Source of the DNA: Terrimonas ginsenosidimutans
Lineage (GTDB): Bacteria; Bacteroidota; Bacteroidia; Chitinophagales; Chitinophagaceae
Assembly (NCBI RefSeq): GCF_022012415.1
Contig: NZ_JAKLTR010000002.1
Coordinates: 310,001-374,000, forward strand
Length of the DNA: 64,000 nucleotides
Reading direction: 5' to 3'
Below are positions 1-64,000 of the stretch, piece after piece. Under the pieces are notes generated by a model that ran no database searches, was not told the origin of the DNA, and worked only from the letters and a program-made list of their open reading frames with translations. A program made the position numbers and the translations under genes. Position 1 is the first letter of the stretch. The number at the start of each line of letters is the position of its first letter.

Positions 1-2
1 CA

Positions 3-1064
3 TATGATCTGAGCGAGGGGAGCATTGTGCGTAAGCTAGAAAAGCTTGGCAACAGGCTTAAGATCATTATTGACAATGATGGCGATCATGGCGAAACCGG
101 CTCCGGCGAAAATCAGGCTGAGAAGATCCTGAAGCTGTCTGCCGGAAATGAAAATGTGATCCGTCAGCATGCAGGTGGGCTGCAGCATAATAAGATGATC
201 ATTGTTGACGGTAAAAAGATCAGGGCGGCGCTCGGCGGCTCTACCAATTACTCATGGCGCGGGTTATTTGTTCAAAGTAATAATGCCGTGGTGGTTCATG
301 GGGAGAAAGCGATCAAACCATTTGCTGTTGCATTTGAGAACTACTGGCTTCAGGGAGACGGGGTGTCTGTTTTTGCAAAATCCAGCTCTGCGGAGTGGTC
401 TGATCTGGGATTGACCGGAATAAAAGCGAAGGTTTGTTTCTCACCGCACAATACTGCTAATTCTGTACTGGATAAAATAGCACAGGACATCAATGCTGTA
501 AACTCCAGTCTTTTCTTTTCGCTTGCATTTCTTAATCAAACGCCAGGAACGATCAAAGAGGCGATCAAACAGATAAAGGACGACGATCAGATCTTTTGTT
601 ACGGCCTGGCGGATAAAAAGGTCGGCGGGCTGGAGTTGACCAGGCCGGATGGGAAAACATCGGTTGTGAGTCCAACTGCTTTGAAGAAAAATCTTCCCAC
701 CGCGTTTAAGCGGGAGGTAGACGGCGGCAGTGGGGTGCGTATGCATCATAAGTTCCTTGTGCTTGACTTTAACAAGCCTTCAGCCCGGGTTTACACAGGC
801 TCGTATAATTTTTCAAAAGCTGCTGACGGGAAGAATGGTGAAAACCTTTGGCTCATAGAAGATCGACGTATAGCCACTTCTTATGCCATTGCATCACTGG
901 CCATGTTCGATCATTATCACTTTCGTGTAATACAGGAACAGGCAGCGAAAGCAAGAATGGAGATCGTGTTGTCAAAACCTCCGCGGACAGCAGCGGAAAA
1001 AGCGTGGTGGGAGGAAGATTATACGAATACAAGAAAGATCATGGACAGGAAATTGTTTGCATGA
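3..1064 (+). CDS. Phospholipase D-like protein, 5' end outside the window
   Basis: The reading frame is open from the first bases of the window, so the N-terminus is missing; a GTG at 27 is only an internal codon in this reading. Two HKD motifs are visible. Counting from the GTG, they are H54-N-K56-x4-D61 followed by GGSTNYS, and H240-H-K242-x4-D247 followed by YTGSYNFS. Two HxK(x4)D motifs define the PLD superfamily (phospholipases, nucleases, phosphatidyltransferases), in which the two histidines form one active site. The C-terminal 60 residues are charged and helical. The substrate cannot be told from this sequence. The gene ends in front of a strong hairpin and is convergent with the ABC permease. 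Confidence 0.85.
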   Translation, partial: YDLSEGSIVRKLEKLGNRLKIIIDNDGDHGETGSGENQAEKILKLSAGNENVIRQHAGGLQHNKMIIVDGKKIRAALGGSTNYSWRGLFVQSNNAVVVHGEKAIKPFAVAFENYWLQGDGVSVFAKSSSAEWSDLGLTGIKAKVCFSPHNTANSVLDKIAQDINAVNSSLFFSLAFLNQTPGTIKEAIKQIKDDDQIFCYGLADKKVGGLELTRPDGKTSVVSPTALKKNLPTAFKREVDGGSGVRMHHKFLVLDFNKPSARVYTGSYNFSKAADGKNGENLWLIEDRRIATSYAIASLAMFDHYHFRVIQEQAAKARMEIVLSKPPRTAAEKAWWEEDYTNTRKIMDRKLFA

Positions 1065-1113
1065 CCGGTTGGTGCTGCAATGGTATCGTGGATAATCCTT
1101 TTACCTGGTAAAT

Positions 1114-1150
1114 AATAATAACGCCCGCATAGCCTGCGGGCGTTATTATT
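1114..1150. terminator. Bidirectional intrinsic terminator
   Basis: A perfect 16-bp inverted repeat (1114-1129 with 1135-1150) has a five-base loop, a GC-rich core (acgcccgc/gcgggcgt) and AT-rich flanks on both sides. It sits between two convergent genes, so it can serve the PLD-like gene on + and the ABC permease on -. Confidence 0.8.
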
Positions 1151-1198
1151 GAATGATGTGTGCGATCTTCCTTCCGTTTGAGTGTTTGCCTTAACAGT

Positions 1199-3634
1199 TT
1201 ATTCTGTTTTCAGGCTTTTTACCGGGTTCACCAGTGCACCCTTCAGTGCTTTATAGCTGACCGTCAGCCATGCGATGACTATGCTTGATAGTATTGTCAG
1301 TATGAAAACGCCAGCGCCGATACTAATGTGATAATGAAACCCGGCAAGCCAGTTATTCATGAAATAGTAGGCAATCGGCGCTGCAACTATAAAGGCAATG
1401 ATCACGAGGAAGGTGAATTCTTTGGAGAACATGTACACGATGTTCGTCAGCGAGGCTCCCAGGACTTTCCTGATGCCGACCTCTTTTGTTTTTTGAACTG
1501 CCATAAATGATACGAGTCCATACAGCCCAAAGCAGGAGATCAGGATGGCTAAAAAGGAAAAGATCTTGAACAGTTGAGCGGTGAGCGCTTCATTATGATA
1601 GAATCTTTCCACGCGTTCATCTAAAAATACGGGATCATATAAATAGGTAGGATAGAAGCTGGTGAAGAGTTTGCTGACGCCTTCCATTGTCGCATTCATT
1701 CCATCAGTTCTCATGCGGACAGCGATCCACTCGTAGGTATTGTATTCCGTCGTGATCATGAGTGGAGTCAGCTCGTCGCGGAAAGGTTTGTTATTATAGT
1801 CTTTGATCACCCCGACGATCGGGATCTTTCTGTTCCAGTTACTCAGCGCAATCATTTTGCCGATCACGTCCTGTGGTGATTTGAATCCCAGTTTTTTGAC
1901 GAACAGCTCATTTACGAGCGCTTCTTTCAGGGTGTCGCTTTGGAACAAAGTGCGGCCTGCGATCAGCTGGATGCCAAATGTCGAGAGGTAGCTCGTGTCT
2001 GCAAGCTGGCACCCTATATCGTATCCTTTTTCTTCCACATCGTTGTCAAATACAAACCCGCTGGTATAGGGCCATTCGCTGGTAGGTGCATCCATGCAAA
2101 GGCTGGCATTGGTTACTCCGCTAACCTGGAGCATCTGCGCTTTCAACGCAGGGTATCTCGCTTTCAGGGTGCTATCACTGGGAAGATTGATCAGGACGAT
2201 CCCTTCTTTATCAAAACCCATTGGCTGATTTCTGAAATAGTTCATTTGTTTTACCACTACAAATGTTCCGATGATCAATAGCTGCGCGATCACGAACTGG
2301 AATACGACCAGTCCTCGTCTGAGCGAAATTCCTTTCGATAAGGTGGCCGCGGTCTTGCTCCGGAATGCCATCATCGGTTTGAAACCGGACAGTACCAGCG
2401 CAGGGTAAATGCCTGCAAGCAGCGTCACCACGGTTGCCGTGATGAACAGGTAAACGAGGATCTCTGGATACTGCGCAAAATTCAATGAAAGGTCTTTGTT
2501 CATCAGTGTATTCATCATTGGCAGGAAGATCCAGGTGAGAATACATCCCAGCACAACTGCTATGAATGTGATCAAGGCCGTTTCCTGCAGGAATTGCTGC
2601 ATCAGTTGCTTCCTGTTCCCGCCTAATACCTTCCGGACCCCGATCTCCTTTGCGCGATTAACAGATTGCGCAGTGGTCAGGTTAATGAAATTGATACAGG
2701 CTACCAGTAAAAGAAAAACTCCGATCAGGCTGAGCGACCATAGCTCCCTTTTTGATAGCCCGTTTTCTCCATAGGTTTCAAAACTCTTGTCCAGGTGCAT
2801 GGATGCCAGTGGCTGAAAGTTCAGCTCAGTCCTCAGGTCTTTGGTGTCTTTCAAATATTTTTTGGTAAACGTGTTCAGTTGGGATTGCAATGCCACGATC
2901 TGATGTCCTTCGCGGGCCATCACAAAGCACTCAGCTGGCCGGCGCAGCGAGCTCCAGAGGTTTTCAGGAGAATACAGGCCAGGAGCGGCATTTTTTAAGG
3001 TAGGAAAGGACCCGGCAAAATGAATGGGAATATCGGTATTGGAAGGTAGGTCCTGGTACACGCCAACTACCTGCAGCGGGATTCTGAACGACCAGAGTTG
3101 GACGGTTTTTCCTATGGCATTCGACGCGTTATCAAAATATTTCCGGGCAAGGCTTTCTGTGATCACGGCCTTGTTCGGCTCTGTCAGTGCTTTAGCGTTT
3201 CCGGCGATGAACTTAACGCTGAGCATATCAAAGATCCCGGCTTCAGCCCAGAACATGCCACCAGGTTCTTTGAATTTTTTTTCTTCGCCGATGCCTTCAG
3301 ACGGTATATATACCTGAGCGCTCCCGATCTGCCAAAGGGCACCGATATTTTCCAGTTGCGGGAAATCCAACCGCAGCGCCTCCGGCAGAGCCATTGCAAT
3401 ACCGGCGGTTCGTAAACTTACTTCATTATTGCTTTTGGAATACTGACTCGCTGTTACCCTGTAAAGACGATCTTTATTCTCTTGAAAATCTTCGTACGAT
3501 AATTCATGCCTGATTATTAGAAATAACATCAGACTTGCTGCAATGCCAATGGCGAGTCCAAAAATATTCAGAAACGAAAATCCCTTACGCTTCCAGAGAA
3601 AACGGAACGTTGTTGTAAAGAAGTTGGTTGACAT
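1199..3634 (-). CDS. ABC transporter permease of the MacB/FtsX type
   Basis: A protein of about 811 residues with the Bacteroidota double arrangement: N-terminal transmembrane helix, periplasmic MacB_PCD domain, FtsX domain with three helices, then a second MacB_PCD and FtsX domain. The N-terminus reads MSTNFFTTTFRFLWKRKG and runs into the first helix (FLNIFGLAIGIAASLMLFLI). The FtsX signatures NRAKEIGVRKVLGG and TKEVGIRKVLGAS appear in the two halves. These permeases pair with a LolD/MacB-like ATPase in mechanotransmission or efflux roles; no ATPase gene is nearby. I chose the ATG at 3634 because family members start just before the RK-G-FS segment. The frame is open to 3799, but that part looks non-coding. 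Confidence 0.88.
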   Translation of the reverse strand: MSTNFFTTTFRFLWKRKGFSFLNIFGLAIGIAASLMLFLIIRHELSYEDFQENKDRLYRVTASQYSKSNNEVSLRTAGIAMALPEALRLDFPQLENIGALWQIGSAQVYIPSEGIGEEKKFKEPGGMFWAEAGIFDMLSVKFIAGNAKALTEPNKAVITESLARKYFDNASNAIGKTVQLWSFRIPLQVVGVYQDLPSNTDIPIHFAGSFPTLKNAAPGLYSPENLWSSLRRPAECFVMAREGHQIVALQSQLNTFTKKYLKDTKDLRTELNFQPLASMHLDKSFETYGENGLSKRELWSLSLIGVFLLLVACINFINLTTAQSVNRAKEIGVRKVLGGNRKQLMQQFLQETALITFIAVVLGCILTWIFLPMMNTLMNKDLSLNFAQYPEILVYLFITATVVTLLAGIYPALVLSGFKPMMAFRSKTAATLSKGISLRRGLVVFQFVIAQLLIIGTFVVVKQMNYFRNQPMGFDKEGIVLINLPSDSTLKARYPALKAQMLQVSGVTNASLCMDAPTSEWPYTSGFVFDNDVEEKGYDIGCQLADTSYLSTFGIQLIAGRTLFQSDTLKEALVNELFVKKLGFKSPQDVIGKMIALSNWNRKIPIVGVIKDYNNKPFRDELTPLMITTEYNTYEWIAVRMRTDGMNATMEGVSKLFTSFYPTYLYDPVFLDERVERFYHNEALTAQLFKIFSFLAILISCFGLYGLVSFMAVQKTKEVGIRKVLGASLTNIVYMFSKEFTFLVIIAFIVAAPIAYYFMNNWLAGFHYHISIGAGVFILTILSSIVIAWLTVSYKALKGALVNPVKSLKTE

Positions 3635-4108
3635 AGCTGCAGCTGGTTTCTTTTGTAACAGTGAATTTAATCCAATGTCGTTTAGTGAAGGATTTTCCCG
3701 AAAGTTCATTCGATGTCCGATGACCGATGGCCGTTGGCCGAAAATACATATACCTGCTAGTGTCAATACCCTATACCAATTAGCCGCGATAGCTTCCATC
3801 CAAATGCGGCACCCGGCTGTCGGCCATTGAGCTAGTGTAGAAAGATCTCTTAACTAAACAACATTGGAATTTGATCGGTGACAAACTTATCCAAAGTCGG
3901 TACCAATTTTTAATTAATTGATTTTCAAGTTGGGAAGAGAAAGGCATAGATCAATGTGTCCGTTTTTGATACGATCAATGTTCTAAAATGCACCAGCTCA
4001 AACCTACAGTGAGACAAACTATCTAGCAGTTCGTGACCTTCTTATCACCTCCGGTTTGTTCAATGAAAAGCATAAAGGACATGAGAAAGCATGCGGAACG
4101 GCTCTCGG
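3635..4108. other. Intergenic region without a recognisable gene
   Basis: This covers 474 bases between the permease start and the end of the Lrp-type gene. Around 3714-3740 there is a short degenerate direct repeat (gatgtccgatgaccgatgg and following cg-ttggccg). The rest is unique-looking AT-rich sequence. A promoter for the permease should lie here on the minus strand, but I see no convincing TAnnTTTG element. Confidence 0.5.
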
Positions 4109-4573
4109 TTAAAGATTGATGTTATAAGAATGCTTATTCTCACACATGACAAATGTGCTGTGAGTACTTCCAATGCTTTTCACCGAGCCGAGTTTATTGA
4201 ATACGAATTCCTGGTAATGCTTCATGTCTTTGGCATGAACCTTCAGGAGAAAGTCAAAGTCGCCGGAGATGTTGTAGCATTCAACCACTTCATCCAGCCG
4301 CAGGATATCCGTCACAAATTCGTGACCGATACTTTTATCATGTTGCTTGAGTCTGATATTGCAGAATACGATCAACCCGTAGTTCAGCTTCTCTGCGTCG
4401 ATCAGTGCAATATACTTCTTGATAAACCCATTTGCTTCAAGCCGCTTTACCCGCTCGAATACCGGAGATGCGGAGAGGTTTACTTTGGCGGCAAGTTCTT
4501 TCATCGTGTGATTGGAATTTTCGCCAAGCATCTTCAATAATTGCCGGTCAATGTTATCCAGCTCTTCTGTCAT
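4109..4573 (-). CDS. Lrp/AsnC family transcriptional regulator
   Basis: A 154-residue protein of standard family length. Residues 4-50 form the AsnC-type helix-turn-helix (LDNIDRQLLKMLGENSNHTM and on through LSASPVFERVKRLEANGFI). Residues 65-145 form the ligand-binding RAM domain with the usual G-x-x-D-F segment (SGDFDFLLKVHAKD). Family members bind amino acids such as leucine, lysine or methionine and act as octamers on nearby promoters. It is divergent from metE across a 374-base spacer, so control of metE or of itself is plausible. That link is inference from position. Confidence 0.9.
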   Translation of the reverse strand: MTEELDNIDRQLLKMLGENSNHTMKELAAKVNLSASPVFERVKRLEANGFIKKYIALIDAEKLNYGLIVFCNIRLKQHDKSIGHEFVTDILRLDEVVECYNISGDFDFLLKVHAKDMKHYQEFVFNKLGSVKSIGSTHSTFVMCENKHSYNINL

Positions 4574-4697
4574 AGAATAATTTTCTGGTGATCAGTTCAA
4601 TCGGCAAACGTTGCCGTTAAATCGATGGCAAAATTAGGTAATTGCAGTTCATTCAACTGAATATTTGGCCGATAATAAGTTTATTAGTCTTATAAAA

Positions 4698-4705
4698 TAC
4701 ATTTG
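4698..4705 (+). promoter_or_regulatory. Candidate -7 promoter element for the metE leader
   Basis: The octamer TACATTTG matches the Bacteroidota -7 consensus TAnnTTTG exactly. It lies about 30 bases before the riboswitch, so transcription would start just upstream of the aptamer. A TTG at the expected -33 spacing is not present; only TTT-rich sequence is seen there. Confidence 0.45.
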
Positions 4706-4734
4706 TCCGGGATTTAGTTCTGTTAGATAGATGC

Positions 4735-4890
4735 CGGCATTTGTTTTTCCGTCCTGAACCCAATTGGTAAAGGTTTCCGGCTTCACCTGAATTAAAAGGG
4801 AACCATGTGTAAATCGTGGACTGTCGCGCGACTATTCTTCAGTATTTCAATGATCATGGACCATCGGAAGAGCCTTCGGCGAAATGCTTA
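4735..4890 (+). promoter_or_regulatory. Cobalamin riboswitch upstream of metE
   Basis: The conserved B12-aptamer core is readable: AAAAGGGAA at 4794-4802, then the B12-box-like GTGTAAATC-x-TGGACTGTCGCGCGACTAT at 4807-4834. The usual GGT arm lies before it (4772 onwards). A closing helix can be drawn between gcattt (4737-4742) and aaatgc (4882-4887). In this family adenosyl- or methylcobalamin binding switches the downstream gene off. That fits the next gene, the B12-independent methionine synthase, which is dispensable when B12 is available for MetH. The expression platform is not resolved by eye. Confidence 0.85.
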
Positions 4891-4947
4891 ACTAAGAACA
4901 TTGTTTTGATATCATTTAAAGTAACAACTCATTAAACTTTACGCAAC

Positions 4948-7248
4948 ATGCTAACGCAAAATCTCGGCTATCCACGGATTGGTGGTCACAGAGAACTCAA
5001 AAAAGCATCTGAGCAATATTGGGCAGGCAAGATCGATCTGAACCAGCTGAAAGAGGTTGCAGCCAGGATCCGGGAAGATAACTGGAAAACACAATTGGAT
5101 GCAGGCATAGATCTGATCCCGTGTAACGATTTTAGTTTCTATGATCAGACACTTGATGCAAGCGTATTGCTTGGTGCAATACCCGGACGGTATTCGCCCG
5201 TGCTGGCAGCGGGAGGAACGGATAGCGAGACCGATCTGTATTTTGCCATGGCCCGTGGTTATCAGAAGAACGGGCTTGATATTACGGCAATGGAGATGAC
5301 CAAGTGGCTTGATACGAACTATCATTATATCGTTCCAGAATTTACCGCGGGTCAGGAGTTCAACATCTCCAATGAAAATATTTTCAACGAATATAAGAGC
5401 GCAAAAAGCATACTGGGAAAGAAAGCCAAGCCTGTATTAATCGGCCCGGTAAGTTATCTTTTGCTTGGCAAAGAAAAAGAACAGGGATTCGAGCGAATCG
5501 ATCTGATCAAAAAACTTGTTCCTGTTTACATAGAGATCATTGGCCGGTTGAAGGAGCTGGGAGCTGAATGGATCCAGCTGGATGAACCCTGTCTTGCGCT
5601 GGATCTCTCCAAAAAAGAAAAGGAAGCGTTTGAACTGGCTTATCGCGCCATAGCGGCAAATGCAGGCGGGATCAAGGTTTTAGTGGCTACTTATTTTGAA
5701 GCTTTACTCGATAATACACAGCTGGCCGTCAATTTACCTGTAGCGGCTTTGCATATTGACCTTGTGCGCGCTCCGGAACAATTGGATGAGGTGCTGGCGC
5801 TGATCCCGCCTGATCTTCAGCTTTCGATCGGCGTGGTGGATGGTCGTAACGTTTGGAAAAATGACTATGAAAAGGCGCTTGGCCTGATCAATCAATCGAT
5901 ACACAAATTAGGAACAGATCGTGTGATCATCGCGCCGTCCTGTTCCCTGCTGCACAGCCCTATTGACCTGGAACTGGAGACTGCGCTGGATCCGGAGGTC
6001 AGGAGCTGGATGGCTTTTGCGAAACAAAAACTAAATGAAGTTGCTGAGCTTAAACAGGTGGCTGAAGGAAATGATGTATTACTACAGGCAAATAAGAAAG
6101 CGATCGAAAGCAGGCATTCTTCGCAGAGGGTTCACAAACAGTCAGTAAAGGGCCGTGTTGCTGCGATCACGGAAGCAGATGGACAAAGAAAAAGCGCTTT
6201 CGCGGTTCGTCAGCAATTGCACCGTGAACGTTTTGAGCTGCCTTTATTTCCTACTACAACGATCGGTTCTTTTCCTCAGACAGATGATATCCGTGAGTTA
6301 AGGGCAAAGCTCAAAAAAGGCGAACTGACGGTTGAGCAATATGATGCGGCCATCGAACAGGCAACTGTCGAGGCGATCCGTTGGCAGGAAGACCTCGGGC
6401 TGGATGTGCTGGTGCATGGTGAATTCGAACGTAATGATATGGTAGAGTATTTTGGTGAGCAGCTGGATGGATTCCTCTTTACCAAAAATGGCTGGGTACA
6501 GAGTTATGGCAGCCGATGCGTAAAGCCTCCCGTGATCTATGGAGATATCAGCCGGCCTAAGAATATGACGGTAAGATGGACCAGGTTTGCGGCTTCGCAG
6601 ACGAACAAACCGATGAAAGGTATGCTGACCGGCCCGGTCACGATACTCCAGTGGTCTTTTGTGCGGGATGATCAGCCGCGTGATATTACCGCTAACCAGA
6701 TCGCGCTTGCGATCCGTGATGAAGTGGTCGCGCTGGAGCGTGCGGGCATTGGAATTATCCAGATCGATGAAGCGGCCATCAGGGAAGGTTTGCCATTGCG
6801 GAAAGCAAACCGATCATTTTATCTGGGCTGGGCGGTCAATGCGTTCCGTATCACCGCCAGTGGTGTAGAAGACAGGACGCAGATCCACACGCATATGTGC
6901 TATAGTGAGTTCAATGACATCATCGAACATATTGCCGCTATGGATGCAGATGTGATCACGATTGAGACTTCGCGGTCACAAATGGAGTTGCTTCAGGCAT
7001 TCGCGCATTTCGAATATCCGAATGAGATCGGACCGGGTGTGTATGATATTCACTCGCCGAGGGTGCCGGGCATAGATGAAATGGCTTCGCTACTGGCAAA
7101 GGCAGCGGATCTCTTGCCGGCTCAACATCTTTGGGTGAACCCCGACTGCGGTTTGAAGACACGTAAATGGCCGGAAACCAAAGCAGCGCTGGAGAACATG
7201 GTTGCCGCTGCCAGGCAGGCCCGCACGAAGACCAGCCTCGGCGGTTAG
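4948..7248 (+). CDS. metE: Cobalamin-independent methionine synthase
   Basis: This 766-residue protein transfers the methyl group of 5-methyltetrahydropteroyl-polyglutamate to homocysteine, the last step of methionine synthesis, in the cytosol. Both halves of the double TIM barrel are present. The N-terminal half begins LGYPRIGGHRELKKA; the C-terminal half begins with FPTTTIGSFPQT. The zinc and homocysteine ligands are visible: H649 and C651 in THMCYSEF, E673 in ITIETSRS, and C734 in NPDCGLKTR. Length agrees with the family (about 750-770). It sits behind a cobalamin riboswitch and ahead of an MTHFR-like gene that could supply its methyl donor. Start ATG 4948 is the first in frame and matches the family N-terminus. 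Confidence 0.98.
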   Translation: MLTQNLGYPRIGGHRELKKASEQYWAGKIDLNQLKEVAARIREDNWKTQLDAGIDLIPCNDFSFYDQTLDASVLLGAIPGRYSPVLAAGGTDSETDLYFAMARGYQKNGLDITAMEMTKWLDTNYHYIVPEFTAGQEFNISNENIFNEYKSAKSILGKKAKPVLIGPVSYLLLGKEKEQGFERIDLIKKLVPVYIEIIGRLKELGAEWIQLDEPCLALDLSKKEKEAFELAYRAIAANAGGIKVLVATYFEALLDNTQLAVNLPVAALHIDLVRAPEQLDEVLALIPPDLQLSIGVVDGRNVWKNDYEKALGLINQSIHKLGTDRVIIAPSCSLLHSPIDLELETALDPEVRSWMAFAKQKLNEVAELKQVAEGNDVLLQANKKAIESRHSSQRVHKQSVKGRVAAITEADGQRKSAFAVRQQLHRERFELPLFPTTTIGSFPQTDDIRELRAKLKKGELTVEQYDAAIEQATVEAIRWQEDLGLDVLVHGEFERNDMVEYFGEQLDGFLFTKNGWVQSYGSRCVKPPVIYGDISRPKNMTVRWTRFAASQTNKPMKGMLTGPVTILQWSFVRDDQPRDITANQIALAIRDEVVALERAGIGIIQIDEAAIREGLPLRKANRSFYLGWAVNAFRITASGVEDRTQIHTHMCYSEFNDIIEHIAAMDADVITIETSRSQMELLQAFAHFEYPNEIGPGVYDIHSPRVPGIDEMASLLAKAADLLPAQHLWVNPDCGLKTRKWPETKAALENMVAAARQARTKTSLGG

Positions 7249-7409
7249 ATAACGTAAATAAAAAAAGTACAACCCGTGTCAGGTAATTATTGAACCCTTT
7301 TGCATGGAACGCATAATTCGTGTTCCCGATTTGGTAAGCAATCAACTGCGCAGTATTTTAGCGGAATTGCCCGGTTAACAAGGCAAAAAATATATAGATA
7401 CCACTGCTT

Positions 7410-8369
7410 ATGTTCCTGAACAAGATCAGATCCGGAGAGTCCGGCATTTTAACCTACGGGATCACCCCGCCAAAGAAGTCTGAAACAAATCACCAGCGTA
7501 TTGCTGAGATCGCTGAGAAAACAATAGCGAGGATCATGCCTTTGGACATCGATGCGCTGATAGTTTATGATGTGCAGGACGAGTCGGCCCGAACTTCGGT
7601 TGAAAGGCCTTTTCCCTATATCACCGCATGGGATCCATTTGAGTTTGCAAGCGGATACCTGCAGGGGCTGCAATTGCCAAAGATCATTTATCGCCCGGCG
7701 GGTAAATTTTCACAGGAAGAATTGTCTGCCTGGGTAGACGACCTCCATCAGCATCAGTTTTATCCTGTATTTGTCGGCATCCCTGCGCCGGATTTTGCGG
7801 TGAAGACCACATTGACCGAAGCGTATCAGATCTGGAGTAAGAACAGCAGTTCGTCTGTTGTGGGCGCCGTTACGATCCCGGAAAGACATGCTGTATTGAA
7901 TGATGAGGATAAGCGTATCCTGGAGAAAGCCAGCTGGGGGGTATCATACTTTATTTCTCAATGTGTTTTTAATCTTGACTATGCCAGGAAAATGATCGAT
8001 GATCTGGGCTGTACGTGCAGGGAGCAATCCACTGCCGTACCGACGATCATCTTCACACTTACTGCATGTGGTTCGTTGAAAACGCTTGAATTCATGGACT
8101 GGCTTGGTATCCATATTCCTGATGAGATGAAAGAAGAATTGAAGAATGCAGAGAATATGCTGGACAGGTCTGTGGGCATTTGCCTCGATATCGCGGCAGA
8201 AATGATCACTTATTGCAGTGAACGTTCCATCCCATTCGGTTTTAATATCGAGAGTGTAGCGATCAGAAAAGACGAGATCGAAGCATCTATTCATATGGTG
8301 AACAGGATTGGCGAAATGCTTGAACAGCAAGGCATCCGCAAAAGGAAAGCAATTCCTGTTGCTGAATAA
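7410..8369 (+). CDS. Methylenetetrahydrofolate reductase-like protein
   Basis: A 319-residue protein that looks like a divergent TIM-barrel member of the MTHFR superfamily. It begins with a strand and E/G-TPP motif (GILTYGITPPKK), carries DIDALIVYDVQDE early on, a PFPYITAWDP segment, and near the middle WGVSYFISQCVFNLDYARKM, which resembles the GA-x-F-x-x-TQ-x-F-(F/Y)-D segment of MetF. The C-terminal part ends with a GFNIESVAIRKDEI strand-helix, where FAD-enzymes of the family close the barrel. It follows metE by 161 bases on the same strand, consistent with feeding 5-methyl-THF to MetE. It is not canonical MetF, so the reaction is inferred. Confidence 0.7.
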   Translation: MFLNKIRSGESGILTYGITPPKKSETNHQRIAEIAEKTIARIMPLDIDALIVYDVQDESARTSVERPFPYITAWDPFEFASGYLQGLQLPKIIYRPAGKFSQEELSAWVDDLHQHQFYPVFVGIPAPDFAVKTTLTEAYQIWSKNSSSSVVGAVTIPERHAVLNDEDKRILEKASWGVSYFISQCVFNLDYARKMIDDLGCTCREQSTAVPTIIFTLTACGSLKTLEFMDWLGIHIPDEMKEELKNAENMLDRSVGICLDIAAEMITYCSERSIPFGFNIESVAIRKDEIEASIHMVNRIGEMLEQQGIRKRKAIPVAE

Positions 8370-8380
8370 TATCCGTTACG

Positions 8381-8413
8381 ATATCCCGGTGGTGACACGT
8401 GCCGCCGGGGTAT
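8381..8413 (+). terminator. Possible terminator after the MTHFR-like gene
   Basis: A 12-bp stem (8381-8392 with 8402-8413), closed by two G-U wobbles at most, begins 11 bases after the stop codon. It is followed by an AT-rich stretch rather than a clean U-run, so termination may be partial. Confidence 0.5.
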
Positions 8414-8567
8414 AATTATATTCGATCTCCTCCTGTTGCACGGATTATTGCCCCCGGGGCAGTCTCGGTTCCCCTTTCCGCTCATTTTCGCCGGCCATAT
8501 CACAATCAATACAATTACTGACCCCGATCATAATTTCCCCGCAGGGGGTATCCGAAGTTTGTCGCCC

Positions 8568-8924
8568 ATGATGATCATATATAAAGAATTTAGTTTTGAT
8601 GCAGCCCATTTTCTGCCAAATGTTCCTGAGGGACATAAATGCAGGCGGCTGCACGGACATACGTATTTGCTGAAAGTGTGTGTGGCAGGGGAGGCGAAGG
8701 CGCATGAACAATGGGTGATGGACTATGGCGATCTGAAAGCCGTTGTAAAACCCGTCGTGGATGAGCTGGATCACAAATACCTGAATGATATCAAAGGGCT
8801 CGAAAATCCGACCGCAGAAAAGGTCATTTTCTGGATCTGGCAGCGGTTAAAACCGGCTTTGCCGCAGCTGAAGCGGATCGAACTGAAGGAGACTCCAGGC
8901 TCGGGAGTTATATATGAGGAATAA
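8568..8924 (+). CDS. queD: 6-carboxy-5,6,7,8-tetrahydropterin synthase
   Basis: A protein of about 118 residues of the PTPS/QueD family. It converts dihydroneopterin triphosphate to 6-carboxytetrahydropterin, the second step toward queuosine. The zinc histidines are in FDAAHFLP and in RRLHGHTY; the catalytic cysteine is in EGHKCRRLHGH. The C-terminal part has LDHKYLND and ENPTAEKV and ends with the glutamate motif KETPGSGVIYEE. These match QueD rather than eukaryotic PTPS. Two adjacent ATGs (8568 and 8571) are possible starts; the in-frame codons upstream (from 8436) do not resemble the family. No other queuosine gene and no preQ1 riboswitch was seen nearby. Confidence 0.93.
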   Translation: MMIIYKEFSFDAAHFLPNVPEGHKCRRLHGHTYLLKVCVAGEAKAHEQWVMDYGDLKAVVKPVVDELDHKYLNDIKGLENPTAEKVIFWIWQRLKPALPQLKRIELKETPGSGVIYEE

Positions 8925-9227
8925 AAATGTTTTTTAAGCGGTTTCTTGCTAAAACATACTGAGTTTAAAGCCAGTACATTAGCAGATGATCTTTCATAAC
9001 ATCTGTCTGCCCAATCCCATTCCGGCCTCCGGGAGTACACCCGTCATATTTGTGTAACACACACATTTCATTATACACATTCTGTGAATTTCTTTAACCT
9101 CCCGGGATTTAATTTATCGTGAACTTTATCAAGCTACACGGCGTTTTATTCCCCTTTGTTAATAGGTCATGATCTGCCAGCACAGGTTTCTGCGCTGTAC
9201 GGACGTGACAGCTAAAATTATTGTGCT
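8925..9227. other. Intergenic leader of the ribonucleotide reductase genes
   Basis: About 300 bases with no gene. It contains CACA-TTC-TGTG palindromic sequence near 9077-9087 and an imperfect 8-bp hairpin at 9178-9197, 30 bases before the start of the small subunit gene. Either could be a control site, but neither matches an NrdR-box pair well enough to name. Confidence 0.4.
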
Positions 9228-10202
9228 ATGGGCTTATTTGATAAAAGAATTCAATATAAACCGTTCGAATATCCTGAGGTTCTTCAGTTCACTGCGGCGA
9301 TCAACAAATCTTTCTGGGTTCATTCGGAAGTAGATTTTACAGCCGATATACAGGACTTTCATGCTCATCTGTCTCCCGAAGAACAGTCGGCTATCAAGAA
9401 CAGTCTTCTTTCGATCGCGCAGATTGAAGTTGCGGTAAAATCTTTCTGGGGAAACCTCTATCAACATTTTCCAAAACCCGAGATGAATGGGCTTGGTTCC
9501 ACTTTTGCAGAGTGCGAGTTCCGTCACTCAGAAGCTTATTCGCGTTTGCTGGAAGTGTTGGGTTATAATAACCAGTTTGAAGGTCTGCTTGAAGTGCCCG
9601 TAGTGCGTGAGCGGATCGGATACCTGTCATCCGCTTTACAGCATGCAAAATCCGATGATAAGAAAGAATATATTTCGTCTCTCATATTGTTCAGTTTACT
9701 GATTGAGAATGTAAGCCTGTTCAGTCAGTTTGCGATCATTCTTGCGTTCACGCGCTTTAAAGGCTTAATGAAAAATGTGAGCAATATCATTGCCTGGACT
9801 TCAGTGGATGAGCAAATTCATGCAAATGCGGGTATATTCCTGGTGAATAAACTGAAGGAAGAATATCCTGAGGTCTTTTCACCGGCGATGATCGAACATG
9901 TCCGCACGATCGTTCAGCAATCGATTATTACGGAAACGCGCATGCTTGATTGGATCTTCAGTGCCGGGGATATTGATGTGATCAGTAAGAAGAATCTTGT
10001 CAATTTCATGAAGAAGCGTGCAGATGACAGCCTGGAGCAGATCGGGGTTGCTCCGATATTTAATTTAAGTGCGGATGATATCCGGCCGATGATCTGGTTT
10101 GAAGAAGAAGTATTCTCCAATAGCCTGGACGATTTCTTTGCGAAACGCCCGGTTGAATACACGAAATTTGATAAGAGCATTTCGGCACACGATCTTTTTT
10201 AA
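9228..10202 (+). CDS. nrdB: Class I ribonucleotide reductase, small (beta) subunit
   Basis: This 324-residue R2 protein holds the di-metal/tyrosyl-radical cofactor that starts ribonucleotide reduction in the large subunit. The first ligand motif is E97-F-R-H100-S-E-A-Y104, matching E-x-x-H-x-x-x-Y of class Ia/Ib enzymes, with Y104 as the radical tyrosine. E67 sits where the first carboxylate ligand is expected. The second ligand set is in LLIENVSLF and in SVDEQIHAN (E-x-x-H). The C-terminal tail is acidic and aromatic, as needed to dock on R1. There is no N-terminal ATP-cone extension. The large subunit gene follows after 45 bases on the same strand. Confidence 0.95.
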   Translation: MGLFDKRIQYKPFEYPEVLQFTAAINKSFWVHSEVDFTADIQDFHAHLSPEEQSAIKNSLLSIAQIEVAVKSFWGNLYQHFPKPEMNGLGSTFAECEFRHSEAYSRLLEVLGYNNQFEGLLEVPVVRERIGYLSSALQHAKSDDKKEYISSLILFSLLIENVSLFSQFAIILAFTRFKGLMKNVSNIIAWTSVDEQIHANAGIFLVNKLKEEYPEVFSPAMIEHVRTIVQQSIITETRMLDWIFSAGDIDVISKKNLVNFMKKRADDSLEQIGVAPIFNLSADDIRPMIWFEEEVFSNSLDDFFAKRPVEYTKFDKSISAHDLF

Positions 10203-10247
10203 TATACTTTCTCCATTATATAGTCAAAACCCATTAAATCTACTAGT

Positions 10248-11963
10248 ATGACAACATTGTTTGAGTCAGCAGAGCCCGCAGTTGATCAGCTGCCAGATAT
10301 AGCTGGTAAATATGAACACGAAAAACTGTGGTGGAAGAATGAAGAGAGTGAGCAGATACTCAACCGCGGATACCTTTTGAAAGGAGAGACGGTAGAGGGT
10401 GCAATAGACCGGATCTGTTCTGCTGCAGCTCAGCGTTTATATAAACCTGAATTGAAAGATGCGTTCAAGGAAATGATCGAGAGAGGATGGATGAGCCTCA
10501 GCTCACCTATCTGGGCGAATATGGGGACAGAAAGAGGTCTTCCGATCTCCTGCTTTAATGTTCATGTTCCTGATAATATTGAAGGCATTACGCATAAGCT
10601 TGGTGAGGTGATCATGCAAACGAAACTTGGTGGCGGTACGTCTGCTTACTTTGGTTCATTGCGTGAAAGAGGAAGCGCTGTAACTGATAACGGAAAGAGC
10701 AGTGGTGCAGTCAGCTTTATGCGTTTGTTCGATACGGCGATGGATACGATCTCCCAGGGTGGCGTTCGCCGTGGTGCATTCGCTGCCTATATGGATATCG
10801 ATCATGGTGATATCGAGGAGTTCCTGTCTATTAAAGATATTGGTCATCCGATCCAAAACCTGTTCAACGGAGTTTGTGTTCCGGACTACTGGATGCAGGA
10901 TATGATCGATGGCGATATGAAGAAAAGAGAAGTGTGGGCGAAAGTGCTTGAAAGCCGTCAGCAGAAAGGTCTTCCTTACATTTTCTTTACAGACAATGTG
11001 AATCGTAATAAGCCGCAGGTTTATAAAGACGCCAATCTTTCGATCAACGCCAGCAATCTATGCTCCGAGATCATGCTGCCATCTACAGAAGATGAGTCAT
11101 TCATCTGCTGCCTGTCTTCCATGAACCTCGAGTTGTACGATGAATGGAAAGATACCAACGCGGTAAGACTGGCTGTGTTCTTCCTTGATGCCGTGTTACA
11201 GGAGTTCATTGCAAAGACAGAAGATAATTTCTACCTGAAAGCTGCGAACACTTTTGCGAAGAGACATCGTGCGCTCGGCCTGGGTGTATTAGGCTGGCAT
11301 TCCTATCTTCAAAAGAATATGATCCCCTTCGAAGGCCTGAAAGCAAAACAGTTAACGGCTTCAATCTTTAAAGATATCCAGGAAAAAGCATTAAAAGCAA
11401 GTAAAGACCTGGCATGGATCTATGGTGAGCCCGATCTGTTAAAGGGATATGGCCGGAGAAATACTACCGTCCTTGCGATTGCGCCAACTACCTCTTCTTC
11501 CGCAATCCTTGGTCAGACATCGCCCGGTATTGAGCCATTCAGCAGCAACTATTTTAAAGCGGGGTTGTCGAAAGGTAATTTCATGCGGAAGAATAAGTAC
11601 CTGAAAGAATTGCTGATCAAAAAAGGTATCGATAATGAAGATACCTGGCGCACGATCATGCTGAATCATGGAAGTGTGCAGCACCTGAAAGAGCTGACGG
11701 TGGAAGAGAAAGAAGTATTCAAGACATTCAAAGAGATCAGCCAGCTGGAGATCATTCAACAGGCATCCATCCGTCAGCAATATGTGGATCAGTCTCAAAG
11801 CCTGAACCTAAACATTCCTTCGGATGTTCCTGTTAAGGATGTGAACCGTCTCCTGATCGAAGCATGGAAGCTGGGTATCAAAACCCTGTATTACCAGCGC
11901 AGCCAGAGCGTGTCAAAAGAAATGGTTACAAGTTTGGTGAGCTGCAAGAGCTGTGAAGCTTGA
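10248..11963 (+). CDS. nrdA: Class I ribonucleotide reductase, large (alpha) subunit, short form
   Basis: The catalytic subunit that reduces ribonucleoside diphosphates. The ten-stranded barrel residues are visible: C102 (SCFNVH) and C287 (FICCLSS) as the redox pair, C272 with N270 and E274 in NLCSEIMLPS as thiyl-radical and proton-transfer residues, and APTTSSS near residue 405. The C-terminus ends CKSCEA, the CxxC that is re-reduced by thioredoxin or glutaredoxin. At 571 residues it is much shorter than NrdA (about 760) or NrdE (about 700). The N-terminal ATP-cone and part of the helical domain are absent, so dATP overall-activity control through a cone is not expected. An intrinsic terminator follows closely. 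Confidence 0.95.
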   Translation: MTTLFESAEPAVDQLPDIAGKYEHEKLWWKNEESEQILNRGYLLKGETVEGAIDRICSAAAQRLYKPELKDAFKEMIERGWMSLSSPIWANMGTERGLPISCFNVHVPDNIEGITHKLGEVIMQTKLGGGTSAYFGSLRERGSAVTDNGKSSGAVSFMRLFDTAMDTISQGGVRRGAFAAYMDIDHGDIEEFLSIKDIGHPIQNLFNGVCVPDYWMQDMIDGDMKKREVWAKVLESRQQKGLPYIFFTDNVNRNKPQVYKDANLSINASNLCSEIMLPSTEDESFICCLSSMNLELYDEWKDTNAVRLAVFFLDAVLQEFIAKTEDNFYLKAANTFAKRHRALGLGVLGWHSYLQKNMIPFEGLKAKQLTASIFKDIQEKALKASKDLAWIYGEPDLLKGYGRRNTTVLAIAPTTSSSAILGQTSPGIEPFSSNYFKAGLSKGNFMRKNKYLKELLIKKGIDNEDTWRTIMLNHGSVQHLKELTVEEKEVFKTFKEISQLEIIQQASIRQQYVDQSQSLNLNIPSDVPVKDVNRLLIEAWKLGIKTLYYQRSQSVSKEMVTSLVSCKSCEA

Positions 11964-11995
11964 TCAAATAAGGAAGTTCCATATCAATTTATATC

Positions 11996-12024
11996 AACGC
12001 CTCCTGATCGGGAGGCGTTTTTGT
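11996..12024 (+). terminator. Intrinsic terminator after the reductase genes
   Basis: A 9-bp perfect stem (aacgcctcc 11996-12004 with ggaggcgtt 12011-12019) with a six-base loop is followed by TTTTG. It lies 33 bases after the large-subunit stop codon. Confidence 0.85.
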
Positions 12025-12120
12025 GTTTTCCGTGACCAATGGCAGCCCCGGTTCGATGCTATCAGGCTGAGGAGACAAGCAGTTGGTGTAATGGGAGGTT
12101 TGAAGGGCGGAAAGTTGCAC

Positions 12121-12165
12121 AGGTTTCGAAGGTTTAATGGGTTTCAAAGGTTCCATAGGTTGATG
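12121..12165. repeat. Degenerate 9-nt tandem repeat
   Basis: Five consecutive 9-base units of the form (a/g)ggtt(t/c)nnn begin at 12121, 12130, 12139, 12148 and 12157. The unit length equals that of the gtttaag-type repeats at 27.6 kb. No coding signal accompanies them; an open frame over this stretch is judged spurious. Confidence 0.55.
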
Positions 12166-12179
12166 TCTCGCAAAAGGTT

Positions 12180-12356
12180 TGGTAAGTCTCGGGGGCTACG
12201 CTTCCCCGGGGGCGGGCTAATATTCCCGCCGCGCGACGATGCGTTCACGGCCGCGCATTACGATCCATTTGCCGCGCGCGCGCAGGCCAGAAATGGGCAT
12301 ACGACAGCAACCGCATTGCTGCGTTTGACTGTCGTCGCCCACTTTTCATTTGTATA
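12180..12356. other. GC-rich intergenic stretch rich in hairpins
   Basis: In the 709-base gap between the reductase terminator and the GNAT gene this segment is clearly more GC-rich than its surroundings. It carries three nested inverted repeats: gggg/cccc around 12189-12212, ggcggg/cccgcc around 12211-12232, and a long arm pair, gggc-a-tacgacag with ctgtcgtcgccc, at about 12295-12345 closed by aaccgca/tgcgttt. It may be a REP-like element or a structured RNA. No protein motif is seen. Confidence 0.4.
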
Positions 12357-12406
12357 ATTCCACAATTCCTATCTCACTATTCCTTTTTTGATCATACTAA
12401 TAAATG

Positions 12407-12467
12407 AAAAAAAACGCACCGCCCTTTTCAGGACTGCCCTCCTCCACCAGTCCTGAAAATGACGGTG
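12407..12467 (-). terminator. Intrinsic terminator on the minus strand
   Basis: A perfect 12-bp stem (ttttcaggactg 12425-12436 with cagtcctgaaaa 12448-12459) is extended by caccg/cggtg. On the minus strand it is followed by eight U (A-run at 12407-12414). It lies about 200 bases beyond the GNAT stop codon, the nearest upstream minus-strand gene. Confidence 0.7.
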
Positions 12468-12672
12468 ACTAAGAAATTTCTCTGCTGTAAATATCATTGT
12501 ATGTAAAAGGGAATCCATGGGAAAAACACAGGATCTCCCGGGAAAATAACGGAAGTACTATGTTGAATTGACGAACTGTAACATAAACTGAACACCTCAT
12601 CCTCCGAGTTTGCACCTGATACCTTACTGCCTGTTAAGATCATAAGACCGGAATGTGACCAGTATTTTTACC

Positions 12673-13131
12673 TCAGAACTTGTATGTTAATAAAAGCATG
12701 TCTCTTAATTGAATGCCGTCCTCATATATGGGTTCGTCGTACTGCTGAATAAAAAAATCTTTTCTGACACCAGATCTTTTGAATCCGTTCTTTTCATAGA
12801 ACTGGATTTGCGCAGCCGCAGAATCGGGTGTGCCAACGATAATTTGCGGGTACCGGGTCAGGCAGATCTCCTTTATATAACCGATGATGATACTGCCGAT
12901 CCCTTTTCGCTGGAATTCCGGAAGGACGGCGATGTTCTTTAATTCAATTGTTTGCCTACTGATCGGAGACAGGCAGAATGCTCCAATTAATTGATGGTCA
13001 TTTTTGACGAGATAGAACTCTGATCCGAAAACATATTTGTTGATAGCTTCAATGGTTTCATCTGCCAGTAATAAGAGATCATAAGGGATGTTTTTGCTGT
13101 TATCGACCTGTTCATAATATAGCTGTATCAT
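12673..13131 (-). CDS. GNAT family N-acetyltransferase
   Basis: A 152-residue protein with the GNAT core. Beta strands lead into motif A, IAVLPEFQRKGIGSIIIGYI, where Q-R-K-G-I-G is the acetyl-CoA pyrophosphate loop. A C-terminal YEKNGFKRSGVRKDFF segment (motif B, Y-x-K-x-GF) follows. The acceptor substrate cannot be predicted. It starts 24 bases after the stop of the di-haem protein gene and may share its transcript. It is the last gene before the minus-strand terminator. Confidence 0.9.
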   Translation of the reverse strand: MIQLYYEQVDNSKNIPYDLLLLADETIEAINKYVFGSEFYLVKNDHQLIGAFCLSPISRQTIELKNIAVLPEFQRKGIGSIIIGYIKEICLTRYPQIIVGTPDSAAAQIQFYEKNGFKRSGVRKDFFIQQYDEPIYEDGIQLRDMLLLTYKF

Positions 13132-13155
13132 CCTGGTTAATCTGTGGCATGAGTT

Positions 13156-14217
13156 TTAACGAATATGTTCATATGGTTTGAAGGCGGGGTCTGATAGTGA
13201 CGGGTTTTTGATCAGTACAGAATCGGTCAACGTTCGGAGAAAATACGTGATGTACTGGATCTGTGCCTTATCGAGCGGTTTGCTGTTTATGATCAGCGTG
13301 TCCGTATTCGGGTCAGGTGTCGCCATGCTGAAATGATTGGTGGCAATACTTAATCCCCAGGTGCGTCCATCGTGAAAGTATGGTGCGGTACGTGCAATGT
13401 TCCGCAGAGACGGTACTTTGAATTTCAGTGAATCTGCCGGTAGACCGGTGATGCGCATACGGCCATAATCGTTGATGGTGGGATCCAGTGGCAATCCGAT
13501 ATTTCTATAACTGAAATCTGTAAAGAATGGTTCCGCATGGCAACTGTTGCAATGCAACTGGAATAATTCATAGCCGCGTTGCTCGAAGTCGTTGAACCTG
13601 TCTTTCCCTTTTTTAACGCGATCGTATCGCGAACTGGCTGAAACGATGGTACCGGTGAACTGGGCCAGTGCCCGCAGGATTCGTTGTGAATTGATCTTCG
13701 TGTCACCAAAAGCAGCTTTGAACATTGAACGGTATTGCGGATCAGCATTCAGTTTATACAGGATGCTGTCGATCGTTGTGGCCATTTCGTTTGTATCCAG
13801 CAATGGCGCCAGTGGCTGCACTTCGATATGGTTGATGGCGCCATCGAGATGCAGTTCTTTGTGCCAGGCGAGATTGAATAAAGGCGGCGCATTACGGATC
13901 GTAAAGGCATTATTGAATCCGTGGCTAAGCGGATGCTCAAAATCTGAGAAGGCGGCAAATTGCTGGTGGCAGGACGCGCAGGATGTTATACCATCTCTGG
14001 AGAGCTGCCCCTCATAGAAAAGTTTTCTTCCGAGGGCGATGCCTTCCTTTGTAAGTGGATTATCCTGGAATTTATATACCGGGGAGGGGAATCCATCAGG
14101 AATGATCTGTTTTACGGGAGTTCCAATGAGATTTTCTTTTGTAACGAAGGCCTGTATGCTAAAAGCACCAAGCATCACCAGAACGGCCAGCGATAATATG
14201 ATGATCGTAGCGCGCAT
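13156..14217 (-). CDS. MbnH/MauG-like di-haem cytochrome c peroxidase family protein
   Basis: A protein of about 353 residues with an N-terminal membrane/export helix (IIILSLAVLVMLGAFSIQAF) and two c-type haem sites, C80-ASCH84 and C223-NSCH227, in the CCP/MauG fold. Further family motifs are RKLFYEGQLSRDG and RNAPPLFN in the first half and VPSLRNIARTAPYFHDGR in the second. Start ATG at 14217 overlaps the stop of the MbnP-like gene (TAATG), which indicates translational coupling. In methanobactin operons MbnH oxidises a tryptophan of MbnP to kynurenine, creating a copper site. The same pairing here suggests the same chemistry; ordinary peroxidase activity is the alternative. Confidence 0.87.
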   Translation of the reverse strand: MRATIIILSLAVLVMLGAFSIQAFVTKENLIGTPVKQIIPDGFPSPVYKFQDNPLTKEGIALGRKLFYEGQLSRDGITSCASCHQQFAAFSDFEHPLSHGFNNAFTIRNAPPLFNLAWHKELHLDGAINHIEVQPLAPLLDTNEMATTIDSILYKLNADPQYRSMFKAAFGDTKINSQRILRALAQFTGTIVSASSRYDRVKKGKDRFNDFEQRGYELFQLHCNSCHAEPFFTDFSYRNIGLPLDPTINDYGRMRITGLPADSLKFKVPSLRNIARTAPYFHDGRTWGLSIATNHFSMATPDPNTDTLIINSKPLDKAQIQYITYFLRTLTDSVLIKNPSLSDPAFKPYEHIR

Positions 14218-14999
14218 TATTGTGCTTCCGCTGCGTTGAACATGGTGATATAATTTTCCGCATATTGCAAGGAAAGCTCGCCGGGCGTCATGCATGCCGT
14301 ATGTTTTGATAGTGGCAATGGATGTTTTCCATTGAACCATTTATTGATATCAACGGAGATCCGGATAGTTGACTGTTTGCTTCCTGTAATGATGGGCATT
14401 CGTTCTGTTACTGGGATTTCGACGCGCTGCAACACATTGTAGGGGCCTTTGAACCCGCCGATATGAAATTCAAACATGTTGCGGGGTAGTTTGGAAACGG
14501 GAGAGGAGCCTTCCAGTTTGGCCATGATGTAGCCGGTTTGCCATGTCCAGAACATTCCATTGATCGGGTCCAGAGCGCCATCCTGTGCTCCGCTTATATT
14601 TTTCAGGCTATCAACGCCGATCAGAAACGATAAGGACGTGTATTGTCCCGCTGGTACTTTCAGATCGATCTGTTTTGATAATGGTTCCGCTTCATCGATC
14701 AAAAAGTAGCTGGCCGGCGTTTTGTATAGCTTGCCTGTTTTCCGGTTGTGCCATTGAATATTGCTGATATAATACCTGAACCTGCTTACAGTGAAGGATT
14801 CGCCAAAGTCATTTTTATAAATGCTGTCCGGGGAGAATTCCCGTGTTCCAACTGTATGAACGAATTCGAGAGAAACGGTAGCAGTGGCCACCGGTCTGTT
14901 ATTTTTTTGTGCCAGGCCTGGTTGTGGGATCAGCGATATCAGTGCACTGATAAAAGTAACAGAGAGGAAGTATGAATAATATCTGCTTTTTAATACCAT
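14217..14999 (-). CDS. MbnP-like copper-binding family protein
   Basis: A protein of about 260 residues with an N-terminal signal sequence (LSVTFISALISLIPQPGLAQ). The mature part begins with an L-E-F-x-H strand, then FTVSRFRYYISNI, a segment typical of MbnP-like proteins, and DPINGMFWTWQTGY, which carries the conserved tryptophans. Toward the end comes LQYAENYITMF. Known MbnP is periplasmic and binds copper after its tryptophan is converted by MbnH. The ATG at 14999 is preferred over an upstream TTG at 15017 that would overlap the preceding gene. The gene is coupled to the di-haem gene downstream by a one-base overlap. Confidence 0.8.
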   Translation of the reverse strand: MVLKSRYYSYFLSVTFISALISLIPQPGLAQKNNRPVATATVSLEFVHTVGTREFSPDSIYKNDFGESFTVSRFRYYISNIQWHNRKTGKLYKTPASYFLIDEAEPLSKQIDLKVPAGQYTSLSFLIGVDSLKNISGAQDGALDPINGMFWTWQTGYIMAKLEGSSPVSKLPRNMFEFHIGGFKGPYNVLQRVEIPVTERMPIITGSKQSTIRISVDINKWFNGKHPLPLSKHTACMTPGELSLQYAENYITMFNAAEAQ

Positions 15000-15010
15000 C
15001 AGGTTGACTG

Positions 15011-15394
15011 TTACCAAAGTTGGTCGTTACATTTAGCCTGTATTTGCTGGAAGGTCGCATTTACCTGCGTGATCAGCGTTTTGATGTCTGTATCGTCCTT
15101 GCTTTTCCTTACACCGCTTTGAAGGGCTTCGGTGTCTTTGACCAATTTCTTCAGGAGAGACTTGAGTGTGCGGGCGTCGTAACCGGGAGGGATAGCGGAT
15201 GCCTGCAATTCTTTTGCTTTTGCTGTCAGAACGATGGCGCTATCCTTTGCTGGTTGTAATTGACCTTTTGCCGCGGTTTCGTATGTCTGATCTATCAGGT
15301 TGCGGAACTCATGAAATGGCTTCCATTGCTGTTTCTGAGCATGAAGACTGAGCGATGCAAGCAGGAGGGCGAACAATGCTATTTTTTTCATCAT
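15011..15394 (-). CDS. Small secreted helical protein of unknown function
   Basis: A 127-residue protein with a clear signal peptide (KKIALFALLLASLSLHAQ). The mature part of about 108 residues is predicted by eye to be mostly amphipathic helix, in four blocks, with a single cysteine near the end (QAKCNDQLW). No motif for haem or metal is evident, though the size and all-helical layout resemble four-helix periplasmic proteins such as the cytochrome b562 fold. It starts the minus-strand set that continues with the MbnP- and MbnH-like genes (11 bases apart), so a periplasmic role alongside them is likely. The function is unknown. Confidence 0.75.
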   Translation of the reverse strand: MMKKIALFALLLASLSLHAQKQQWKPFHEFRNLIDQTYETAAKGQLQPAKDSAIVLTAKAKELQASAIPPGYDARTLKSLLKKLVKDTEALQSGVRKSKDDTDIKTLITQVNATFQQIQAKCNDQLW

Positions 15395-15693
15395 ACGAAT
15401 TTGGCAATAAAGGTATCCAAGAAGTTGGGGAATGGGAAGAAGTTAGGGGTTTTTTCACATTTTCTTTCATTTGGCCAGGACTAATCTCCTTGGGTTAAGA
15501 CTTCTGGCGGTATAGCAAGGCTTATTAAGCCCTTTATTCCGTCCAAATGCTACCGTGCACTTTTTATATGCCTGGTATAAAGGGTAGCCACAGGCTGCGG
15601 ATCAGTGTCTGGACGCAAGCTCGCAATTCTCAGCACAGGTAATCGGTGAACTTCGGCGCGTTCTCTTTATTTTTATTCAAAATAGCTCGAGTG

Positions 15694-17328
15694 ATGATAT
15701 CTCCGATGATCCGGTCTGTATTCTTTTCCATCGTACTGCTTCAACTGTCTTGCGGGTCTATCCAGCAGTCATCGAAGCAGGGATATGCGCCTTCTGCGCC
15801 AGATCGTAACCAGGTCGGAGCCCATGCACTTCCTGCTGATATTGCACCGGTGAAAGCGCCCTTTCCTGTTAAAGATTTTAAGAAGCCTTTATTCCCTGCA
15901 TTGACGATCACCGTCCGTGCAGCATCATCATCAAATGGAAAACACACCACAGCCATTCAATCAGCAATAGATGAAGTAAGCCAACGGAACGGCGGGACTG
16001 TTATCATCCCGAAAGGTGAATGGTATTCGGGACGGATCCACTTAAAGAGCAACGTCAACTTACATCTGGAGGACGGTGCCGTGATCTATTTCAGCGGCGA
16101 AGTGGAGGATTATCGCCCGGCGGTATTTACACGATTTGAAGGTGTAGAAGTGATGTCTCTTGGTGCGTGTATTTATGCGAACGGGCAGCAGCATATCGCC
16201 ATTACCGGTAAGGGAAAACTCGTCGGACCTGCAAAAGGAGGATCGATAAGCAGGCAGGCGAGGGACACGATCGTGACCGAAGACCTCGTCCCACACACTA
16301 AGCCTGTTGCAGACAGAGTGTTCGAAGGATATGGTAACGATTTTGTATTTCGCCCGATGTTCATTTCTCCCATCAATTGTAAAGATGTGTATATCGAGGG
16401 TATTACGCTGGAAAAAACAGCATTCTGGAACATTGTGCCGGCCTATTGCGATGGCGTGATCATTCGCGGTGTGACGGTGAACTCTGTCGGAATTCCCCGG
16501 GGAGATGGGATAGACATTGAGTCGTCCCGTAATGTCCTGATAGAATATTGTACACTTAATTGCGGTGACGATTGTTTTACTATTAAAGCAGGAAGGGCGG
16601 AAGATGGTAAACGGGTAAATATTCCGAGCGAAAATATTGTGATCAGGCACTGCCTCGCGTGAGAAGGCCATGGGGGAGTGACGGTTGGCAGTGAAACTGC
16701 CGCAATGATCCGCAATCTGTATGTACATGATTGTGTGTTTGAACATACACGTACAGGTCTTAGGTTTAAAACGCGACGCCCGCGCGGTGGCGGAGGAGAA
16801 AATCTTTTCTATGAAAGGATCAGGATGAATTTATCTGGACCGGTGTTCGAATGGGATATGCTTGGTAGCCCTGCTTATGTTGGCAACCTCGCAAAACGCC
16901 TGCCCGTACTGCCCGTTACTCCATTGACACCGCAATTCAAAAATATTACAGCGCGGGATATTATTGCAGAGCAGGCAAGTCAGTTCATAAAAGCAACAGC
17001 GATACCAGAAACGCCGCTTGAAAATGTGCTTATTGAGAATATATCCATCCGTTCTGCGAAACTGATCAGAGCTGCGGATGTAAATGGATTCGTATTGAAG
17101 AACGCCACCATTGAAACCAGTGATTCCCTGATCAGCCTGCTTGACGCCAGGAACATGCTTTTTGAAAATGTCAGATTCAATACGGGAGGAGCATTGCTCT
17201 ATGTTGATGTGTCCGGGCCAGCGTCAGCGGCTATTAAGTTCAAAAATTGCTCTCCCTTAAAACCGACTGGATGGAAAGAGGCAAACTGGGTCAGGCCTGT
17301 TTCTGCAAACGGAAAAAATGATCAATGA
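15694..17328 (+). pseudogene. GH28 polygalacturonase-type gene interrupted by an in-frame TGA
   Basis: Both parts lie in one frame: residues up to NIVIRHCLA, then TGA at 16660-16662, then EGHGGVTVGSETA without any shift. Family 28 pectinases have a right-handed beta-helix with catalytic aspartates. Here DGIDIESS and CGDDCFTIKAG precede the stop, while GHGG and the substrate-binding GLRFKT follow it, so the break separates essential residues. The usual residue at this site is K or R; CGA to TGA would explain it. The N-terminus has a lipoprotein-like signal (IVLLQLSC). Start at 15694 or 15706. The 3' end overlaps the DUF1593 gene (ATGA). A base-calling error or readthrough is possible. Confidence 0.85.
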
Positions 17329-18653
17329 AAAAGAGTATCGCGTTTATGAAATACATTTTGTGCACTCAGGCTATAAAAAGGACTTTACGGGGTTCTGTAT
17401 TAGCGGCGCTTGTGTTTCTGCAAATGAGCAGTGAAAGTATGGCTCAACATAAGCCACGTCTCTTTATCAGTACAGATATCGGAGGTACCGATCCGGATGA
17501 TAATCAATCCATGATCCACCTGCTGATGTATGCAAATGATTTTTCGATCGAAGGACTCGTTTCGACCTCGTTTGTTCAGGGCCGGAAGCAGCACATTGTG
17601 GACATGATCAACCTTTATGAAAAAGATCTTCCCTCGCTTAGCAGGCATGCGAAAGGGTATCCGGCACCCGGGTCATTACGCGGGCTGACAAAACAGGGAG
17701 CTGTCGCCGGCGCGCCGTTCAAAGGCTATGCAACAGCCACAGAAGGTTCGAAATGGCTGGTTGAATGCGCAAGTAAAAGATCTTCTTCTCCGCTATGGGT
17801 GCTGGTTTGGGGCGGATTGGAAGATGTAGCGCAGGCTCTTCACGATTCACCCGCGATAAAGAAAAATATCCGGGTATACTGGATCGGAGGCCCGAATAAA
17901 AAGTGGGGCCCGAATGCTTATCATTACATCGCAGCCAACCATCCTGATCTTTGGATGATCGAAGCAAATGCAACATACCGCGGTTGGTTCATGGATGCAG
18001 ATGCGCCGGAAGAACTAAAGGCAAAAACGTATTTCAATAAGTATATCAACGGAAGTGGCGCCATGGGCACAGATTTTATCAACTATTATGGCGGCAACCT
18101 GAAAATGGGCGACACTCCTTCTTTCGCGTATCTACAGCATGGAGACCCCGACAATCCAGGCGGCGATAGCTGGGGTGGAAGCTTTACCCGGATCGCAAGA
18201 AGCCCGAGAAAGATATTCAGAGATCGATCATTGATCACCGATACCGTGGCTACCTATGCGATCATTGAATGGCACTTCACCGGGCCATCACTGCAGATAG
18301 CTGCTGACTCAGTTTGTTTCGAGATGGAGATATCGGGACAAAAATGGCCGGGCTATTACCTTGGGCAAGGACGCTATGCCGTACGCTATAGTCCCAAGCA
18401 GGCAGAAACCGCCAGTTATTCAACGATCAGCTCTATTCCAGCGTTAAACGGACTGAAGGGACAGTATGTGGCGGTAATACCCTGGCCAGGAAAAGAAAAT
18501 TTGGAAGATTACAAGGTTGGCCGGAACTGGTATACAGACAGGAAAGAATCTTCTTTGTTCATCGGCTCCCAGCAAGGAGCTAAAACTGTTTCGAAGCATC
18601 GTGCTGCGTACCTCAACGATTGGGCAAAAAGATGGGAGTGGTTGAAAGATTAA
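17325..18653 (+). CDS. DUF1593 nucleoside-hydrolase-like secreted protein
   Basis: A 442-residue protein with a signal sequence (SVLAALVFLQMSSESMAQ). It then has RLFISTDIGGTDPDDNQS, the D-x-DPDD motif shared with nucleoside hydrolases. The N-terminal domain (about residues 44-310) matches the DUF1593 / Sde0182 nucleoside-hydrolase-like domain, with WVLVWGGLEDVAQAL and HGDPDNPGGDSWGG. The C-terminal part (about 330-440) is a beta-rich domain. Such proteins recur in pectin and other cell-wall utilisation loci; the substrate is not established. The start codon overlaps the stop of the GH28 gene, so the two were one operon. It ends five bases from the convergent PNPOx-like gene. Confidence 0.85.
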   Translation: MKKSIAFMKYILCTQAIKRTLRGSVLAALVFLQMSSESMAQHKPRLFISTDIGGTDPDDNQSMIHLLMYANDFSIEGLVSTSFVQGRKQHIVDMINLYEKDLPSLSRHAKGYPAPGSLRGLTKQGAVAGAPFKGYATATEGSKWLVECASKRSSSPLWVLVWGGLEDVAQALHDSPAIKKNIRVYWIGGPNKKWGPNAYHYIAANHPDLWMIEANATYRGWFMDADAPEELKAKTYFNKYINGSGAMGTDFINYYGGNLKMGDTPSFAYLQHGDPDNPGGDSWGGSFTRIARSPRKIFRDRSLITDTVATYAIIEWHFTGPSLQIAADSVCFEMEISGQKWPGYYLGQGRYAVRYSPKQAETASYSTISSIPALNGLKGQYVAVIPWPGKENLEDYKVGRNWYTDRKESSLFIGSQQGAKTVSKHRAAYLNDWAKRWEWLKD

Positions 18654-18658
18654 AATGT

Positions 18659-19222
18659 TTAAACGCCCGGTTCAACCTTACCAAACATAGACCCGATCTC
18701 TTCCATCGTATACCTTGGCGTTATATGCTGCGGGCAATTCCAGTCGTACGCTTTGATATGAAACAGCATCATTCGCTCCGGACGGAATTTATAATCATGC
18801 GGTTTGAGGAGGTCGAACAATGCGGGATTGTCGGCGAGTTCCACGATCTCAGCCTCTGCATAGATCTTTAACCTTGCCCGTAGCGGATAGGAGACCATGA
18901 TTAGCGATACCTTCGGGTTTGTCTGGATATTGCCGACAGAAATGTATTGCCGGTTTCCCTGGAAATCCACGATACCGACCGTTTCTTTATCGATCACTTT
19001 TACAAAGCCCTGTGGCCCGCCGCGATGCTGGATATAAGGAAATCCATTTTCTCCAAACGACGCCATATAGAAACTATCCATCTGGCTGATGAATGATGAT
19101 TCGATGGCAGTGAGTCCGTCAACATAGCTCATTTTCTCGACGCGTTCATATGTGTCCCTGCTACCCAGTTTATCCTGGATGGATTTTATTACGTCGGAGA
19201 AAGCAAGATTCGAATAGTTCAT
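18659..19222 (-). CDS. Pyridoxamine 5'-phosphate oxidase-like flavin-binding protein
   Basis: A 187-residue protein with the split-barrel FMN-binding fold of the PNPOx-like family. Visible are FYMASFGENGFPYIQHRGGPQGFVKV, read here as the flavin-phosphate region, then FQGNRQYISVGNI and NPKVSLIMVSYP. The family includes PNP oxidases, general stress proteins and F420- or haem-binding relatives. The C-terminal PNPOx dimerisation segment with its R-x-H signature is missing, so vitamin B6 oxidase activity is unlikely. The AraC-family gene lies 110 bases upstream on the same strand and may control it. Confidence 0.85.
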   Translation of the reverse strand: MNYSNLAFSDVIKSIQDKLGSRDTYERVEKMSYVDGLTAIESSFISQMDSFYMASFGENGFPYIQHRGGPQGFVKVIDKETVGIVDFQGNRQYISVGNIQTNPKVSLIMVSYPLRARLKIYAEAEIVELADNPALFDLLKPHDYKFRPERMMLFHIKAYDWNCPQHITPRYTMEEIGSMFGKVEPGV

Positions 19223-19332
19223 GATAAAACTGTTTATTTTCAGCGGTTTGTATGATCTGTTATGCGAAGTTGTCTCATAAAACGCAGGGATGGGTAGGGA
19301 ATAATTCCCGGATTGTTGTCAATTATTCCTTT

Positions 19333-20172
19333 TCAGGCCTCAGCCTGGCCGGATCTTTCGCGGTATTGAATGGGTGAAAGACCTTCTTTGTTCTTGAAAA
19401 AGCGGCTGAATGCCTGCAGATCCTCATATCCTAATTCGTAGGCGATCTCTTTGATCGACCGGTTCGTATAGCTGATCTGTCTCCGGGCATGGATCAGTAT
19501 GCGGTCATGAATGATATTCAATGGAGCCCTGTCTGATATGATCGAAAACAGGTTGGATAATGTTTTTGGCGACTTATTAAGCCTGGATGCATAAAATGCC
19601 ACATCATGATGCTCTGCAAAATGCCGTTCGACGAGATAATTGAATTCTCTGACGATATCACTCTGGCCTTTCTCCAGCTTGTGAAAGTTTGTCGATTTGC
19701 GCAGGATCCTTGCAGAAAGGATCAGCATTCTTTTTAACACAGATTGAAGCATCTCCTTCTTGAGTATGTCCGACTCTTTCATTTCTGAGATGAAATTCTC
19801 CCAGGACATTTCGTATTCCCTGATCAGGCTCTCTTCTATTGTGATTACCGGAATTCCCGAAGCTCCAAAAAACAAAAAGCCCTTGCTTCCAACTTCATTG
19901 TCATGATTAACGATGCAATAAAATGGCTGGTTGAATCTGACCATTCTGGCCGTCTCTATTTCGAGCTGATCAATTTTATGGAATTCGGTCAGGAAAATGA
20001 CCTGATTTCTTTTGAGCTCGTAAGGGATCTTGTCGATCGTAATAAGCATACGATCCCCTGTATTCCAGATGAACGTCATATCAGTCGGCCGCACATTGAA
20101 TACGATATCGCTATTGCCTTTATCGAGATCATATATCCCCAGGCTTTCTTTAGAATCGTTTTCGAAAACCAT
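19333..20172 (-). CDS. AraC family transcriptional regulator
   Basis: A protein of about 279 residues. The N-terminal 150 residues form a cupin-like sensor (NVRPTDMTFIWNTGDRML and following). Residues about 185-275 hold the two helix-turn-helix units of AraC: DVAFYASRLNKSPKTLSNLF, then RSIKEIAYELGYEDLQAFSR and FFKNKEGLSPIQYRER. This C-terminal signature is canonical. I place the start at ATG 20172 (MVFENDSKESLG), because the upstream in-frame stretch to 20271 is hydrophobic and unlike the family. The effector is unknown; the next gene downstream on this strand is PNPOx-like. Confidence 0.9.
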   Translation of the reverse strand: MVFENDSKESLGIYDLDKGNSDIVFNVRPTDMTFIWNTGDRMLITIDKIPYELKRNQVIFLTEFHKIDQLEIETARMVRFNQPFYCIVNHDNEVGSKGFLFFGASGIPVITIEESLIREYEMSWENFISEMKESDILKKEMLQSVLKRMLILSARILRKSTNFHKLEKGQSDIVREFNYLVERHFAEHHDVAFYASRLNKSPKTLSNLFSIISDRAPLNIIHDRILIHARRQISYTNRSIKEIAYELGYEDLQAFSRFFKNKEGLSPIQYRERSGQAEA

Positions 20173-20338
20173 TCGTTTCTTTTTCCAAAAATATCCGGTT
20201 ATAAGAAGATAACAATGTAATAGTTGTCCCATTTTATAATAGCAGCTTAGGGTTTTATGCCAGCTGATCATTATGTTCGCTTAATTCTTTGATTTTAGGG
20301 GATCTGTTTATTTCTTATAGGCAAATTTGTTCGTTGCA

Positions 20339-20379
20339 AGCAAAAGATAGCAACCCCGGACAGATTGCTATCTTTTGCT
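20339..20379. terminator. Strong hairpin after the XRE gene
   Basis: A perfect 15-bp inverted repeat (20339-20353 with 20365-20379) with an 11-base C-rich loop begins four bases past the XRE stop codon. Its own T-run (ctatctttt) lies in the stem. It separates the XRE and AraC genes, which are on the same strand. Confidence 0.65.
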
Positions 20380-20382
20380 GCG

Positions 20383-20601
20383 TCAACAGGATCCAAACTC
20401 AAAATAGGCTCTCGCGATCTGCAATTCCTTTTCTGAACAGGATAATAACTTTGTGATCTGTAAGAAGCGATGGTGGTGAACTACATCCATTTTTTCAATC
20501 TTCGAATAAGCCTGCTGGGAGATACCCAGCATGTTCGCCATTCCTTTTTGACTGAATCCTTTTAATAAACGGAGACGTTTTAGAATATCACCGGCATACA
20601 T
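20383..20601 (-). CDS. Small XRE/Cro-C1 type DNA-binding protein
   Basis: A 72-residue protein made of little more than one Cro/C1 helix-turn-helix: ILKRLRLLKGFSQKGMANML, then GISQQAYSKIEKMD, the recognition helix region. No sensor domain is attached. It is divergent from the VKOR-fusion gene, and a perfect 17-bp palindrome lies in the shared intergenic region. Small XRE repressors commonly act on such sites, so control of the peptide system and of itself is inferred. Confidence 0.85.
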   Translation of the reverse strand: MYAGDILKRLRLLKGFSQKGMANMLGISQQAYSKIEKMDVVHHHRFLQITKLLSCSEKELQIARAYFEFGSC

Positions 20602-20766
20602 AGTTAGAGTAGTTTAAAAGGTTTAAAAGATAAAGGGCTTGGTTGCATTAAGATAATGAAACAATACCAGCAGTAGCTCTTGTGTTGATTATTTTATGAT
20701 ATAACGAGATTTTTTTATCGTGTCGTGAAATCAGTGTTTTGGATTAAGAAAAAACACTTACCGTTT

Positions 20767-20799
20767 GGTTGTATAGTACAACCGGCATCTTCAGGTTTG
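20767..20799 (+). promoter_or_regulatory. Palindromic operator overlapping a candidate promoter
   Basis: GGTTGTA-TAG-TACAACC (20767-20783) is a perfect palindrome. The TTG at 20769-20771, inside its left arm, is 20 bases from CAGGTTTG (20792-20799), a five-of-six match to the -7 element TAnnTTTG. A repressor on the palindrome would therefore cover the -33 box of a promoter reading into the VKOR-fusion gene at 20900. The XRE protein encoded divergently is the natural candidate. Confidence 0.5.
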
Positions 20800-20899
20800 T
20801 AAAAAAACAAATAAGAATTTTATCACGCTGGTAGCAGTCCGTATTTGCCTGGACGTTATCATGTGCCGCACACTTCTTTAAGTTTACAAACCTTCACGT

Positions 20900-22477
20900 A
20901 TGCAGAATGAGTTGAGTCAGACTTTTTATCACTGGTTATCTCAATTGAAGATCCCGGTATCATTCAGTTATATTCATAAGAAATTACTTAGTCATCCTGA
21001 TTACCCGTCTATGCTGGCATTTACTGATATCCTGGATGATCTGTCCATTGATAATGCAGTGTATGTGGTAGACAGGTCAGCATGGAATGACCTGCCATTC
21101 CCGTTTCTGGCTCACACTCCCAAAAATGGAGGCCAGTTCATCCTTGTTCAAAAGAATGATCCTGCTTTGATGCAAAAAGGTGGTGCGCTTGAACATTGGG
21201 AGGGTATTGGTCTTTTTGCTGAGCGTCCCGAAGGCTGGACCAATAAGGAAATAGATAAGATCAACAGGGGGCAAAGGGTAAGGAAAAATACCACCATTTC
21301 TATTTTTGTTATGTTATTGGTCCTGTCTCTTTTAACGGTGGATAATACCTCGCCGGTGAAACAGGTATTGCTGCTTGTTGCCACATTCCTGGGCGTTGGA
21401 TTATCCTTGATGATACTCCAGAAGGAATTGGGTGTTCCCGGTAAATTGGTCCAAAAGCTATGCGGAAGCAACAAGGAATATTCCTGTGATAATGTGCTCC
21501 TGTCCCATGGTAGTAAATTGCTGGATTGGTTTAGCTGGACGGACGCAGGTGTTATTTTTTTTACTGTCTTTCTTCTGCTCATCACGAGGCAGAACGTTTT
21601 AGTGCCTGCTTTTTCTGTCGCGGCAGTACCGTTCGTCTTTTTTTCTTTGTATTATCAATGGAGAGTGATCAGGAAATGGTGCAGGCTGTGTCTTCTGACA
21701 CTATTTGTCCTGTCGGTGCAATTTGTTTTACAAATTCCTGCCATCGGTGAGTTGTCTAATACTATTCCTCCTTTAGCAGCCTTTGCGGAAGCAGCCTTTG
21801 TATTGCTGCTGGTTTCTTCTTTATGGCTGGCATTTTTACGCCCGCTGATACAGGATAAGAAAAAGCTGGAAGAAGATAATTATGTATTGCAGCGGTTCCG
21901 GAATAACACTAATATATTCCGCTCGATGCTGGGGCTTCAGCGAAGGGTAGACACTCAGCCCTGGGAACATGATCTTCAGTTGGGAGATTCGCATGCAGCC
22001 ACTCAGATCGTTGTGGCCTGTAGTCTGTATTGCGGCCCCTGCGCAAATGCACATGATGTTTTACATGAACTGGCAATAGCTAAAGGGATCGGCGTGACGG
22101 TACGTTTTTCTATCAACCCGGAGATGAAAGAAGACAGGCGTACTGTCGCCGTAACCTACTTGTTACAGGTACTGAATGGCCGATCAATTGAGTACAAAAG
22201 AAAAGCGCTGCATGACTGGTATAAGCATATGGATGCTGATAAGTTCAGGCAGCAATATCCACTTGAAGATCCTGTCGATGTAGGAAGCATCCTGACGATG
22301 CATGGAAACTGGAACAGGGACGCAGCAATCGTCCATACACCTACCATCTTTATCAATGGACGTGAGATGCCGGAGGAATATGCATTTACCGATCTGCTGG
22401 CGCTGATAAAGCCTAATGAAGTTGCACAAGCGGCTGATATCCCTGACCGGCTCTTGCCTGAAGATGCCTCAATCTAA
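20900..22477 (+). CDS. C39-like / VKOR / thioredoxin-fold fusion protein
   Basis: A 525-residue membrane protein with three parts. Residues 1-115 resemble a C39 peptidase-like domain (YPSMLAFTDILDDLSIDNAV) but have no catalytic cysteine. Residues 130-315 form a vitamin K epoxide reductase domain with several membrane helices, the loop cysteines C188 and C196 (EYSCDNVLLSHGS), and the active-site C261-RL-C264. Residues 350-510 form a thioredoxin/DsbA-like domain with C378-GP-C381 (SLYCGPCANAH) and cis-Pro in HTPTIFING. VKOR enzymes oxidise such a partner using quinone, forming disulfides outside the cytoplasm. An eight-cysteine GG-leader peptide follows after 117 bases. Leader binding by the degenerate C39-like domain is inference. 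Confidence 0.9.
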   Translation: MQNELSQTFYHWLSQLKIPVSFSYIHKKLLSHPDYPSMLAFTDILDDLSIDNAVYVVDRSAWNDLPFPFLAHTPKNGGQFILVQKNDPALMQKGGALEHWEGIGLFAERPEGWTNKEIDKINRGQRVRKNTTISIFVMLLVLSLLTVDNTSPVKQVLLLVATFLGVGLSLMILQKELGVPGKLVQKLCGSNKEYSCDNVLLSHGSKLLDWFSWTDAGVIFFTVFLLLITRQNVLVPAFSVAAVPFVFFSLYYQWRVIRKWCRLCLLTLFVLSVQFVLQIPAIGELSNTIPPLAAFAEAAFVLLLVSSLWLAFLRPLIQDKKKLEEDNYVLQRFRNNTNIFRSMLGLQRRVDTQPWEHDLQLGDSHAATQIVVACSLYCGPCANAHDVLHELAIAKGIGVTVRFSINPEMKEDRRTVAVTYLLQVLNGRSIEYKRKALHDWYKHMDADKFRQQYPLEDPVDVGSILTMHGNWNRDAAIVHTPTIFINGREMPEEYAFTDLLALIKPNEVAQAADIPDRLLPEDASI

Positions 22478-22594
22478 CATACCGGACCTCTATCAGGTCT
22501 GTAATGATCTTTGATCAAAGCTGTCCGTTTCCAGCATGAAAACGGGTGTATGGCCTGACACAAACAGGCAATTCTTCATCTTAAATTCAAATGA

Positions 22595-22831
22595 ATGAAA
22601 AAACTGAAACAACTGGGAAGTCCGTTGAGCAAAGCAGCTCAGCGGCAGATCACTGGTGGGTTCACCGACGGTTCATGTTCTACCATCTGCACAGACGGTA
22701 GCAACATTGGTCTTGCTTGTTCGGGGCCTTGCGAGTGTATTGCAAATGTCCGGTGCACCTGCAATGACAACGGCTATGCCAATCACAAGTATTGCCCCGG
22801 AGTAGGAGAGCCACAGGTTCCCAATCCATAA
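22595..22831 (+). CDS. GG-leader cysteine-rich peptide precursor
   Basis: A 78-residue precursor. The leader MKKLKQLGSPLSKAAQRQ-ITGG is of the Bacteroidota natural-product type (K-rich start, L-S-K, I-x-GG). Cleavage after GG would release a 56-residue core with eight cysteines (GSCSTIC, GLACSGPCEC, VRCTC, KYCPG), enough for four disulfides, and a proline-rich tail (GVGEPQVPNP). No aromatic cluster or Ser/Thr-rich lanthipeptide pattern is seen. The gene follows the VKOR fusion and ends in a strong terminator, so the disulfide-forming protein is the likely modifying enzyme. No C39 ABC exporter is present in the window. The activity (antimicrobial, signalling or other) is unknown. Confidence 0.8.
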   Translation: MKKLKQLGSPLSKAAQRQITGGFTDGSCSTICTDGSNIGLACSGPCECIANVRCTCNDNGYANHKYCPGVGEPQVPNP

Positions 22832-22835
22832 AGTT

Positions 22836-22867
22836 AAACAGGGGTGTCAAACATCCCTGTTTTCTTT
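22836..22867 (+). terminator. Intrinsic terminator after the peptide gene
   Basis: A 12-bp stem (aaacaggggtgt 22836-22847 with acatccctgttt 22851-22862, one G-U pair) has a CAA loop and is followed by CTTTT. It begins four bases after the stop codon. Confidence 0.85.
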
Positions 22868-23068
22868 TAATGATAGGTAAAGACTAAAACAGGTGCCTGT
22901 TCCTGTTAGTGCAGGTGCTTTGATCTTGCAACAACCTGAAGGGTTGTTTCGTATTACTGAAATGCTCATCTTTCTGTATGAACGGATCCGGATCACGGCA
23001 CGGGATGATTAGATTTGTATCCTCTTCCACACGCGCTGTATAAATTTTCAATCACGAAAAACTAACAG

Positions 23069-23788
23069 ATGCGAAAGAATGTACTTATTACCGGCGCCAA
23101 CCGTGGCCTGGGCCTCGAACTTTCAAGGCAATTGAATAAACTGGGCTATTTTGTATGGATGGGTGTACGTAATGAGGAAGCGGCGAAAACAGTGAAAGCT
23201 ACATTAGCTGATCCTTCGCAGGCCGCGATCATCATTTTAAATATGCAGGATAGTGATTCGTTCAATAAAGTACATGACACTATTCTGAGTGCAGATGGTC
23301 ATCTGGATATTCTGATCAATAATGCAGGCGTGATGCTGGAAGAAGATCTGATGAAGAATTCCGCAGCGTCAATTACCGCGCAGCAATTAAAAGCAACCTT
23401 TGAGGTGAATTTCTTTGGGCCTGTATTACTCACGAACAGGCTGTTACCACTGCTGCTGAAAAGTAAGGCTCCGCGGATCGTAAATGTTTCCACCAATATG
23501 GGCTCGCAGCAAATGCAGGCGATGATCCCCGAACTGCCAAAGACTTTTGCTTATAATGCCAGCAAAGCAGCCCTCAATACTTATACTATTCATTTGTCTT
23601 CTTTATTGCAGGGCACGCTGGTGAAAGTGAACTCCGTTCATCCCGGATGGGTGAAAACGGATATGGGCGGGCCATACGCGCCATTAGAGATAGAAGACGG
23701 CGTGAGATCAATACTGGAAATGGCTTTGCTCGATGAAAACGGGGCAACCGGGAAATTTGTGCATAAAGGGGAAGAAGTGGCTTGGTAG
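23069..23788 (+). CDS. Short-chain dehydrogenase/reductase
   Basis: A 239-residue classical SDR. The Rossmann cofactor motif is TGANRGLG near the N-terminus, followed by INNAGVM (NNAG) around residue 88. The catalytic serine is in IVNVSTNMGS, and the active Tyr-Lys pair in YNASKAALN. HPGWVKTDMGG gives the usual P-G-x-x-x-T segment. It is similar to carbonyl-reductase-like SDRs that use NADP(H) on small carbonyl compounds; the substrate is unknown. The gene stands alone between the peptide system and the five-gene cluster at 24-27 kb. Confidence 0.93.
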   Translation: MRKNVLITGANRGLGLELSRQLNKLGYFVWMGVRNEEAAKTVKATLADPSQAAIIILNMQDSDSFNKVHDTILSADGHLDILINNAGVMLEEDLMKNSAASITAQQLKATFEVNFFGPVLLTNRLLPLLLKSKAPRIVNVSTNMGSQQMQAMIPELPKTFAYNASKAALNTYTIHLSSLLQGTLVKVNSVHPGWVKTDMGGPYAPLEIEDGVRSILEMALLDENGATGKFVHKGEEVAW

Positions 23789-24225
23789 TTTAACAGGTTA
23801 ATGCAATAAATATTTTTGTTGTGGACATATTCTTTGATCGATGAGCCAACATGATCTTCACGAGCCAGAAAATCAGCATCCCTGCTGATGCCTAAGATGA
23901 TGATCCGTGCAAAAGTAACGCCACTCAACCCTGCATGATGCTTTCCCGGAAAGTATTACCCGTTGTTGATCGTTCACACTATAAACAAGCGTTTTTGAAT
24001 ATCCCTGCACGCTACTTCTTCTTTGAATTATTCATTGTCATACACATGATCTCCGGCAGATCTGTTAGTTGCATCCCTCATTTGAGCGAGGCAATTGATC
24101 GATTGTTTACTTAATGACTGTTATTGATACTCCATATATGTCATATTGCTTTCTTGATCAAAATATATTGTTGTCAGACTATCAATTTGTGTAAATTACG
24201 ATACGTTAAACCTAAACCTCCAACT
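23789..24225. other. Intergenic region before the five-gene cluster
   Basis: This covers 437 bases, AT-rich, without a supported gene. The promoter of the following cluster should lie here. Near 24182-24189 TCAATTTG is a one-mismatch match to the TAnnTTTG element, but no TTG sits at the right distance. Confidence 0.4.
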
Positions 24226-24738
24226 ATGAGCATGCCAAGCATTCCTACAAGTTTTACCCATAAGTTGAGGCCTGAAACAACTTTTGATGTGGACACTACA
24301 CTGGATGGCGGTCTCGATACTAATCTCTCCGGGTCATTTGGGGCCATTCACTCAGGCAGTCTTGAAACAAAAGTAAGTGGCGAATTAAAGACAGACAATG
24401 TGTTGAAGCTTACCGGTGATGCAAATCAGCCGGTGGCCACTGACAGCAAAGTTGAGATACTCAATCTTCCGCGTTTTACTCTCCAGGATATAAAAGACAT
24501 GATGAAAGTGCGCATGCGCATTCCTAATTATTCCAATGTATGTGTTAAGCTCTTCGGCGTTGAAATGCTCAGCGTTTGTGTAAGTGGCGAAGGTCAGGTG
24601 ATCACAGAGCCATACATTCCCAATGCAGCCGAGCGTTGCGAAACAACAGACTGTTGCGAACCGGACACAAGGCCTTTCCCGGACCGTGGTAATGTAACAG
24701 GTAATACTGCCGGTCAAAACACCGGCAACAACGGGTAA
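24226..24738 (+). CDS. Uncharacterised cytosolic protein, first gene of the granule-like cluster
   Basis: A 170-residue protein from ATG 24226 (MSMPSIPTSFTHKL); the longer frame from 24124 begins in non-coding-looking sequence. It has no signal peptide. Residues 15-65 alternate hydrophobic and polar residues with repeated T-x-L-x-G/S-G patterns (TTLDGGLDTNLSGSFGAI, SLETKVSGELKTDN), suggesting a regular beta structure. The middle has LPRFTLQDIKDMMKVRMRIPN, and the C-terminal part a cysteine set, CETTDCCEPD, followed by a Gly/Asn-rich tail. I do not recognise the family. It begins a same-strand set of five genes with gaps of 31, 18 and 27 bases and one overlap, so they probably form one operon. 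Confidence 0.75.
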   Translation: MSMPSIPTSFTHKLRPETTFDVDTTLDGGLDTNLSGSFGAIHSGSLETKVSGELKTDNVLKLTGDANQPVATDSKVEILNLPRFTLQDIKDMMKVRMRIPNYSNVCVKLFGVEMLSVCVSGEGQVITEPYIPNAAERCETTDCCEPDTRPFPDRGNVTGNTAGQNTGNNG

Positions 24739-24769
24739 AGTGATCTTTGTAAAATCTAAACATTTCAAA

Positions 24770-25534
24770 ATGGTAAGAGTAACATCAGGCGCTTTCCATG
24801 AGAAACTGTCTGCCGGCAACGAAGAGATAATCCTTAACGGCCCTCCCGGTGACCTGAGAGGACATATCCTTGTCAGCAATCATAATAATGATACGCTGAA
24901 AGTAAAATCATTGCCGCTATCGCAGGATCAGCAACTGCGCGGGACTGCCGGCATGGATGCCTCACTGAATTTGTCATGCAGGCTCCATCCGGGTGAAGCA
25001 AAGATGGTAGAAGTATGGCACCAGGTAGATTCCTTTACTGCTCCAGGTGAATATGAAAACACGATCATGGTGGGTGGCGAGCAACGAAAGGTAAAGATCA
25101 TTGTGCAGGGCGTGATCGAGATCGATATTCACCCGCGTCATTTTGTGTTCACCGGAACCAATGCCGGTACCAGGCATACTGCTGTCTTCATGCTTTCCAA
25201 TCTTGGCAATATTCCTTTTCAGGTCCCCGATGTCAAACATATAGCCGCTCTTGATATGGATCTGATCTGTCGTGCGTTTGGCATGGGTATGCGCATTGGT
25301 GGCGCCGGCGGCGCAATGTCGGCTTTGGATGAGGTGGCAAAAAACATGCATGCCAACCTGCCCGATTGGGCCAATGCAGAAATAGAAGAGAATGGCCAGG
25401 TGCTTGAACCTGGTGCAAAACAAATGATACATCTTCAGATCACCATGCCGAAGAATAGTGATGGAAAGAAAGACTATGGCGGCAATGTCAGGTTCTGGGA
25501 CCAGGAGCTGACCTATATGGTGAAAGCACAGTAA
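24770..25534 (+). CDS. Double beta-sandwich protein of unknown function
   Basis: A 254-residue protein from ATG 24770; an upstream GTG at 24740 is less likely. No signal peptide is seen. The first half ends in an Ig-like, NEW3/COG1470-type signature: L-x-PGE (LHPGEAKMVEVW), then APGEYENTIMVGG and VKIIVQG. The second half repeats a sandwich layout, with a strand start (IDIHPRHFVFTG), AVFMLSNLGNIPFQV, an unusual glycine-rich insert (GMGMRIGGAGGAMS), and EPGAKQMIHLQITMP. Its PGE...PG-Y signature is shared with the three following proteins. Such modules usually bind surfaces or assemble into larger bodies. The function is unknown. Confidence 0.75.
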   Translation: MVRVTSGAFHEKLSAGNEEIILNGPPGDLRGHILVSNHNNDTLKVKSLPLSQDQQLRGTAGMDASLNLSCRLHPGEAKMVEVWHQVDSFTAPGEYENTIMVGGEQRKVKIIVQGVIEIDIHPRHFVFTGTNAGTRHTAVFMLSNLGNIPFQVPDVKHIAALDMDLICRAFGMGMRIGGAGGAMSALDEVAKNMHANLPDWANAEIEENGQVLEPGAKQMIHLQITMPKNSDGKKDYGGNVRFWDQELTYMVKAQ

Positions 25535-25552
25535 AACTCAAACCTTTCCGAT

Positions 25553-26215
25553 ATGCAAAACACCACAAAGCCAGACAGCTTGCAGGCAATGATCAGTGAT
25601 ACGCTGTCGAAGATCGCAGATAGTTCACTTCAATCGTTCAGGCCGGTAATGGATGGAATGCTCAATAATATGTCTTCTATCAGCCAGTCTGTGAAGAATA
25701 TAAATCCTGCGTCCATTAAGCTTCCGAAACTTACTAGTGATAATTGCAACTGTTGTCCGCCTGAACCAAAATGCCCGCCGCATTGCATCGCACAGATCAC
25801 ACGCATTGCCGCACAGGATGAACGGATCCTCATTCCCTTTATGGTGAAGAACTCCTGCAGCAAAATAAAAACATACCGGGTCGGTGTGCGTGAACTGAAA
25901 GACCAGGATGGGAATATGGCGCCATTTCAGCCGCAGTTGAGCAAGCAAACGGTTACTGTTGAACCGGGAAGGTCTGAAAGAGTTGTCATGATGATCGAGC
26001 TTGGGCAATTTGCCAATGGCGCTACTTATACAACCGAAATTGTGCTGCGCGAAAAAGAGATCAATCAGAATATCTGCTTCACACTTAAGATCGATAACGA
26101 TCATCATCTCGTTACCGCTCAGCCACAGGATGAAAAACAATACCAGTTACGCTGGCAAAGCTGGCAAAGTCATTTTTACTGCGAACCGAAGAAGGATGTG
26201 CGTGCGAACCAGTAA
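25553..26215 (+). CDS. Helix plus beta-sandwich protein with a cysteine cluster
   Basis: A 220-residue protein with no signal peptide. Residues 8-50 form an amphipathic, Ser/Met-rich helical segment (LQAMISDTLSKIADSS and LNNMSSISQSVKNI). A compact cysteine cluster follows at about 64-78 (CNCCPPEPKCPPHC), which could bind a metal or cross-link. Residues 80-190 are a beta sandwich with VEPGRSERVVMMIELG and GATYTTEIVLREKE, the same signature as its neighbours. The layout (helix for a surface, sandwich for display) resembles a granule coat protein, but this is inference. It lies 18 bases after the previous gene and 27 before the next. Confidence 0.75.
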   Translation: MQNTTKPDSLQAMISDTLSKIADSSLQSFRPVMDGMLNNMSSISQSVKNINPASIKLPKLTSDNCNCCPPEPKCPPHCIAQITRIAAQDERILIPFMVKNSCSKIKTYRVGVRELKDQDGNMAPFQPQLSKQTVTVEPGRSERVVMMIELGQFANGATYTTEIVLREKEINQNICFTLKIDNDHHLVTAQPQDEKQYQLRWQSWQSHFYCEPKKDVRANQ

Positions 26216-26242
26216 CTATTCCGCAAACAAAATTCCTGTGTA

Positions 26243-26926
26243 ATGAGCAATGAAAAGCAAGCTTTTTCAAAGGCGCTGGAAGAAGCGCTGAATAAATCCG
26301 TTGAGGCAAACAAAGTGTTCCTGAACGAAAGCTCGAAATTCTTTCAGCAAATAGGTAAACAGGATGGAACAAAGCGGTTCAACTTCCTGAAGGGTGAAAC
26401 GCTGTCCAATACGTTCGGTGAATACATGAAACTTAATCTGGAACATTTCAATAACCTGGTTGATCTTGGTGTAAGCTTTATGCGGACGGTAAATAATTCC
26501 GCTGCAACGGATAGTGACAACCATCCTTCTGAAGAGACTCCAGCTGATCAGCCAAGTTTTGTTTTGGAAAAAGAAACGCCGGCCGGTCAGCAGGTCAGAT
26601 TTCAGTTCCTATTGGATAATATAAAGCAGGAAGCAGTGGCGTGTCAACTAGTACACACAGGTTTTACAGGCCCGGCACGGGATGAAGTTCTGCAGCGTTT
26701 CAGGATGGATTTTACTCCACCCGTTTTTACACTGAATGCCGGTGAATCTCATTCGATCGATATCGTTGTAGATATTCCCGCTGATGCAGCTCCGGGTCTT
26801 TATACCACGCGTGTACAGGTAAAAGGATTTGAACCTGCGCACTTTTCGGTTCAGCTTACTGTTATTGAATCACCAACGCAACCTGGTACTGATGGCGGTA
26901 AAGAAAAAAAATCAAAGCGGAAGTAA
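26243..26926 (+). CDS. Phasin-like helical domain fused to a beta sandwich
   Basis: A 227-residue protein. The first 90 residues are helical with phasin-like spacing (KALEEALNKSVEANKVFLNE, then FGEYMKLNLEHFNNLVDLG and FMRTVNN); phasins coat polyester storage granules. An acidic linker (SDNHPSEETPADQPS) leads to a beta sandwich of about 110 residues ending LNAGESHSIDIVVDIP and APGLYTTRVQVKG. The protein ends in a basic tail (GGKEKKSKRK). It has no export signal. The next gene starts 35 bases before this one ends, in another frame, which indicates tight translational coupling. The phasin link rests on residue pattern only. Confidence 0.75.
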   Translation: MSNEKQAFSKALEEALNKSVEANKVFLNESSKFFQQIGKQDGTKRFNFLKGETLSNTFGEYMKLNLEHFNNLVDLGVSFMRTVNNSAATDSDNHPSEETPADQPSFVLEKETPAGQQVRFQFLLDNIKQEAVACQLVHTGFTGPARDEVLQRFRMDFTPPVFTLNAGESHSIDIVVDIPADAAPGLYTTRVQVKGFEPAHFSVQLTVIESPTQPGTDGGKEKKSKRK

Positions 26927-27638
26927 ACAGCAGGAGAGCAAAACAGGAGCAGACAAGTTGTTTGACAGTCTGCATCCCAACAACATGCTCAATAATGCGC
27001 AGAAAGTGATCAATTCCGCGGTGAATGTACTGGAAGAGGAGATCGCCGCAGGCATACTTGCCGCGAAGCGCATCGAGAAGAAGATGATCAATGTGGAAGA
27101 AGTGCGTGATGACAGTCAGAATCTCATGAACAGGATCCGTAAAGACACGCATGAGGCGCTGGATATCTTCCTGGATGCATTAGCTGCATTGTCGAAACAG
27201 GTTGGGATTTTAACGGATTCCGTGTCAAAGGAAAATAATGGGGGTGCAAAGGCGGACGCTTTCAGACCGGGCGCAAATAGTTCTGTTCAGATGGTTGATC
27301 ATGATGGCCCTGTGAGCGCCGGCAGTACCATCACCTTGTCATTTGTGCTGAGTGACGACACCATAAAAGTACCTGTTCAGCTCGATCTGCAAAAAACAGA
27401 CTTCTCCGGACCGGATAACCAAAAGGTTCCGGTAAAAAATTTGACCGTTGATCCATCTTCCTTTCTATTGAATCCTGGTGAAGAAAAAGAGGTGACCATC
27501 CAGGTCAGACTGCCACGCATATGTGCACCGGGACAATACAACTCGATCCTGACGGTAAAACAGATGCCGGACGTGAAGGTGGTGCTCAGTTTTGAAGTAC
27601 AAGAGGGAGGGGAAGAGGGAAGGAGTTTAAAAGTTTAA
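26892..27638 (+). CDS. Phasin-like helical domain fused to a beta sandwich, second copy
   Basis: A 248-residue protein from ATG 26892 (MAVKKKNQSGSKQQ); the open frame upstream overlaps the previous gene. A basic head is followed by a helical region of about 100 residues (NNAQKVINSAVNVLEEEIAA, RDDSQNLMNRIRKDTHEALD, FLDALAALSKQVGILTDS). The sandwich (about 128-240) has LNPGEEKEVTIQVRLP and APGQYNSILTVKQ, clearly paralogous to the preceding protein. The last residues (EGGEEGRSLKV) are encoded by the start of the left repeat arm at 27.6 kb, so the repeat has set the C-terminus. Coat or scaffold role is inferred from the domain pair. Confidence 0.75.
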   Translation: MAVKKKNQSGSKQQESKTGADKLFDSLHPNNMLNNAQKVINSAVNVLEEEIAAGILAAKRIEKKMINVEEVRDDSQNLMNRIRKDTHEALDIFLDALAALSKQVGILTDSVSKENNGGAKADAFRPGANSSVQMVDHDGPVSAGSTITLSFVLSDDTIKVPVQLDLQKTDFSGPDNQKVPVKNLTVDPSSFLLNPGEEKEVTIQVRLPRICAPGQYNSILTVKQMPDVKVVLSFEVQEGGEEGRSLKV

Positions 27639-27941
27639 GAGTTTAATAGTTTAAGAGTTTAATAGTTTAATAGTTTAAGGGTTTAAGGGTTTAAGGGTTT
27701 AAAAGTTTAGGAGCGCATTTGGTGAGGTTCGTACGGTTTAGGCGGATTCGTAATTCTATCTAAGGATAATTGTAACGATCGAGATCCTTAAATCGCATAA
27801 AACTCAATTATCGCAACACCGTCCAAAACGCCCTAACCATAACTGTTAAACTTTTAAACTATTAAACCCTTAAACTATTAAACTTTTAAACTCTTAAACT
27901 CTTAATCTCTTAACTCTTCACCCCTTCACCCCCCTCCCCCC
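27602..27941. repeat. Near-palindromic element of 9-nt tandem repeats
   Basis: The left arm (27602-27713) begins G-rich (agagggaggggaagaggg) and continues as 9-base units of the type gtttaa(g/t)ag and gtttaaggg. The right arm (27843-27941) is its reverse complement: cttttaaac, tattaaacc and similar units ending in ctcttcaccccttcac and a C-rich run that stops at the next start codon. The 129-base centre also pairs in part (gtttaggcg with cgccctaac; aaggat with atcctt). No transposase gene or target duplication is visible. The arms could form a very long hairpin in RNA or a cruciform. Confidence 0.85.
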
Positions 27942-28970
27942 ATGTCTGAACACCTCATGCGCTCCGTTCTCGAAGAGTATGGCCGGCTTACTTCGCAGGC
28001 TATGGCTCACTATATTCCGGACAAGGAGCCTAGAAAGTATTTGTATGATCTGGTGCCGGATTATCCCGGGCGGGGTGGAAAGTATTTCAGACCAGGCCTG
28101 GCGATTGCAACCGGTAACGTATATGGAGGATCGCCGGCGCTTACGCTCAACAGTGCGGTGACACTGGAGTTGCTGCACAATGCGTTCCTGATCCACGATG
28201 ATGTGGAGGATGAGAGCCTTTCACGGCGGAATCGCCCTACAATGCATGAGTACAGCAGCAGATCGATCGCTATTAATGTTGGCGATGCGATGAATGCGCT
28301 GGCCATGTATCCACTGCTTAAGAACCGGGAATTGCTTGGTCCGAAACTGACGCTGGCTATCTTTATGGAGATACAGCATATGGTGATAGAGTCGGCGGAA
28401 GGACAGGCAATGGAGCTCGGCTGGCGGCAGGATAACCGGGAGGATCTTGCTGATGAAGATTACTACAGGATGATCCTGAAGAAGACCTGCTGGTATACCT
28501 GTATCCATCCCATTCGCATCGGTGCGATGATCGGTTCGCATGGGAAGGTTGATCCTGATCTGTTCAATCGACTCGGCTATTTTATGGGAGTAGCCTTCCA
28601 GATCCAGGATGATGTATTGAACCTTGTTGCGGAAGAAAAGAAATACGGAAAAGAGATCGGTGGGGATATTGTAGAAGGTAAACGGACCCTGATACTGATC
28701 CATCTTCTTGGAGCATGTTCAGCCGCCGAGCGCAAAGAGATCATGCATTTTTTATCACGGCCTATCAGGGAGCGCGACCAGCAAATGGCCACGCAGATCC
28801 TGTCGCTTATGCACCGGTATGAAAGCATTGAATACGCGAAGCGCAATGCGAAGTATATGGCAGGAGGAGCATTGAAAGAATTTTACAGCATCTTCTCGAG
28901 ATTTCCATCGTCAAAAGATAAATCATTCATTGAAAGTATAATTCTTTATATGATCAATCGAGACTACTAG
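27942..28970 (+). CDS. Polyprenyl diphosphate synthase family protein (GGPP-synthase-like)
   Basis: A 342-residue trans-isoprenyl diphosphate synthase. The first aspartate-rich motif is D86-D-V-E-D90 (IHDDVEDES), without the two-residue insertion of bacterial FPP synthases. The second is D223-D-V-L-N227 (QIQDDVLNL). GGKYFRP gives the conserved GK-x-x-RP. KRTLILIHLL fits the K(R/K)T segment. These enzymes add isopentenyl diphosphate to allylic diphosphates; the motif form favours C20 or longer products, but chain length cannot be fixed by reading. The flavoprotein gene of the geranylgeranyl-reductase family follows after 50 bases, so the pair probably makes a reduced isoprenoid. Confidence 0.92.
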   Translation: MSEHLMRSVLEEYGRLTSQAMAHYIPDKEPRKYLYDLVPDYPGRGGKYFRPGLAIATGNVYGGSPALTLNSAVTLELLHNAFLIHDDVEDESLSRRNRPTMHEYSSRSIAINVGDAMNALAMYPLLKNRELLGPKLTLAIFMEIQHMVIESAEGQAMELGWRQDNREDLADEDYYRMILKKTCWYTCIHPIRIGAMIGSHGKVDPDLFNRLGYFMGVAFQIQDDVLNLVAEEKKYGKEIGGDIVEGKRTLILIHLLGACSAAERKEIMHFLSRPIRERDQQMATQILSLMHRYESIEYAKRNAKYMAGGALKEFYSIFSRFPSSKDKSFIESIILYMINRDY

Positions 28971-29020
28971 CATTCTTTGCCAGGGTCGGGCAGGTCGTTC
29001 ATTAATAATTGCCATACTAT

Positions 29021-30490
29021 ATGCTGATCGTACGAACGTTGAATAAATATGACTGCGATGTGCTGATCGCGGGAGGTGGCCCGGCGGGTAGCGGTCTCGC
29101 ATTTCATCTGGCCAGCCAGGGGTATAAGGTGATCGTTGTGGATGCTGAGTCGTTTCCCCGCGATAAGGTCTGTGGTGATGGGGTGAGCCCGATCGCTTTG
29201 GCAGAACTGCAGGCCATGGGCATTACACAAACAGAGAAGTTTGCGTCAACGAATGAGATAAAGCAGGTCGGATTATTCATTAAGAATGATAAAGTGATCA
29301 TCAATCTCTCGAAGCCTGATCATCTTCCCTTTCACGCACATATCATTCCGCGGGTGGAGCTGGATCAATGGATCGTTTCCGCCGCGCAAAAAGCTGGTGC
29401 CACATACCTGGAGAATACAAGGGTGACGGGTTTTGAAATAAGATCGGGAGTGGCGATCGCGCAATTGAAACAAGGGAGAAAAAATTTTACACTCAATGCA
29501 AAGATGATCGTTGGTGCAGATGGAAGCCGGTCTGTAGTGGCCCGTCAACTCAATGGCAAACCACCAGACAGCGAGTTCCAGCTGGTGGGTCTTCGTGCTT
29601 ATTATGAAAAGGTGAATGGCCCAACTGACAGAGTGGATATTTATTTCAGTGAAGAAAGTTTTCCCGGGATCTTCTGGATGTTTCCCAAAGGCCCCGCAGG
29701 TGCCAACATCGGAATGGCAATGGTCTCCAAGACGCTGCCCACTAAAACCGCTGATGTAAAGCAATTGCTGATCAATCATATTGCCAGGAATAAAGATATA
29801 CGTGAGCGGATCGGCAATGGACAGATGGAGGGTAAGATCATGGGCTGGCCAATTACTTTCTATAACAGTAAAACCCGCATCATAGGAGATCGTGTGTTGC
29901 TTGCGGGTGATGCAGCTGGTTTGATCAATCCTTTAAGTGGTGATGGGATCCAGTATGCATTGCTAAGCGCAAGGTGGGCTGCTGAAACGATCAGCCATTG
30001 TCTGCAGGCAAATGACCTCTCTGTAAATGGGCTTCAAAGCTACCAGCGGCGGGTGAATGCAGAGCTTGGTTATGATTTCGCATTATCCAATCTGCTGGTA
30101 CAGTTTCCCCGGAATAGATCTTTAAGCAAATTATGGATGACCATACTGGAAGTAATGATCGCAAGAGCAAAACAGGATCCGAAGTATGCAGACACCATCG
30201 CAGGCATTTTCGAAGGAACCTATCCATCCTATAAAGCGCTGAATGCTTCATTTATCCTCAATTCGGTGAAGCAGGGGGCCACTGAATTCAGCGAAGGTTT
30301 TAAAAAAGCGATGGGGCAACCGGGAGGGCTGATCGCAACAGGATTGCAGGCGACGGAGAGTATAACGGCTCTTCTGTCTGAACTATCCACTTATCAGAAA
30401 GATCATATAGACTGGATGAAAAATACATTGGGCAAGACGGCGAAAGTAGCCGCCCATATCATCACACGAATGAACGCTAATGGCCGCTGA
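29021..30490 (+). CDS. Geranylgeranyl reductase family flavoprotein
   Basis: A 489-residue FAD-dependent oxidoreductase. The dinucleotide-binding motif is AGGGPAGSGLAFHLA, followed by FPRDKVCGDGVSP, the P-R-x-K-x-C-G(D/G) signature of this family, with the conserved cysteine. The second FAD motif is LAGDAAGLINPLSGDGIQYAL. IVGADGSRSVVAR is also standard. Members saturate double bonds in geranylgeranyl chains of lipids, chlorophyll or quinones; related ones act as monooxygenases. ATG 29021 is preferred to a TTG at 29009. The tail (400-489) is hydrophobic and helical, possibly for membrane contact. Position behind the polyprenyl synthase suggests its product is the substrate. Confidence 0.9.
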   Translation: MLIVRTLNKYDCDVLIAGGGPAGSGLAFHLASQGYKVIVVDAESFPRDKVCGDGVSPIALAELQAMGITQTEKFASTNEIKQVGLFIKNDKVIINLSKPDHLPFHAHIIPRVELDQWIVSAAQKAGATYLENTRVTGFEIRSGVAIAQLKQGRKNFTLNAKMIVGADGSRSVVARQLNGKPPDSEFQLVGLRAYYEKVNGPTDRVDIYFSEESFPGIFWMFPKGPAGANIGMAMVSKTLPTKTADVKQLLINHIARNKDIRERIGNGQMEGKIMGWPITFYNSKTRIIGDRVLLAGDAAGLINPLSGDGIQYALLSARWAAETISHCLQANDLSVNGLQSYQRRVNAELGYDFALSNLLVQFPRNRSLSKLWMTILEVMIARAKQDPKYADTIAGIFEGTYPSYKALNASFILNSVKQGATEFSEGFKKAMGQPGGLIATGLQATESITALLSELSTYQKDHIDWMKNTLGKTAKVAAHIITRMNANGR

Positions 30491-30597
30491 TCGGCCGGTG
30501 ATAGTTTGACCGGAGTAATGGAAAGGAAGGTTTGCCGGAAAGCTTGAGCGCCGGATTTTAATTTTATTCTAATATGTTCGAGGTTTTTTTGGGTGTT

Positions 30598-30627
30598 TTG
30601 ATTTAGTGGGAGCGTATATTATATTTA
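30598..30627 (+). promoter_or_regulatory. Candidate promoter of the transglutaminase-like gene
   Basis: TTG at 30598-30600 is spaced 19 bases from TATATTTA (30620-30627), a five-of-six match to the Bacteroidota -33/-7 pair TTG and TAnnTTTG. Transcription would start about 15 bases before the ATG at 30650. Confidence 0.4.
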
Positions 30628-30649
30628 TGCCCCAAACCACCACTGAATC

Positions 30650-33600
30650 ATGAAGAAAACCTTATTCTTTGTCTGTACTCTTGTACTTTGTATCTATTCT
30701 GTTTTTGCAAATGATTATGATAAAGCCTGGGAAGCGCTCCACCGGAATGACCGAAAGAAGGCTGCCGAATATCTCCAGAAAGCGCTGAAAGATCCGGCCT
30801 GCGCTACGGATGCTTATGTAACGCTTGTGTATCTCCATACTTTTGAGGGAAATGAGAAGACGGGAAATGATTTTACTGAAAAGATCATCCGGCCGCTCAA
30901 AGATGCAAACCCTTATCTCTATGCAATGTGGTTCCGTCAGCCGGTTCTTGGTGCCTATGGAAAAAAAGAGGCCGCCAGCCAGGTCGAACTGCTGAATACT
31001 ATTTTCCAGAACCCCGGTATTAATGGGTCGGTTAAAGCAGCGGCGCACTATGTGAAAGGATCTCATCACCTTTCTTCCAATGAATTTGAAAAAGCGATGG
31101 CGGAATGGGGCCAGGTTGGCAGTTTTATCGACTGGCAGTTTGCAGGGCCATTTGAGAATCTGTCCGGAACCGGTTTTTATAAAGATCATGGACCGCTGGC
31201 CCATCCGGAAAAAACGGCGGTTTTCTCGGGGGTTAACAAAGCCCCGATCAACTGGTTCAATCCCGCTTCGAGCAACAGGGATGCCTGGAAGTTTGTCAAC
31301 TATCATGTGCCTAACAATACCGCGATCATTTTCGCCCAGTCGTTCATCTACTCTCCGGATGATAAGGAGATCATTTTGAATGCCGGCGCAAGCGGATCGC
31401 TTAAAGTCTGGTTGAACGATGCCCTCGTCCTGTCCGAGTCAAAAGAACAGGTAACGGAACTCGACTATTACAGGGCAAGCTGCAAATTGAATAAAGGCTA
31501 TAACCGGGTGCTTGTGCAGCTGGGATATTCCAATAGCACGACAGCAAATTTTATCATCAGGGGAACCGATGCAAATGGTAATGTTATCAACGGGCTGAAA
31601 GAAGTGAGCTCCTATCAGCCGTATGTAAAGGCTTCCGCTAACAGCAACCCTGTAGAAATAAGCCATTTTGCGGAGACCTATTTCAGGCAAAAAATAAAAG
31701 CACAGCCTGCCAATCCTGTCAACTATATTTTGCTGACTCAAGCGCTTCTGCGGAATGATAAAGCATTTGAAGCCCGCAAAACGATCGAAACGATAGTTAA
31801 GAAGTTCCCTGATAATTCCCTGCTGCGTTTTGAATTTATTCAGTGCCTGTTAAAAGATCAGAATAAAACATTGCTTTCACAGGAAATAGAAAGGCTTAAA
31901 GAAAAAGACCCGGAATGCCTGCTGACCTACAAGCTTAACATTCAGCAAATGCTGGAGGAAGAAAAGTACGAAGAGGCAGAAGATCTTTATATGAAAATGA
32001 TCCAGCTTTACAGGGAAACGGGTGAAACCGTCAAAACGAGGATCGAGATCCTGAATGCAAGAAAGAAATATGACGAAGCAGTGAAACTTGTTCTTGATGG
32101 CTATGAAAAATATCCGCAAAATTATTCATTTGTGCAGATGATGTTCAACGTTCAGAAGAACTCCTATAAAGACATTGATAAAGCGCTCGGAGTGTATGAG
32201 AAATACCTGAACGAAAATTTCTCTTATGCACTTTTGAAGCAATTAGGGCAGGAATATATGGAGCAGGGGAAGAGGGAGAAAGGGCTGGAGTGCTGGAAGC
32301 GTCTGTTGGCAATGTTTCCCTATGATACAGAACTGCTGACAGATATGGCCCGCTACTATTATCAGCAGCAGGACTATAAAACAGCTTCGAAATATTGCGA
32401 TACTGTTCTGACTATCGCACCGTTTGTAGCGAACTACTGGAACAATCACGCCGTGATCTCAGAACAGGATGCGCAAATGGATGCCGCGCTCACCTCCTAT
32501 AGAAAGACGCTTGTCTTCGATCCGAACAAATATGAAACGCGGAAGAAATTACGGGAGCTGGGAAAGAAGAAGGACCTGTACAAGCAATTTCCGGAGACGG
32601 ATGTGTATGAACTGATCAAAAAATCTGCCGGCAGGGAAGTGTCGAAAGACTACGGGTTCTCTTACCTGCTGGATGAAAAGCAGGTGATCGCTTATGGTGA
32701 AGGGGGCGTCGAAGAGTACGTTACGCTTGTGATCAAAATAAACACCGAAGCGGGAATTGATAAGTGGAAAGAAAGCTACATTCCTTATAATTCGTATTCC
32801 CAGACATTGCTGATTGAAAAGGCAGAAGTGGTTAAAAAGAACGGAGGCAAACATCAGGCAGAGAAAGACGGGAGCGATATTGTATTTACCTCGCTGGAAG
32901 CGGGAGATGCGATCGTGATCAAATACCGCCTGCAGAATTATTCTTCCGGAAGATTGTCTGCTGATTTCTGGGACAGGTTTGTACTGAGCTCGTTTCAACC
33001 ATCAGGCATCGTCCGCTACAGCCTGCTGATAGACCAGTCACTGCCGCTGAAATATGAAATGACGAATACTGATCTTAAGCCGGTGATCAGGGATGTTGAT
33101 GAGTTTAAAATGTATACATGGCAGGTGAATGATCTTTCCCCGGTTGAGTCAGAGCCTTATATGCCGAACCTGACCGATGTCTCTCCTGCACTGCATATAT
33201 CCACCGTGAACTCATGGGATAAGATCGTGGAATGGTATAGTGACCTCAGCCATTACAGGATCGAGGATGAATATGAGCTCAGGGAAGTGTACGACTCTAT
33301 TTTTGCAAATACGAAGAACCTGGCGCCATTGAAGAAAGCGGAGAAGATCTATAATTATATCCAGCAGAATATCCGGTACAGTCACATTTCATTCCGCCAG
33401 GGAGCTTATATCCCTCAAAGGCCTTCCGTAACGTTAAACACGCGCCTGGGAGATTGTAAGGATCTTTCCTCGCTGTTTGTCTCTCTTGCAACGATGGCTG
33501 GCCTGAAAGCAAATATGGTGCTGGTAGATACAAAGGATAATGGATTGAAAGAAATGACCCTGCCGAGCCTGGAATTCAATCATTGTATCGTATTGCTGCA

Positions 33601-34405
33601 GGTGGACGGGCAGCAGCTGTATCTTGAACTGACCGACAATGAGCTGCCATTTGCAAGCCTGCCATATAATGTCCCCGGGGCAATGTCGCTGATCATTCCA
33701 ACCTACAATGTTGAACCGGCCAAAGGTGCATTACAGCCTGTTGCGGCAGTTGGCCGTACTTCTGACAGGGTACTCCGGAAAGGCACGATCGGGTTTGACG
33801 GATCTGATCTTAAGATGGATGTTGATATCGTAAAAACGGCAGCATTGAGCAGTGATCTTCGTGCTAATTATAAAAACCTAAGTGAAGAAAAGCAAAAGGA
33901 AAAACTTCAGGGAGCGATCAGCGGCAGCTTTAAAAACCCATTAAGCATTTCTAAGGTCAATTTTAACGGATTGGAATCTGCGGTTGACTCGGTTTCCTAT
34001 TCCTACTCATTTGTAGTGAAGAATGAACTGATCGAAGTAGGGGATATGAGCATGGTCCGTATTCCTTTCGGAGATGTGGTTGCAACGCTTGATAACTTCT
34101 CTAAAGAAAAACGGGTGTTCCCGCTTGAGTACTGGCGCTATGAAGATGCTGATACGTATGAAACGAGTATTACGATCAATGCTCCGGCAGGTAAAAAGCT
34201 GATCGAGATCCCCAGGTCAGAATCATTCCAGTTTGGCTCAAGCACCTACTCGATCGAGTTTATTGCGGATGGAGATACGAAGCTCCAGGTAAAACGGAAA
34301 GCACGGATGAACAGGCAGGATATCGGAGTGGGGGACTATGCCGGCTTCAAAGAGTTTTTCAACAAGATCATAAAGGTGGAGTCAAAGTATATTGCGTTTA
34401 AATAA
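30650..34405 (+). CDS. Large secreted TPR, DUF3857 and transglutaminase-like protein
   Basis: A 1251-residue protein with a signal peptide (KKTLFFVCTLVLCIYSVFA). Residues 25-640 hold tetratricopeptide-like helix pairs (for example KYEEAEDLYMKMIQLYRETG and ALTSYRKTLVFDPNKYETRK) broken by a beta domain with GSLKVWLNDALVLS near 250. A DUF3857 domain lies at about 670-830. The transglutaminase-like core follows, with C936 (GDCKDLSSLF), H978 (FNHCIVLL) and D996 (LELTDNEL) as the triad. A DUF2569-like beta tail closes the protein. Such proteins are common in Bacteroidota periplasm; protease or cross-linking activity is unproven. It stands alone with its own promoter-like element. Confidence 0.88.
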   Translation: MKKTLFFVCTLVLCIYSVFANDYDKAWEALHRNDRKKAAEYLQKALKDPACATDAYVTLVYLHTFEGNEKTGNDFTEKIIRPLKDANPYLYAMWFRQPVLGAYGKKEAASQVELLNTIFQNPGINGSVKAAAHYVKGSHHLSSNEFEKAMAEWGQVGSFIDWQFAGPFENLSGTGFYKDHGPLAHPEKTAVFSGVNKAPINWFNPASSNRDAWKFVNYHVPNNTAIIFAQSFIYSPDDKEIILNAGASGSLKVWLNDALVLSESKEQVTELDYYRASCKLNKGYNRVLVQLGYSNSTTANFIIRGTDANGNVINGLKEVSSYQPYVKASANSNPVEISHFAETYFRQKIKAQPANPVNYILLTQALLRNDKAFEARKTIETIVKKFPDNSLLRFEFIQCLLKDQNKTLLSQEIERLKEKDPECLLTYKLNIQQMLEEEKYEEAEDLYMKMIQLYRETGETVKTRIEILNARKKYDEAVKLVLDGYEKYPQNYSFVQMMFNVQKNSYKDIDKALGVYEKYLNENFSYALLKQLGQEYMEQGKREKGLECWKRLLAMFPYDTELLTDMARYYYQQQDYKTASKYCDTVLTIAPFVANYWNNHAVISEQDAQMDAALTSYRKTLVFDPNKYETRKKLRELGKKKDLYKQFPETDVYELIKKSAGREVSKDYGFSYLLDEKQVIAYGEGGVEEYVTLVIKINTEAGIDKWKESYIPYNSYSQTLLIEKAEVVKKNGGKHQAEKDGSDIVFTSLEAGDAIVIKYRLQNYSSGRLSADFWDRFVLSSFQPSGIVRYSLLIDQSLPLKYEMTNTDLKPVIRDVDEFKMYTWQVNDLSPVESEPYMPNLTDVSPALHISTVNSWDKIVEWYSDLSHYRIEDEYELREVYDSIFANTKNLAPLKKAEKIYNYIQQNIRYSHISFRQGAYIPQRPSVTLNTRLGDCKDLSSLFVSLATMAGLKANMVLVDTKDNGLKEMTLPSLEFNHCIVLLQVDGQQLYLELTDNELPFASLPYNVPGAMSLIIPTYNVEPAKGALQPVAAVGRTSDRVLRKGTIGFDGSDLKMDVDIVKTAALSSDLRANYKNLSEEKQKEKLQGAISGSFKNPLSISKVNFNGLESAVDSVSYSYSFVVKNELIEVGDMSMVRIPFGDVVATLDNFSKEKRVFPLEYWRYEDADTYETSITINAPAGKKLIEIPRSESFQFGSSTYSIEFIADGDTKLQVKRKARMNRQDIGVGDYAGFKEFFNKIIKVESKYIAFK

Positions 34406-34431
34406 ATAGACCCGAAAGGACTGATCACCGC

Positions 34432-34482
34432 GATTGCAAAGGCCTCAGCGGATCGATAAGATCTGTTGAGGCCTTTGCAATC
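34432..34482. terminator. Hairpin between convergent genes
   Basis: An 18-base arm pair (34432-34449 with 34465-34482, one G-U position) is centred between the transglutaminase-like gene and the mannan locus. There is no clear U-run on either side, but the stem is long and the place is right for bidirectional termination. Confidence 0.65.
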
Positions 34483-34633
34483 ATGAGAAGCTGATTTCAT
34501 CTGTATGCGTTTAGCATGGGATCAGGTTATTGTCGACGTTCAAAGGCGGAACCTTTCGTTGCATCACCCGACGTGTGATCTTCGTGTAAGCTGCGATGCT
34601 CCTGCGCCAGTCTCCAACTGAAGAAGCTTTCAA

Positions 34634-36787
34634 TTATTTCACAGACACCTCGATGAGACCGCCATTCGTGAATACATCATGCCCGACAAAATACCCTTCC
34701 AGTTTTTTCCCATTCAGGGAGATCCCGGTCATATTTCTTCCATTTCCCAGCTTCCTGATCGTCAGCATTTTTCCCGTTGAAGTTTTCCAGTTCACTTCGT
34801 CGAACAGCGGTACCGAGATGATATATTTGTCGTCTGCAGGAGAGAAAGGATAAATTCCCAGGGAGGAGAATACATACCAGGAAGACATTTCACCGGCGTC
34901 ATCCATACCGCAGAGTGCGAGCCCATCTTTCCCGATGCCGTAGAGCGAGCGCATGATCGTGTCGAGGATCTTCTGTGATTTCTCCGGCTTACCGATAAAA
35001 TGGTAAGCAAATGGCGCTTCATGATCGGGTTGATTACCGTGGCAATACTGTCCGATCATGCTTTCTACGTTACGCGCGATATGCGTGGGGTTCCAGGGGA
35101 GTGTATAGAATGAGTCAAGTTTCTGTTCAAACCTGTCTTTTCCTCCATATAGCTTTATCAGCCCATCCATATCATGGGGCACATAGAATGATACCTGCCA
35201 GGCATTGGCTTCCCGGAACATGTATTCATAGTACGGATATTGCGGATCAAAATTCTTTATCCAATCGCCGTTAGGTAATCTGCCACGCATGAACCTGGAA
35301 GAGGCGTCAAATACGTGCTGATAGTTTTTTGATCGTTTCATCAGCATTGCATAGTTAGCTGTGTCTCCCAGCTTTTTTGCAAGCAGTGCGAGCGAATGAT
35401 CGTCATAGGCATACTCGAGTGTTTTTGATACACCGGCTTTGCCTTTGGTTTCAACCCAGGGTTTTTCAACGTCAGGGTCGCTGATATATCCCTTCTCTAT
35501 GTATTCGGCAATATGGGGACGGGTTCCACCCTCAATAGTAGCGTTTCGCAGGAGCAACTGATAAGCGCCGTTGATGTCAAAGCCATCAATTCCGCGGAGA
35601 TATGCGCCAGCGATCAGGGCAGCGGCATGATCCCCATGAAAAAAAGTAGGAATGAACCCTGTTTTATCTCCCATGTCTTTCAGGGAACGAATGATGTCTC
35701 TCGTGACGTCCGGCAGTATGATCATGGAAAGAACTTCACGGTTACGGTATGTATCCCACAGCGAAGGAACCGTATAATAGCGATAGTCGATCCGACCTGT
35801 CCGGTCCTTTGCATCCCTGTAGTCGCCATTCACATCGCTTCTCAACGCGGGCCAAAGAAAAGAACGGTATATAGATGTATAGAACAGTTGTTTTTCTTTA
35901 GCTGTTCCTCCTTTTAGTTTGACGGTCGAAAGAAGTTTTTCCCAGGTGTTGTTTCCCTCGTTGCAAATCTCTTTAAATGATCTGTTCCCGATCTCAGTTT
36001 GCAGATTCAGTTTTGCGTTTTCTATACTCACAAAGGAGAGTGCGAGCTTCATTTCCACCGGTTTGTCTGTTCCGTTTTTCAGATGTACGATGGCAAAGCC
36101 CTCTTTGCCGTTCCCGTCTTGCTTTTGTAAACTGTCCACCGCTGTATTCAATAAGGCATAGAAGTACATTTTTCCTTCACTCGTTTGCTGATGCCCCTGC
36201 AGGATATTCTTGTCAACCAGTTGTATTTCCCAGGAGGAGACCCTGTTGTTTGAACGGGCAAGATCGAACAGGATCTGCCTGTTCTTATTGTTTTGGTATA
36301 TGTATTGATGATACCCGCAGCGAAGGGTGGAAGTGAGGCTTACGCTGACCTTATAATCATCAAGGAATACCTGGTAGAATGCTGGTGAAGCTTTTTCTTT
36401 TGTGTGAGAGAAACGGGAGGAGAACTGGTTGTTGCTCCGTATTGCATTTGATAAAGGTAGTACGGGAATATTGCAAAGGTTCCAGTGTCCTTTATTTGTG
36501 TGTGCAAAGCCGTAGATCAGCGAGTCTTCATATTCATATCCTGCGCCGGAACCGTATTCGGTGATCGGGCTGAGCTGTACCATGGCATTGGGAAGCGAGC
36601 TTCCGGGATACACAAGGCCTGCCCATGAGCGCCATCCTTCCGGTAATTTGTAACCAAGAATAGCTGAATCTGTTAACGGCGCTGTTCCGATGAATGTGTT
36701 CACATACTTTGTTAGTGACTGGGCTTTACTTTCTTCAAGTGAAACTATGGTGATCAGGATGAAGCAAGCTGCAATATACTTACGCAT
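34634..36787 (-). CDS. GH92 alpha-mannosidase
   Basis: A 717-residue exported glycosidase, last gene of the mannan locus. The N-terminal signal (YIAACFILITIVSLEESKAQ) precedes VNTFIGT, the typical GH92 opening, and VYPGSSLPNAMVQLSP. Further family motifs are GYEYEDSLIYGFAHTNKGHW, EGGTRPHIAEYIEKGY (the RPH region), FMRGRLPNGDW, GNQPDHEAPF and DDAGEMSSWYVFSSLGIYPF. GH92 enzymes are calcium-dependent inverting exo-alpha-mannosidases, mostly alpha-1,2, which remove side chains of yeast-type mannan or N-glycans. The linkage preference cannot be read with certainty. It lies 138 bases after the GH76 gene. Confidence 0.93.
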   Translation of the reverse strand: MRKYIAACFILITIVSLEESKAQSLTKYVNTFIGTAPLTDSAILGYKLPEGWRSWAGLVYPGSSLPNAMVQLSPITEYGSGAGYEYEDSLIYGFAHTNKGHWNLCNIPVLPLSNAIRSNNQFSSRFSHTKEKASPAFYQVFLDDYKVSVSLTSTLRCGYHQYIYQNNKNRQILFDLARSNNRVSSWEIQLVDKNILQGHQQTSEGKMYFYALLNTAVDSLQKQDGNGKEGFAIVHLKNGTDKPVEMKLALSFVSIENAKLNLQTEIGNRSFKEICNEGNNTWEKLLSTVKLKGGTAKEKQLFYTSIYRSFLWPALRSDVNGDYRDAKDRTGRIDYRYYTVPSLWDTYRNREVLSMIILPDVTRDIIRSLKDMGDKTGFIPTFFHGDHAAALIAGAYLRGIDGFDINGAYQLLLRNATIEGGTRPHIAEYIEKGYISDPDVEKPWVETKGKAGVSKTLEYAYDDHSLALLAKKLGDTANYAMLMKRSKNYQHVFDASSRFMRGRLPNGDWIKNFDPQYPYYEYMFREANAWQVSFYVPHDMDGLIKLYGGKDRFEQKLDSFYTLPWNPTHIARNVESMIGQYCHGNQPDHEAPFAYHFIGKPEKSQKILDTIMRSLYGIGKDGLALCGMDDAGEMSSWYVFSSLGIYPFSPADDKYIISVPLFDEVNWKTSTGKMLTIRKLGNGRNMTGISLNGKKLEGYFVGHDVFTNGGLIEVSVK

Positions 36788-36925
36788 GGGAACTATTTTG
36801 AATAAGGAACATGTAGTGAGGGGGAGTAGCGGGACATAAACATTAAAGCCTTTCTTAGCGTCATGCTGCCTGATCCGTAAAAATATGCTGGTCAGGAGTA
36901 AACGTTAAGAAAGGCGCTGGATCGA

Positions 36926-38086
36926 TCAGTCTATGAGGTTCAGTTTTTTTAACGTTGCCAGTGACTCCATCAGCATGGCACCGCTGAGTTGTGTAGTAAG
37001 GTCGGTGCTGTTACCCGGCATTTTATCCCAGGCAGTGTTGAATAGTATGAGTGATTTGTTGGTCGCCTTACTCCAGAGACTTTGGCCATTCTTTAAGAGG
37101 AAGGAAATGTAGGTTTGTTTTTTGTCGGCAGGGAGGTCTCCGTCAATGATCAGTTTTGTAAGATAGCGGACAAATACGCCTTTGAAAAGTCCGCCGTCAC
37201 CACCGCCCTCATCTTTGAGTACTGAGTTGCTGGTCAACTGCCCGGAGCTTACCGCGTAATCTGTGGCTTTGATGGCGTCATTCTTAAATGTTGCGTCTGC
37301 TGTGATCTTGTAGAGTTCCAGTGCAGCGCCAAGAAATGTTCCCTGGTTATAAGTGAATTTCCAGGAGAGGTTTTTATTGCCGGTCTTATCGATGTTATCA
37401 TATACCCAACCGCTCGCGGCTTCATACAGGACCGTCTTCTGCCACGCATAGATCTTCTTTGCCCAATCAAGATCATCTGCGTTATTGAATTGTTTGTACA
37501 GTCGTGCAGCGAGTATCGCAGCAGGCAGATTGGATGGTGCGTTCTTAGATGGATTGTCTTTTCTCCACCAGATGCCGCCACCGAGGTCAGCGCTCCAGCC
37601 TTTTTTGATATCTGTCCACAGTGTATTGGTAATATCCCTGTAAGCGTTGTCATTTGTTGCCTGGAATGCCCGGAGGCATGCGAGGGCCATCCATTCCATA
37701 TCGTCATAATAGTAGTTCAGCCAGGTGTTACCATTTTTTACACGAACGCCGGTCATGAGGTCGTCCATCCTTGCTTTTAAAGCAGGTGAGGGCGTTCTGA
37801 GATAAGCATCAACCAGTACATCGAGCGCGTGCGCATTTGGCCAGTAGTTGCCCCAGGCAGAAGATGTATTGCTGTTCAGGTAGACTTTATCTGATGCCGA
37901 CCAGAAATAGTTCATCGACAGTTGTGCAGAGTCTGCTACTTTGATCCAGTCATAATTTACCGCCGGACCGCTGCCGGATGGTGGCGGAACAGGCCCGTCA
38001 TCATCTTTTTCTTTCAGGCAGGATGTAAAGAGGGATGCGGAAAAGAAAAGAGGTATGCTGATTTTGAAGATATCGGCTGGTTTCAT
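36926..38086 (-). CDS. GH76 endo-alpha-1,6-mannanase lipoprotein
   Basis: A 386-residue surface lipoprotein. The signal ends in a lipobox (FFSASLFTSC), followed by an acidic Lys/Glu/Asp patch (LKEKDDDGP), a surface-export pattern in Bacteroidota. The (alpha/alpha)6 catalytic domain carries the twin aspartates in YYDDMEWMALACLRAF, with GGGIWWRKD and WKFTYNQGTFLGAALELY further on, all typical of GH76. These enzymes cut the alpha-1,6 backbone of yeast mannan. It follows the SusE-like gene by 101 bases and most likely cuts at the cell surface before SusCD import. Confidence 0.92.
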   Translation of the reverse strand: MKPADIFKISIPLFFSASLFTSCLKEKDDDGPVPPPSGSGPAVNYDWIKVADSAQLSMNYFWSASDKVYLNSNTSSAWGNYWPNAHALDVLVDAYLRTPSPALKARMDDLMTGVRVKNGNTWLNYYYDDMEWMALACLRAFQATNDNAYRDITNTLWTDIKKGWSADLGGGIWWRKDNPSKNAPSNLPAAILAARLYKQFNNADDLDWAKKIYAWQKTVLYEAASGWVYDNIDKTGNKNLSWKFTYNQGTFLGAALELYKITADATFKNDAIKATDYAVSSGQLTSNSVLKDEGGGDGGLFKGVFVRYLTKLIIDGDLPADKKQTYISFLLKNGQSLWSKATNKSLILFNTAWDKMPGNSTDLTTQLSGAMLMESLATLKKLNLID

Positions 38087-38187
38087 AACCCGGTATTTTT
38101 TGATTCCAGAAATTGTTTGAACAAATGAACGCTGGTCATGGGCACCAGCGTTCCTGCCTGCTTAACGATTGCCTGTCTGTAAGATGA

Positions 38188-39354
38188 TCACTTCTGATAA
38201 TTCTGTGTGTAAGCTGCATCGCTGCCGCGAAGGGATACCCAGAAGTTCGCAACGGTACCCTGAGGCAGATAGTTGCGATCGAATTTCCATCCCCAATCCC
38301 ACTGGCTGTTATTGTTAGCCGTGAAGTTGATGGTGCGGTACGCTTCGGAGCTTGGATACTGTCCATCCTGACCGGCGGGGTCTCCAAAGTTCGAGTTCAG
38401 CCACTGGTCTTTGTTTCCTGTACCTTCGTCAATCACCATCAGGTATTTATAACGTTCGTCAAAACCCCAGGGCATTTGCGTGTAAGCAACCGTAAATCCA
38501 TTTCTTCTCCATACACCATTCGATGTATAGGGAAGTGTTGTCCAGAACGTATTGCCGGCGCTGTACCAGAGTTTTACTTCTTTTACTTCAGCATACGATG
38601 CGTTGATATTATTAAAGTCGAGCCTGATGCGCATGATCTTTTCTGCGCCTGCGAATGTGCTTTCACTTCCCATGCCGATCGCATTGACTCCGTTATCATC
38701 AAAGATGTAATATGATTTTGGCGTGCCGGAAGTGCCGTCCACGAATTTGTAGGTGCCTGCTTTCAGTTTGCTGTAGATCTCAAAGACGCCTGGGGAGACC
38801 TGTCTCATTTTCATTGCGTTTGCCAGCGCATCTCCGTTCTCTGTTGCGGAACCTGTTAAGTATAATGATCCGGGTAATACGTCAAAGCCTCCGGGTCTTT
38901 CCAGTTCAATCACTCTCGACATGGCTGCCTTCTTCACATTCGTTCCCTTCGAAGCAAGCACAGTCCACTTGAATTTCTTTTTCTGGAAGAATACGGAGCC
39001 ACCAAGCTCTGCGATCTTATTCAGATCGCCATGCGTAAGGGTAAGTTTATTATTTACACCCCTGTTGTCAGACACTATTGTGTAGAAAGGCTTGGAGAAG
39101 TCGCCGCTTTCCTGGTCGAAGGATACTTCGTAAAGAACAAGTGAGCCATCAGCGGCTTTAGCCTGTTCCCATTCGAAAGTAACGGACTGCCCGAGTGCCG
39201 GCTTCAGGGTTATAGCTTCGCCATCAACGGGAGTGAAGAGGTTTTTTACTTCGGTCAGATCCATGTTCAGTTCTCTTTCGTCTTTTTCGCATTTGGTGAA
39301 GAAGACGAGGATGAATGAAAGGAGAGCGATCCTGCTCATCAACGTATGTTTCAT
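38188..39354 (-). CDS. SusE/SusF-like outer-membrane lipoprotein
   Basis: A protein of about 388 residues from ATG 39354. The signal (MSRIALLSFILVFFTKC) ends in a lipobox cysteine. The N-terminal SusE domain shows LFTPVDGEAITLKPALGQSV and FEWEQAKAADGSLVLYEVSFD. The following part holds two starch-binding-like beta domains: SLYLTGSATENGDALANAMK and the repeat-like KLKAGTYKFVDGTSG. These lipoproteins sit on the cell surface next to SusCD and help hold glycan. The gene lies 19 bases after susD. Confidence 0.88.
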   Translation of the reverse strand: MKHTLMSRIALLSFILVFFTKCEKDERELNMDLTEVKNLFTPVDGEAITLKPALGQSVTFEWEQAKAADGSLVLYEVSFDQESGDFSKPFYTIVSDNRGVNNKLTLTHGDLNKIAELGGSVFFQKKKFKWTVLASKGTNVKKAAMSRVIELERPGGFDVLPGSLYLTGSATENGDALANAMKMRQVSPGVFEIYSKLKAGTYKFVDGTSGTPKSYYIFDDNGVNAIGMGSESTFAGAEKIMRIRLDFNNINASYAEVKEVKLWYSAGNTFWTTLPYTSNGVWRRNGFTVAYTQMPWGFDERYKYLMVIDEGTGNKDQWLNSNFGDPAGQDGQYPSSEAYRTINFTANNNSQWDWGWKFDRNYLPQGTVANFWVSLRGSDAAYTQNYQK

Positions 39355-39373
39355 AGCAATCGTTTTAGTTTGT

Positions 39374-41002
39374 TTAATAACCATTATTCTGTGAGAGGTT
39401 TGTATTCAGTGCGCGTTCATTTGGAGGTACGGGCCAGAGGTAATGCTTTTGTGCATCGAACTGGCGGAGTTGAACACGCAGGTATCCGTTGTCAATCGAT
39501 GCTTCTCCGAATCTTGCACCGTGGATCCAGCCGTTCAGGACTGTCTCCGCAATTTTCCACCGGCGGATATCATCGATACGCAGGCCTTCCATTGCAAATT
39601 CTGATCTTCTTTCATTGCGGATCAGATCCGTCATGCCTGTTGCGCCAGGGAAATTAAGTGCCCCTGCGTCTGTGAACCCTGCTCTTTCGCGCAGTGCGCG
39701 TACTGTTTTATTCCAAACTTCTTCCGTCATCTGACCGGCTGCTTGTTTTGCTTCAGCATACATCAGCAACACATCTGCATAACGGATCAGGTAAAGGTTC
39801 AGGCCGGAGCTGAAACCTGGCGCTGTTGATTTAGGATCCCAGTATTTTCTCCAGTAGTAACCGGTTGCGGTTCCCTGACCAGCGGGACTGTATTCATTTG
39901 CTGTCTGGCCTGCGGGACCTGTTCCGGGTTTAATATAGATGCGTTGTGTACTTCCGTCAGGATTCTGCCAGTTGTAGTTGTCATAAACAATGGAAGCCGT
40001 CAGTCGTGGATCCCGGTTAACGTATGGATCGTTTTCGTTATAACCCGAACCGGTTTGCCTGATAGCTCTTCCGTTCAGCATAATGTAACTGTCAACCAGC
40101 TCCTGGGTGGGAGAGAGGTTGTTGCTTCTTGCTCCGGCGGAGATCGGCGCAAAGTCGATATAGTCTCCCCATGTGCGGAGACTCGGCACGTATTGAAGAG
40201 CCAGTAAGGTTTCATTATTCTTTCTGTTGACCGTGTTATTGCTGAACAGATCTGTGTAAGAAGGTACGAGGCTGTAGGTGCCATTTGCTGCCTGGTTATT
40301 GATCAGTTGTTCGCAGACTGCGATCACCTCTGGCATCCGGTTGCCTTCGTAAAGTAAGACGCGTGCTTTTAAAGCCAGTGCGGCGCCTTTCGTGATCCTG
40401 CCATTGTCACTGTCGCTGTAACCTTCCTTATTGGGCAAAGCGGCTGCGGCGGCGTCAAGTTGTTCCAGTATAAAGGTGATCACTTCTGCTTTTGGAGAGC
40501 GACCGATCGTTTTTGCCTGGTCCGGGGTAATATCTTCTTTAAGCAAAGGAATATCTCCCCACCACTTTGTCAGGTTGAAATGATGCCATGCACGGATGAA
40601 TGTAACTTCTGCTTTCATCCGGCTTTTTAAGGCGTCAGTCAGTGTTTGATTCTGATCTACGTTCTTCAGAAAGATATTGCATGACTTGATGCCTGCATAA
40701 TAGCCGCCCCACTCATTCTGAAATCTTGGTAAAGAGCTGGTGAAATTCCCGCTTGCGATCGCATCGGGCTGCCCTGCATTGATACCAAGCCTGGTGAACG
40801 CATTATCTGATAATGATTCATTATAGAAAACCGGCTGGCTGGAATAAATACTCATGTAGATATTGTTCAGCGCATTGCTTACATTTTCTGATGACTGCCA
40901 GAAATTGAGTTCTGTAAACCGGTCCACAGGAGCAAGATCCAGCTTCTTGCAGGAGGAGATTGCTGCCGCAAGAACAAAAATCAGGATGAATTTATTTTTC
41001 AT
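39374..41002 (-). CDS. SusD/RagB family glycan-binding lipoprotein
   Basis: A protein of about 542 residues. Its lipoprotein signal (KNKFILIFVLAAAISSC) is followed by the SusD-type opening KKLDLAPVDRFTELNFW. The TPR-like scaffold includes AEVTFIRAWHHFNLTKWWGDIPLL, a hallmark of the family, and the C-terminal part LIRYADVLLMYAEAKQAAGQM, then IRNERRSEFAMEGLRIDDIRRW. SusD proteins form the lid of the SusC channel and bind oligosaccharide. ATGs at 41008 and 41002 are both possible. The gene is 17 to 23 bases after susC. Confidence 0.95.
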   Translation of the reverse strand: MKNKFILIFVLAAAISSCKKLDLAPVDRFTELNFWQSSENVSNALNNIYMSIYSSQPVFYNESLSDNAFTRLGINAGQPDAIASGNFTSSLPRFQNEWGGYYAGIKSCNIFLKNVDQNQTLTDALKSRMKAEVTFIRAWHHFNLTKWWGDIPLLKEDITPDQAKTIGRSPKAEVITFILEQLDAAAAALPNKEGYSDSDNGRITKGAALALKARVLLYEGNRMPEVIAVCEQLINNQAANGTYSLVPSYTDLFSNNTVNRKNNETLLALQYVPSLRTWGDYIDFAPISAGARSNNLSPTQELVDSYIMLNGRAIRQTGSGYNENDPYVNRDPRLTASIVYDNYNWQNPDGSTQRIYIKPGTGPAGQTANEYSPAGQGTATGYYWRKYWDPKSTAPGFSSGLNLYLIRYADVLLMYAEAKQAAGQMTEEVWNKTVRALRERAGFTDAGALNFPGATGMTDLIRNERRSEFAMEGLRIDDIRRWKIAETVLNGWIHGARFGEASIDNGYLRVQLRQFDAQKHYLWPVPPNERALNTNLSQNNGY

Positions 41003-41025
41003 AAACATATCGTTAGTAGGTCCTG

Positions 41026-44000
41026 TTAAAAAGTAATGTCTAAGCCAAAACCATAGAACACGGGAAGGGGATAAGCCCTTGCACTGTTCGCGCCGGTATT
41101 GAATCCGGTGTTGTTGTCAAACTCGGTGATCTCCGGGTCGAAGAAGCTGAGTTTTGTCAATGTCAGCAGGTTCTGCCCTGTGAGATAAAACCTTGCTCTT
41201 TGAATATGTGCTTTACGTGTGATCGCTGCGGGAATGGTGTAACCGATCTGAACGTTTTTCAACCTTGCGTAGGCGGCGTTGAAAAGATAGAGGTCAGATC
41301 CCGTACGGTAATTATTGGTATTCGAAGGAGAACCCGCTTCGGCGAGGCGCGGATACTTCGCATCAGGATTGGTGGGTGTCCAGAAATCAGTTTGATGCTT
41401 GTACATCGTGCCGCCATATCCGAAGTGGAATGGTTCCACCAGTTCACCACGGAGCATTGCATCCCTTTTACCAACACCCTGGATGAATAACATCAGGTCG
41501 AATCCTTTAATAGATGCCGTATAGGTAAAGCCGAATGTATAGCGGGGGAAAGGATTCCCAAGGATGAACTTATCGCTGTCGTCTATGATCCCGTCCTTGT
41601 TCCGGTCTACAAACCTGATATCTCCCGCTGTAATGGTACTGCCTGCAAACTTTGGCCCGTTGTTGATATCATCCAGTGTCTGGAAATATCCATCACGCCG
41701 ATATCCCTGGTATACAGTAATGGGACGCCCGACTCTTCTCACAAGTTCAAACTCTTCCCTTCTTTCCACCTGTTCATTGGCGCCGGAGGTGAGCGACAAT
41801 AATTCGTTGAGATTATCAGCAACGTTGATGCTGATGCTTTGTGTTAAATGCTTTCCGCGGATATTGTAAGTAGCTTTTACTTCCCATCCCCTGTTCTTTA
41901 CTTCCGCTACGTTATAGTCAGGGAACCCTGAACCGAAGATCGCCGGAACATCTTTACGTGTATAGAGAATGTCTTTTGTCGTTTTGTCAAAGTAGTCAAA
42001 CGAAATATCCAGCTTGCGGTTAAAGAAAGAGCCATCTGCGCCGATATTCAGTGTATGGGCTTTTTCCCAGGTCAGGTCAGGGTTACCTAGTAAGAAACCT
42101 GCTCCACCGACAGGGCTACCATTGAACCCATATGCATTGGAGAAATTGAAGAAGGTTGTCTGGTATTGGTAAGCATTCACGTTCTGATTGCCGAGCACGC
42201 CGTAAGAGGAACGGATCTTCAGGTCATTCACCCACGTCTTCAGGCCATCCATGAAGCGTTCCTCTGTTACTCTCCATGCAACGGCAACAGAGGGAAAGAA
42301 TCCCCAGCGGTTATCCTTTGCAAATTTTGAAGAGCCGTCATACCTGAAATTGAATTCCGCGAAGTATTTCGAATTGAATGAATATCCCGCTCTTCCAAAA
42401 AGAGAATTGATGCTGGTTTCGTTAGTTCCCTGGTTGGAATTGATAGAGCTGCCTTCGTTGATGATCGTTCCGGTAGTGGGTGTACCGAGGTTTGGATCGG
42501 TCAGCGTTTTCACCAGCCTATTCTGCTCTGATTTGAATGATTCGTTGGCTCCGCCAACCAGTACATTTATGGAATGTTCTTTGAATGACCTGGTGTATTC
42601 CGCTAGCAGTTGCAGGTTGGTAAAAAGCGATTTATAATTCTCGTCATATACTTCCCTGTCATTGCCGTATACGCCACCCGGAAGGAAGTTGACCTGCAGT
42701 CTTCTGCCAAATCCGTGATTCGCACGAAGTGTGCCACCGAAGACTCCACGTACTTTGAATGACCTGGAAAATGCGTACTCGCCATTCAGGTTCCCAAATA
42801 CCTCATCATTGTCGGAACGACGGTATCCGCCTTTTTCCAGTACTCCTTTGGGATTGAATTCTGAGGACACAGGATTAGTCAGATAATTGCCAGCGCTATC
42901 TGTGAATGAATAATACAATGGCACGCGTCCCGCATCAACGATCAGTGTGCCTGCATTGGATGAGTGATCTTTACCCTGCACTTTTGCATAGCTTAAGATC
43001 GCGTTAAGTTTGAATTTGCCGATCTCTGTGGTTTGATTTAGCCTGATATTATACCGTTTATAGCCAAGGCCGTCTCCAATAAAACTGTTCTCCTGGTTAA
43101 GATAGCCAAGGCTCAGGAGATAGGTTGAATGGTCTGAACCGCCGCTGATGCTGACGTTATGTGTTTGCTGGGGAGCCGTCCGTAATATGTTGTCAAGCCG
43201 CCAGTCGCCATCGCCCCTGTCGGCAAATTCCTGGATCTGCGCAGGTGTAAACCCTGGTTGGAGTCCCGAATTCGCGAGTGATTCGTTTTTATAGTAAGCG
43301 TTCTCCCAGGCATGAACAGGTTCATAAGTGATTCGTGGTGATTGTATACCATAGATGCCGTTGTAGTTCACGGTCGCCTTTTCATTCTTCTTTCCTTTTT
43401 TTGTAGTGATCAGCAATACGCCGTTGGCAGAGCGGGAGCCATAGATCGCGGCAGAACCCGCGTCTTTCAGAATGGAAACCGATTCTATATCATTTGGGTT
43501 GAGCAGGTTGATATCACCACCCGGAATGCCATCAATTACAACAAGCGGCGTATTGTCTCCCAGTGTACCCAGGCCGCGGATGTTGATGTTTACTCCCTGA
43601 CCCGGTTCGAAATTGCGTTGTTGGATGATGAGGTTGGGAGAAGTGCCCTGCAAAGCCTGTGAGAGGTTCGCCACGGGCTTTCCTTCGATTGCTTTTTTAG
43701 AGATCGCATCTACAGACCCTGTGACAGAGCTTCTTCTTTGTGTGCCGTAGCCAACCACTACCACATCTTCCAGCAGTTTTTCTGTTTTGCGGAGGACAAT
43801 ATTGACGGACTGTCTGCCGCTTACCGGAGATTCCTGGGTTTCATACCCAATGATGGAAAAAACCAGTACCGGGTTTGATAGGTTATCAGGAATAGAGATG
43901 CTGTAATTGCCGTTGGCGTTGGTAGCTGTACCGATAGTGGTTCCTTTCACGGTAAGGCTTACGTTTGAAATACCTTCGCCTGTTTCATCAGTGACCTTAC

Positions 44001-44505
44001 CGGTGATGGAAAGTTCTGTGCCGGTGTTTCTCTCGGTTGTCTGCCCATTCAGTTCTCCGGTCATGGAAAAGGTGATCACCCCATCCTTTTTGTCTTTGCT
44101 GGTATTTTTACCGCGAAGAATGATCTTGTCGTTAATGAACTCAGCGTTGATATTGGCCAGCTTTGAGATAGATTCAACAATGGACGCCAGTGTTTCTCCT
44201 TTGGCATCGAGTGTGATCCGCTGATGAGGGTTTACATCGTCATCGGAATAAATGAAAACATAGTCTGTCTGTTTTTCGATCATTGAAAGGACGGACGAAA
44301 GTTTTTCATTCTTTACCTTCAGCGAAATGCGTTGTTCCTTTTTTTGCGGAAGATAGTTGTTGACAAACTGCCGGTTTCCGGCAAAGCTTACCTGTGCGTT
44401 GAGGGATACACAGGCCGTTAGCATAAGCATGCTGACGACAATATTACGGGGTGCATTCCTGCAAAGACTGTCTTTACAGAATTGCGTATGTGCAATCTTT
44501 TTCAT
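41026..44505 (-). CDS. SusC/RagA TonB-dependent receptor with STN signalling domain
   Basis: A 1159-residue outer-membrane transporter. After the signal region, residues 58-131 form an STN (secretin/TonB short N-terminal) domain (SLKVKNEKLSSVLSMIEKQT). A CarboxypepD-like domain follows (ITGKVTDETGEGISNVSLTV), then the plug (EDVVVVGYGTQRRSSVTGSV, LVVIDGIPGGDINLLNPNDI, SILKDAGSAAIYGSRSANGV), and a 22-stranded barrel ending YPLPVFYGFGLDITF. STN-bearing receptors signal through a FecR anti-sigma factor to an ECF sigma factor; both genes are directly upstream. So mannan oligosaccharide binding probably raises expression of the locus. Confidence 0.96.
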   Translation of the reverse strand: MKKIAHTQFCKDSLCRNAPRNIVVSMLMLTACVSLNAQVSFAGNRQFVNNYLPQKKEQRISLKVKNEKLSSVLSMIEKQTDYVFIYSDDDVNPHQRITLDAKGETLASIVESISKLANINAEFINDKIILRGKNTSKDKKDGVITFSMTGELNGQTTERNTGTELSITGKVTDETGEGISNVSLTVKGTTIGTATNANGNYSISIPDNLSNPVLVFSIIGYETQESPVSGRQSVNIVLRKTEKLLEDVVVVGYGTQRRSSVTGSVDAISKKAIEGKPVANLSQALQGTSPNLIIQQRNFEPGQGVNINIRGLGTLGDNTPLVVIDGIPGGDINLLNPNDIESVSILKDAGSAAIYGSRSANGVLLITTKKGKKNEKATVNYNGIYGIQSPRITYEPVHAWENAYYKNESLANSGLQPGFTPAQIQEFADRGDGDWRLDNILRTAPQQTHNVSISGGSDHSTYLLSLGYLNQENSFIGDGLGYKRYNIRLNQTTEIGKFKLNAILSYAKVQGKDHSSNAGTLIVDAGRVPLYYSFTDSAGNYLTNPVSSEFNPKGVLEKGGYRRSDNDEVFGNLNGEYAFSRSFKVRGVFGGTLRANHGFGRRLQVNFLPGGVYGNDREVYDENYKSLFTNLQLLAEYTRSFKEHSINVLVGGANESFKSEQNRLVKTLTDPNLGTPTTGTIINEGSSINSNQGTNETSINSLFGRAGYSFNSKYFAEFNFRYDGSSKFAKDNRWGFFPSVAVAWRVTEERFMDGLKTWVNDLKIRSSYGVLGNQNVNAYQYQTTFFNFSNAYGFNGSPVGGAGFLLGNPDLTWEKAHTLNIGADGSFFNRKLDISFDYFDKTTKDILYTRKDVPAIFGSGFPDYNVAEVKNRGWEVKATYNIRGKHLTQSISINVADNLNELLSLTSGANEQVERREEFELVRRVGRPITVYQGYRRDGYFQTLDDINNGPKFAGSTITAGDIRFVDRNKDGIIDDSDKFILGNPFPRYTFGFTYTASIKGFDLMLFIQGVGKRDAMLRGELVEPFHFGYGGTMYKHQTDFWTPTNPDAKYPRLAEAGSPSNTNNYRTGSDLYLFNAAYARLKNVQIGYTIPAAITRKAHIQRARFYLTGQNLLTLTKLSFFDPEITEFDNNTGFNTGANSARAYPLPVFYGFGLDITF

Positions 44506-44537
44506 TAGCTGGCAATCGTTTTGGTCTTTTAAATGAA

Positions 44538-45560
44538 TTACCTGGATATAACAATCTGCTCGTCTGTTACCGAGTAGGAGAAAGATTTTGTTTTTGATAA
44601 GTAATACAGTATTTCTGAAAGGGTGTTGTTCTGAAATGATCCGGTGAGGCGGTAGGTTTTGATGTCACTATCCTCAAATACTACTTTCTTTCCGAAGTTT
44701 CTTTCCAGTTCAATTCCTATTTCTTCAAAGAGCATTGAGCGAAAGATAAGCTTACCTTCTGTCCAGGCGCGATCTTCTTCGCTGCTGGTGGCCGCTGTGG
44801 TCGTCTTCTCAGTTTTCAGCTGATAGATGACTTTGTTATTTGGCGTAAGAAAGATCGTGTCTGCCGGGTCATTGTTTTTCAGGCGGGGTATGAATGCCAC
44901 TTTGCCTGTTGCTACGGAGGTCTCAACAACCGGTTCGTTATCGTATGCTTTAATGTTGAAGGATGTGCCTAATACACGGATCGTTCCATTGGCAAGGTGA
45001 ATGATGAAAGGCTTTGAGGGATTCTTTTCTATGTCGAAGAAAGCTTCTCCGTTGAGATAAACCTCCCTGGTATTGCCGGTGAAGCTGGAAGGGTATTGTA
45101 ATTTGCTGTCAGCATTCAGCCAAACCTTACTTCCATCAGCAAGCGCGATGGTGCTTTTCACGCCTTTGGCATTTGTTTTTTGTACAAGGTTTTTATTGTC
45201 ACCTGAGGAGCCATTGTTTACCAGGGCGTATATTCCAACGCTCAATGCGCCCAGCAGGATCACTGCGGCTGCCGCACGGGTGAAGATTTTCCAGGCAGGT
45301 ATTCTTTTAACAGCGGGCTCAGTTGCTTCAGTCTGTACTTCAGGTTCTATACCAAGCTGACTTAATGTCCTTTGCAAGGCTGCTTCTGTATTGGCCGTCT
45401 GTTCCTGGTTTTCCTGTTGCCAGTACCGGCTCATGATCTCGAACTCTTCTCTTAAAGAGGTGTCGGTTTTCAGAAGGTCCGCCAATTCCTGCAGTTCACA
45501 CTGCGATGCTTCGCCGGAAAGCTTTCTTGTCACTAAAAGTAAAAATCTGTTGTCGCGCAT
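44538..45560 (-). CDS. FecR family anti-sigma factor
   Basis: A protein of about 340 residues from ATG 45560 (MRDNRFLLLVTRKLSGEA); a TTG at 45593 would add an atypical head. The N-terminal cytosolic part binds the sigma factor. One membrane helix follows (AAAVILLGALSVGIYALV). The periplasmic FecR domain shows GSKVWLNADSKLQYPSSFTG and REVYLNGEAFFDIEKNPSKPF. The C-terminal DUF4974/STN-like domain shows IGIELERNFGKKVVFEDSDI and NNTLSEILYYLSKTKSFSYS. It should hold the ECF sigma factor until the SusC STN domain signals. It lies between sigma (63 bases) and susC (32 bases). Confidence 0.94.
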   Translation of the reverse strand: MRDNRFLLLVTRKLSGEASQCELQELADLLKTDTSLREEFEIMSRYWQQENQEQTANTEAALQRTLSQLGIEPEVQTEATEPAVKRIPAWKIFTRAAAAVILLGALSVGIYALVNNGSSGDNKNLVQKTNAKGVKSTIALADGSKVWLNADSKLQYPSSFTGNTREVYLNGEAFFDIEKNPSKPFIIHLANGTIRVLGTSFNIKAYDNEPVVETSVATGKVAFIPRLKNNDPADTIFLTPNNKVIYQLKTEKTTTAATSSEEDRAWTEGKLIFRSMLFEEIGIELERNFGKKVVFEDSDIKTYRLTGSFQNNTLSEILYYLSKTKSFSYSVTDEQIVISR

Positions 45561-45623
45561 CTTTTTAATTTGGCGTGTATATAAAGAGGACAATGAAAAT
45601 TGAATTATTCCCTACAGGGTTGC

Positions 45624-46250
45624 TCAATAAAAAAGGAAAAGCAGCGGAATGAGTGTTGACACTGCCGGGGGCAGTTTACGGTTTCTTTTTGCTGCAGTGT
45701 TGGCTGGGCTTATCAGTGCCTGGAGTTTTTTCATTGCCCTGAAGAGTTGGGTCTCCACAGTGCGTGGTGAGATCCCGAGGATTTCGGCTACTTCTTTATA
45801 GCGGAAGCCGTCTTCTTTGATCAGTTTGAAAACAGTGCGGCATTGGTCGGGCAGGCTGTCAATTGCCTGGGTGAGCTGAAAGCTCATCTCTTTCCATTCA
45901 AGTTGCTGTTCGGGATCATCCAGGTTGATGAGACTTGCATCGCCTTCGTTGTCCTCCACCGCAACATGCAGATGCGAATATCTTTTGAGATAGTTGAGTG
46001 AAAGGTTCTTTACGGATACGAACAGGTATGTGGAAATATTATTGACTTCATCGAGGTGCTCTTTCCTGTTCCATAGTTTAATGAATACATCATTGGTGAT
46101 CTCTTCCGCGATCTCTTTTACGTGCACGTATTGGAGGGCGAAACTGAGAAGCCGCGGGTACAGCAACCTGAACAGGCCGGAAAATGCCTGTTGGCTTCCG
46201 CCTTCAATCTGCTGCTGCAGGCTTTTTAAGTATAGATCGTCGGGCCTCAT
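45624..46250 (-). CDS. ECF RNA polymerase sigma factor
   Basis: A 208-residue ECF sigma factor of the SusC/FecR-linked group. Region 2 has FRLLYPRLLSFALQYVHVKE, EIAEEITNDVFIKLWNRKEH (core binding and -10 recognition). Region 4 has IDSLPDQCRTVFKLIKEDG and FRYKEVAEILGISPRTVETQ, with the -35 helix-turn-helix. The C-terminus ends in a hydrophobic stretch (LPPAVSTLIPLLFLFY), somewhat unusual for a cytosolic sigma factor. It likely drives its own operon. The GH125 gene lies 22 bases upstream on the same strand. Confidence 0.94.
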   Translation of the reverse strand: MRPDDLYLKSLQQQIEGGSQQAFSGLFRLLYPRLLSFALQYVHVKEIAEEITNDVFIKLWNRKEHLDEVNNISTYLFVSVKNLSLNYLKRYSHLHVAVEDNEGDASLINLDDPEQQLEWKEMSFQLTQAIDSLPDQCRTVFKLIKEDGFRYKEVAEILGISPRTVETQLFRAMKKLQALISPANTAAKRNRKLPPAVSTLIPLLFLFY

Positions 46251-46272
46251 GAGTTGATTTTTGCAGTATTGA

Positions 46273-47688
46273 TTATTGTAGCAGATGTTTCTTTTCCCGG
46301 TATGTTTTCAGCACGAATTCTCCGAAGATGGTATTTGCCCATGCGAACCATTTCCGGGTGAATTGTTTATCATCGTCCTTATGAAATGCTTCATGCATAA
46401 ATCCTGTATCGCCATGAGTTGTCTGCAATGTTTTCAGGCAGGTCCTGATCTCTGTTTCGTTATTGGAAGTAAGTCCGCGAACAATGATACTGATCGGCCA
46501 GATCATATCAACACCCACGTGCGGTCCGCCGATCCCTTCACCAGCTTTGCCCTTAAAAAAGAATGGATTGTTTTCACTTAGCAGGAGTTTTCGGGTGTTA
46601 AGATAGACCGGGTCTGTATTCTTCATAGCTCCAAGGTAGGGCATTGCGAGCAGGCTTGGCACATTTGCGTCATCCATAAGATTGAAACTGCCGAAGCCGT
46701 TTACTTCGTAAGCATAAACCCTGCCGTAAGCCGGGTGTGTGACAGTCGCATATTTCTGCAATGCCTGTTCCACTTCTGTGGCCAGTGCATTGCAGGCGCT
46801 GGCGGACCGGGCATCGTGGTGGATCTTATTCAGCATTTCGGCCGCCTGCTTCAGGCTGGTGACGGCAAAGAAATTCGCAGGGATCAGGAAAGGGAAGATC
46901 GTTGCGTCATCGCTTGGCCGGAACATGGAGAAGATGAGTCCGACGGGTTTGGCGGGATACCCGTATCCACCCAGTGGAACGCCGTCGGTCGCCCAGGCGG
47001 TGCGGCGTTCAAATTTATAAGGACCTTTGCCCGTTTTGCGCTGTTGCTCCCTGAATGTTTTAAGTACCAGGAGAACGGCTTCTTTCCATTCCGCATCAAA
47101 AGGTGTGGTATCGCCCGTGATCTTCCAGTACTGATAGGAAAGCCGGATCGGATAGCAAAGGCTGTCGATCTCCCATTTGCGCTCATGAATGCCGGGTTTC
47201 ATCTCAGTATGATCATCTTTCCATTCGCCCTGTTTTGCCCTGTCTTTATAGAAGGCATTGGCGTAGGGGTCGTAGAGTATGTTTGCTTTCTGGCGGTTGA
47301 TCACCCCGGCGATCAGGGTCTTCAATTGCTGATCGTCCCTGATCAGCGACAGGTAAGGCCATACCTGTGCCGTGCTATCGCGCAGCCACATCGCATCAAT
47401 ATCACCCGTGATCACGTACGTATCAGGCTTGCCGTTGAGCATTTCAAAGTCGACCGTTGTATCGAGGGTATTTGGGAAGCAGTTCCCGAAGAGCCAGCCG
47501 AGTTCTTTATTGGAAACAGTGGATTGGAACTGATTGATGAGGTTTTCGACGGCCGTGCTGGTGAATTTCCTGTCCGCCAACGCAGTCCGTACGGTTGGAA
47601 ACCCGCTGGCGCCGGCTTTCAGCCAGGAAGGCAGTAACATGCCGGCACTTATCAAGCCCGAGGTTTGAACAAATTCTTTTCTGGTCAT
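46273..47688 (-). CDS. GH125 exo-alpha-1,6-mannosidase
   Basis: A protein of about 471 residues from ATG 47688. The head (MTRKEFVQTSGLISAGMLLP) resembles a signal with a twin-arginine-like start, though only one R is present. The GH125 (DUF1237) domain shows LGWLFGNCFPNTLDTTVDF, TGDIDAMWLRDSTAQVWPYL, YANAFYKD, EIDSLCYPIRLSYQYWKITG and GGPHVGVDMIWPISIIVRGL. GH125 enzymes are metal-independent inverting exo-alpha-1,6-mannosidases that finish mannan backbone breakdown, here probably in the periplasm. It is first in the operon, ahead of the sigma factor gene, which is an unusual order for these loci. Confidence 0.92.
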   Translation of the reverse strand: MTRKEFVQTSGLISAGMLLPSWLKAGASGFPTVRTALADRKFTSTAVENLINQFQSTVSNKELGWLFGNCFPNTLDTTVDFEMLNGKPDTYVITGDIDAMWLRDSTAQVWPYLSLIRDDQQLKTLIAGVINRQKANILYDPYANAFYKDRAKQGEWKDDHTEMKPGIHERKWEIDSLCYPIRLSYQYWKITGDTTPFDAEWKEAVLLVLKTFREQQRKTGKGPYKFERRTAWATDGVPLGGYGYPAKPVGLIFSMFRPSDDATIFPFLIPANFFAVTSLKQAAEMLNKIHHDARSASACNALATEVEQALQKYATVTHPAYGRVYAYEVNGFGSFNLMDDANVPSLLAMPYLGAMKNTDPVYLNTRKLLLSENNPFFFKGKAGEGIGGPHVGVDMIWPISIIVRGLTSNNETEIRTCLKTLQTTHGDTGFMHEAFHKDDDKQFTRKWFAWANTIFGEFVLKTYREKKHLLQ

Positions 47689-48000
47689 AAGCAATCGATA
47701 GTCTTACAGGTGGGGGACACAGGATTTGGAGTAATTACTTACAAGCGCCGAAAAAAAAATCAGGCGAGCGCCCGCAGCGCATGAAGAGAATGTTTAGAAA
47801 GTGCGTGACCTTTGATGGGTTTCGATCTTTACTTTAAAGGAAAGATCTTTTATCTAAAACTTAAAAGGATAATGTTGATGGCGGTAATTAATGGTCAAAC
47901 CTTTTGACTGATAGTTAAAGGTTATGGAAATCGGGAGCCTGGGCCCTGGACCGATCCGGGGCTTGTCTCTTTTCATTTGCCAAATACAAACCCTTTTGGT
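47689..48000. other. Upstream region of the mannan locus
   Basis: About 310 bases without a gene. It should hold the promoter of the eight-gene minus-strand operon. Near 47749-47780 an A-run is followed by a GC-rich patch (caggcgagcgcccgcagcgc). No convincing standard -7 element was found, consistent with (but not proof of) an ECF-type promoter. Confidence 0.45.
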
Positions 48001-48318
48001 TTATCCTGCGTTTGAGGTTTCTGTCCTGGTGAGGAACTGCGTGCTTATGCCGGGTCGTGCGAGTGAGATGACATTATATCCCATTCCTTTCAGGTCGTTG
48101 TTCCAAAGTATTTTTCCGGTGAGTGAATCAAGGCAGTAGAGCCGGCCGGAACATCCCGCAAAGATCTTATCACCATCTATCAGTACGCTTACGATGGAGC
48201 CGTAGGAGCCTCCCATGATACCGTCGCGGAGTTTTGTCCGCCAGAGTTCGTCGCCAGAGTCTCCGGCGATAGCAGAAACATAGCCGTTGGAGCCAACGAT
48301 GAGGATGTTGCGTTGCAT
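48001..48318 (-). CDS. Short PQQ-like beta-propeller repeat protein
   Basis: A protein of 105 residues from ATG 48318 (MQRNILIVGSNGYVSAIAGD). Two propeller blades can be seen, each ending in the PQQ-repeat pattern: AIAGDSGDELWRTKL and CLDSLTGKILWNNDL, matching A-x-D-x-x-TG-x-x-x-W. A full propeller needs six to eight blades, so this is a truncated or self-assembling form; similar short proteins may exist as stand-alone genes. It has no signal peptide. The frame is open upstream to 48528, but that part overlaps the leader of the divergent DUF1398 gene and looks non-coding. The function is unknown. Confidence 0.65.
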   Translation of the reverse strand: MQRNILIVGSNGYVSAIAGDSGDELWRTKLRDGIMGGSYGSIVSVLIDGDKIFAGCSGRLYCLDSLTGKILWNNDLKGMGYNVISLARPGISTQFLTRTETSNAG

Positions 48319-48534
48319 TTTGTTTAGCGCAAAGTATGAAAGTCTGGGAGATTTTCCATTATCGGTTTGCCAGCGGGCAAGGGCGGTGTTTTTCGAGGGG
48401 AGGTCGAAAGAAAACGCCTTGCCCGTCCGGCAAAACCAAAATCGAAAACCTCCACCCTCACAATAAAAACGATTTTTTACAATGATCAAATTCAGATCAT
48501 TTCCAACTTTGCAATTATAAAAAAACAATCAAAC

Positions 48535-48942
48535 ATGACCTTTTCACTCGAACAACTAAAAGCAGCTCACGCCAAGGTGAAAACCGGCGCGGATTTTCCA
48601 AAATACATCCAGGAGATCAAAAGCCTCGGGCTTCTCACTTATGAATATGATGTCCGCACCGGAGCAACGATCTACTTTGGAACAAACGGTCACACGGTGA
48701 ATGCAGTCGGATGGTACAGCGAACCGATCACTGTCCAGGCAGAAAAGAATGCCGCAGTCGTGGCAGACGCGATCCGCAGGCACCAGCAAGGCGGCAGCAA
48801 TTTCCTTACCTTTTGCAGAGAAGTTGCGGCAGCAGGAGTGGCAAGCTGGCAGATCGATACGCGCAATATGCTTTGCCGCTACCTGGATCTGAACGGCAAC
48901 GAACTGGTCACTGAGCCCATCCCTGATGAAGCTGCCTGCTGA
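48535..48942 (+). CDS. DUF1398 family protein
   Basis: A 135-residue protein from ATG 48535 (MTFSLEQLKAAHAKVKTGAD), preceded by an A-rich leader. It shows the two-part DUF1398 pattern: FPKYIQEIKSLGLLTYEYDV with GATIYFGTNGHTVN, then FLTFCREVAAAGVASWQIDT with CRYLDLNGNELVTEPIP. These small cytosolic proteins (YbcV-like) have no established function and were once named after phage envelope proteins. The gene stands alone and ends ahead of an inverted repeat and a terminator. Confidence 0.88.
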   Translation: MTFSLEQLKAAHAKVKTGADFPKYIQEIKSLGLLTYEYDVRTGATIYFGTNGHTVNAVGWYSEPITVQAEKNAAVVADAIRRHQQGGSNFLTFCREVAAAGVASWQIDTRNMLCRYLDLNGNELVTEPIPDEAAC

Positions 48943-49203
48943 AAAGCCCGGAAGGCAGACGAATCCCGGCGGTCAACGGGACATTTTCAAATCATCGACT
49001 TTCTTCGCATCCTTACAATGTTGCTGGTAGTAAAGCTAAAGCAGTAAGACCGCGAAGGTTTAAAGGATGCCTTCCGGGAGATCCGGATATTGTGTATCCT
49101 GGCTGAGCGTAATAATGACCAAGCGTGTTGATCACCAATTAATCCGGTTGATCATATTTAGTTCCGAATCTATTTCATTAAGAACTTAATCTGTAATATT
49201 TTA
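48943..49203. other. Intergenic region with a distant inverted repeat
   Basis: cccggaaggca (48947-48957) and tgccttccggg (49068-49078) are perfect 11-base complements enclosing 110 bases, which could close a structured 3' RNA. A smaller hairpin (cccg...cggg) lies just inside the left arm. No gene is seen. Confidence 0.45.
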
Positions 49204-49242
49204 CGCCAGCCGCTCTCCTTTACGGGCTGGCGGTGTTTTTTC
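49204..49242 (+). terminator. Intrinsic terminator before the glycan genes
   Basis: An 8-bp stem (cgccagcc 49204-49211 with ggctggcg 49225-49232) is followed by TGTTTTTT. It ends transcription from the DUF1398 side just upstream of the aminotransferase gene. Confidence 0.8.
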
Positions 49243-49276
49243 TAACGGTTGAATTTATTATCGTCCTGACACTTAT

Positions 49277-50365
49277 ATGTTTATAGAATACGAGGACCTG
49301 CGCAGGGTCAATGCGCCCTTTCAAGAGGAGTTTACCGGGGCATTTGCTGGACTGCTGAAAAGCGGCTGGTATATTCTTGGGTCACAGGTAGAGAGTTTCG
49401 AAACGGCATTTGCGGCTTACTGCGGTACGGAACATTGCGTTGGCGTCGCTTCCGGGCTGGATGCGCTGGTGCTGGCATTGCGGTCGCTTGATCTCAAGCC
49501 AGGGGATGAAGTGATCGTACCGGCGAATACTTATATCGCATCCATTTTAGCGGTGTTGCATAATGGCCTCAAACCTGTACTGGTTGAGCCTGATATTCAA
49601 ACTTACAATATCGATGCTTCAAAGATCGAAGCGAAGATCAGTTCCCGGACAAAGGCCATCCTCGCGGTACATTTGTACGGCAAGCTTTGCAATATGGAGG
49701 CGATCCTTGAGATCGCCGGAAGGCACCAGCTGTATGTGGTGGAAGATTGTGCACAGGCGCATGGCGCAAGTTATAAAGGGAAGAAAGCGGGGAACTTTGG
49801 TGATTTTGGCGCATTCAGTTTTTATCCTACCAAGAACCTCGGCGCATTGGGAGACGCAGGTGCCATCACCTTCCAGGGTAATGAACGGCTCTCTTTACTG
49901 AAACAACTGAGGAACTACGGGTCAGAAAAAAAATACCATAACAATATGGTTGGCTTTAATTCAAGGCTGGATGAGATCCAGGCGGCCTTTCTGGCGATCA
50001 AACTGAAACATCTTGACCGGATCAATCAGCATAAGCGGGAACTTGCGCAGATCTATGATCAGGGACTGAACGATCAGTTCATCATGCCCGTAAAGCAGGA
50101 CGATTACGAAGATGTTCATCATATCTATCCGATAAGGCATCCTGAGCGGGATAAGCTCCGTCAGTACCTGCTGGATCATGAGATCCGCACAGAGGTTCAT
50201 TACCCGATACCTCCGCACCGGCAGAAGGCAATGCAGGGGGTGATAGAAAAAGATGATTACAGCCTGACAACCGAGATCCATGACACGGTGTTAAGCCTGC
50301 CGGTCTCAGCCTGCCATTCCGCGGAAGAGATCCATCGGGTGGTGGAAATGCTGAACAGATTCTGA
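49277..50365 (+). CDS. fdtB: DegT/DnrJ/EryC1/StrS sugar aminotransferase (FdtB-like)
   Basis: A 362-residue PLP enzyme of the sugar aminotransferase family. Typical segments are [60 protein letters not shown] and the PLP-lysine region [16 protein letters not shown], then [10 protein letters not shown] and [12 protein letters not shown]. Such enzymes transfer an amino group from glutamate to a keto-sugar nucleotide. An FdtA-like 3,4-ketoisomerase gene lies two genes on, which favours a dTDP-3-amino-3,6-dideoxyhexose product. The FdtB name rests on that context. No sugar-nucleotide supply genes (rmlA, rmlB) are in the window. Confidence 0.88.
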
Positions 50366-50462
50366 GGAACGACAGATGATCAATGCCGCCTGTACCTTAT
50401 CCATAAAATGCACATCCTGTAACAACCATTTATCATAAGCTCAGAAGTTTTCAATATCATTC

Positions 50463-51449
50463 ATGCAGCATTATTGCACCTTATTTAACTCGATCTATCT
50501 GTCAAGAGGACTTGCGATGTACAGGTCACTGGAGAAACATGCGAAAGATTTTCACCTGTACATTTTTGCATTCGATGATGACTGCTATCATTTATTGCAG
50601 GAGATGCGGCTCGAGCATGCCACGATCATTCCGTTGCGCGAATTTGAGAACGAAGAATTGCTGGCGGTAAAGCCGGGAAGAACAGCAGGTGAATATTGCT
50701 GGACCTGCACTTCGGCCACGATCTGGTATTGCCTGCATACGTATTCACTCGATCACTGCACCTATATTGATGCGGATCTTTTGTTCTTTTCGGAGCCCAA
50801 AGTCCTGCTTGATGAAATGGGTGATAAGTCGGTACTGATCACCGAACATCGTTACAGCGCCGAACATGATCAGTCTGCATTAAGCGGGATCTATTGTGTG
50901 CAGTTCATTACTTTCAGGAACAACAGGGAGGGGCTGGCAGCACTTGACTGGTGGAGGAAGGAATGTATCAAGTGGTGTTTCAGAAGATTTGAGGATGGAA
51001 AGTTTGGCGATCAGAAATATCTTGATGACTGGACGACGCGTTTCCAGGGCGTTCATGTCCTGCAGCATTATGGAGGCGGCGTTGCCCCCTGGAATAATAT
51101 GGAATATGAATATGGAAAGAGCGGGAATGATGTTTCTGTGAGTTATAAGAACGCAGCTTATCCGTTAGTGTTCTATCATTTTCATGATCTTAAATATTGC
51201 AGGAAGAATATCGTGCGGATCACAGCGCATCAGTATGAAGTGAACAGGAAAGCAGTATGGCTTATATATCGTCCATACCTCCGGGCGCTTATTGCCGCGG
51301 AAGACGAGATCATTGCGCAACCCCGGAAGGTGCGATTCCATGAAGCTCCGGATGAGCTCTCCTGGTTTGCAGGAAAGACCGGCCGCAAGCTGAGCTTTGC
51401 ATTAATGGGCTTTTATAAGAATTATTATAAGCGTTCGAAACTTAAGTAA
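50463..51449 (+). CDS. Glycosyltransferase, GT-A type
   Basis: A 328-residue cytosolic glycosyltransferase. The N-terminal nucleotide-sugar fold begins HYCTLFNSIYLSRGLAMYRS and carries a DxD metal motif in CTYIDADLLFFSEP. A later acceptor region contains GIYCVQFITFRNN and FGDQKYLDDW. The layout resembles GT8-like family proteins annotated as glycosyl transferases of surface-polysaccharide loci. Donor and acceptor are unknown. It lies between the aminotransferase and the isomerase genes in the same strand direction, so it probably acts in assembly of the same glycan. Confidence 0.85.
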   Translation: MQHYCTLFNSIYLSRGLAMYRSLEKHAKDFHLYIFAFDDDCYHLLQEMRLEHATIIPLREFENEELLAVKPGRTAGEYCWTCTSATIWYCLHTYSLDHCTYIDADLLFFSEPKVLLDEMGDKSVLITEHRYSAEHDQSALSGIYCVQFITFRNNREGLAALDWWRKECIKWCFRRFEDGKFGDQKYLDDWTTRFQGVHVLQHYGGGVAPWNNMEYEYGKSGNDVSVSYKNAAYPLVFYHFHDLKYCRKNIVRITAHQYEVNRKAVWLIYRPYLRALIAAEDEIIAQPRKVRFHEAPDELSWFAGKTGRKLSFALMGFYKNYYKRSKLK

Positions 51450-51504
51450 TGGTTCGACCATCGCCAGTCCCCTGGCCTAAATAAAGAAGTTAAAAAAATC
51501 AACA

Positions 51505-51876
51505 GTGGCAGAATTCATTAAGTTGAACACCTTCACCGATGCCCGTGGCAACCTGACGGTGATAGAGAAAGTGATCCCATTCCCTATTAAAAGGATATTC
51601 TACATTTATGGTGTTGATGATTCTGTAAGGGGAGGTCACCGGCATAAACAAACAATACAGGCTGCTATTTGCCTCAAGGGAAGTTGCCGTATTTATAATG
51701 ACGACAATAAGACGAAACAGGAATTTCTGCTGGACAATCCGGCGAAATGCCTGATCCTTCATCCGGAGGACTGGCACCAGATGTATGACTTCAGCGAAGA
51801 TGCTATGCTGATGGTACTGGCATCCGAATATTTTGATCCGGAAGATTATATTTATGATGCATATCGCCCGAGATAG
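51505..51876 (+). CDS. fdtA: FdtA/WxcM-like dTDP-sugar 3,4-ketoisomerase
   Basis: A 123-residue small cupin. It begins GTG at 51505; there is no in-frame ATG nearby, so GTG is taken as the start. The family pattern is FTDARGNLTVIEKVIPFPIK, RIFYIYGVDDSVRGGHRHK with the H-x-H pair, then GSCRIYNDDN and LILHPEDWHQMYDFS. FdtA-type enzymes isomerise dTDP-4-keto-6-deoxyglucose to the 3-keto sugar, which an FdtB-like transaminase aminates. Both enzymes occur here, supporting a Fuc3N or Qui3N-type sugar. An N-acetyltransferase (FdtC) was not found. Confidence 0.87.
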   Translation: MAEFIKLNTFTDARGNLTVIEKVIPFPIKRIFYIYGVDDSVRGGHRHKQTIQAAICLKGSCRIYNDDNKTKQEFLLDNPAKCLILHPEDWHQMYDFSEDAMLMVLASEYFDPEDYIYDAYRPR

Positions 51877-51911
51877 AACACATATTCATCAGGCTCTTAT
51901 ACTTTATATCA

Positions 51912-52700
51912 ATGAGTTTTTTTAAAAAGAAAGCAAACAAGCCCGGCTATGGCTGGTTTGGCCATTACAGATCCTGGGACGAAGCTACCAGCTTATCGGA
52001 TGGCTATGAACAGGGGAATATCCTGGAAAAAACGAAACAGGCTTTACTGCTGGTGAAGAATGGAGAGGCCGTGTATGAGCGGGATTCAGTGATCTTTTCC
52101 GAAAGCGAATATCCTTATCCTTTGCTGGCATTTCTGTTAAATGAGGTACAGCAAAGAAAGCGTGCGGTGAATGTGCTTGACTTCGGCGGATCTTTGGGGA
52201 GTACTTATTTCCAGGTCAGGGAATTTCTTGGCCCGGATGTTTGTGCCTCCTGGAATATCATCGAACAGCATCATTATATTGATTGCGGAAAGAAGTTTTT
52301 CCAGGATGAAACACTTCAGTTCTATTACACGATTGCAGATTGTTTGAAAGAGAAGCAGATCGACTTTGTTGTCCTGTCAAGTGTTGTGCAGTATCTGCCC
52401 AACCCGCATCAGTTCCTCGATGAACTGGTTGCGCACGGTTTTGATACCATACTGGTGGACCGTACAGCTTTTGTCAATGAAGGGCCTGACAGGATCACTG
52501 TTCAGCGGGTTTGGCCATCTGTATATGAAGCATCTTATCCTGCATGGTTTTTCGATCAGCGTGGATTTGTAGCACATTTCAATGCTGATTACCGGTTGCA
52601 GGCTTCTTTTGAAAGTTATGTGCCGGGAGAAGCGGTGATGGAGATCGATCATAAGCCTATCGCTTATTCACGGGGATTTTGTTTTAAGCGGCGCAAATAG
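51912..52700 (+). CDS. TIGR04325 family putative methyltransferase
   Basis: A 262-residue protein. The opening GYGWFGHYRSWDEATSLSDG is the hallmark of the TIGR04325 family. The SAM-binding fold follows: VNVLDFGGSLGSTYFQ (motif I), with the later strand DFVVLSSVVQYLPNPHQFLD. These putative methyltransferases occur in surface-polysaccharide loci; the target hydroxyl or sugar is unknown. It lies 35 bases after fdtA, so it is probably in the same operon. Confidence 0.87.
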   Translation: MSFFKKKANKPGYGWFGHYRSWDEATSLSDGYEQGNILEKTKQALLLVKNGEAVYERDSVIFSESEYPYPLLAFLLNEVQQRKRAVNVLDFGGSLGSTYFQVREFLGPDVCASWNIIEQHHYIDCGKKFFQDETLQFYYTIADCLKEKQIDFVVLSSVVQYLPNPHQFLDELVAHGFDTILVDRTAFVNEGPDRITVQRVWPSVYEASYPAWFFDQRGFVAHFNADYRLQASFESYVPGEAVMEIDHKPIAYSRGFCFKRRK

Positions 52701-52743
52701 TTTTATTGGACCGGTCACGGATAAACTGCATCAGCATTCATAC

Positions 52744-53610
52744 ATGTTAGCTTCATTTCCTAAAATATCGATCGTTACGCCCAACTATAACCAGGCAGCA
52801 TTCCTGGAGCAAACGATTTTGTCAGTACTTTCCCAGGGATATCCAAATCTTGAGTATATCGTGATCGATGGGGGAAGCACAGATGGATCCCTCGAGATCA
52901 TCCGGAAGTATGAGCAACAGCTGGCTTACTGGGTATCTGAAAAAGACAATGGTCTTTATGATGCATTGCAAAAAGGATTTGGCAAATCAACCGGTGATAT
53001 AATGGCCTGGATCAATTCCGATGACCTCTATCATCGACAGTCGTTTTCCGCAGTCGCGTCCATGTTCGCGCAATTCCCCCAGGCAAGATGGATCATGGGC
53101 AGCAATTCATACTTTGATGAAGAAGGCAATTGCTTCACCTATGAACGTGATATTTTTGACGAGCGATGGTCTTCGTGGAGGATGCAACTTTATAATGGGG
53201 CGTTCATTCAACAGGAATCTGTATTCTGGAAACGTGAACTATGGGAGGAAGCGGGAGCTTATATCTCGCAGGAATATCCGCTTGCTGCCGACTTTGAACT
53301 CTGGCTTCGTTTTTTTCGATACGATCAACTTTACAGTTCTTCCTTTTTGCTGGCGGGCTTCCGTATGAGGAAGAGCGGGCAGCTGAGTGATAAATTCCGT
53401 AAAGAGTATCTAGAACAGGTAGATGCTTTACTGGCCAGGGAAAGAAAGGAACGGAAAATGACGATGTACCTGCTTTTATGCAGGCTGATAATGGCGCTGA
53501 CGTATGTGTTGACGCGTAAGTTGAGGAGGAAGATCTTGTCTGCAGCGTTGAAGTTGCCGGCGAAGATTGTTTTTGACAGAGGGAAAGGGTTTGTGATGAG
53601 AAGGAAGTGA
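52744..53610 (+). CDS. Family 2 glycosyltransferase
   Basis: A 288-residue GT2 enzyme. It opens with ISIVTPNYNQAAFLEQTILS and LEYIVIDGGSTDGSLEIIRK, the nucleotide-binding fold. DNGLYDALQKGFGKSTGDIM leads into MAWINSDDLYHRQSF, carrying the metal-binding aspartates. Acceptor-side residues include GAFIQQESVFWKRELWEEAG and FELWLRFFRYDQLYS. The C-terminus is basic and hydrophobic (LSAALKLPAKIVFDRGKGF), suggesting membrane contact. It closes the glycan block; donor sugar unknown. Confidence 0.92.
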   Translation: MLASFPKISIVTPNYNQAAFLEQTILSVLSQGYPNLEYIVIDGGSTDGSLEIIRKYEQQLAYWVSEKDNGLYDALQKGFGKSTGDIMAWINSDDLYHRQSFSAVASMFAQFPQARWIMGSNSYFDEEGNCFTYERDIFDERWSSWRMQLYNGAFIQQESVFWKRELWEEAGAYISQEYPLAADFELWLRFFRYDQLYSSSFLLAGFRMRKSGQLSDKFRKEYLEQVDALLARERKERKMTMYLLLCRLIMALTYVLTRKLRRKILSAALKLPAKIVFDRGKGFVMRRK

Positions 53611-53903
53611 GGATCCGGACCTGGCTTTCCATTAAGTGTGTCATCCAGCCGATCCGTCCTTCTGCCGGAGCATGTCACAGATCGCTCCAATGATCGCTAT
53701 CAAACGCGTTGACTTTGGCAATCACGTATGAATGAAATGTCGTTATCAGTAAAAAAGGTGTTATCACCCGAATCATAACAAGTGTATTAACGCATTCGTA
53801 CTAAGTGCTACCTCTTAATTGTAAAAATACTTGCATTTTTCTCATGCAGTAATCCAAAAAAGTCTTCTCTTTATTTTCGTTACAAGCACCACCAACCACC
53901 ACC

Positions 53904-55331
53904 ATGCCGAACCGCTGCATCCTCATCTTATTGAGTATACTGCTGTGTGTATACGCCAATGCACAGCACGATACATCCTCGCTGGTCAGCCTGGATTATA
54001 TTGAGCAGGCTGGTAAAAAAGCCGGGCAGCTGGAAGAGAAACTTGACCGGGCATCTGCTAAACTTCTTTCATCTTTATTTAAACAGGAAGCAAAGCTTCA
54101 GCGCAAGCTGGCGAAGAAAGACTCCGCCGCAGCAAGCAGGATCTTCGCTGATAAAGATGTTGCCTATCAGCAGTTGCAAAATAAACTAAGCGTTGGATCA
54201 TTAAAGCCACCCTATATCGCTTCCCTGGATACCTTGAGTTCCTCATTGAAGTTCCTGCAACAGCAGCCGCAATTGCTGAACGCTACAGGTGATGTTTCTC
54301 AAAAACTACAACAAAGCCTTTCCAAAGTAAATGGTCTTGAATCGCAATTTGGTAAAGCCGAAGAGATCAAACAATTCCTCAAACAACGTAAACAGTATCT
54401 GCGTCAGCAATTAGAAAACACCGGACTTGCGAAAGAGCTTAAAGCTTTCAATAAACAGGCATATTACTACAGTGCGCAGGTGAATGAATACAAGCAGGTA
54501 CTGAAAGACCATAAAAAGGCGGAAAAGAAAGCGCTGGAATTATTAAGCAAAACATCCGTGTTCAAAGAGTTCATGCGGAAGAACAGTATGCTTGCATCCT
54601 TATTCCGTTTGCCGGGAGATCCGAATGATCCGCAGGCGGCCGCCAGCCTCGCGGGTTTGCAAACGCGCAGCCAGGTGAATAATCTTGTGCAGCAACAGAT
54701 CAGTGCAGGCGGTCCGAATGCACAGGCGCAGTTTAGTCAGAACATGCAGGAAGCGCAATCACAATTGAACGCACTTAAAGATAAACTGCACAAACTGGGT
54801 GGCGGCAGCTCTGACGAGCTGGATATGCCGGAAGGTTTTAAGCCGAATAAGCAAAAGACAAAAACATTTCTGCAACGCATCGAGTATGGCGCTACGATAC
54901 AATCGCAGCGATCCAATGGCTTCTTCCCGGTCACCAGTGATCTCGCTCTAACGGCGGGCTATAAGCTGAATGATAACAGCATCATCGGAGTTGGGGGTGG
55001 CTATAAAATCGGTTGGGGGAAAAGCATTAATCATATCCGCATTACACATGAAGGGGTGAGCCTGCGAAGCTTTGTAGATGTACGATTGAAAGGTTCGTTC
55101 TGGTTGACGGGTGGATATGAGCAGCATTACCGCGAAGGATTTAAACGCATTGCAGAGTTGAAGGATAGAAGTGGATGGCAGGAGAGTGGGTTGATCGGGT
55201 TGAGCAAAGTCGTGGATATGCGATCGAAGTTGTTGAAGAAGACAAAGGTGCAGTTGCTGTGGGATTTTCTGAGTTACGGAAAAACGTCCAAACCGGCGGC
55301 AGTGCTTTTTCGCATCGGGTATACATTTTAA
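53904..55331 (+). CDS. Secreted coiled-coil protein with a C-terminal outer-membrane-like domain
   Basis: A 475-residue protein with a signal peptide (CILILLSILLCVYANAQ). Residues 30-300 are Gln/Lys/Ala-rich and mostly coiled coil (KKAGQLEEKLDRASAKLLSS, KQEAKLQRKLAKKDSAAASR). A Gly-rich linker (KLGGGSSDELDMPEG) leads to about 150 residues of alternating beta strands (LALTAGYKLNDNSIIGVGGG, SFWLTGGYEQHYR, AVLFRIGYTF). The final aromatic residue is typical of outer-membrane barrels. It is 34 bases upstream of the DUF5977 giant gene and probably part of that secretion or display set. No named family was recognised. Confidence 0.8.
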   Translation: MPNRCILILLSILLCVYANAQHDTSSLVSLDYIEQAGKKAGQLEEKLDRASAKLLSSLFKQEAKLQRKLAKKDSAAASRIFADKDVAYQQLQNKLSVGSLKPPYIASLDTLSSSLKFLQQQPQLLNATGDVSQKLQQSLSKVNGLESQFGKAEEIKQFLKQRKQYLRQQLENTGLAKELKAFNKQAYYYSAQVNEYKQVLKDHKKAEKKALELLSKTSVFKEFMRKNSMLASLFRLPGDPNDPQAAASLAGLQTRSQVNNLVQQQISAGGPNAQAQFSQNMQEAQSQLNALKDKLHKLGGGSSDELDMPEGFKPNKQKTKTFLQRIEYGATIQSQRSNGFFPVTSDLALTAGYKLNDNSIIGVGGGYKIGWGKSINHIRITHEGVSLRSFVDVRLKGSFWLTGGYEQHYREGFKRIAELKDRSGWQESGLIGLSKVVDMRSKLLKKTKVQLLWDFLSYGKTSKPAAVLFRIGYTF

Positions 55332-55365
55332 AAAAAATACGATAAATCTTAACGAAGTAACTGTT

Positions 55366-58300
55366 ATGATCAGGAAGATCGGCTTGATATTTATTGCGTG
55401 GATCGCTTGTGTGAAATTCAGCCACGGACAAAGTGACTTTATTCTTTCGCCTACCCAATTGCAATCGGTAATACCCGCATCTCCCAATGCGGCAGCGCTT
55501 GGTAAGTTTGGCGTGTTGCCTGTAGGAAAGTATACTGGGTTGCCATCGATCGACGTGCCGCTTTATGAAGTGGTATCGGGTAAATTGCGGGTGCCGGTCT
55601 CATTATCGTATCATGCAGGTGGTGTTAAAGTTGAAGAGCTTGCATCCTGGGTTGGAATGGGCTGGTCGCTGAATGCGGGTGGTGCGATCACGCGCCAGAC
55701 CAGAGGCCGGCCGGATGAATCAATCAACGGCTTTTTGTCAAGACATGCGGATATCCGACGCTTTATTGCCAACGAAATGTCCCCAACCGAAAGGACGGCC
55801 TATATGGAGGACGTAACCAAAGGTAATGTGGATTCCGAGCCGGACCTGTTCATGTATAATTTCCCGGGAGGAAGTGGTACAGCTTTTTATGATACACTTG
55901 GAGCTGTTCATACCATGCCTGTATCCCGCTTATCCATATCAGGCAGTGATGGTTCATGGATCATTGTTGACCTGGATGGAACGCGATATTATTTTACCGC
56001 CGCAGAAACCTCTCAAACAACGCCGTTGGCAACAGATGATGCGAATGTTGATGGATACTTTAACTCGGCCATATCTTCTGTCTTTCTTACCAAGATTGTG
56101 GCGGCAAATGCTGTAGACAGCATCGTTTTTGAATACGAACAAACTAATTACTCATTCAATAATATTGCATCACAGACAAAATTTGTTTACTTGCAAGGCA
56201 ATTGCACCACTTCGCCTGTAACAAATGTGTCAACCTCTACAACGCTGACCGGTCAACGACTCAAGAAAATAACGTTTAAAGGAGGAGAACTGGTGTTCAA
56301 TGCTCAGTCAAATGCAAGACAGGATCTTCCCAATGATCATGCGCTTAGCAATATTGAGGTAAAACGTGGTGACGGAAGTGTTGTAAGGGAAATCCGTTTG
56401 TTCCATAACTACCGGGTATCGCCCGGAGCTCCCGGAACGTATAATACCAGTTACAGTGATTACTACCGGTTATTTCTTGATAGCGTCAGAACGGAAACGC
56501 CCGCAAATGTAGCAGGGCAAACACACCGTTTCGCCTATAATACGACCGAGCTGCCAAAACGCAATTCATTCAACCAGGATTTCTGGGGCTATTCCAATGG
56601 AGCAAATAACCCGGCCTTCCTTTATCCGACAATTCTCTACACAAACCCCTTGACGAGTGTTACGATGCCCGTGCAGGGCGCTGACAGAAATACAAATGCG
56701 CAGGCTTCACAGTCGGGAATGCTGACATCCATTCAATATCCAACGGGAGGTAAAACGTTCTTTGAATATGAAAATAACAAAGTGTCATCGGGTGAAAGCT
56801 TTACGAATTCCACCGAGTATAAATATTTAATGATCGGGTCGCAGCCCAATCAGCGTTTTTATACAGGCAGTTTTACGCTTCCTGCTGCGACGATGGTTCA
56901 GGTAACGGTCACCCCGGAGAATTGTGGTGGTGGTGTGCAAACAGAGTTTTGCCCTGTTGTTAATATTACGGGTCCTAACGGTTCTTATGCAATTCCGGTT
57001 AGCTCGACGATCGCATTACCTGCGGGAGCATATACCGTTACAGCGGATCTGAATGGTGTGGTCGAACAATCGATCCTTGATAATTTTTCATTGCAGATAC
57101 GTTGGTCGGAGGTTGTGCAGGTGAATTCAAAATACCAGTTTGTTGTGGGCGGTCACCGGATCAAGTCAATTCATGATGAAGATTATCCGGGACATATTAT
57201 CAATCACAGAAGATTCGAGTATCTCCTGCCGGATTCCAGCAGCAGCGGCACGGTACTCTCTTTGCCAAAGTTTGAGTCAAATTTTTTCCAGGTGAGCAGT
57301 ATCTCCATCGGGGTTGTGAATACCTGTGAATTCTATACGATCAGTTCCGCATCGAATTATCCGCTGCTTGCCACCAAAGGGTCTAATGTTGGATACAGCC
57401 TGGTGCGTGAATACCTGGGAGAGAATGGAGAAGGCGGGATGACGGAGTCAAGTTTTACTTCGCCTGCTTCTTATGGAGATCATAATTATACCGCATTTCC
57501 TTTTGCGCCGTCGGTGAATTATGAATGGCGTCGAGGTCTGCCTTTGTTAGAAAAGAAAATGAGGAAAGCGGGGAGTGTGTTTGAGCCAGTGGAAGAACAA
57601 AGGAATACCTATATAGAGATAGAAAGCACATTACGGAATGCGATCAAGATTGGAACAAAGAATGTATATAACCCAGGTATCCAGTATGAATCCCAGCAAT
57701 ACAATGTTGCTGCTGGTATTATGTTGCTGGATTCTTCGATTACCAAAGTGTATAACTCGCAGGGAAGCGGATCCATTCAACGTTTTGTAAATTATGGTTA
57801 TAGTGCGGCTACCTTACAGGTCTCCAATGTGAGAACGATCGACAGTAAAGGGCAGGAGTTGATCAGGAAAACCAAATATGCCGGAGACTATAACGCTTAT
57901 GCGGGTGTTGAGCCAGCGGCGAAAGCAATACAGCAGTTGAAAGATCTTTATATACTCGCTGTGCCGGTTGAGCAGAAAGTGATCGCTTATGATGGAAGTG
58001 TTTATTCCGTGCTTGATGGAAGTCTCGATAAATTCAAAACAACCATGCCAGTGCCGGATACAACATTTCGTTTGAAGGCGAGCAGTTCGAATGCCGATAC
58101 ATCGATGTCTTATATTGATGCGGGCGGTTTCAAAAAAAGTGCTTTGTATGATCCACGGGTAAGTTTTACGAGATATGCGGCGGATCATAAAATTCTTGAG
58201 ATGAATGAAGTGAACAATATTCCTCATTCTTATATCTGGGGTTATGGCGGGCGATACCCAATTGCAGAAATAAAAAATGCCAAACACAGCGATATTTTTT

Positions 58301-60096
58301 GCGATGTTTTTGAAGGTGCTGGTGGCTGGGATGGACCTATAATTTTTGATAATACAAAGTCACACACAGGAAAAGGTTCTGGGAGGATCGATGGTCAAAC
58401 GGGGACTTCGGCGCTCAGCGCGGTTTCTACTAACAATATTAACATTTCACTTACCGGCCCGACAGTTTTTATGTATTCGGGATGGGTATTCAGTGATGCA
58501 CCTGTAACTAAAATATACTTGGGGATGAAGCGAGTTGGGGAAGTGGCTTTTTACACTTATATGGATGCAGTGGAAACTTCTGTAACTGGCAAGTGGGTCT
58601 ATCTTGAAAAGAAAATAACGGTACCTGCGGACGTAGTAACAATGTTTTTATGGATAGATAATAAAAATAATTTTACCACCCAAAAAGTATGGTTTGATGA
58701 TATCCGCCTTCATCCTTCCACGGCCTTGATGCAGACCTATACCTATGATCCGGAAATAGGTATGACAAGTCAGACGGATGTCAATAACCGCAGCGTTTTC
58801 TATGAGTATGATGCGTTGGGCAGGTTGACTGTTGTACGTGACCAGGATAAAAATGTTGTTAAGAAGATCTGTTATAACCTGGCGGGGCAACAAGAAGATT
58901 GTGGCATATTCATCTACCAGAGTGCAGTGACCAGCGCTTCGTTCACGCGCAATAACTGTGGCTCTGGAGGAACTCCGGGATCGGTAACGTATACCATTCC
59001 CGCCGGTGCTTATACATCCACCATCAGTCAGCTTGATGCAGATCAGAAAGCTGTCAGCGCGAGAAACGCCGGAGGGCAGGCTTATGCTAATGCGAATGCA
59101 ACCTGTACATGGTATAATACAGCGCGGAGCAATGGCTTTACACGGAACAATTGCGGTGCTGGCGGAACCGGAGGTACGATCACTTATTCGGTAGCTCCCA
59201 ATACATACAGTTCCACGATCAGCCAGGCTGACGCGGATCAGCAGGCGATCAACCAGGTGAATGCAAACGGCCAGAATTATGCAAATGCCAATGCATCCTG
59301 TAGCTGGTATAACCAGGCGCAAAGCAATAGCTTCACCCGTAATAACTGCGCTCCCGGAGGAACAGGGGGGACGGTGACGTATACCATTGCTGCCAATACT
59401 TATAGCTCGAATACAAGTGAGGCTGACGCGAATCAGCAAGCTGTTAATGCGGTGAATGCCGGCGGCCAGGCTTATGCCAATGCAAATGCCACCTGTACCT
59501 GGTATAACAATGCTCAGAGTAATAATTTCACACGTAATAATTGCGGAGTAGGCGGAACTGGTGGTACTGTTACCTATACTGTAGCAGCCAATACATACAG
59601 CTCAACGGTGAGCCAGTCGGATGCAAATCAGCAAGCGACCAATGCCGTGAATGCGGGCGGTCAGGCTTATGCAAATGCAAACGCAACGTGTACATGGTCG
59701 AACCAGTACAGGGAACAATTATTCTTCCGTTCGGATTGCCCTCCGGGCTATGATGCCGGTTGGTGGATGTATATAGTATCTGCAGGCACATTCACTTCAA
59801 CAACCAGCCAGCTGCACGCTGATCAGCTTGCGCAGAACGATATCAACGCGAATGGTCAGAGTGTTGCCAATGCAAATGCCACCTGCACTGCTGCGGGATG
59901 TAATACAGGCAACTGCTGGGGTGAAGACAGGAAATGTATCGGTGGTGTTTGTGAGGTTGGCTATAAAGTAGTGACGGGCTCTGTCTGGAATGAATATATG
60001 CAGATGTGGGAATGTACCTATCACTATGAATTCAGTGATTTTACCTGGTCGCAGGATTATGTGGAATATTCCGACTGGATGTGTGACCTGAGTTAA
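55366..60096 (+). CDS. Giant secreted RHS-like protein with DUF5977 repeats
   Basis: A 1576-residue protein with a signal sequence (GLIFIAWIACVKFSHGQ). The N-terminal 1,000 residues carry beta-rich segments like other Bacteroidota RHS-associated proteins (VPVSLSYHAGGVKVEELASW, GMGWSLNAGGAITRQTRG). A single RHS/YD repeat motif occurs late (FYEYDALGRLTVVRDQDKN). Then come five 65-residue units of DUF5977 type (FTRNNCGxGG, SQADADQQA, NGQ-YANANA-C), each with paired cysteines. The tail has eight more cysteines. It shares its start-side context with the secreted coiled-coil gene and is followed by a small LTxxQ protein and a DUF6443 protein. The role is unknown; surface adhesion or toxin delivery are possible. 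Confidence 0.87.
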   Translation: MIRKIGLIFIAWIACVKFSHGQSDFILSPTQLQSVIPASPNAAALGKFGVLPVGKYTGLPSIDVPLYEVVSGKLRVPVSLSYHAGGVKVEELASWVGMGWSLNAGGAITRQTRGRPDESINGFLSRHADIRRFIANEMSPTERTAYMEDVTKGNVDSEPDLFMYNFPGGSGTAFYDTLGAVHTMPVSRLSISGSDGSWIIVDLDGTRYYFTAAETSQTTPLATDDANVDGYFNSAISSVFLTKIVAANAVDSIVFEYEQTNYSFNNIASQTKFVYLQGNCTTSPVTNVSTSTTLTGQRLKKITFKGGELVFNAQSNARQDLPNDHALSNIEVKRGDGSVVREIRLFHNYRVSPGAPGTYNTSYSDYYRLFLDSVRTETPANVAGQTHRFAYNTTELPKRNSFNQDFWGYSNGANNPAFLYPTILYTNPLTSVTMPVQGADRNTNAQASQSGMLTSIQYPTGGKTFFEYENNKVSSGESFTNSTEYKYLMIGSQPNQRFYTGSFTLPAATMVQVTVTPENCGGGVQTEFCPVVNITGPNGSYAIPVSSTIALPAGAYTVTADLNGVVEQSILDNFSLQIRWSEVVQVNSKYQFVVGGHRIKSIHDEDYPGHIINHRRFEYLLPDSSSSGTVLSLPKFESNFFQVSSISIGVVNTCEFYTISSASNYPLLATKGSNVGYSLVREYLGENGEGGMTESSFTSPASYGDHNYTAFPFAPSVNYEWRRGLPLLEKKMRKAGSVFEPVEEQRNTYIEIESTLRNAIKIGTKNVYNPGIQYESQQYNVAAGIMLLDSSITKVYNSQGSGSIQRFVNYGYSAATLQVSNVRTIDSKGQELIRKTKYAGDYNAYAGVEPAAKAIQQLKDLYILAVPVEQKVIAYDGSVYSVLDGSLDKFKTTMPVPDTTFRLKASSSNADTSMSYIDAGGFKKSALYDPRVSFTRYAADHKILEMNEVNNIPHSYIWGYGGRYPIAEIKNAKHSDIFCDVFEGAGGWDGPIIFDNTKSHTGKGSGRIDGQTGTSALSAVSTNNINISLTGPTVFMYSGWVFSDAPVTKIYLGMKRVGEVAFYTYMDAVETSVTGKWVYLEKKITVPADVVTMFLWIDNKNNFTTQKVWFDDIRLHPSTALMQTYTYDPEIGMTSQTDVNNRSVFYEYDALGRLTVVRDQDKNVVKKICYNLAGQQEDCGIFIYQSAVTSASFTRNNCGSGGTPGSVTYTIPAGAYTSTISQLDADQKAVSARNAGGQAYANANATCTWYNTARSNGFTRNNCGAGGTGGTITYSVAPNTYSSTISQADADQQAINQVNANGQNYANANASCSWYNQAQSNSFTRNNCAPGGTGGTVTYTIAANTYSSNTSEADANQQAVNAVNAGGQAYANANATCTWYNNAQSNNFTRNNCGVGGTGGTVTYTVAANTYSSTVSQSDANQQATNAVNAGGQAYANANATCTWSNQYREQLFFRSDCPPGYDAGWWMYIVSAGTFTSTTSQLHADQLAQNDINANGQSVANANATCTAAGCNTGNCWGEDRKCIGGVCEVGYKVVTGSVWNEYMQMWECTYHYEFSDFTWSQDYVEYSDWMCDLS
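58942..59916 (+). repeat. Five in-frame 195-nt repeats encoding DUF5977 units
   Basis: Units start at 58942, 59137, 59332, 59527 and 59722, exactly 195 bases apart, so no codon has been gained or lost. They encode 65-residue modules beginning F-T-R-N-N-C and ending in YANANA-T-C. The first four are close copies; the fifth has diverged (FFRSDCPPGYDAGWW). Synonymous differences are many, so this is an old array under protein-level selection. Confidence 0.93.
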
Positions 60097-60121
60097 TACG
60101 CTAATTACTAAAAAAAATATT

Positions 60122-60454
60122 ATGAAAAAGATATCAATCATGCTTGTGATCATTTGTCTGGGTCTTTATGCGCAGGCGCAATCAGTTGCTGAGCAGCACG
60201 CAGGCCGCATTGCACAACGGATGAAAGACACGCTTTCCTTGAATGAAACGCAGCGCCAGCAGATCTATGAGATCAACCTGCGGCTTGCCACACAAAAGCA
60301 GGCGGCGCGTTCTGCCTCTTCAGACCGCGATCAAGTGGGCAGGCAACTACAGCATATAGAGAACACCCGGGACGGCTTGTATCAACCCATACTTGGAGAA
60401 GAAAAGTTCCCTATCTACAAGATGAAGAAAAAGAACCTGGTGAATGGCCAGTGA
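60122..60454 (+). CDS. Small secreted LTxxQ-like protein
   Basis: A 110-residue protein with a signal peptide (ISIMLVIICLGLYAQAQ). The mature part has a helical LTxxQ-type motif, LSLNETQRQQIYEINLRLA, and a second charged helix with RDQVGRQLQHIENTRDGLY, like CpxP/Spy-related periplasmic proteins. Such proteins can act as chaperones or stress sensors. It is placed 25 bases after the DUF5977 gene and 40 before the DUF6443 gene, so it may help fold or export its large neighbours. Confidence 0.8.
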   Translation: MKKISIMLVIICLGLYAQAQSVAEQHAGRIAQRMKDTLSLNETQRQQIYEINLRLATQKQAARSASSDRDQVGRQLQHIENTRDGLYQPILGEEKFPIYKMKKKNLVNGQ

Positions 60455-60494
60455 TAAGTTATTAATCCTTTGATCTCATTCAACTGAATAGTAT

Positions 60495-63400
60495 ATGAAT
60501 CGTCGTTTCGTTTGTCTGGTTAGATTGTTTTTCGCAACGGCAATCCTGGGAAGTGTTGATGCGATAGCGCAGACGCCTTATCTGCCCGCTAATTACAGTG
60601 CCGGTATGCCGGTGAACTACGTCCGCACCTGGGATGCGATGAAGCCGGATACCAATGCCGCTGCGATTACGACCGCGATGGCGGCGAGAGATTTCCGTAT
60701 GACGACGCAGTATATGGATGGGCTGGGCAGGCCGATACAAACTGTTGCAAAAAACAGCTCTCATCCAACGGGCTATCCAGCAACGGACATGATCAGCATG
60801 CATGTGTATGATGAGTTCGGGCGGGAATCCTATAGCTTCCTGCCATCACCGGCAACTGGTGCGGGTGGTAACACTTCGGTGGATGACGGGAAGTTCAAAC
60901 TCAACCCGTTTGAGCAGCAGCAGCTTGCCTACGGCAATACCTTTGTTCTATCTCCCGTGATCGGGCAGGCGCAAACATATTATTATTCTAAAACAAATTT
61001 TGAATCCTCGCCACTAAACAGGGTTGTGGAGACATTCGCGCCTGGTGACAGCTGGGTAGGAACAGCGGGGCAGGCAAGCGAAGCAAACCGCCGTTCGGTT
61101 AAAGTTAGACAACTAAGTAATACAACGAATGATCTTGTCAGGATCTGGAATGTAACCAATAATGCAACTATTGGAGAGTTTGGGACGGTGACTTCGCCGG
61201 GTTATTATCCCGCCGGGCAATTGACAAAGCTGATTACCGCAGACGAGCATGGCAAACAGACGATCGAATTTAAAAATAAAACGGGGCAGGTGATCCTGAA
61301 GAAGGTGCAGGTGACTGGTACTGCTGATGACGGTAGCGGAGTAGGATATAATGGTTGGCTTTGTACTTATTACATGTATGATAATTTAGGGAATCTCCGC
61401 CTGGTTCAGCAACCCTCATCAGTTAACAATACTCACACTACTGGAGACATCCCATTGAATAACCTGGATCAAGTGTGTTTTCGGTATGAGTATGACGAGA
61501 AGAACAGGCTGATCCGGAAAAAATTGCCTGGCGCTTATGATACATATTACGTCTACGATGCGCGCGATCGACTGGTGATGACAAGAGACGGTAATCTGGG
61601 TTACCAAAGCAAATGGTTGGTTACAAAATATGATGACTTAAACCGCCCCATCGAAACAGGAATCTGGAATAATAACGGAACGCCCGCTTCGCATCGCACA
61701 TCTGCCGCCAGTTCCACAAATTATCCTTCCATCAGCGGCACGTATGAACAGCTATCATTGATACACTATGACGATTATGATAATCTGCCTGCCGGTTTTA
61801 CCTCATCCCTTAACAATAGCTGGTCTGGAGAATTTATTTCTACCTATAATCAGCCGCCCCTTTATGCACAACAACTAGTGGCCAGTCTGCAGATCCGCGG
61901 AATGGTTGCGTGGACGAAAACCAAGGTACTGAACACCCCTGATTATTTATATACCGTGAATCTATATGACGAAAAGGGGCGGGTTATCCAGGTTAAATCG
62001 TCTAATATAACCGGAGGTCAGGATGTGCTTACCACGCAGTTTAACTGGACCGGAATGCCACTGATCTCGGTGAGTTATATGCAGGTAGCAGGCAGTAACC
62101 CAAAACATATTACACAGGTTACCCGTTTAAGCTATGACTCTTTGCATCGCGTGGTAAAAACGGAAATAAAGACTGCATATGGCATTCTTCCCGGTGCAAG
62201 TCTGTCAGGCGTAAATTATATCACCGTTTCCGAACAAAGCTATGATGCGTTAGGTAATCTCGCTGCTAAAACGATCGGCAGCAAGAAGCAATCATCGGGT
62301 GCTTATATTTTTCCAAGACAGCCACTGGAGACGTTAAAGTATGACTATAACATCCGTGGTTGGCAGCTTGGTATGAACCGGGATATGGCCAAAGGAAAGC
62401 CGTCTGATGCTTACTTTGGTTATGATATTGGTTATGATAACACGCAGATCAAAGCGACGGGAGAAACTGCGATTGGGTCTTATGTAAACCCCGCTTTCAA
62501 CGGCAATATCGGGGGCATTACCTGGAAAAGTGCGGGAGATAAAGAGATCCGAAAATACGACTATCAGTATGATGCGGCCAATAGGATCATGCGTGCGGAT
62601 TTTAACCAACGTACATCGGGAAGCAGTTGGAGTAATGCAGCTGTAAACTTCAGCTTGCGGATGGGGGATGGCGTCACGCCTTCCAGTGCATACGATGAGA
62701 ATGGAAATATACGCAGGTTGAACCAGTGGGGACTGACGTTGACAGGCAGCAAGCAGATTGATTCTCTTTCTTATAATTACTACGGTAATAATCTGAAGTC
62801 TGTCACTGAGTCCACTACCATTGGGTCAACTGATCACAAACTGGGAGATTTTACGGACGGGAATCGTACCGGCGATGATTATGGCTATGACCGTAACGGT
62901 AATGCCGTCTCAGATAAAAACAAAAAAATACTTGGCCCGGTTGGCATGGGAAATGATCCCAATGGAGGAGGCATCCGGTATAATCACCTGAATCTTCCGC
63001 GTCAGATCATTTTTCATACGGATTCAACGGGTACAACGGTCAAAGGAACAATTGATTACTTATACACGGCTGAAGGTGCAAAGCTGGCAAAAAAGGTGAC
63101 GGAGAACAACCTTACCATCACCCACAGTGGTAGTAGTTATCTGACTGATATATATACTTATACCCGCTATATTAATGGACTTGTCCTGGAGGCAAAAAGC
63201 TACAGTAATGCAACATTGAATACAGCACTTGGTTATACAAATCGTCTGCAATTTGGTGGTCAGCCTGAAGGACGCGTGCGAGCCGTGTATGGCCCGGCTA
63301 ATGATTCTGTATTCAATCGCTTCGAGTATGATTACATGATCAAAGATCACCTGGGTAATGTTCGAATGGTGTTAACCGAAGAGCAAAAGCAGGATGCTTA

Positions 63401-64000
63401 TCCCGCCGCAACAATGGAGCTCGCTCAGGCTACAGCCGAAGATCAGTTCTACGCAAACCTTTCCGCTACGCGGGTAGACAGGCCATCAGGGTATACCGAT
63501 ACATATACGAACCCGAATGATAAAGTATCGAAGGTCCGTGGGGATGGCAATAAAGTAGGTCCGGCCATGTTGCTGAAGGTAATGGCGGGAGACCAGTTCA
63601 ACCTGAAGGCAAGTGCCTGGTGGAGCGGAAGCGCGGGCGTAACGAATACCAGTCCACTGACATCCATCGTATCCGCCCTGATCGGCAGTGCACCGGGAAT
63701 GAGTGGCGGCAAGTTGAACCCAGCGGATCTGACGAGTACCTTGCTGGACCCGCAGGTGGGAGCGTTCCTGGCTTCACAGCCGGGTGTATCAGGGAAGCCG
63801 AAGGCCTATTTGAATTGGGTGTTGTTTGATGAGCAGTTTAAGTTTGTGGGGAGTTCGAGTGGGGCGGAGCCCGTAGAAAGCAGTGGGGTGGTGAAGGAAT
63901 TTAATAAAACCGGTATGCCGGTAGATAAGAACGGATATTTGTATATTTACGTGAGTAATGAGACGAACAGTGATGTGTTCTTTGATAATTTACAGGTGAC
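60495..64000 (+). CDS. DUF6443/RHS-repeat protein, cut by the window end
   Basis: An open frame starts at ATG 60495 and reaches the last base of the window with no stop, giving at least 1,168 residues. A signal peptide (FFATAILGSVDAIAQ) precedes the DUF6443 domain (MTTQYMDGLGRPIQTVAKNS, the D-G-L-G-R-P signature). Many YD-type repeats follow (YEYDEKNRLIRKKLPG, YVYDARDRLVMTRDGN, YDALGNLAAKT) and the RHS core-like DHLGNVRMVLTE near the end. The C-terminal variable region that would show a toxin or immunity partner lies outside. It belongs with the coiled-coil, DUF5977 and LTxxQ genes. Confidence 0.93.
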   Translation, partial: MNRRFVCLVRLFFATAILGSVDAIAQTPYLPANYSAGMPVNYVRTWDAMKPDTNAAAITTAMAARDFRMTTQYMDGLGRPIQTVAKNSSHPTGYPATDMISMHVYDEFGRESYSFLPSPATGAGGNTSVDDGKFKLNPFEQQQLAYGNTFVLSPVIGQAQTYYYSKTNFESSPLNRVVETFAPGDSWVGTAGQASEANRRSVKVRQLSNTTNDLVRIWNVTNNATIGEFGTVTSPGYYPAGQLTKLITADEHGKQTIEFKNKTGQVILKKVQVTGTADDGSGVGYNGWLCTYYMYDNLGNLRLVQQPSSVNNTHTTGDIPLNNLDQVCFRYEYDEKNRLIRKKLPGAYDTYYVYDARDRLVMTRDGNLGYQSKWLVTKYDDLNRPIETGIWNNNGTPASHRTSAASSTNYPSISGTYEQLSLIHYDDYDNLPAGFTSSLNNSWSGEFISTYNQPPLYAQQLVASLQIRGMVAWTKTKVLNTPDYLYTVNLYDEKGRVIQVKSSNITGGQDVLTTQFNWTGMPLISVSYMQVAGSNPKHITQVTRLSYDSLHRVVKTEIKTAYGILPGASLSGVNYITVSEQSYDALGNLAAKTIGSKKQSSGAYIFPRQPLETLKYDYNIRGWQLGMNRDMAKGKPSDAYFGYDIGYDNTQIKATGETAIGSYVNPAFNGNIGGITWKSAGDKEIRKYDYQYDAANRIMRADFNQRTSGSSWSNAAVNFSLRMGDGVTPSSAYDENGNIRRLNQWGLTLTGSKQIDSLSYNYYGNNLKSVTESTTIGSTDHKLGDFTDGNRTGDDYGYDRNGNAVSDKNKKILGPVGMGNDPNGGGIRYNHLNLPRQIIFHTDSTGTTVKGTIDYLYTAEGAKLAKKVTENNLTITHSGSSYLTDIYTYTRYINGLVLEAKSYSNATLNTALGYTNRLQFGGQPEGRVRAVYGPANDSVFNRFEYDYMIKDHLGNVRMVLTEEQKQDAYPAATMELAQATAEDQFYANLSATRVDRPSGYTDTYTNPNDKVSKVRGDGNKVGPAMLLKVMAGDQFNLKASAWWSGSAGVTNTSPLTSIVSALIGSAPGMSGGKLNPADLTSTLLDPQVGAFLASQPGVSGKPKAYLNWVLFDEQFKFVGSSSGAEPVESSGVVKEFNKTGMPVDKNGYLYIYVSNETNSDVFFDNLQV

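Follow-up and report, generated by a model that had tools for sequence, protein, structure and literature searches.

Helix-plus-sandwich proteins encoded with a prenyl diphosphate synthase and a geranylgeranyl-reductase-family flavoprotein: a seven-gene operon of Bacteroidota and its relatives

The nearest described idea to the locus reported here is that of the family 2B encapsulins, which carry a polyprenyl-transferase cargo (Andreas and Giessen 2021, PMC8346489). Related chemistry is described for FCB bacteria, in which geranylgeranyl reductases (GGRs) are present and whose Bacteroidetes GGGP synthase (GGGPS) homologues make GGGP in vitro (PMC7852524). In the genome of Terrimonas ginsenosidimutans we find isoprenoid enzymes of known families encoded together with five proteins that have no counterpart in these systems. 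A search of open-licence papers, preprints excluded, returned no description of this gene set, in line with the first-pass annotation of the DNA, which had known of no such system either.

The window analysed here is a stretch of 64,000 nucleotides (NZ_JAKLTR010000002.1, positions 310,001 to 374,000). Reading and translating its open reading frames revealed seven genes, A to G, all encoded on the plus strand between 24226 and 30490 (Table 1); genes A to E (24226-27638) form a single operon with F and G. No signal peptide was detected on any of the seven proteins, as judged by N-terminal hydropathy. For A to E, hydropathy gave neither signal peptides nor transmembrane segments, the highest 19-residue Kyte-Doolittle mean being 1.40 and the N-termini being polar. 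This agrees with the earlier description of five consecutive same-strand genes lacking signal peptides, and export, which that description had regarded as speaking against its proposal, is not predicted.

Table 1. Genes of the operon, with positions counted from the first letter of the window
Gene	Position	Strand	Length (aa)	Features
A	24226..24738	+	170	no known family; first gene of the type I cassette
B	24770..25534	+	254	N-terminal sandwich, homologous to the E sandwich, then a second conserved region
C	25553..26215	+	220	sandwich preceded by an amphipathic helical N-terminus; cysteine cluster CC..CPPHC conserved
D	26243..26926	+	227	amphipathic helical N-terminus and NEW3-like sandwich
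E	26892..27638	+	248	two long helices and sandwich; core partner of F across phyla
F	27942..28970	+	342	GGPP-type polyprenyl diphosphate synthase, distinct clade
G	29021..30490	+	489	geranylgeranyl-reductase-family flavoprotein with C-terminal extension

The reading frames of D and E overlap by 35 bp, and 303 bp separate E from F in the window, compared with mostly 2-70 bp in its relatives. The gap is wide because a genome-specific hairpin repeat is located there: positions 27623-27918 hold an array of eleven copies of GAGTTTAA and, 127 bp further on, an inverted array of ten copies, and the two arrays form a very strong hairpin (z -10.7). The motif occurs 427 times in this genome, 14 times in a congener and one to three times in two other relatives. 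It belongs to a dispersed element of inverted octamer arrays, specific to this genome, which has pushed E and F apart.

None of the proteins A to E reached a curated cut-off in profile searches of Pfam or NCBIfam. Profile-profile comparison nevertheless showed the sandwiches of C, D, E and the first domain of B to be homologous (D-E 98.8 %, C-E 96.1 %, C-D 95.6 %, B-E 93.5 %), with the C-D alignment extending over the helical part as well, so that the sandwich signature previously read from four of the five proteins stands; A is without it. The amphipathic N-terminal segments assigned to three proteins were recovered in C, D and E with moments of 0.53-0.56. In the predicted structure of E, helices at residues 29-65 and 68-113 were modelled with only moderate confidence (pLDDT mostly 60-88) and the sandwich at residues 131-237 with pLDDT mostly above 92, which reproduces the expected helical/sandwich layout. 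Structure comparison relates this sandwich to the N-terminal domain of GH123 and to PapD, ASH, MSP and HYDIN domains, in line with weak sequence matches to NEW3 and fn3_5: NEW3 (PF10633) was matched by D at E=8.7e-5, its 23.1 bits falling slightly short of the 24.4 gathering cut-off, and by 24 of 51 E homologues at E<=0.05. The "phasin-like" spacing seen earlier is an analogy at most, as neither C, D and E nor any of the 51 E homologues matched the Pfam phasin families.

Protein A, for which we collected 15 orthologues of 31-73 % identity, matched nothing in Pfam or NCBIfam, and its predicted structure was unusable (pLDDT 49). It is recognised by a conserved core, NLPRFTLQDIKDMM..IPNYS..C, and by the motif C..CCEPDTRPFP; conserved cysteine clusters are thus present in both A and C. 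A small Cys-rich protein from other loci of the family (type II, below) looked similar to A by eye, but hhalign assigned the pair only 0.1 %, and we rejected the homology.

The two enzymes were identified as anticipated, a polyprenyl synthase followed by a member of the geranylgeranyl reductase family. F scored 178.9 bits against PF00348 (cut-off 27) and displays the motifs HDDVED and QIQDD, its clade being marked by HNAFLxHDDxED and KKTCWYTCIHPIRIGA. By sequence, its closest solved relatives are the GGPP synthases 1wmw and 1wy0, and it lies nearest to archaeal and bacterial short-chain GGPP synthases and to the model of the polyprenyl transferase cargo of family-2 encapsulins; on that model (NCBIfam NF041169) it scores well, yet far under the cut-off. 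G reached 224 bits against TIGR02032 (curated cut-off 158.8), and the digeranylgeranylglycerophospholipid reductase 3oz2 is its closest solved relative by sequence. As a member of the geranylgeranyl reductase family it is predicted to reduce prenyl double bonds, although GGR relatives also include halogenases and monooxygenases. Its C-terminal extension of about 100 residues (about 385-489) contains the most amphipathic segment of the protein, residues 412-429.

Among 15 genomes, the cassette carriers encode three polyprenyl synthases above the cut-off, compared with two in nine of ten non-carriers and three in the remaining one, which indicates that F is an addition to a housekeeping pair. 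As two other polyprenyl synthases occur in every genome checked, we discarded the idea that F is the housekeeping menaquinone synthase. Genes resembling isopentenyl-diphosphate isomerase, recognised by reading the sequence without a profile search, are located beside F in locus L093 and near F in L087. Judged from the enzyme families, the extra-copy synthase and the isomerase-like neighbour gene, the predicted isoprenoid chemistry of the operon is well supported.

Across 294 Chitinophagaceae genomes, strong matches to E (E<=6e-19) and to F (E<=1e-60) were found in the identical five genomes and in no others; chance would produce such sharing with a probability of about 6e-11 (1/C(294,5)) if the genomes were independent, which they are not fully. 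Three further genomes gave weak matches to the sandwich of E only (E 0.003-0.009) and are without F. In the other four carriers, A to G are intact twice, A to F run up to a contig end once, and once the set is reduced to E-F with a divergent G. At least 12 more loci of public genomes, from other genera and several Bacteroidota families, keep the genes in the order A-B-C-D-E-F-G, so that the co-occurrence with synthase and reductase on which the first-pass annotation had staked its proposal was indeed observed. The edges of the conserved block are exactly A and G, its spacing is tight or overlapping, and the flanks are unrelated between most loci. The cassette is also rare, a survey of 395 Bacteroidota genomes returning A in one, F in three and E in four, with two of the E matches weak. 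Plasmids contained no homologue of D and only distant homologues of F; a phage origin was dismissed, as phage records held no homologue of B.

When a profile of F was run once against 84,980 species genomes, it yielded 79 loci, several of them on MAG contigs whose stated taxonomy is uncertain (two Bathyarchaeota bins, for example). In 63 of 81 F loci, spread over many phyla, E or the E homologue of type III lies within 350 bp of F, in 56 of those upstream and on the same strand; a larger system is built around the E-F pair, and we distinguish four types of locus in it. Type I is the complete A-B-C-D-E-F-G set of Chitinophagaceae, Flavobacteriaceae, Weeksellaceae, Crocinitomicaceae and Fulvivirgaceae, with a rearranged version without D in a Tectomicrobia MAG. 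Type II, found in many phyla, combines E-F and usually G with further proteins, namely a small Cys-rich one, a member of a family about 200 aa long and one of 1,170-1,250 aa with a PKD domain. In type III, which is mostly from Myxococcota, F is accompanied by an HpnE-like flavoprotein (below cut-off), a saccharopine-dehydrogenase-like protein and a full-length E homologue, helices and sandwich both being aligned (E=4e-12).

In the F tree, type I and two E-F-G loci from contig edges make up a supported clade (98), which lies within the type II loci of Bacteroidota; types III and IV fall outside, the deep split being weak (72). Families are mixed within type I, where Chryseolinea, for example, stands beside Marixanthomonas, and this points to horizontal transfer.

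Several details of these loci are worth recording. The PKD-domain protein of type II (L043:13342-16845, L045:11777-15280 and L016:2258-5794, among others) has no obvious signal peptide, and its N-terminal half is conserved and belongs to no known family; reading the N-terminus of the 1,170-aa protein as a lipid-binding (TULIP) domain found no sequence support. The roughly 200-aa family (cluster 7, encoded at L043:12580-13233 and in 14 other loci) is restricted to type II, starts with LMPRLLEKYG..NPLLALEKIGY and has no meaningful Pfam match. One Polyangiaceae contig (L083) carries two F genes, at 621-1784 and 9905-11014, one in a type III context and the other adjoining a gene that clusters with DUF3237 proteins. 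Two actinobacterial loci encode, immediately upstream of F, a protein of no more than about 140 aa (L104:9530-9961 and L114:8555-8974); that of L104 is of the helical type without the sandwich, and the E of the Rhodobacter group (L096) is essentially sandwich only, showing that the two modules of E can separate.

Type IV, from Acaryochloris, Cyanobium, actinobacteria and the Rhodobacter group, brings the family together with a protein shell. It comprises a cyclase/ATPase regulator, a DUF3237 protein, a family-1 encapsulin, an HpnE-like flavoprotein, F and often E, and in three loci the flavoprotein is fused to F. The operon running from the regulator through DUF3237, encapsulin and HpnE-like flavoprotein to the GGPP synthase is conserved in eight loci (L084, L085, L088, L090, L096, L099, L103 and L113). 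The encapsulin was identified by a profile match to solved shells (E=2e-27) and, independently, by the NCBI annotation of a Ruegeria plasmid. At their C-termini, the HpnE-like proteins of L082, L084, L085, L087, L088, L096, L100 and L102 share a basic tail of similar sequence (RGRIRIVQKP, RRRFRFTQKA or TGKVHIIPSP, for example), a candidate encapsulin loading peptide. The main text of PMC8346489 mentions neither DUF3237, flavin or geranylgeranyl enzymes nor the type IV gene set. The family-1 encapsulin profile PF04454 found nothing in the five cassette genomes, that of the window included, with a working control, and we therefore rejected such a shell acting in trans in them. With E-F conserved across phyla, isomerase-like genes in two lineages and the pairing with encapsulin, the link to isoprenoid synthesis has become firmer than when it was originally drawn.

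Taken together, we consider, with a probability of roughly 0.5, that this is a horizontally spreading operon which serves to organise the synthesis of isoprenoids on an assembly of soluble proteins: F would make and G reduce the chain, and A to E would scaffold or coat the site. F would act as a dedicated third prenyl diphosphate synthase whose product is most likely of GGPP length, and G may then reduce this chain or modify it by other redox chemistry. E would be the core scaffold, its helical hairpin binding itself or a hydrophobic surface and its sandwich docking partners; this structural role is inferred from the domain layout of E, from how often it is paired with F and from the encapsulin that type IV offers as an alternative. 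C and D would serve as helix-plus-sandwich relatives of E, B as a sandwich protein and A as a Cys-rich partner, and these would make the coat or scaffold of Bacteroidota more elaborate. A reduced linear isoprenoid would then likely be made or held in a cytosolic body coated with protein, or in an inner-membrane patch. We infer the scaffold or coat role, the order of reactions, the product and the body alike, and a storage granule is one possibility among others, which include a closed compartment of protein and a route to membrane lipids. It has to be kept in mind that relatives of the sandwich (GH123 N-domain, PapD, ASH/MSP, HYDIN) serve many unrelated roles.

A more far-reaching version, which we put forward only tentatively, takes A to E as an undescribed organelle with a helix-plus-sandwich coat or shell for isoprenoid synthesis; the type I coat, the 1,170-aa PKD protein of type II and the encapsulin of type IV would then be several solutions evolved around a conserved E-F pair of scaffold and synthase. 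If isoprenoid synthesis is indeed organised on soluble proteins, bacteria as far apart as Bacteroidota, Myxococcota, Actinomycetota and cyanobacteria would share a mobile and modular means of doing so, a scaffold or intracellular compartment of a new kind would be at hand, at least five orphan protein families would gain roles, and portable parts for isoprenoid engineering would suggest themselves.

Other explanations draw on the same evidence. F might instead feed extra GGPP to a resident GGGP synthase, with G saturating the product to give archaeal-type ether lipids and A to E acting as an inner-membrane scaffold rather than a granule coat. A PcrB/GGGPS gene in 15 of 15 genomes checked makes such a membrane-lipid product possible, and the kinship of G with 3oz2 as well as the in vitro activity of Bacteroidetes GGGPS homologues and the GGRs of FCB bacteria (PMC7852524) point the same way; GGGPS is, however, equally common in cassette-free genomes, clustering of the cassette flanks gave no recurrent GGGPS- or UbiA-type family, and five dedicated structural proteins and the encapsulin branch would be left unexplained, so that we regard this route as rather unlikely. 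That A to E enclose F and G in a new type of closed shell, in place of the encapsulin of the sister branch, we hold to be unlikely: it would suit the pairing of the F family with family-1 encapsulin there, the lack of this encapsulin in the cassette genomes checked and the presence of several homologous structural proteins of differing architecture in one operon, but no symmetric-shell fold was recognised, the sandwich of E resembles NEW3/PapD/ASH adaptors, and the helical region of E is modelled at moderate confidence.

An ordinary terpenoid secondary-metabolite cluster, with small proteins binding the product, would account for the patchy, horizontally spread distribution and for a GGPP synthase beside a flavoenzyme. 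Such a cluster appears quite improbable for a conserved A-G block that contains five dedicated structural proteins and no terpene cyclase, prenyltransferase or transporter. The structural similarity of the E sandwich to PapD and other chaperones could finally suggest a surface or filament assembly system, to which A to E would belong, with PapD-like sandwiches as chaperones, and for which F and G would supply a lipid carrier or anchor. A to E all being without a signal peptide by hydropathy, no usher, secretion or exported family recurring in the conserved block, and the helical N-termini being unlike chaperones, this is the least probable of the explanations.

Compared with the systems known to us, the operon resembles the family 2B encapsulins (PMC8346489) in its patchy distribution and in encoding structural proteins alongside a prenyl diphosphate synthase; it differs in its helix-plus-sandwich proteins and GGR-type flavoprotein, in having no cNMP domain and no family-1 shell gene, either within it or in the cassette genomes searched, and in that the shell of its sister branch is of family 1 rather than family 2. 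Like PHA granules with their phasins, it places several small proteins, predicted to be cytosolic and bearing amphipathic helices, beside the enzymes of a hydrophobic product; here, however, there is no PhaC and no Pfam phasin match, a sandwich is fused to the helices, and the enzymes are those of isoprenoid synthesis. PHA synthase (PF07167) was absent from the five cassette genomes, with a working control, so that a PHA granule is ruled out. The archaeal-type ether-lipid enzymes of FCB bacteria (PMC7852524) likewise combine a GGPP synthase with a geranylgeranyl reductase, but the operon is without GGGPS and DGGGPS, carries extra structural genes and is distributed independently of GGGPS. The sandwiches of E and D, lastly, are akin to the NEW3, GH123 N-terminal and PapD-ASH-MSP superfamily, with the difference that here they are predicted to be intracellular, fused to helical modules and encoded in an isoprenoid operon. 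The A-G set matches no known system that we found, belonging neither to the PHA granules nor to the family-1 encapsulins, while its enzymes come from known families.
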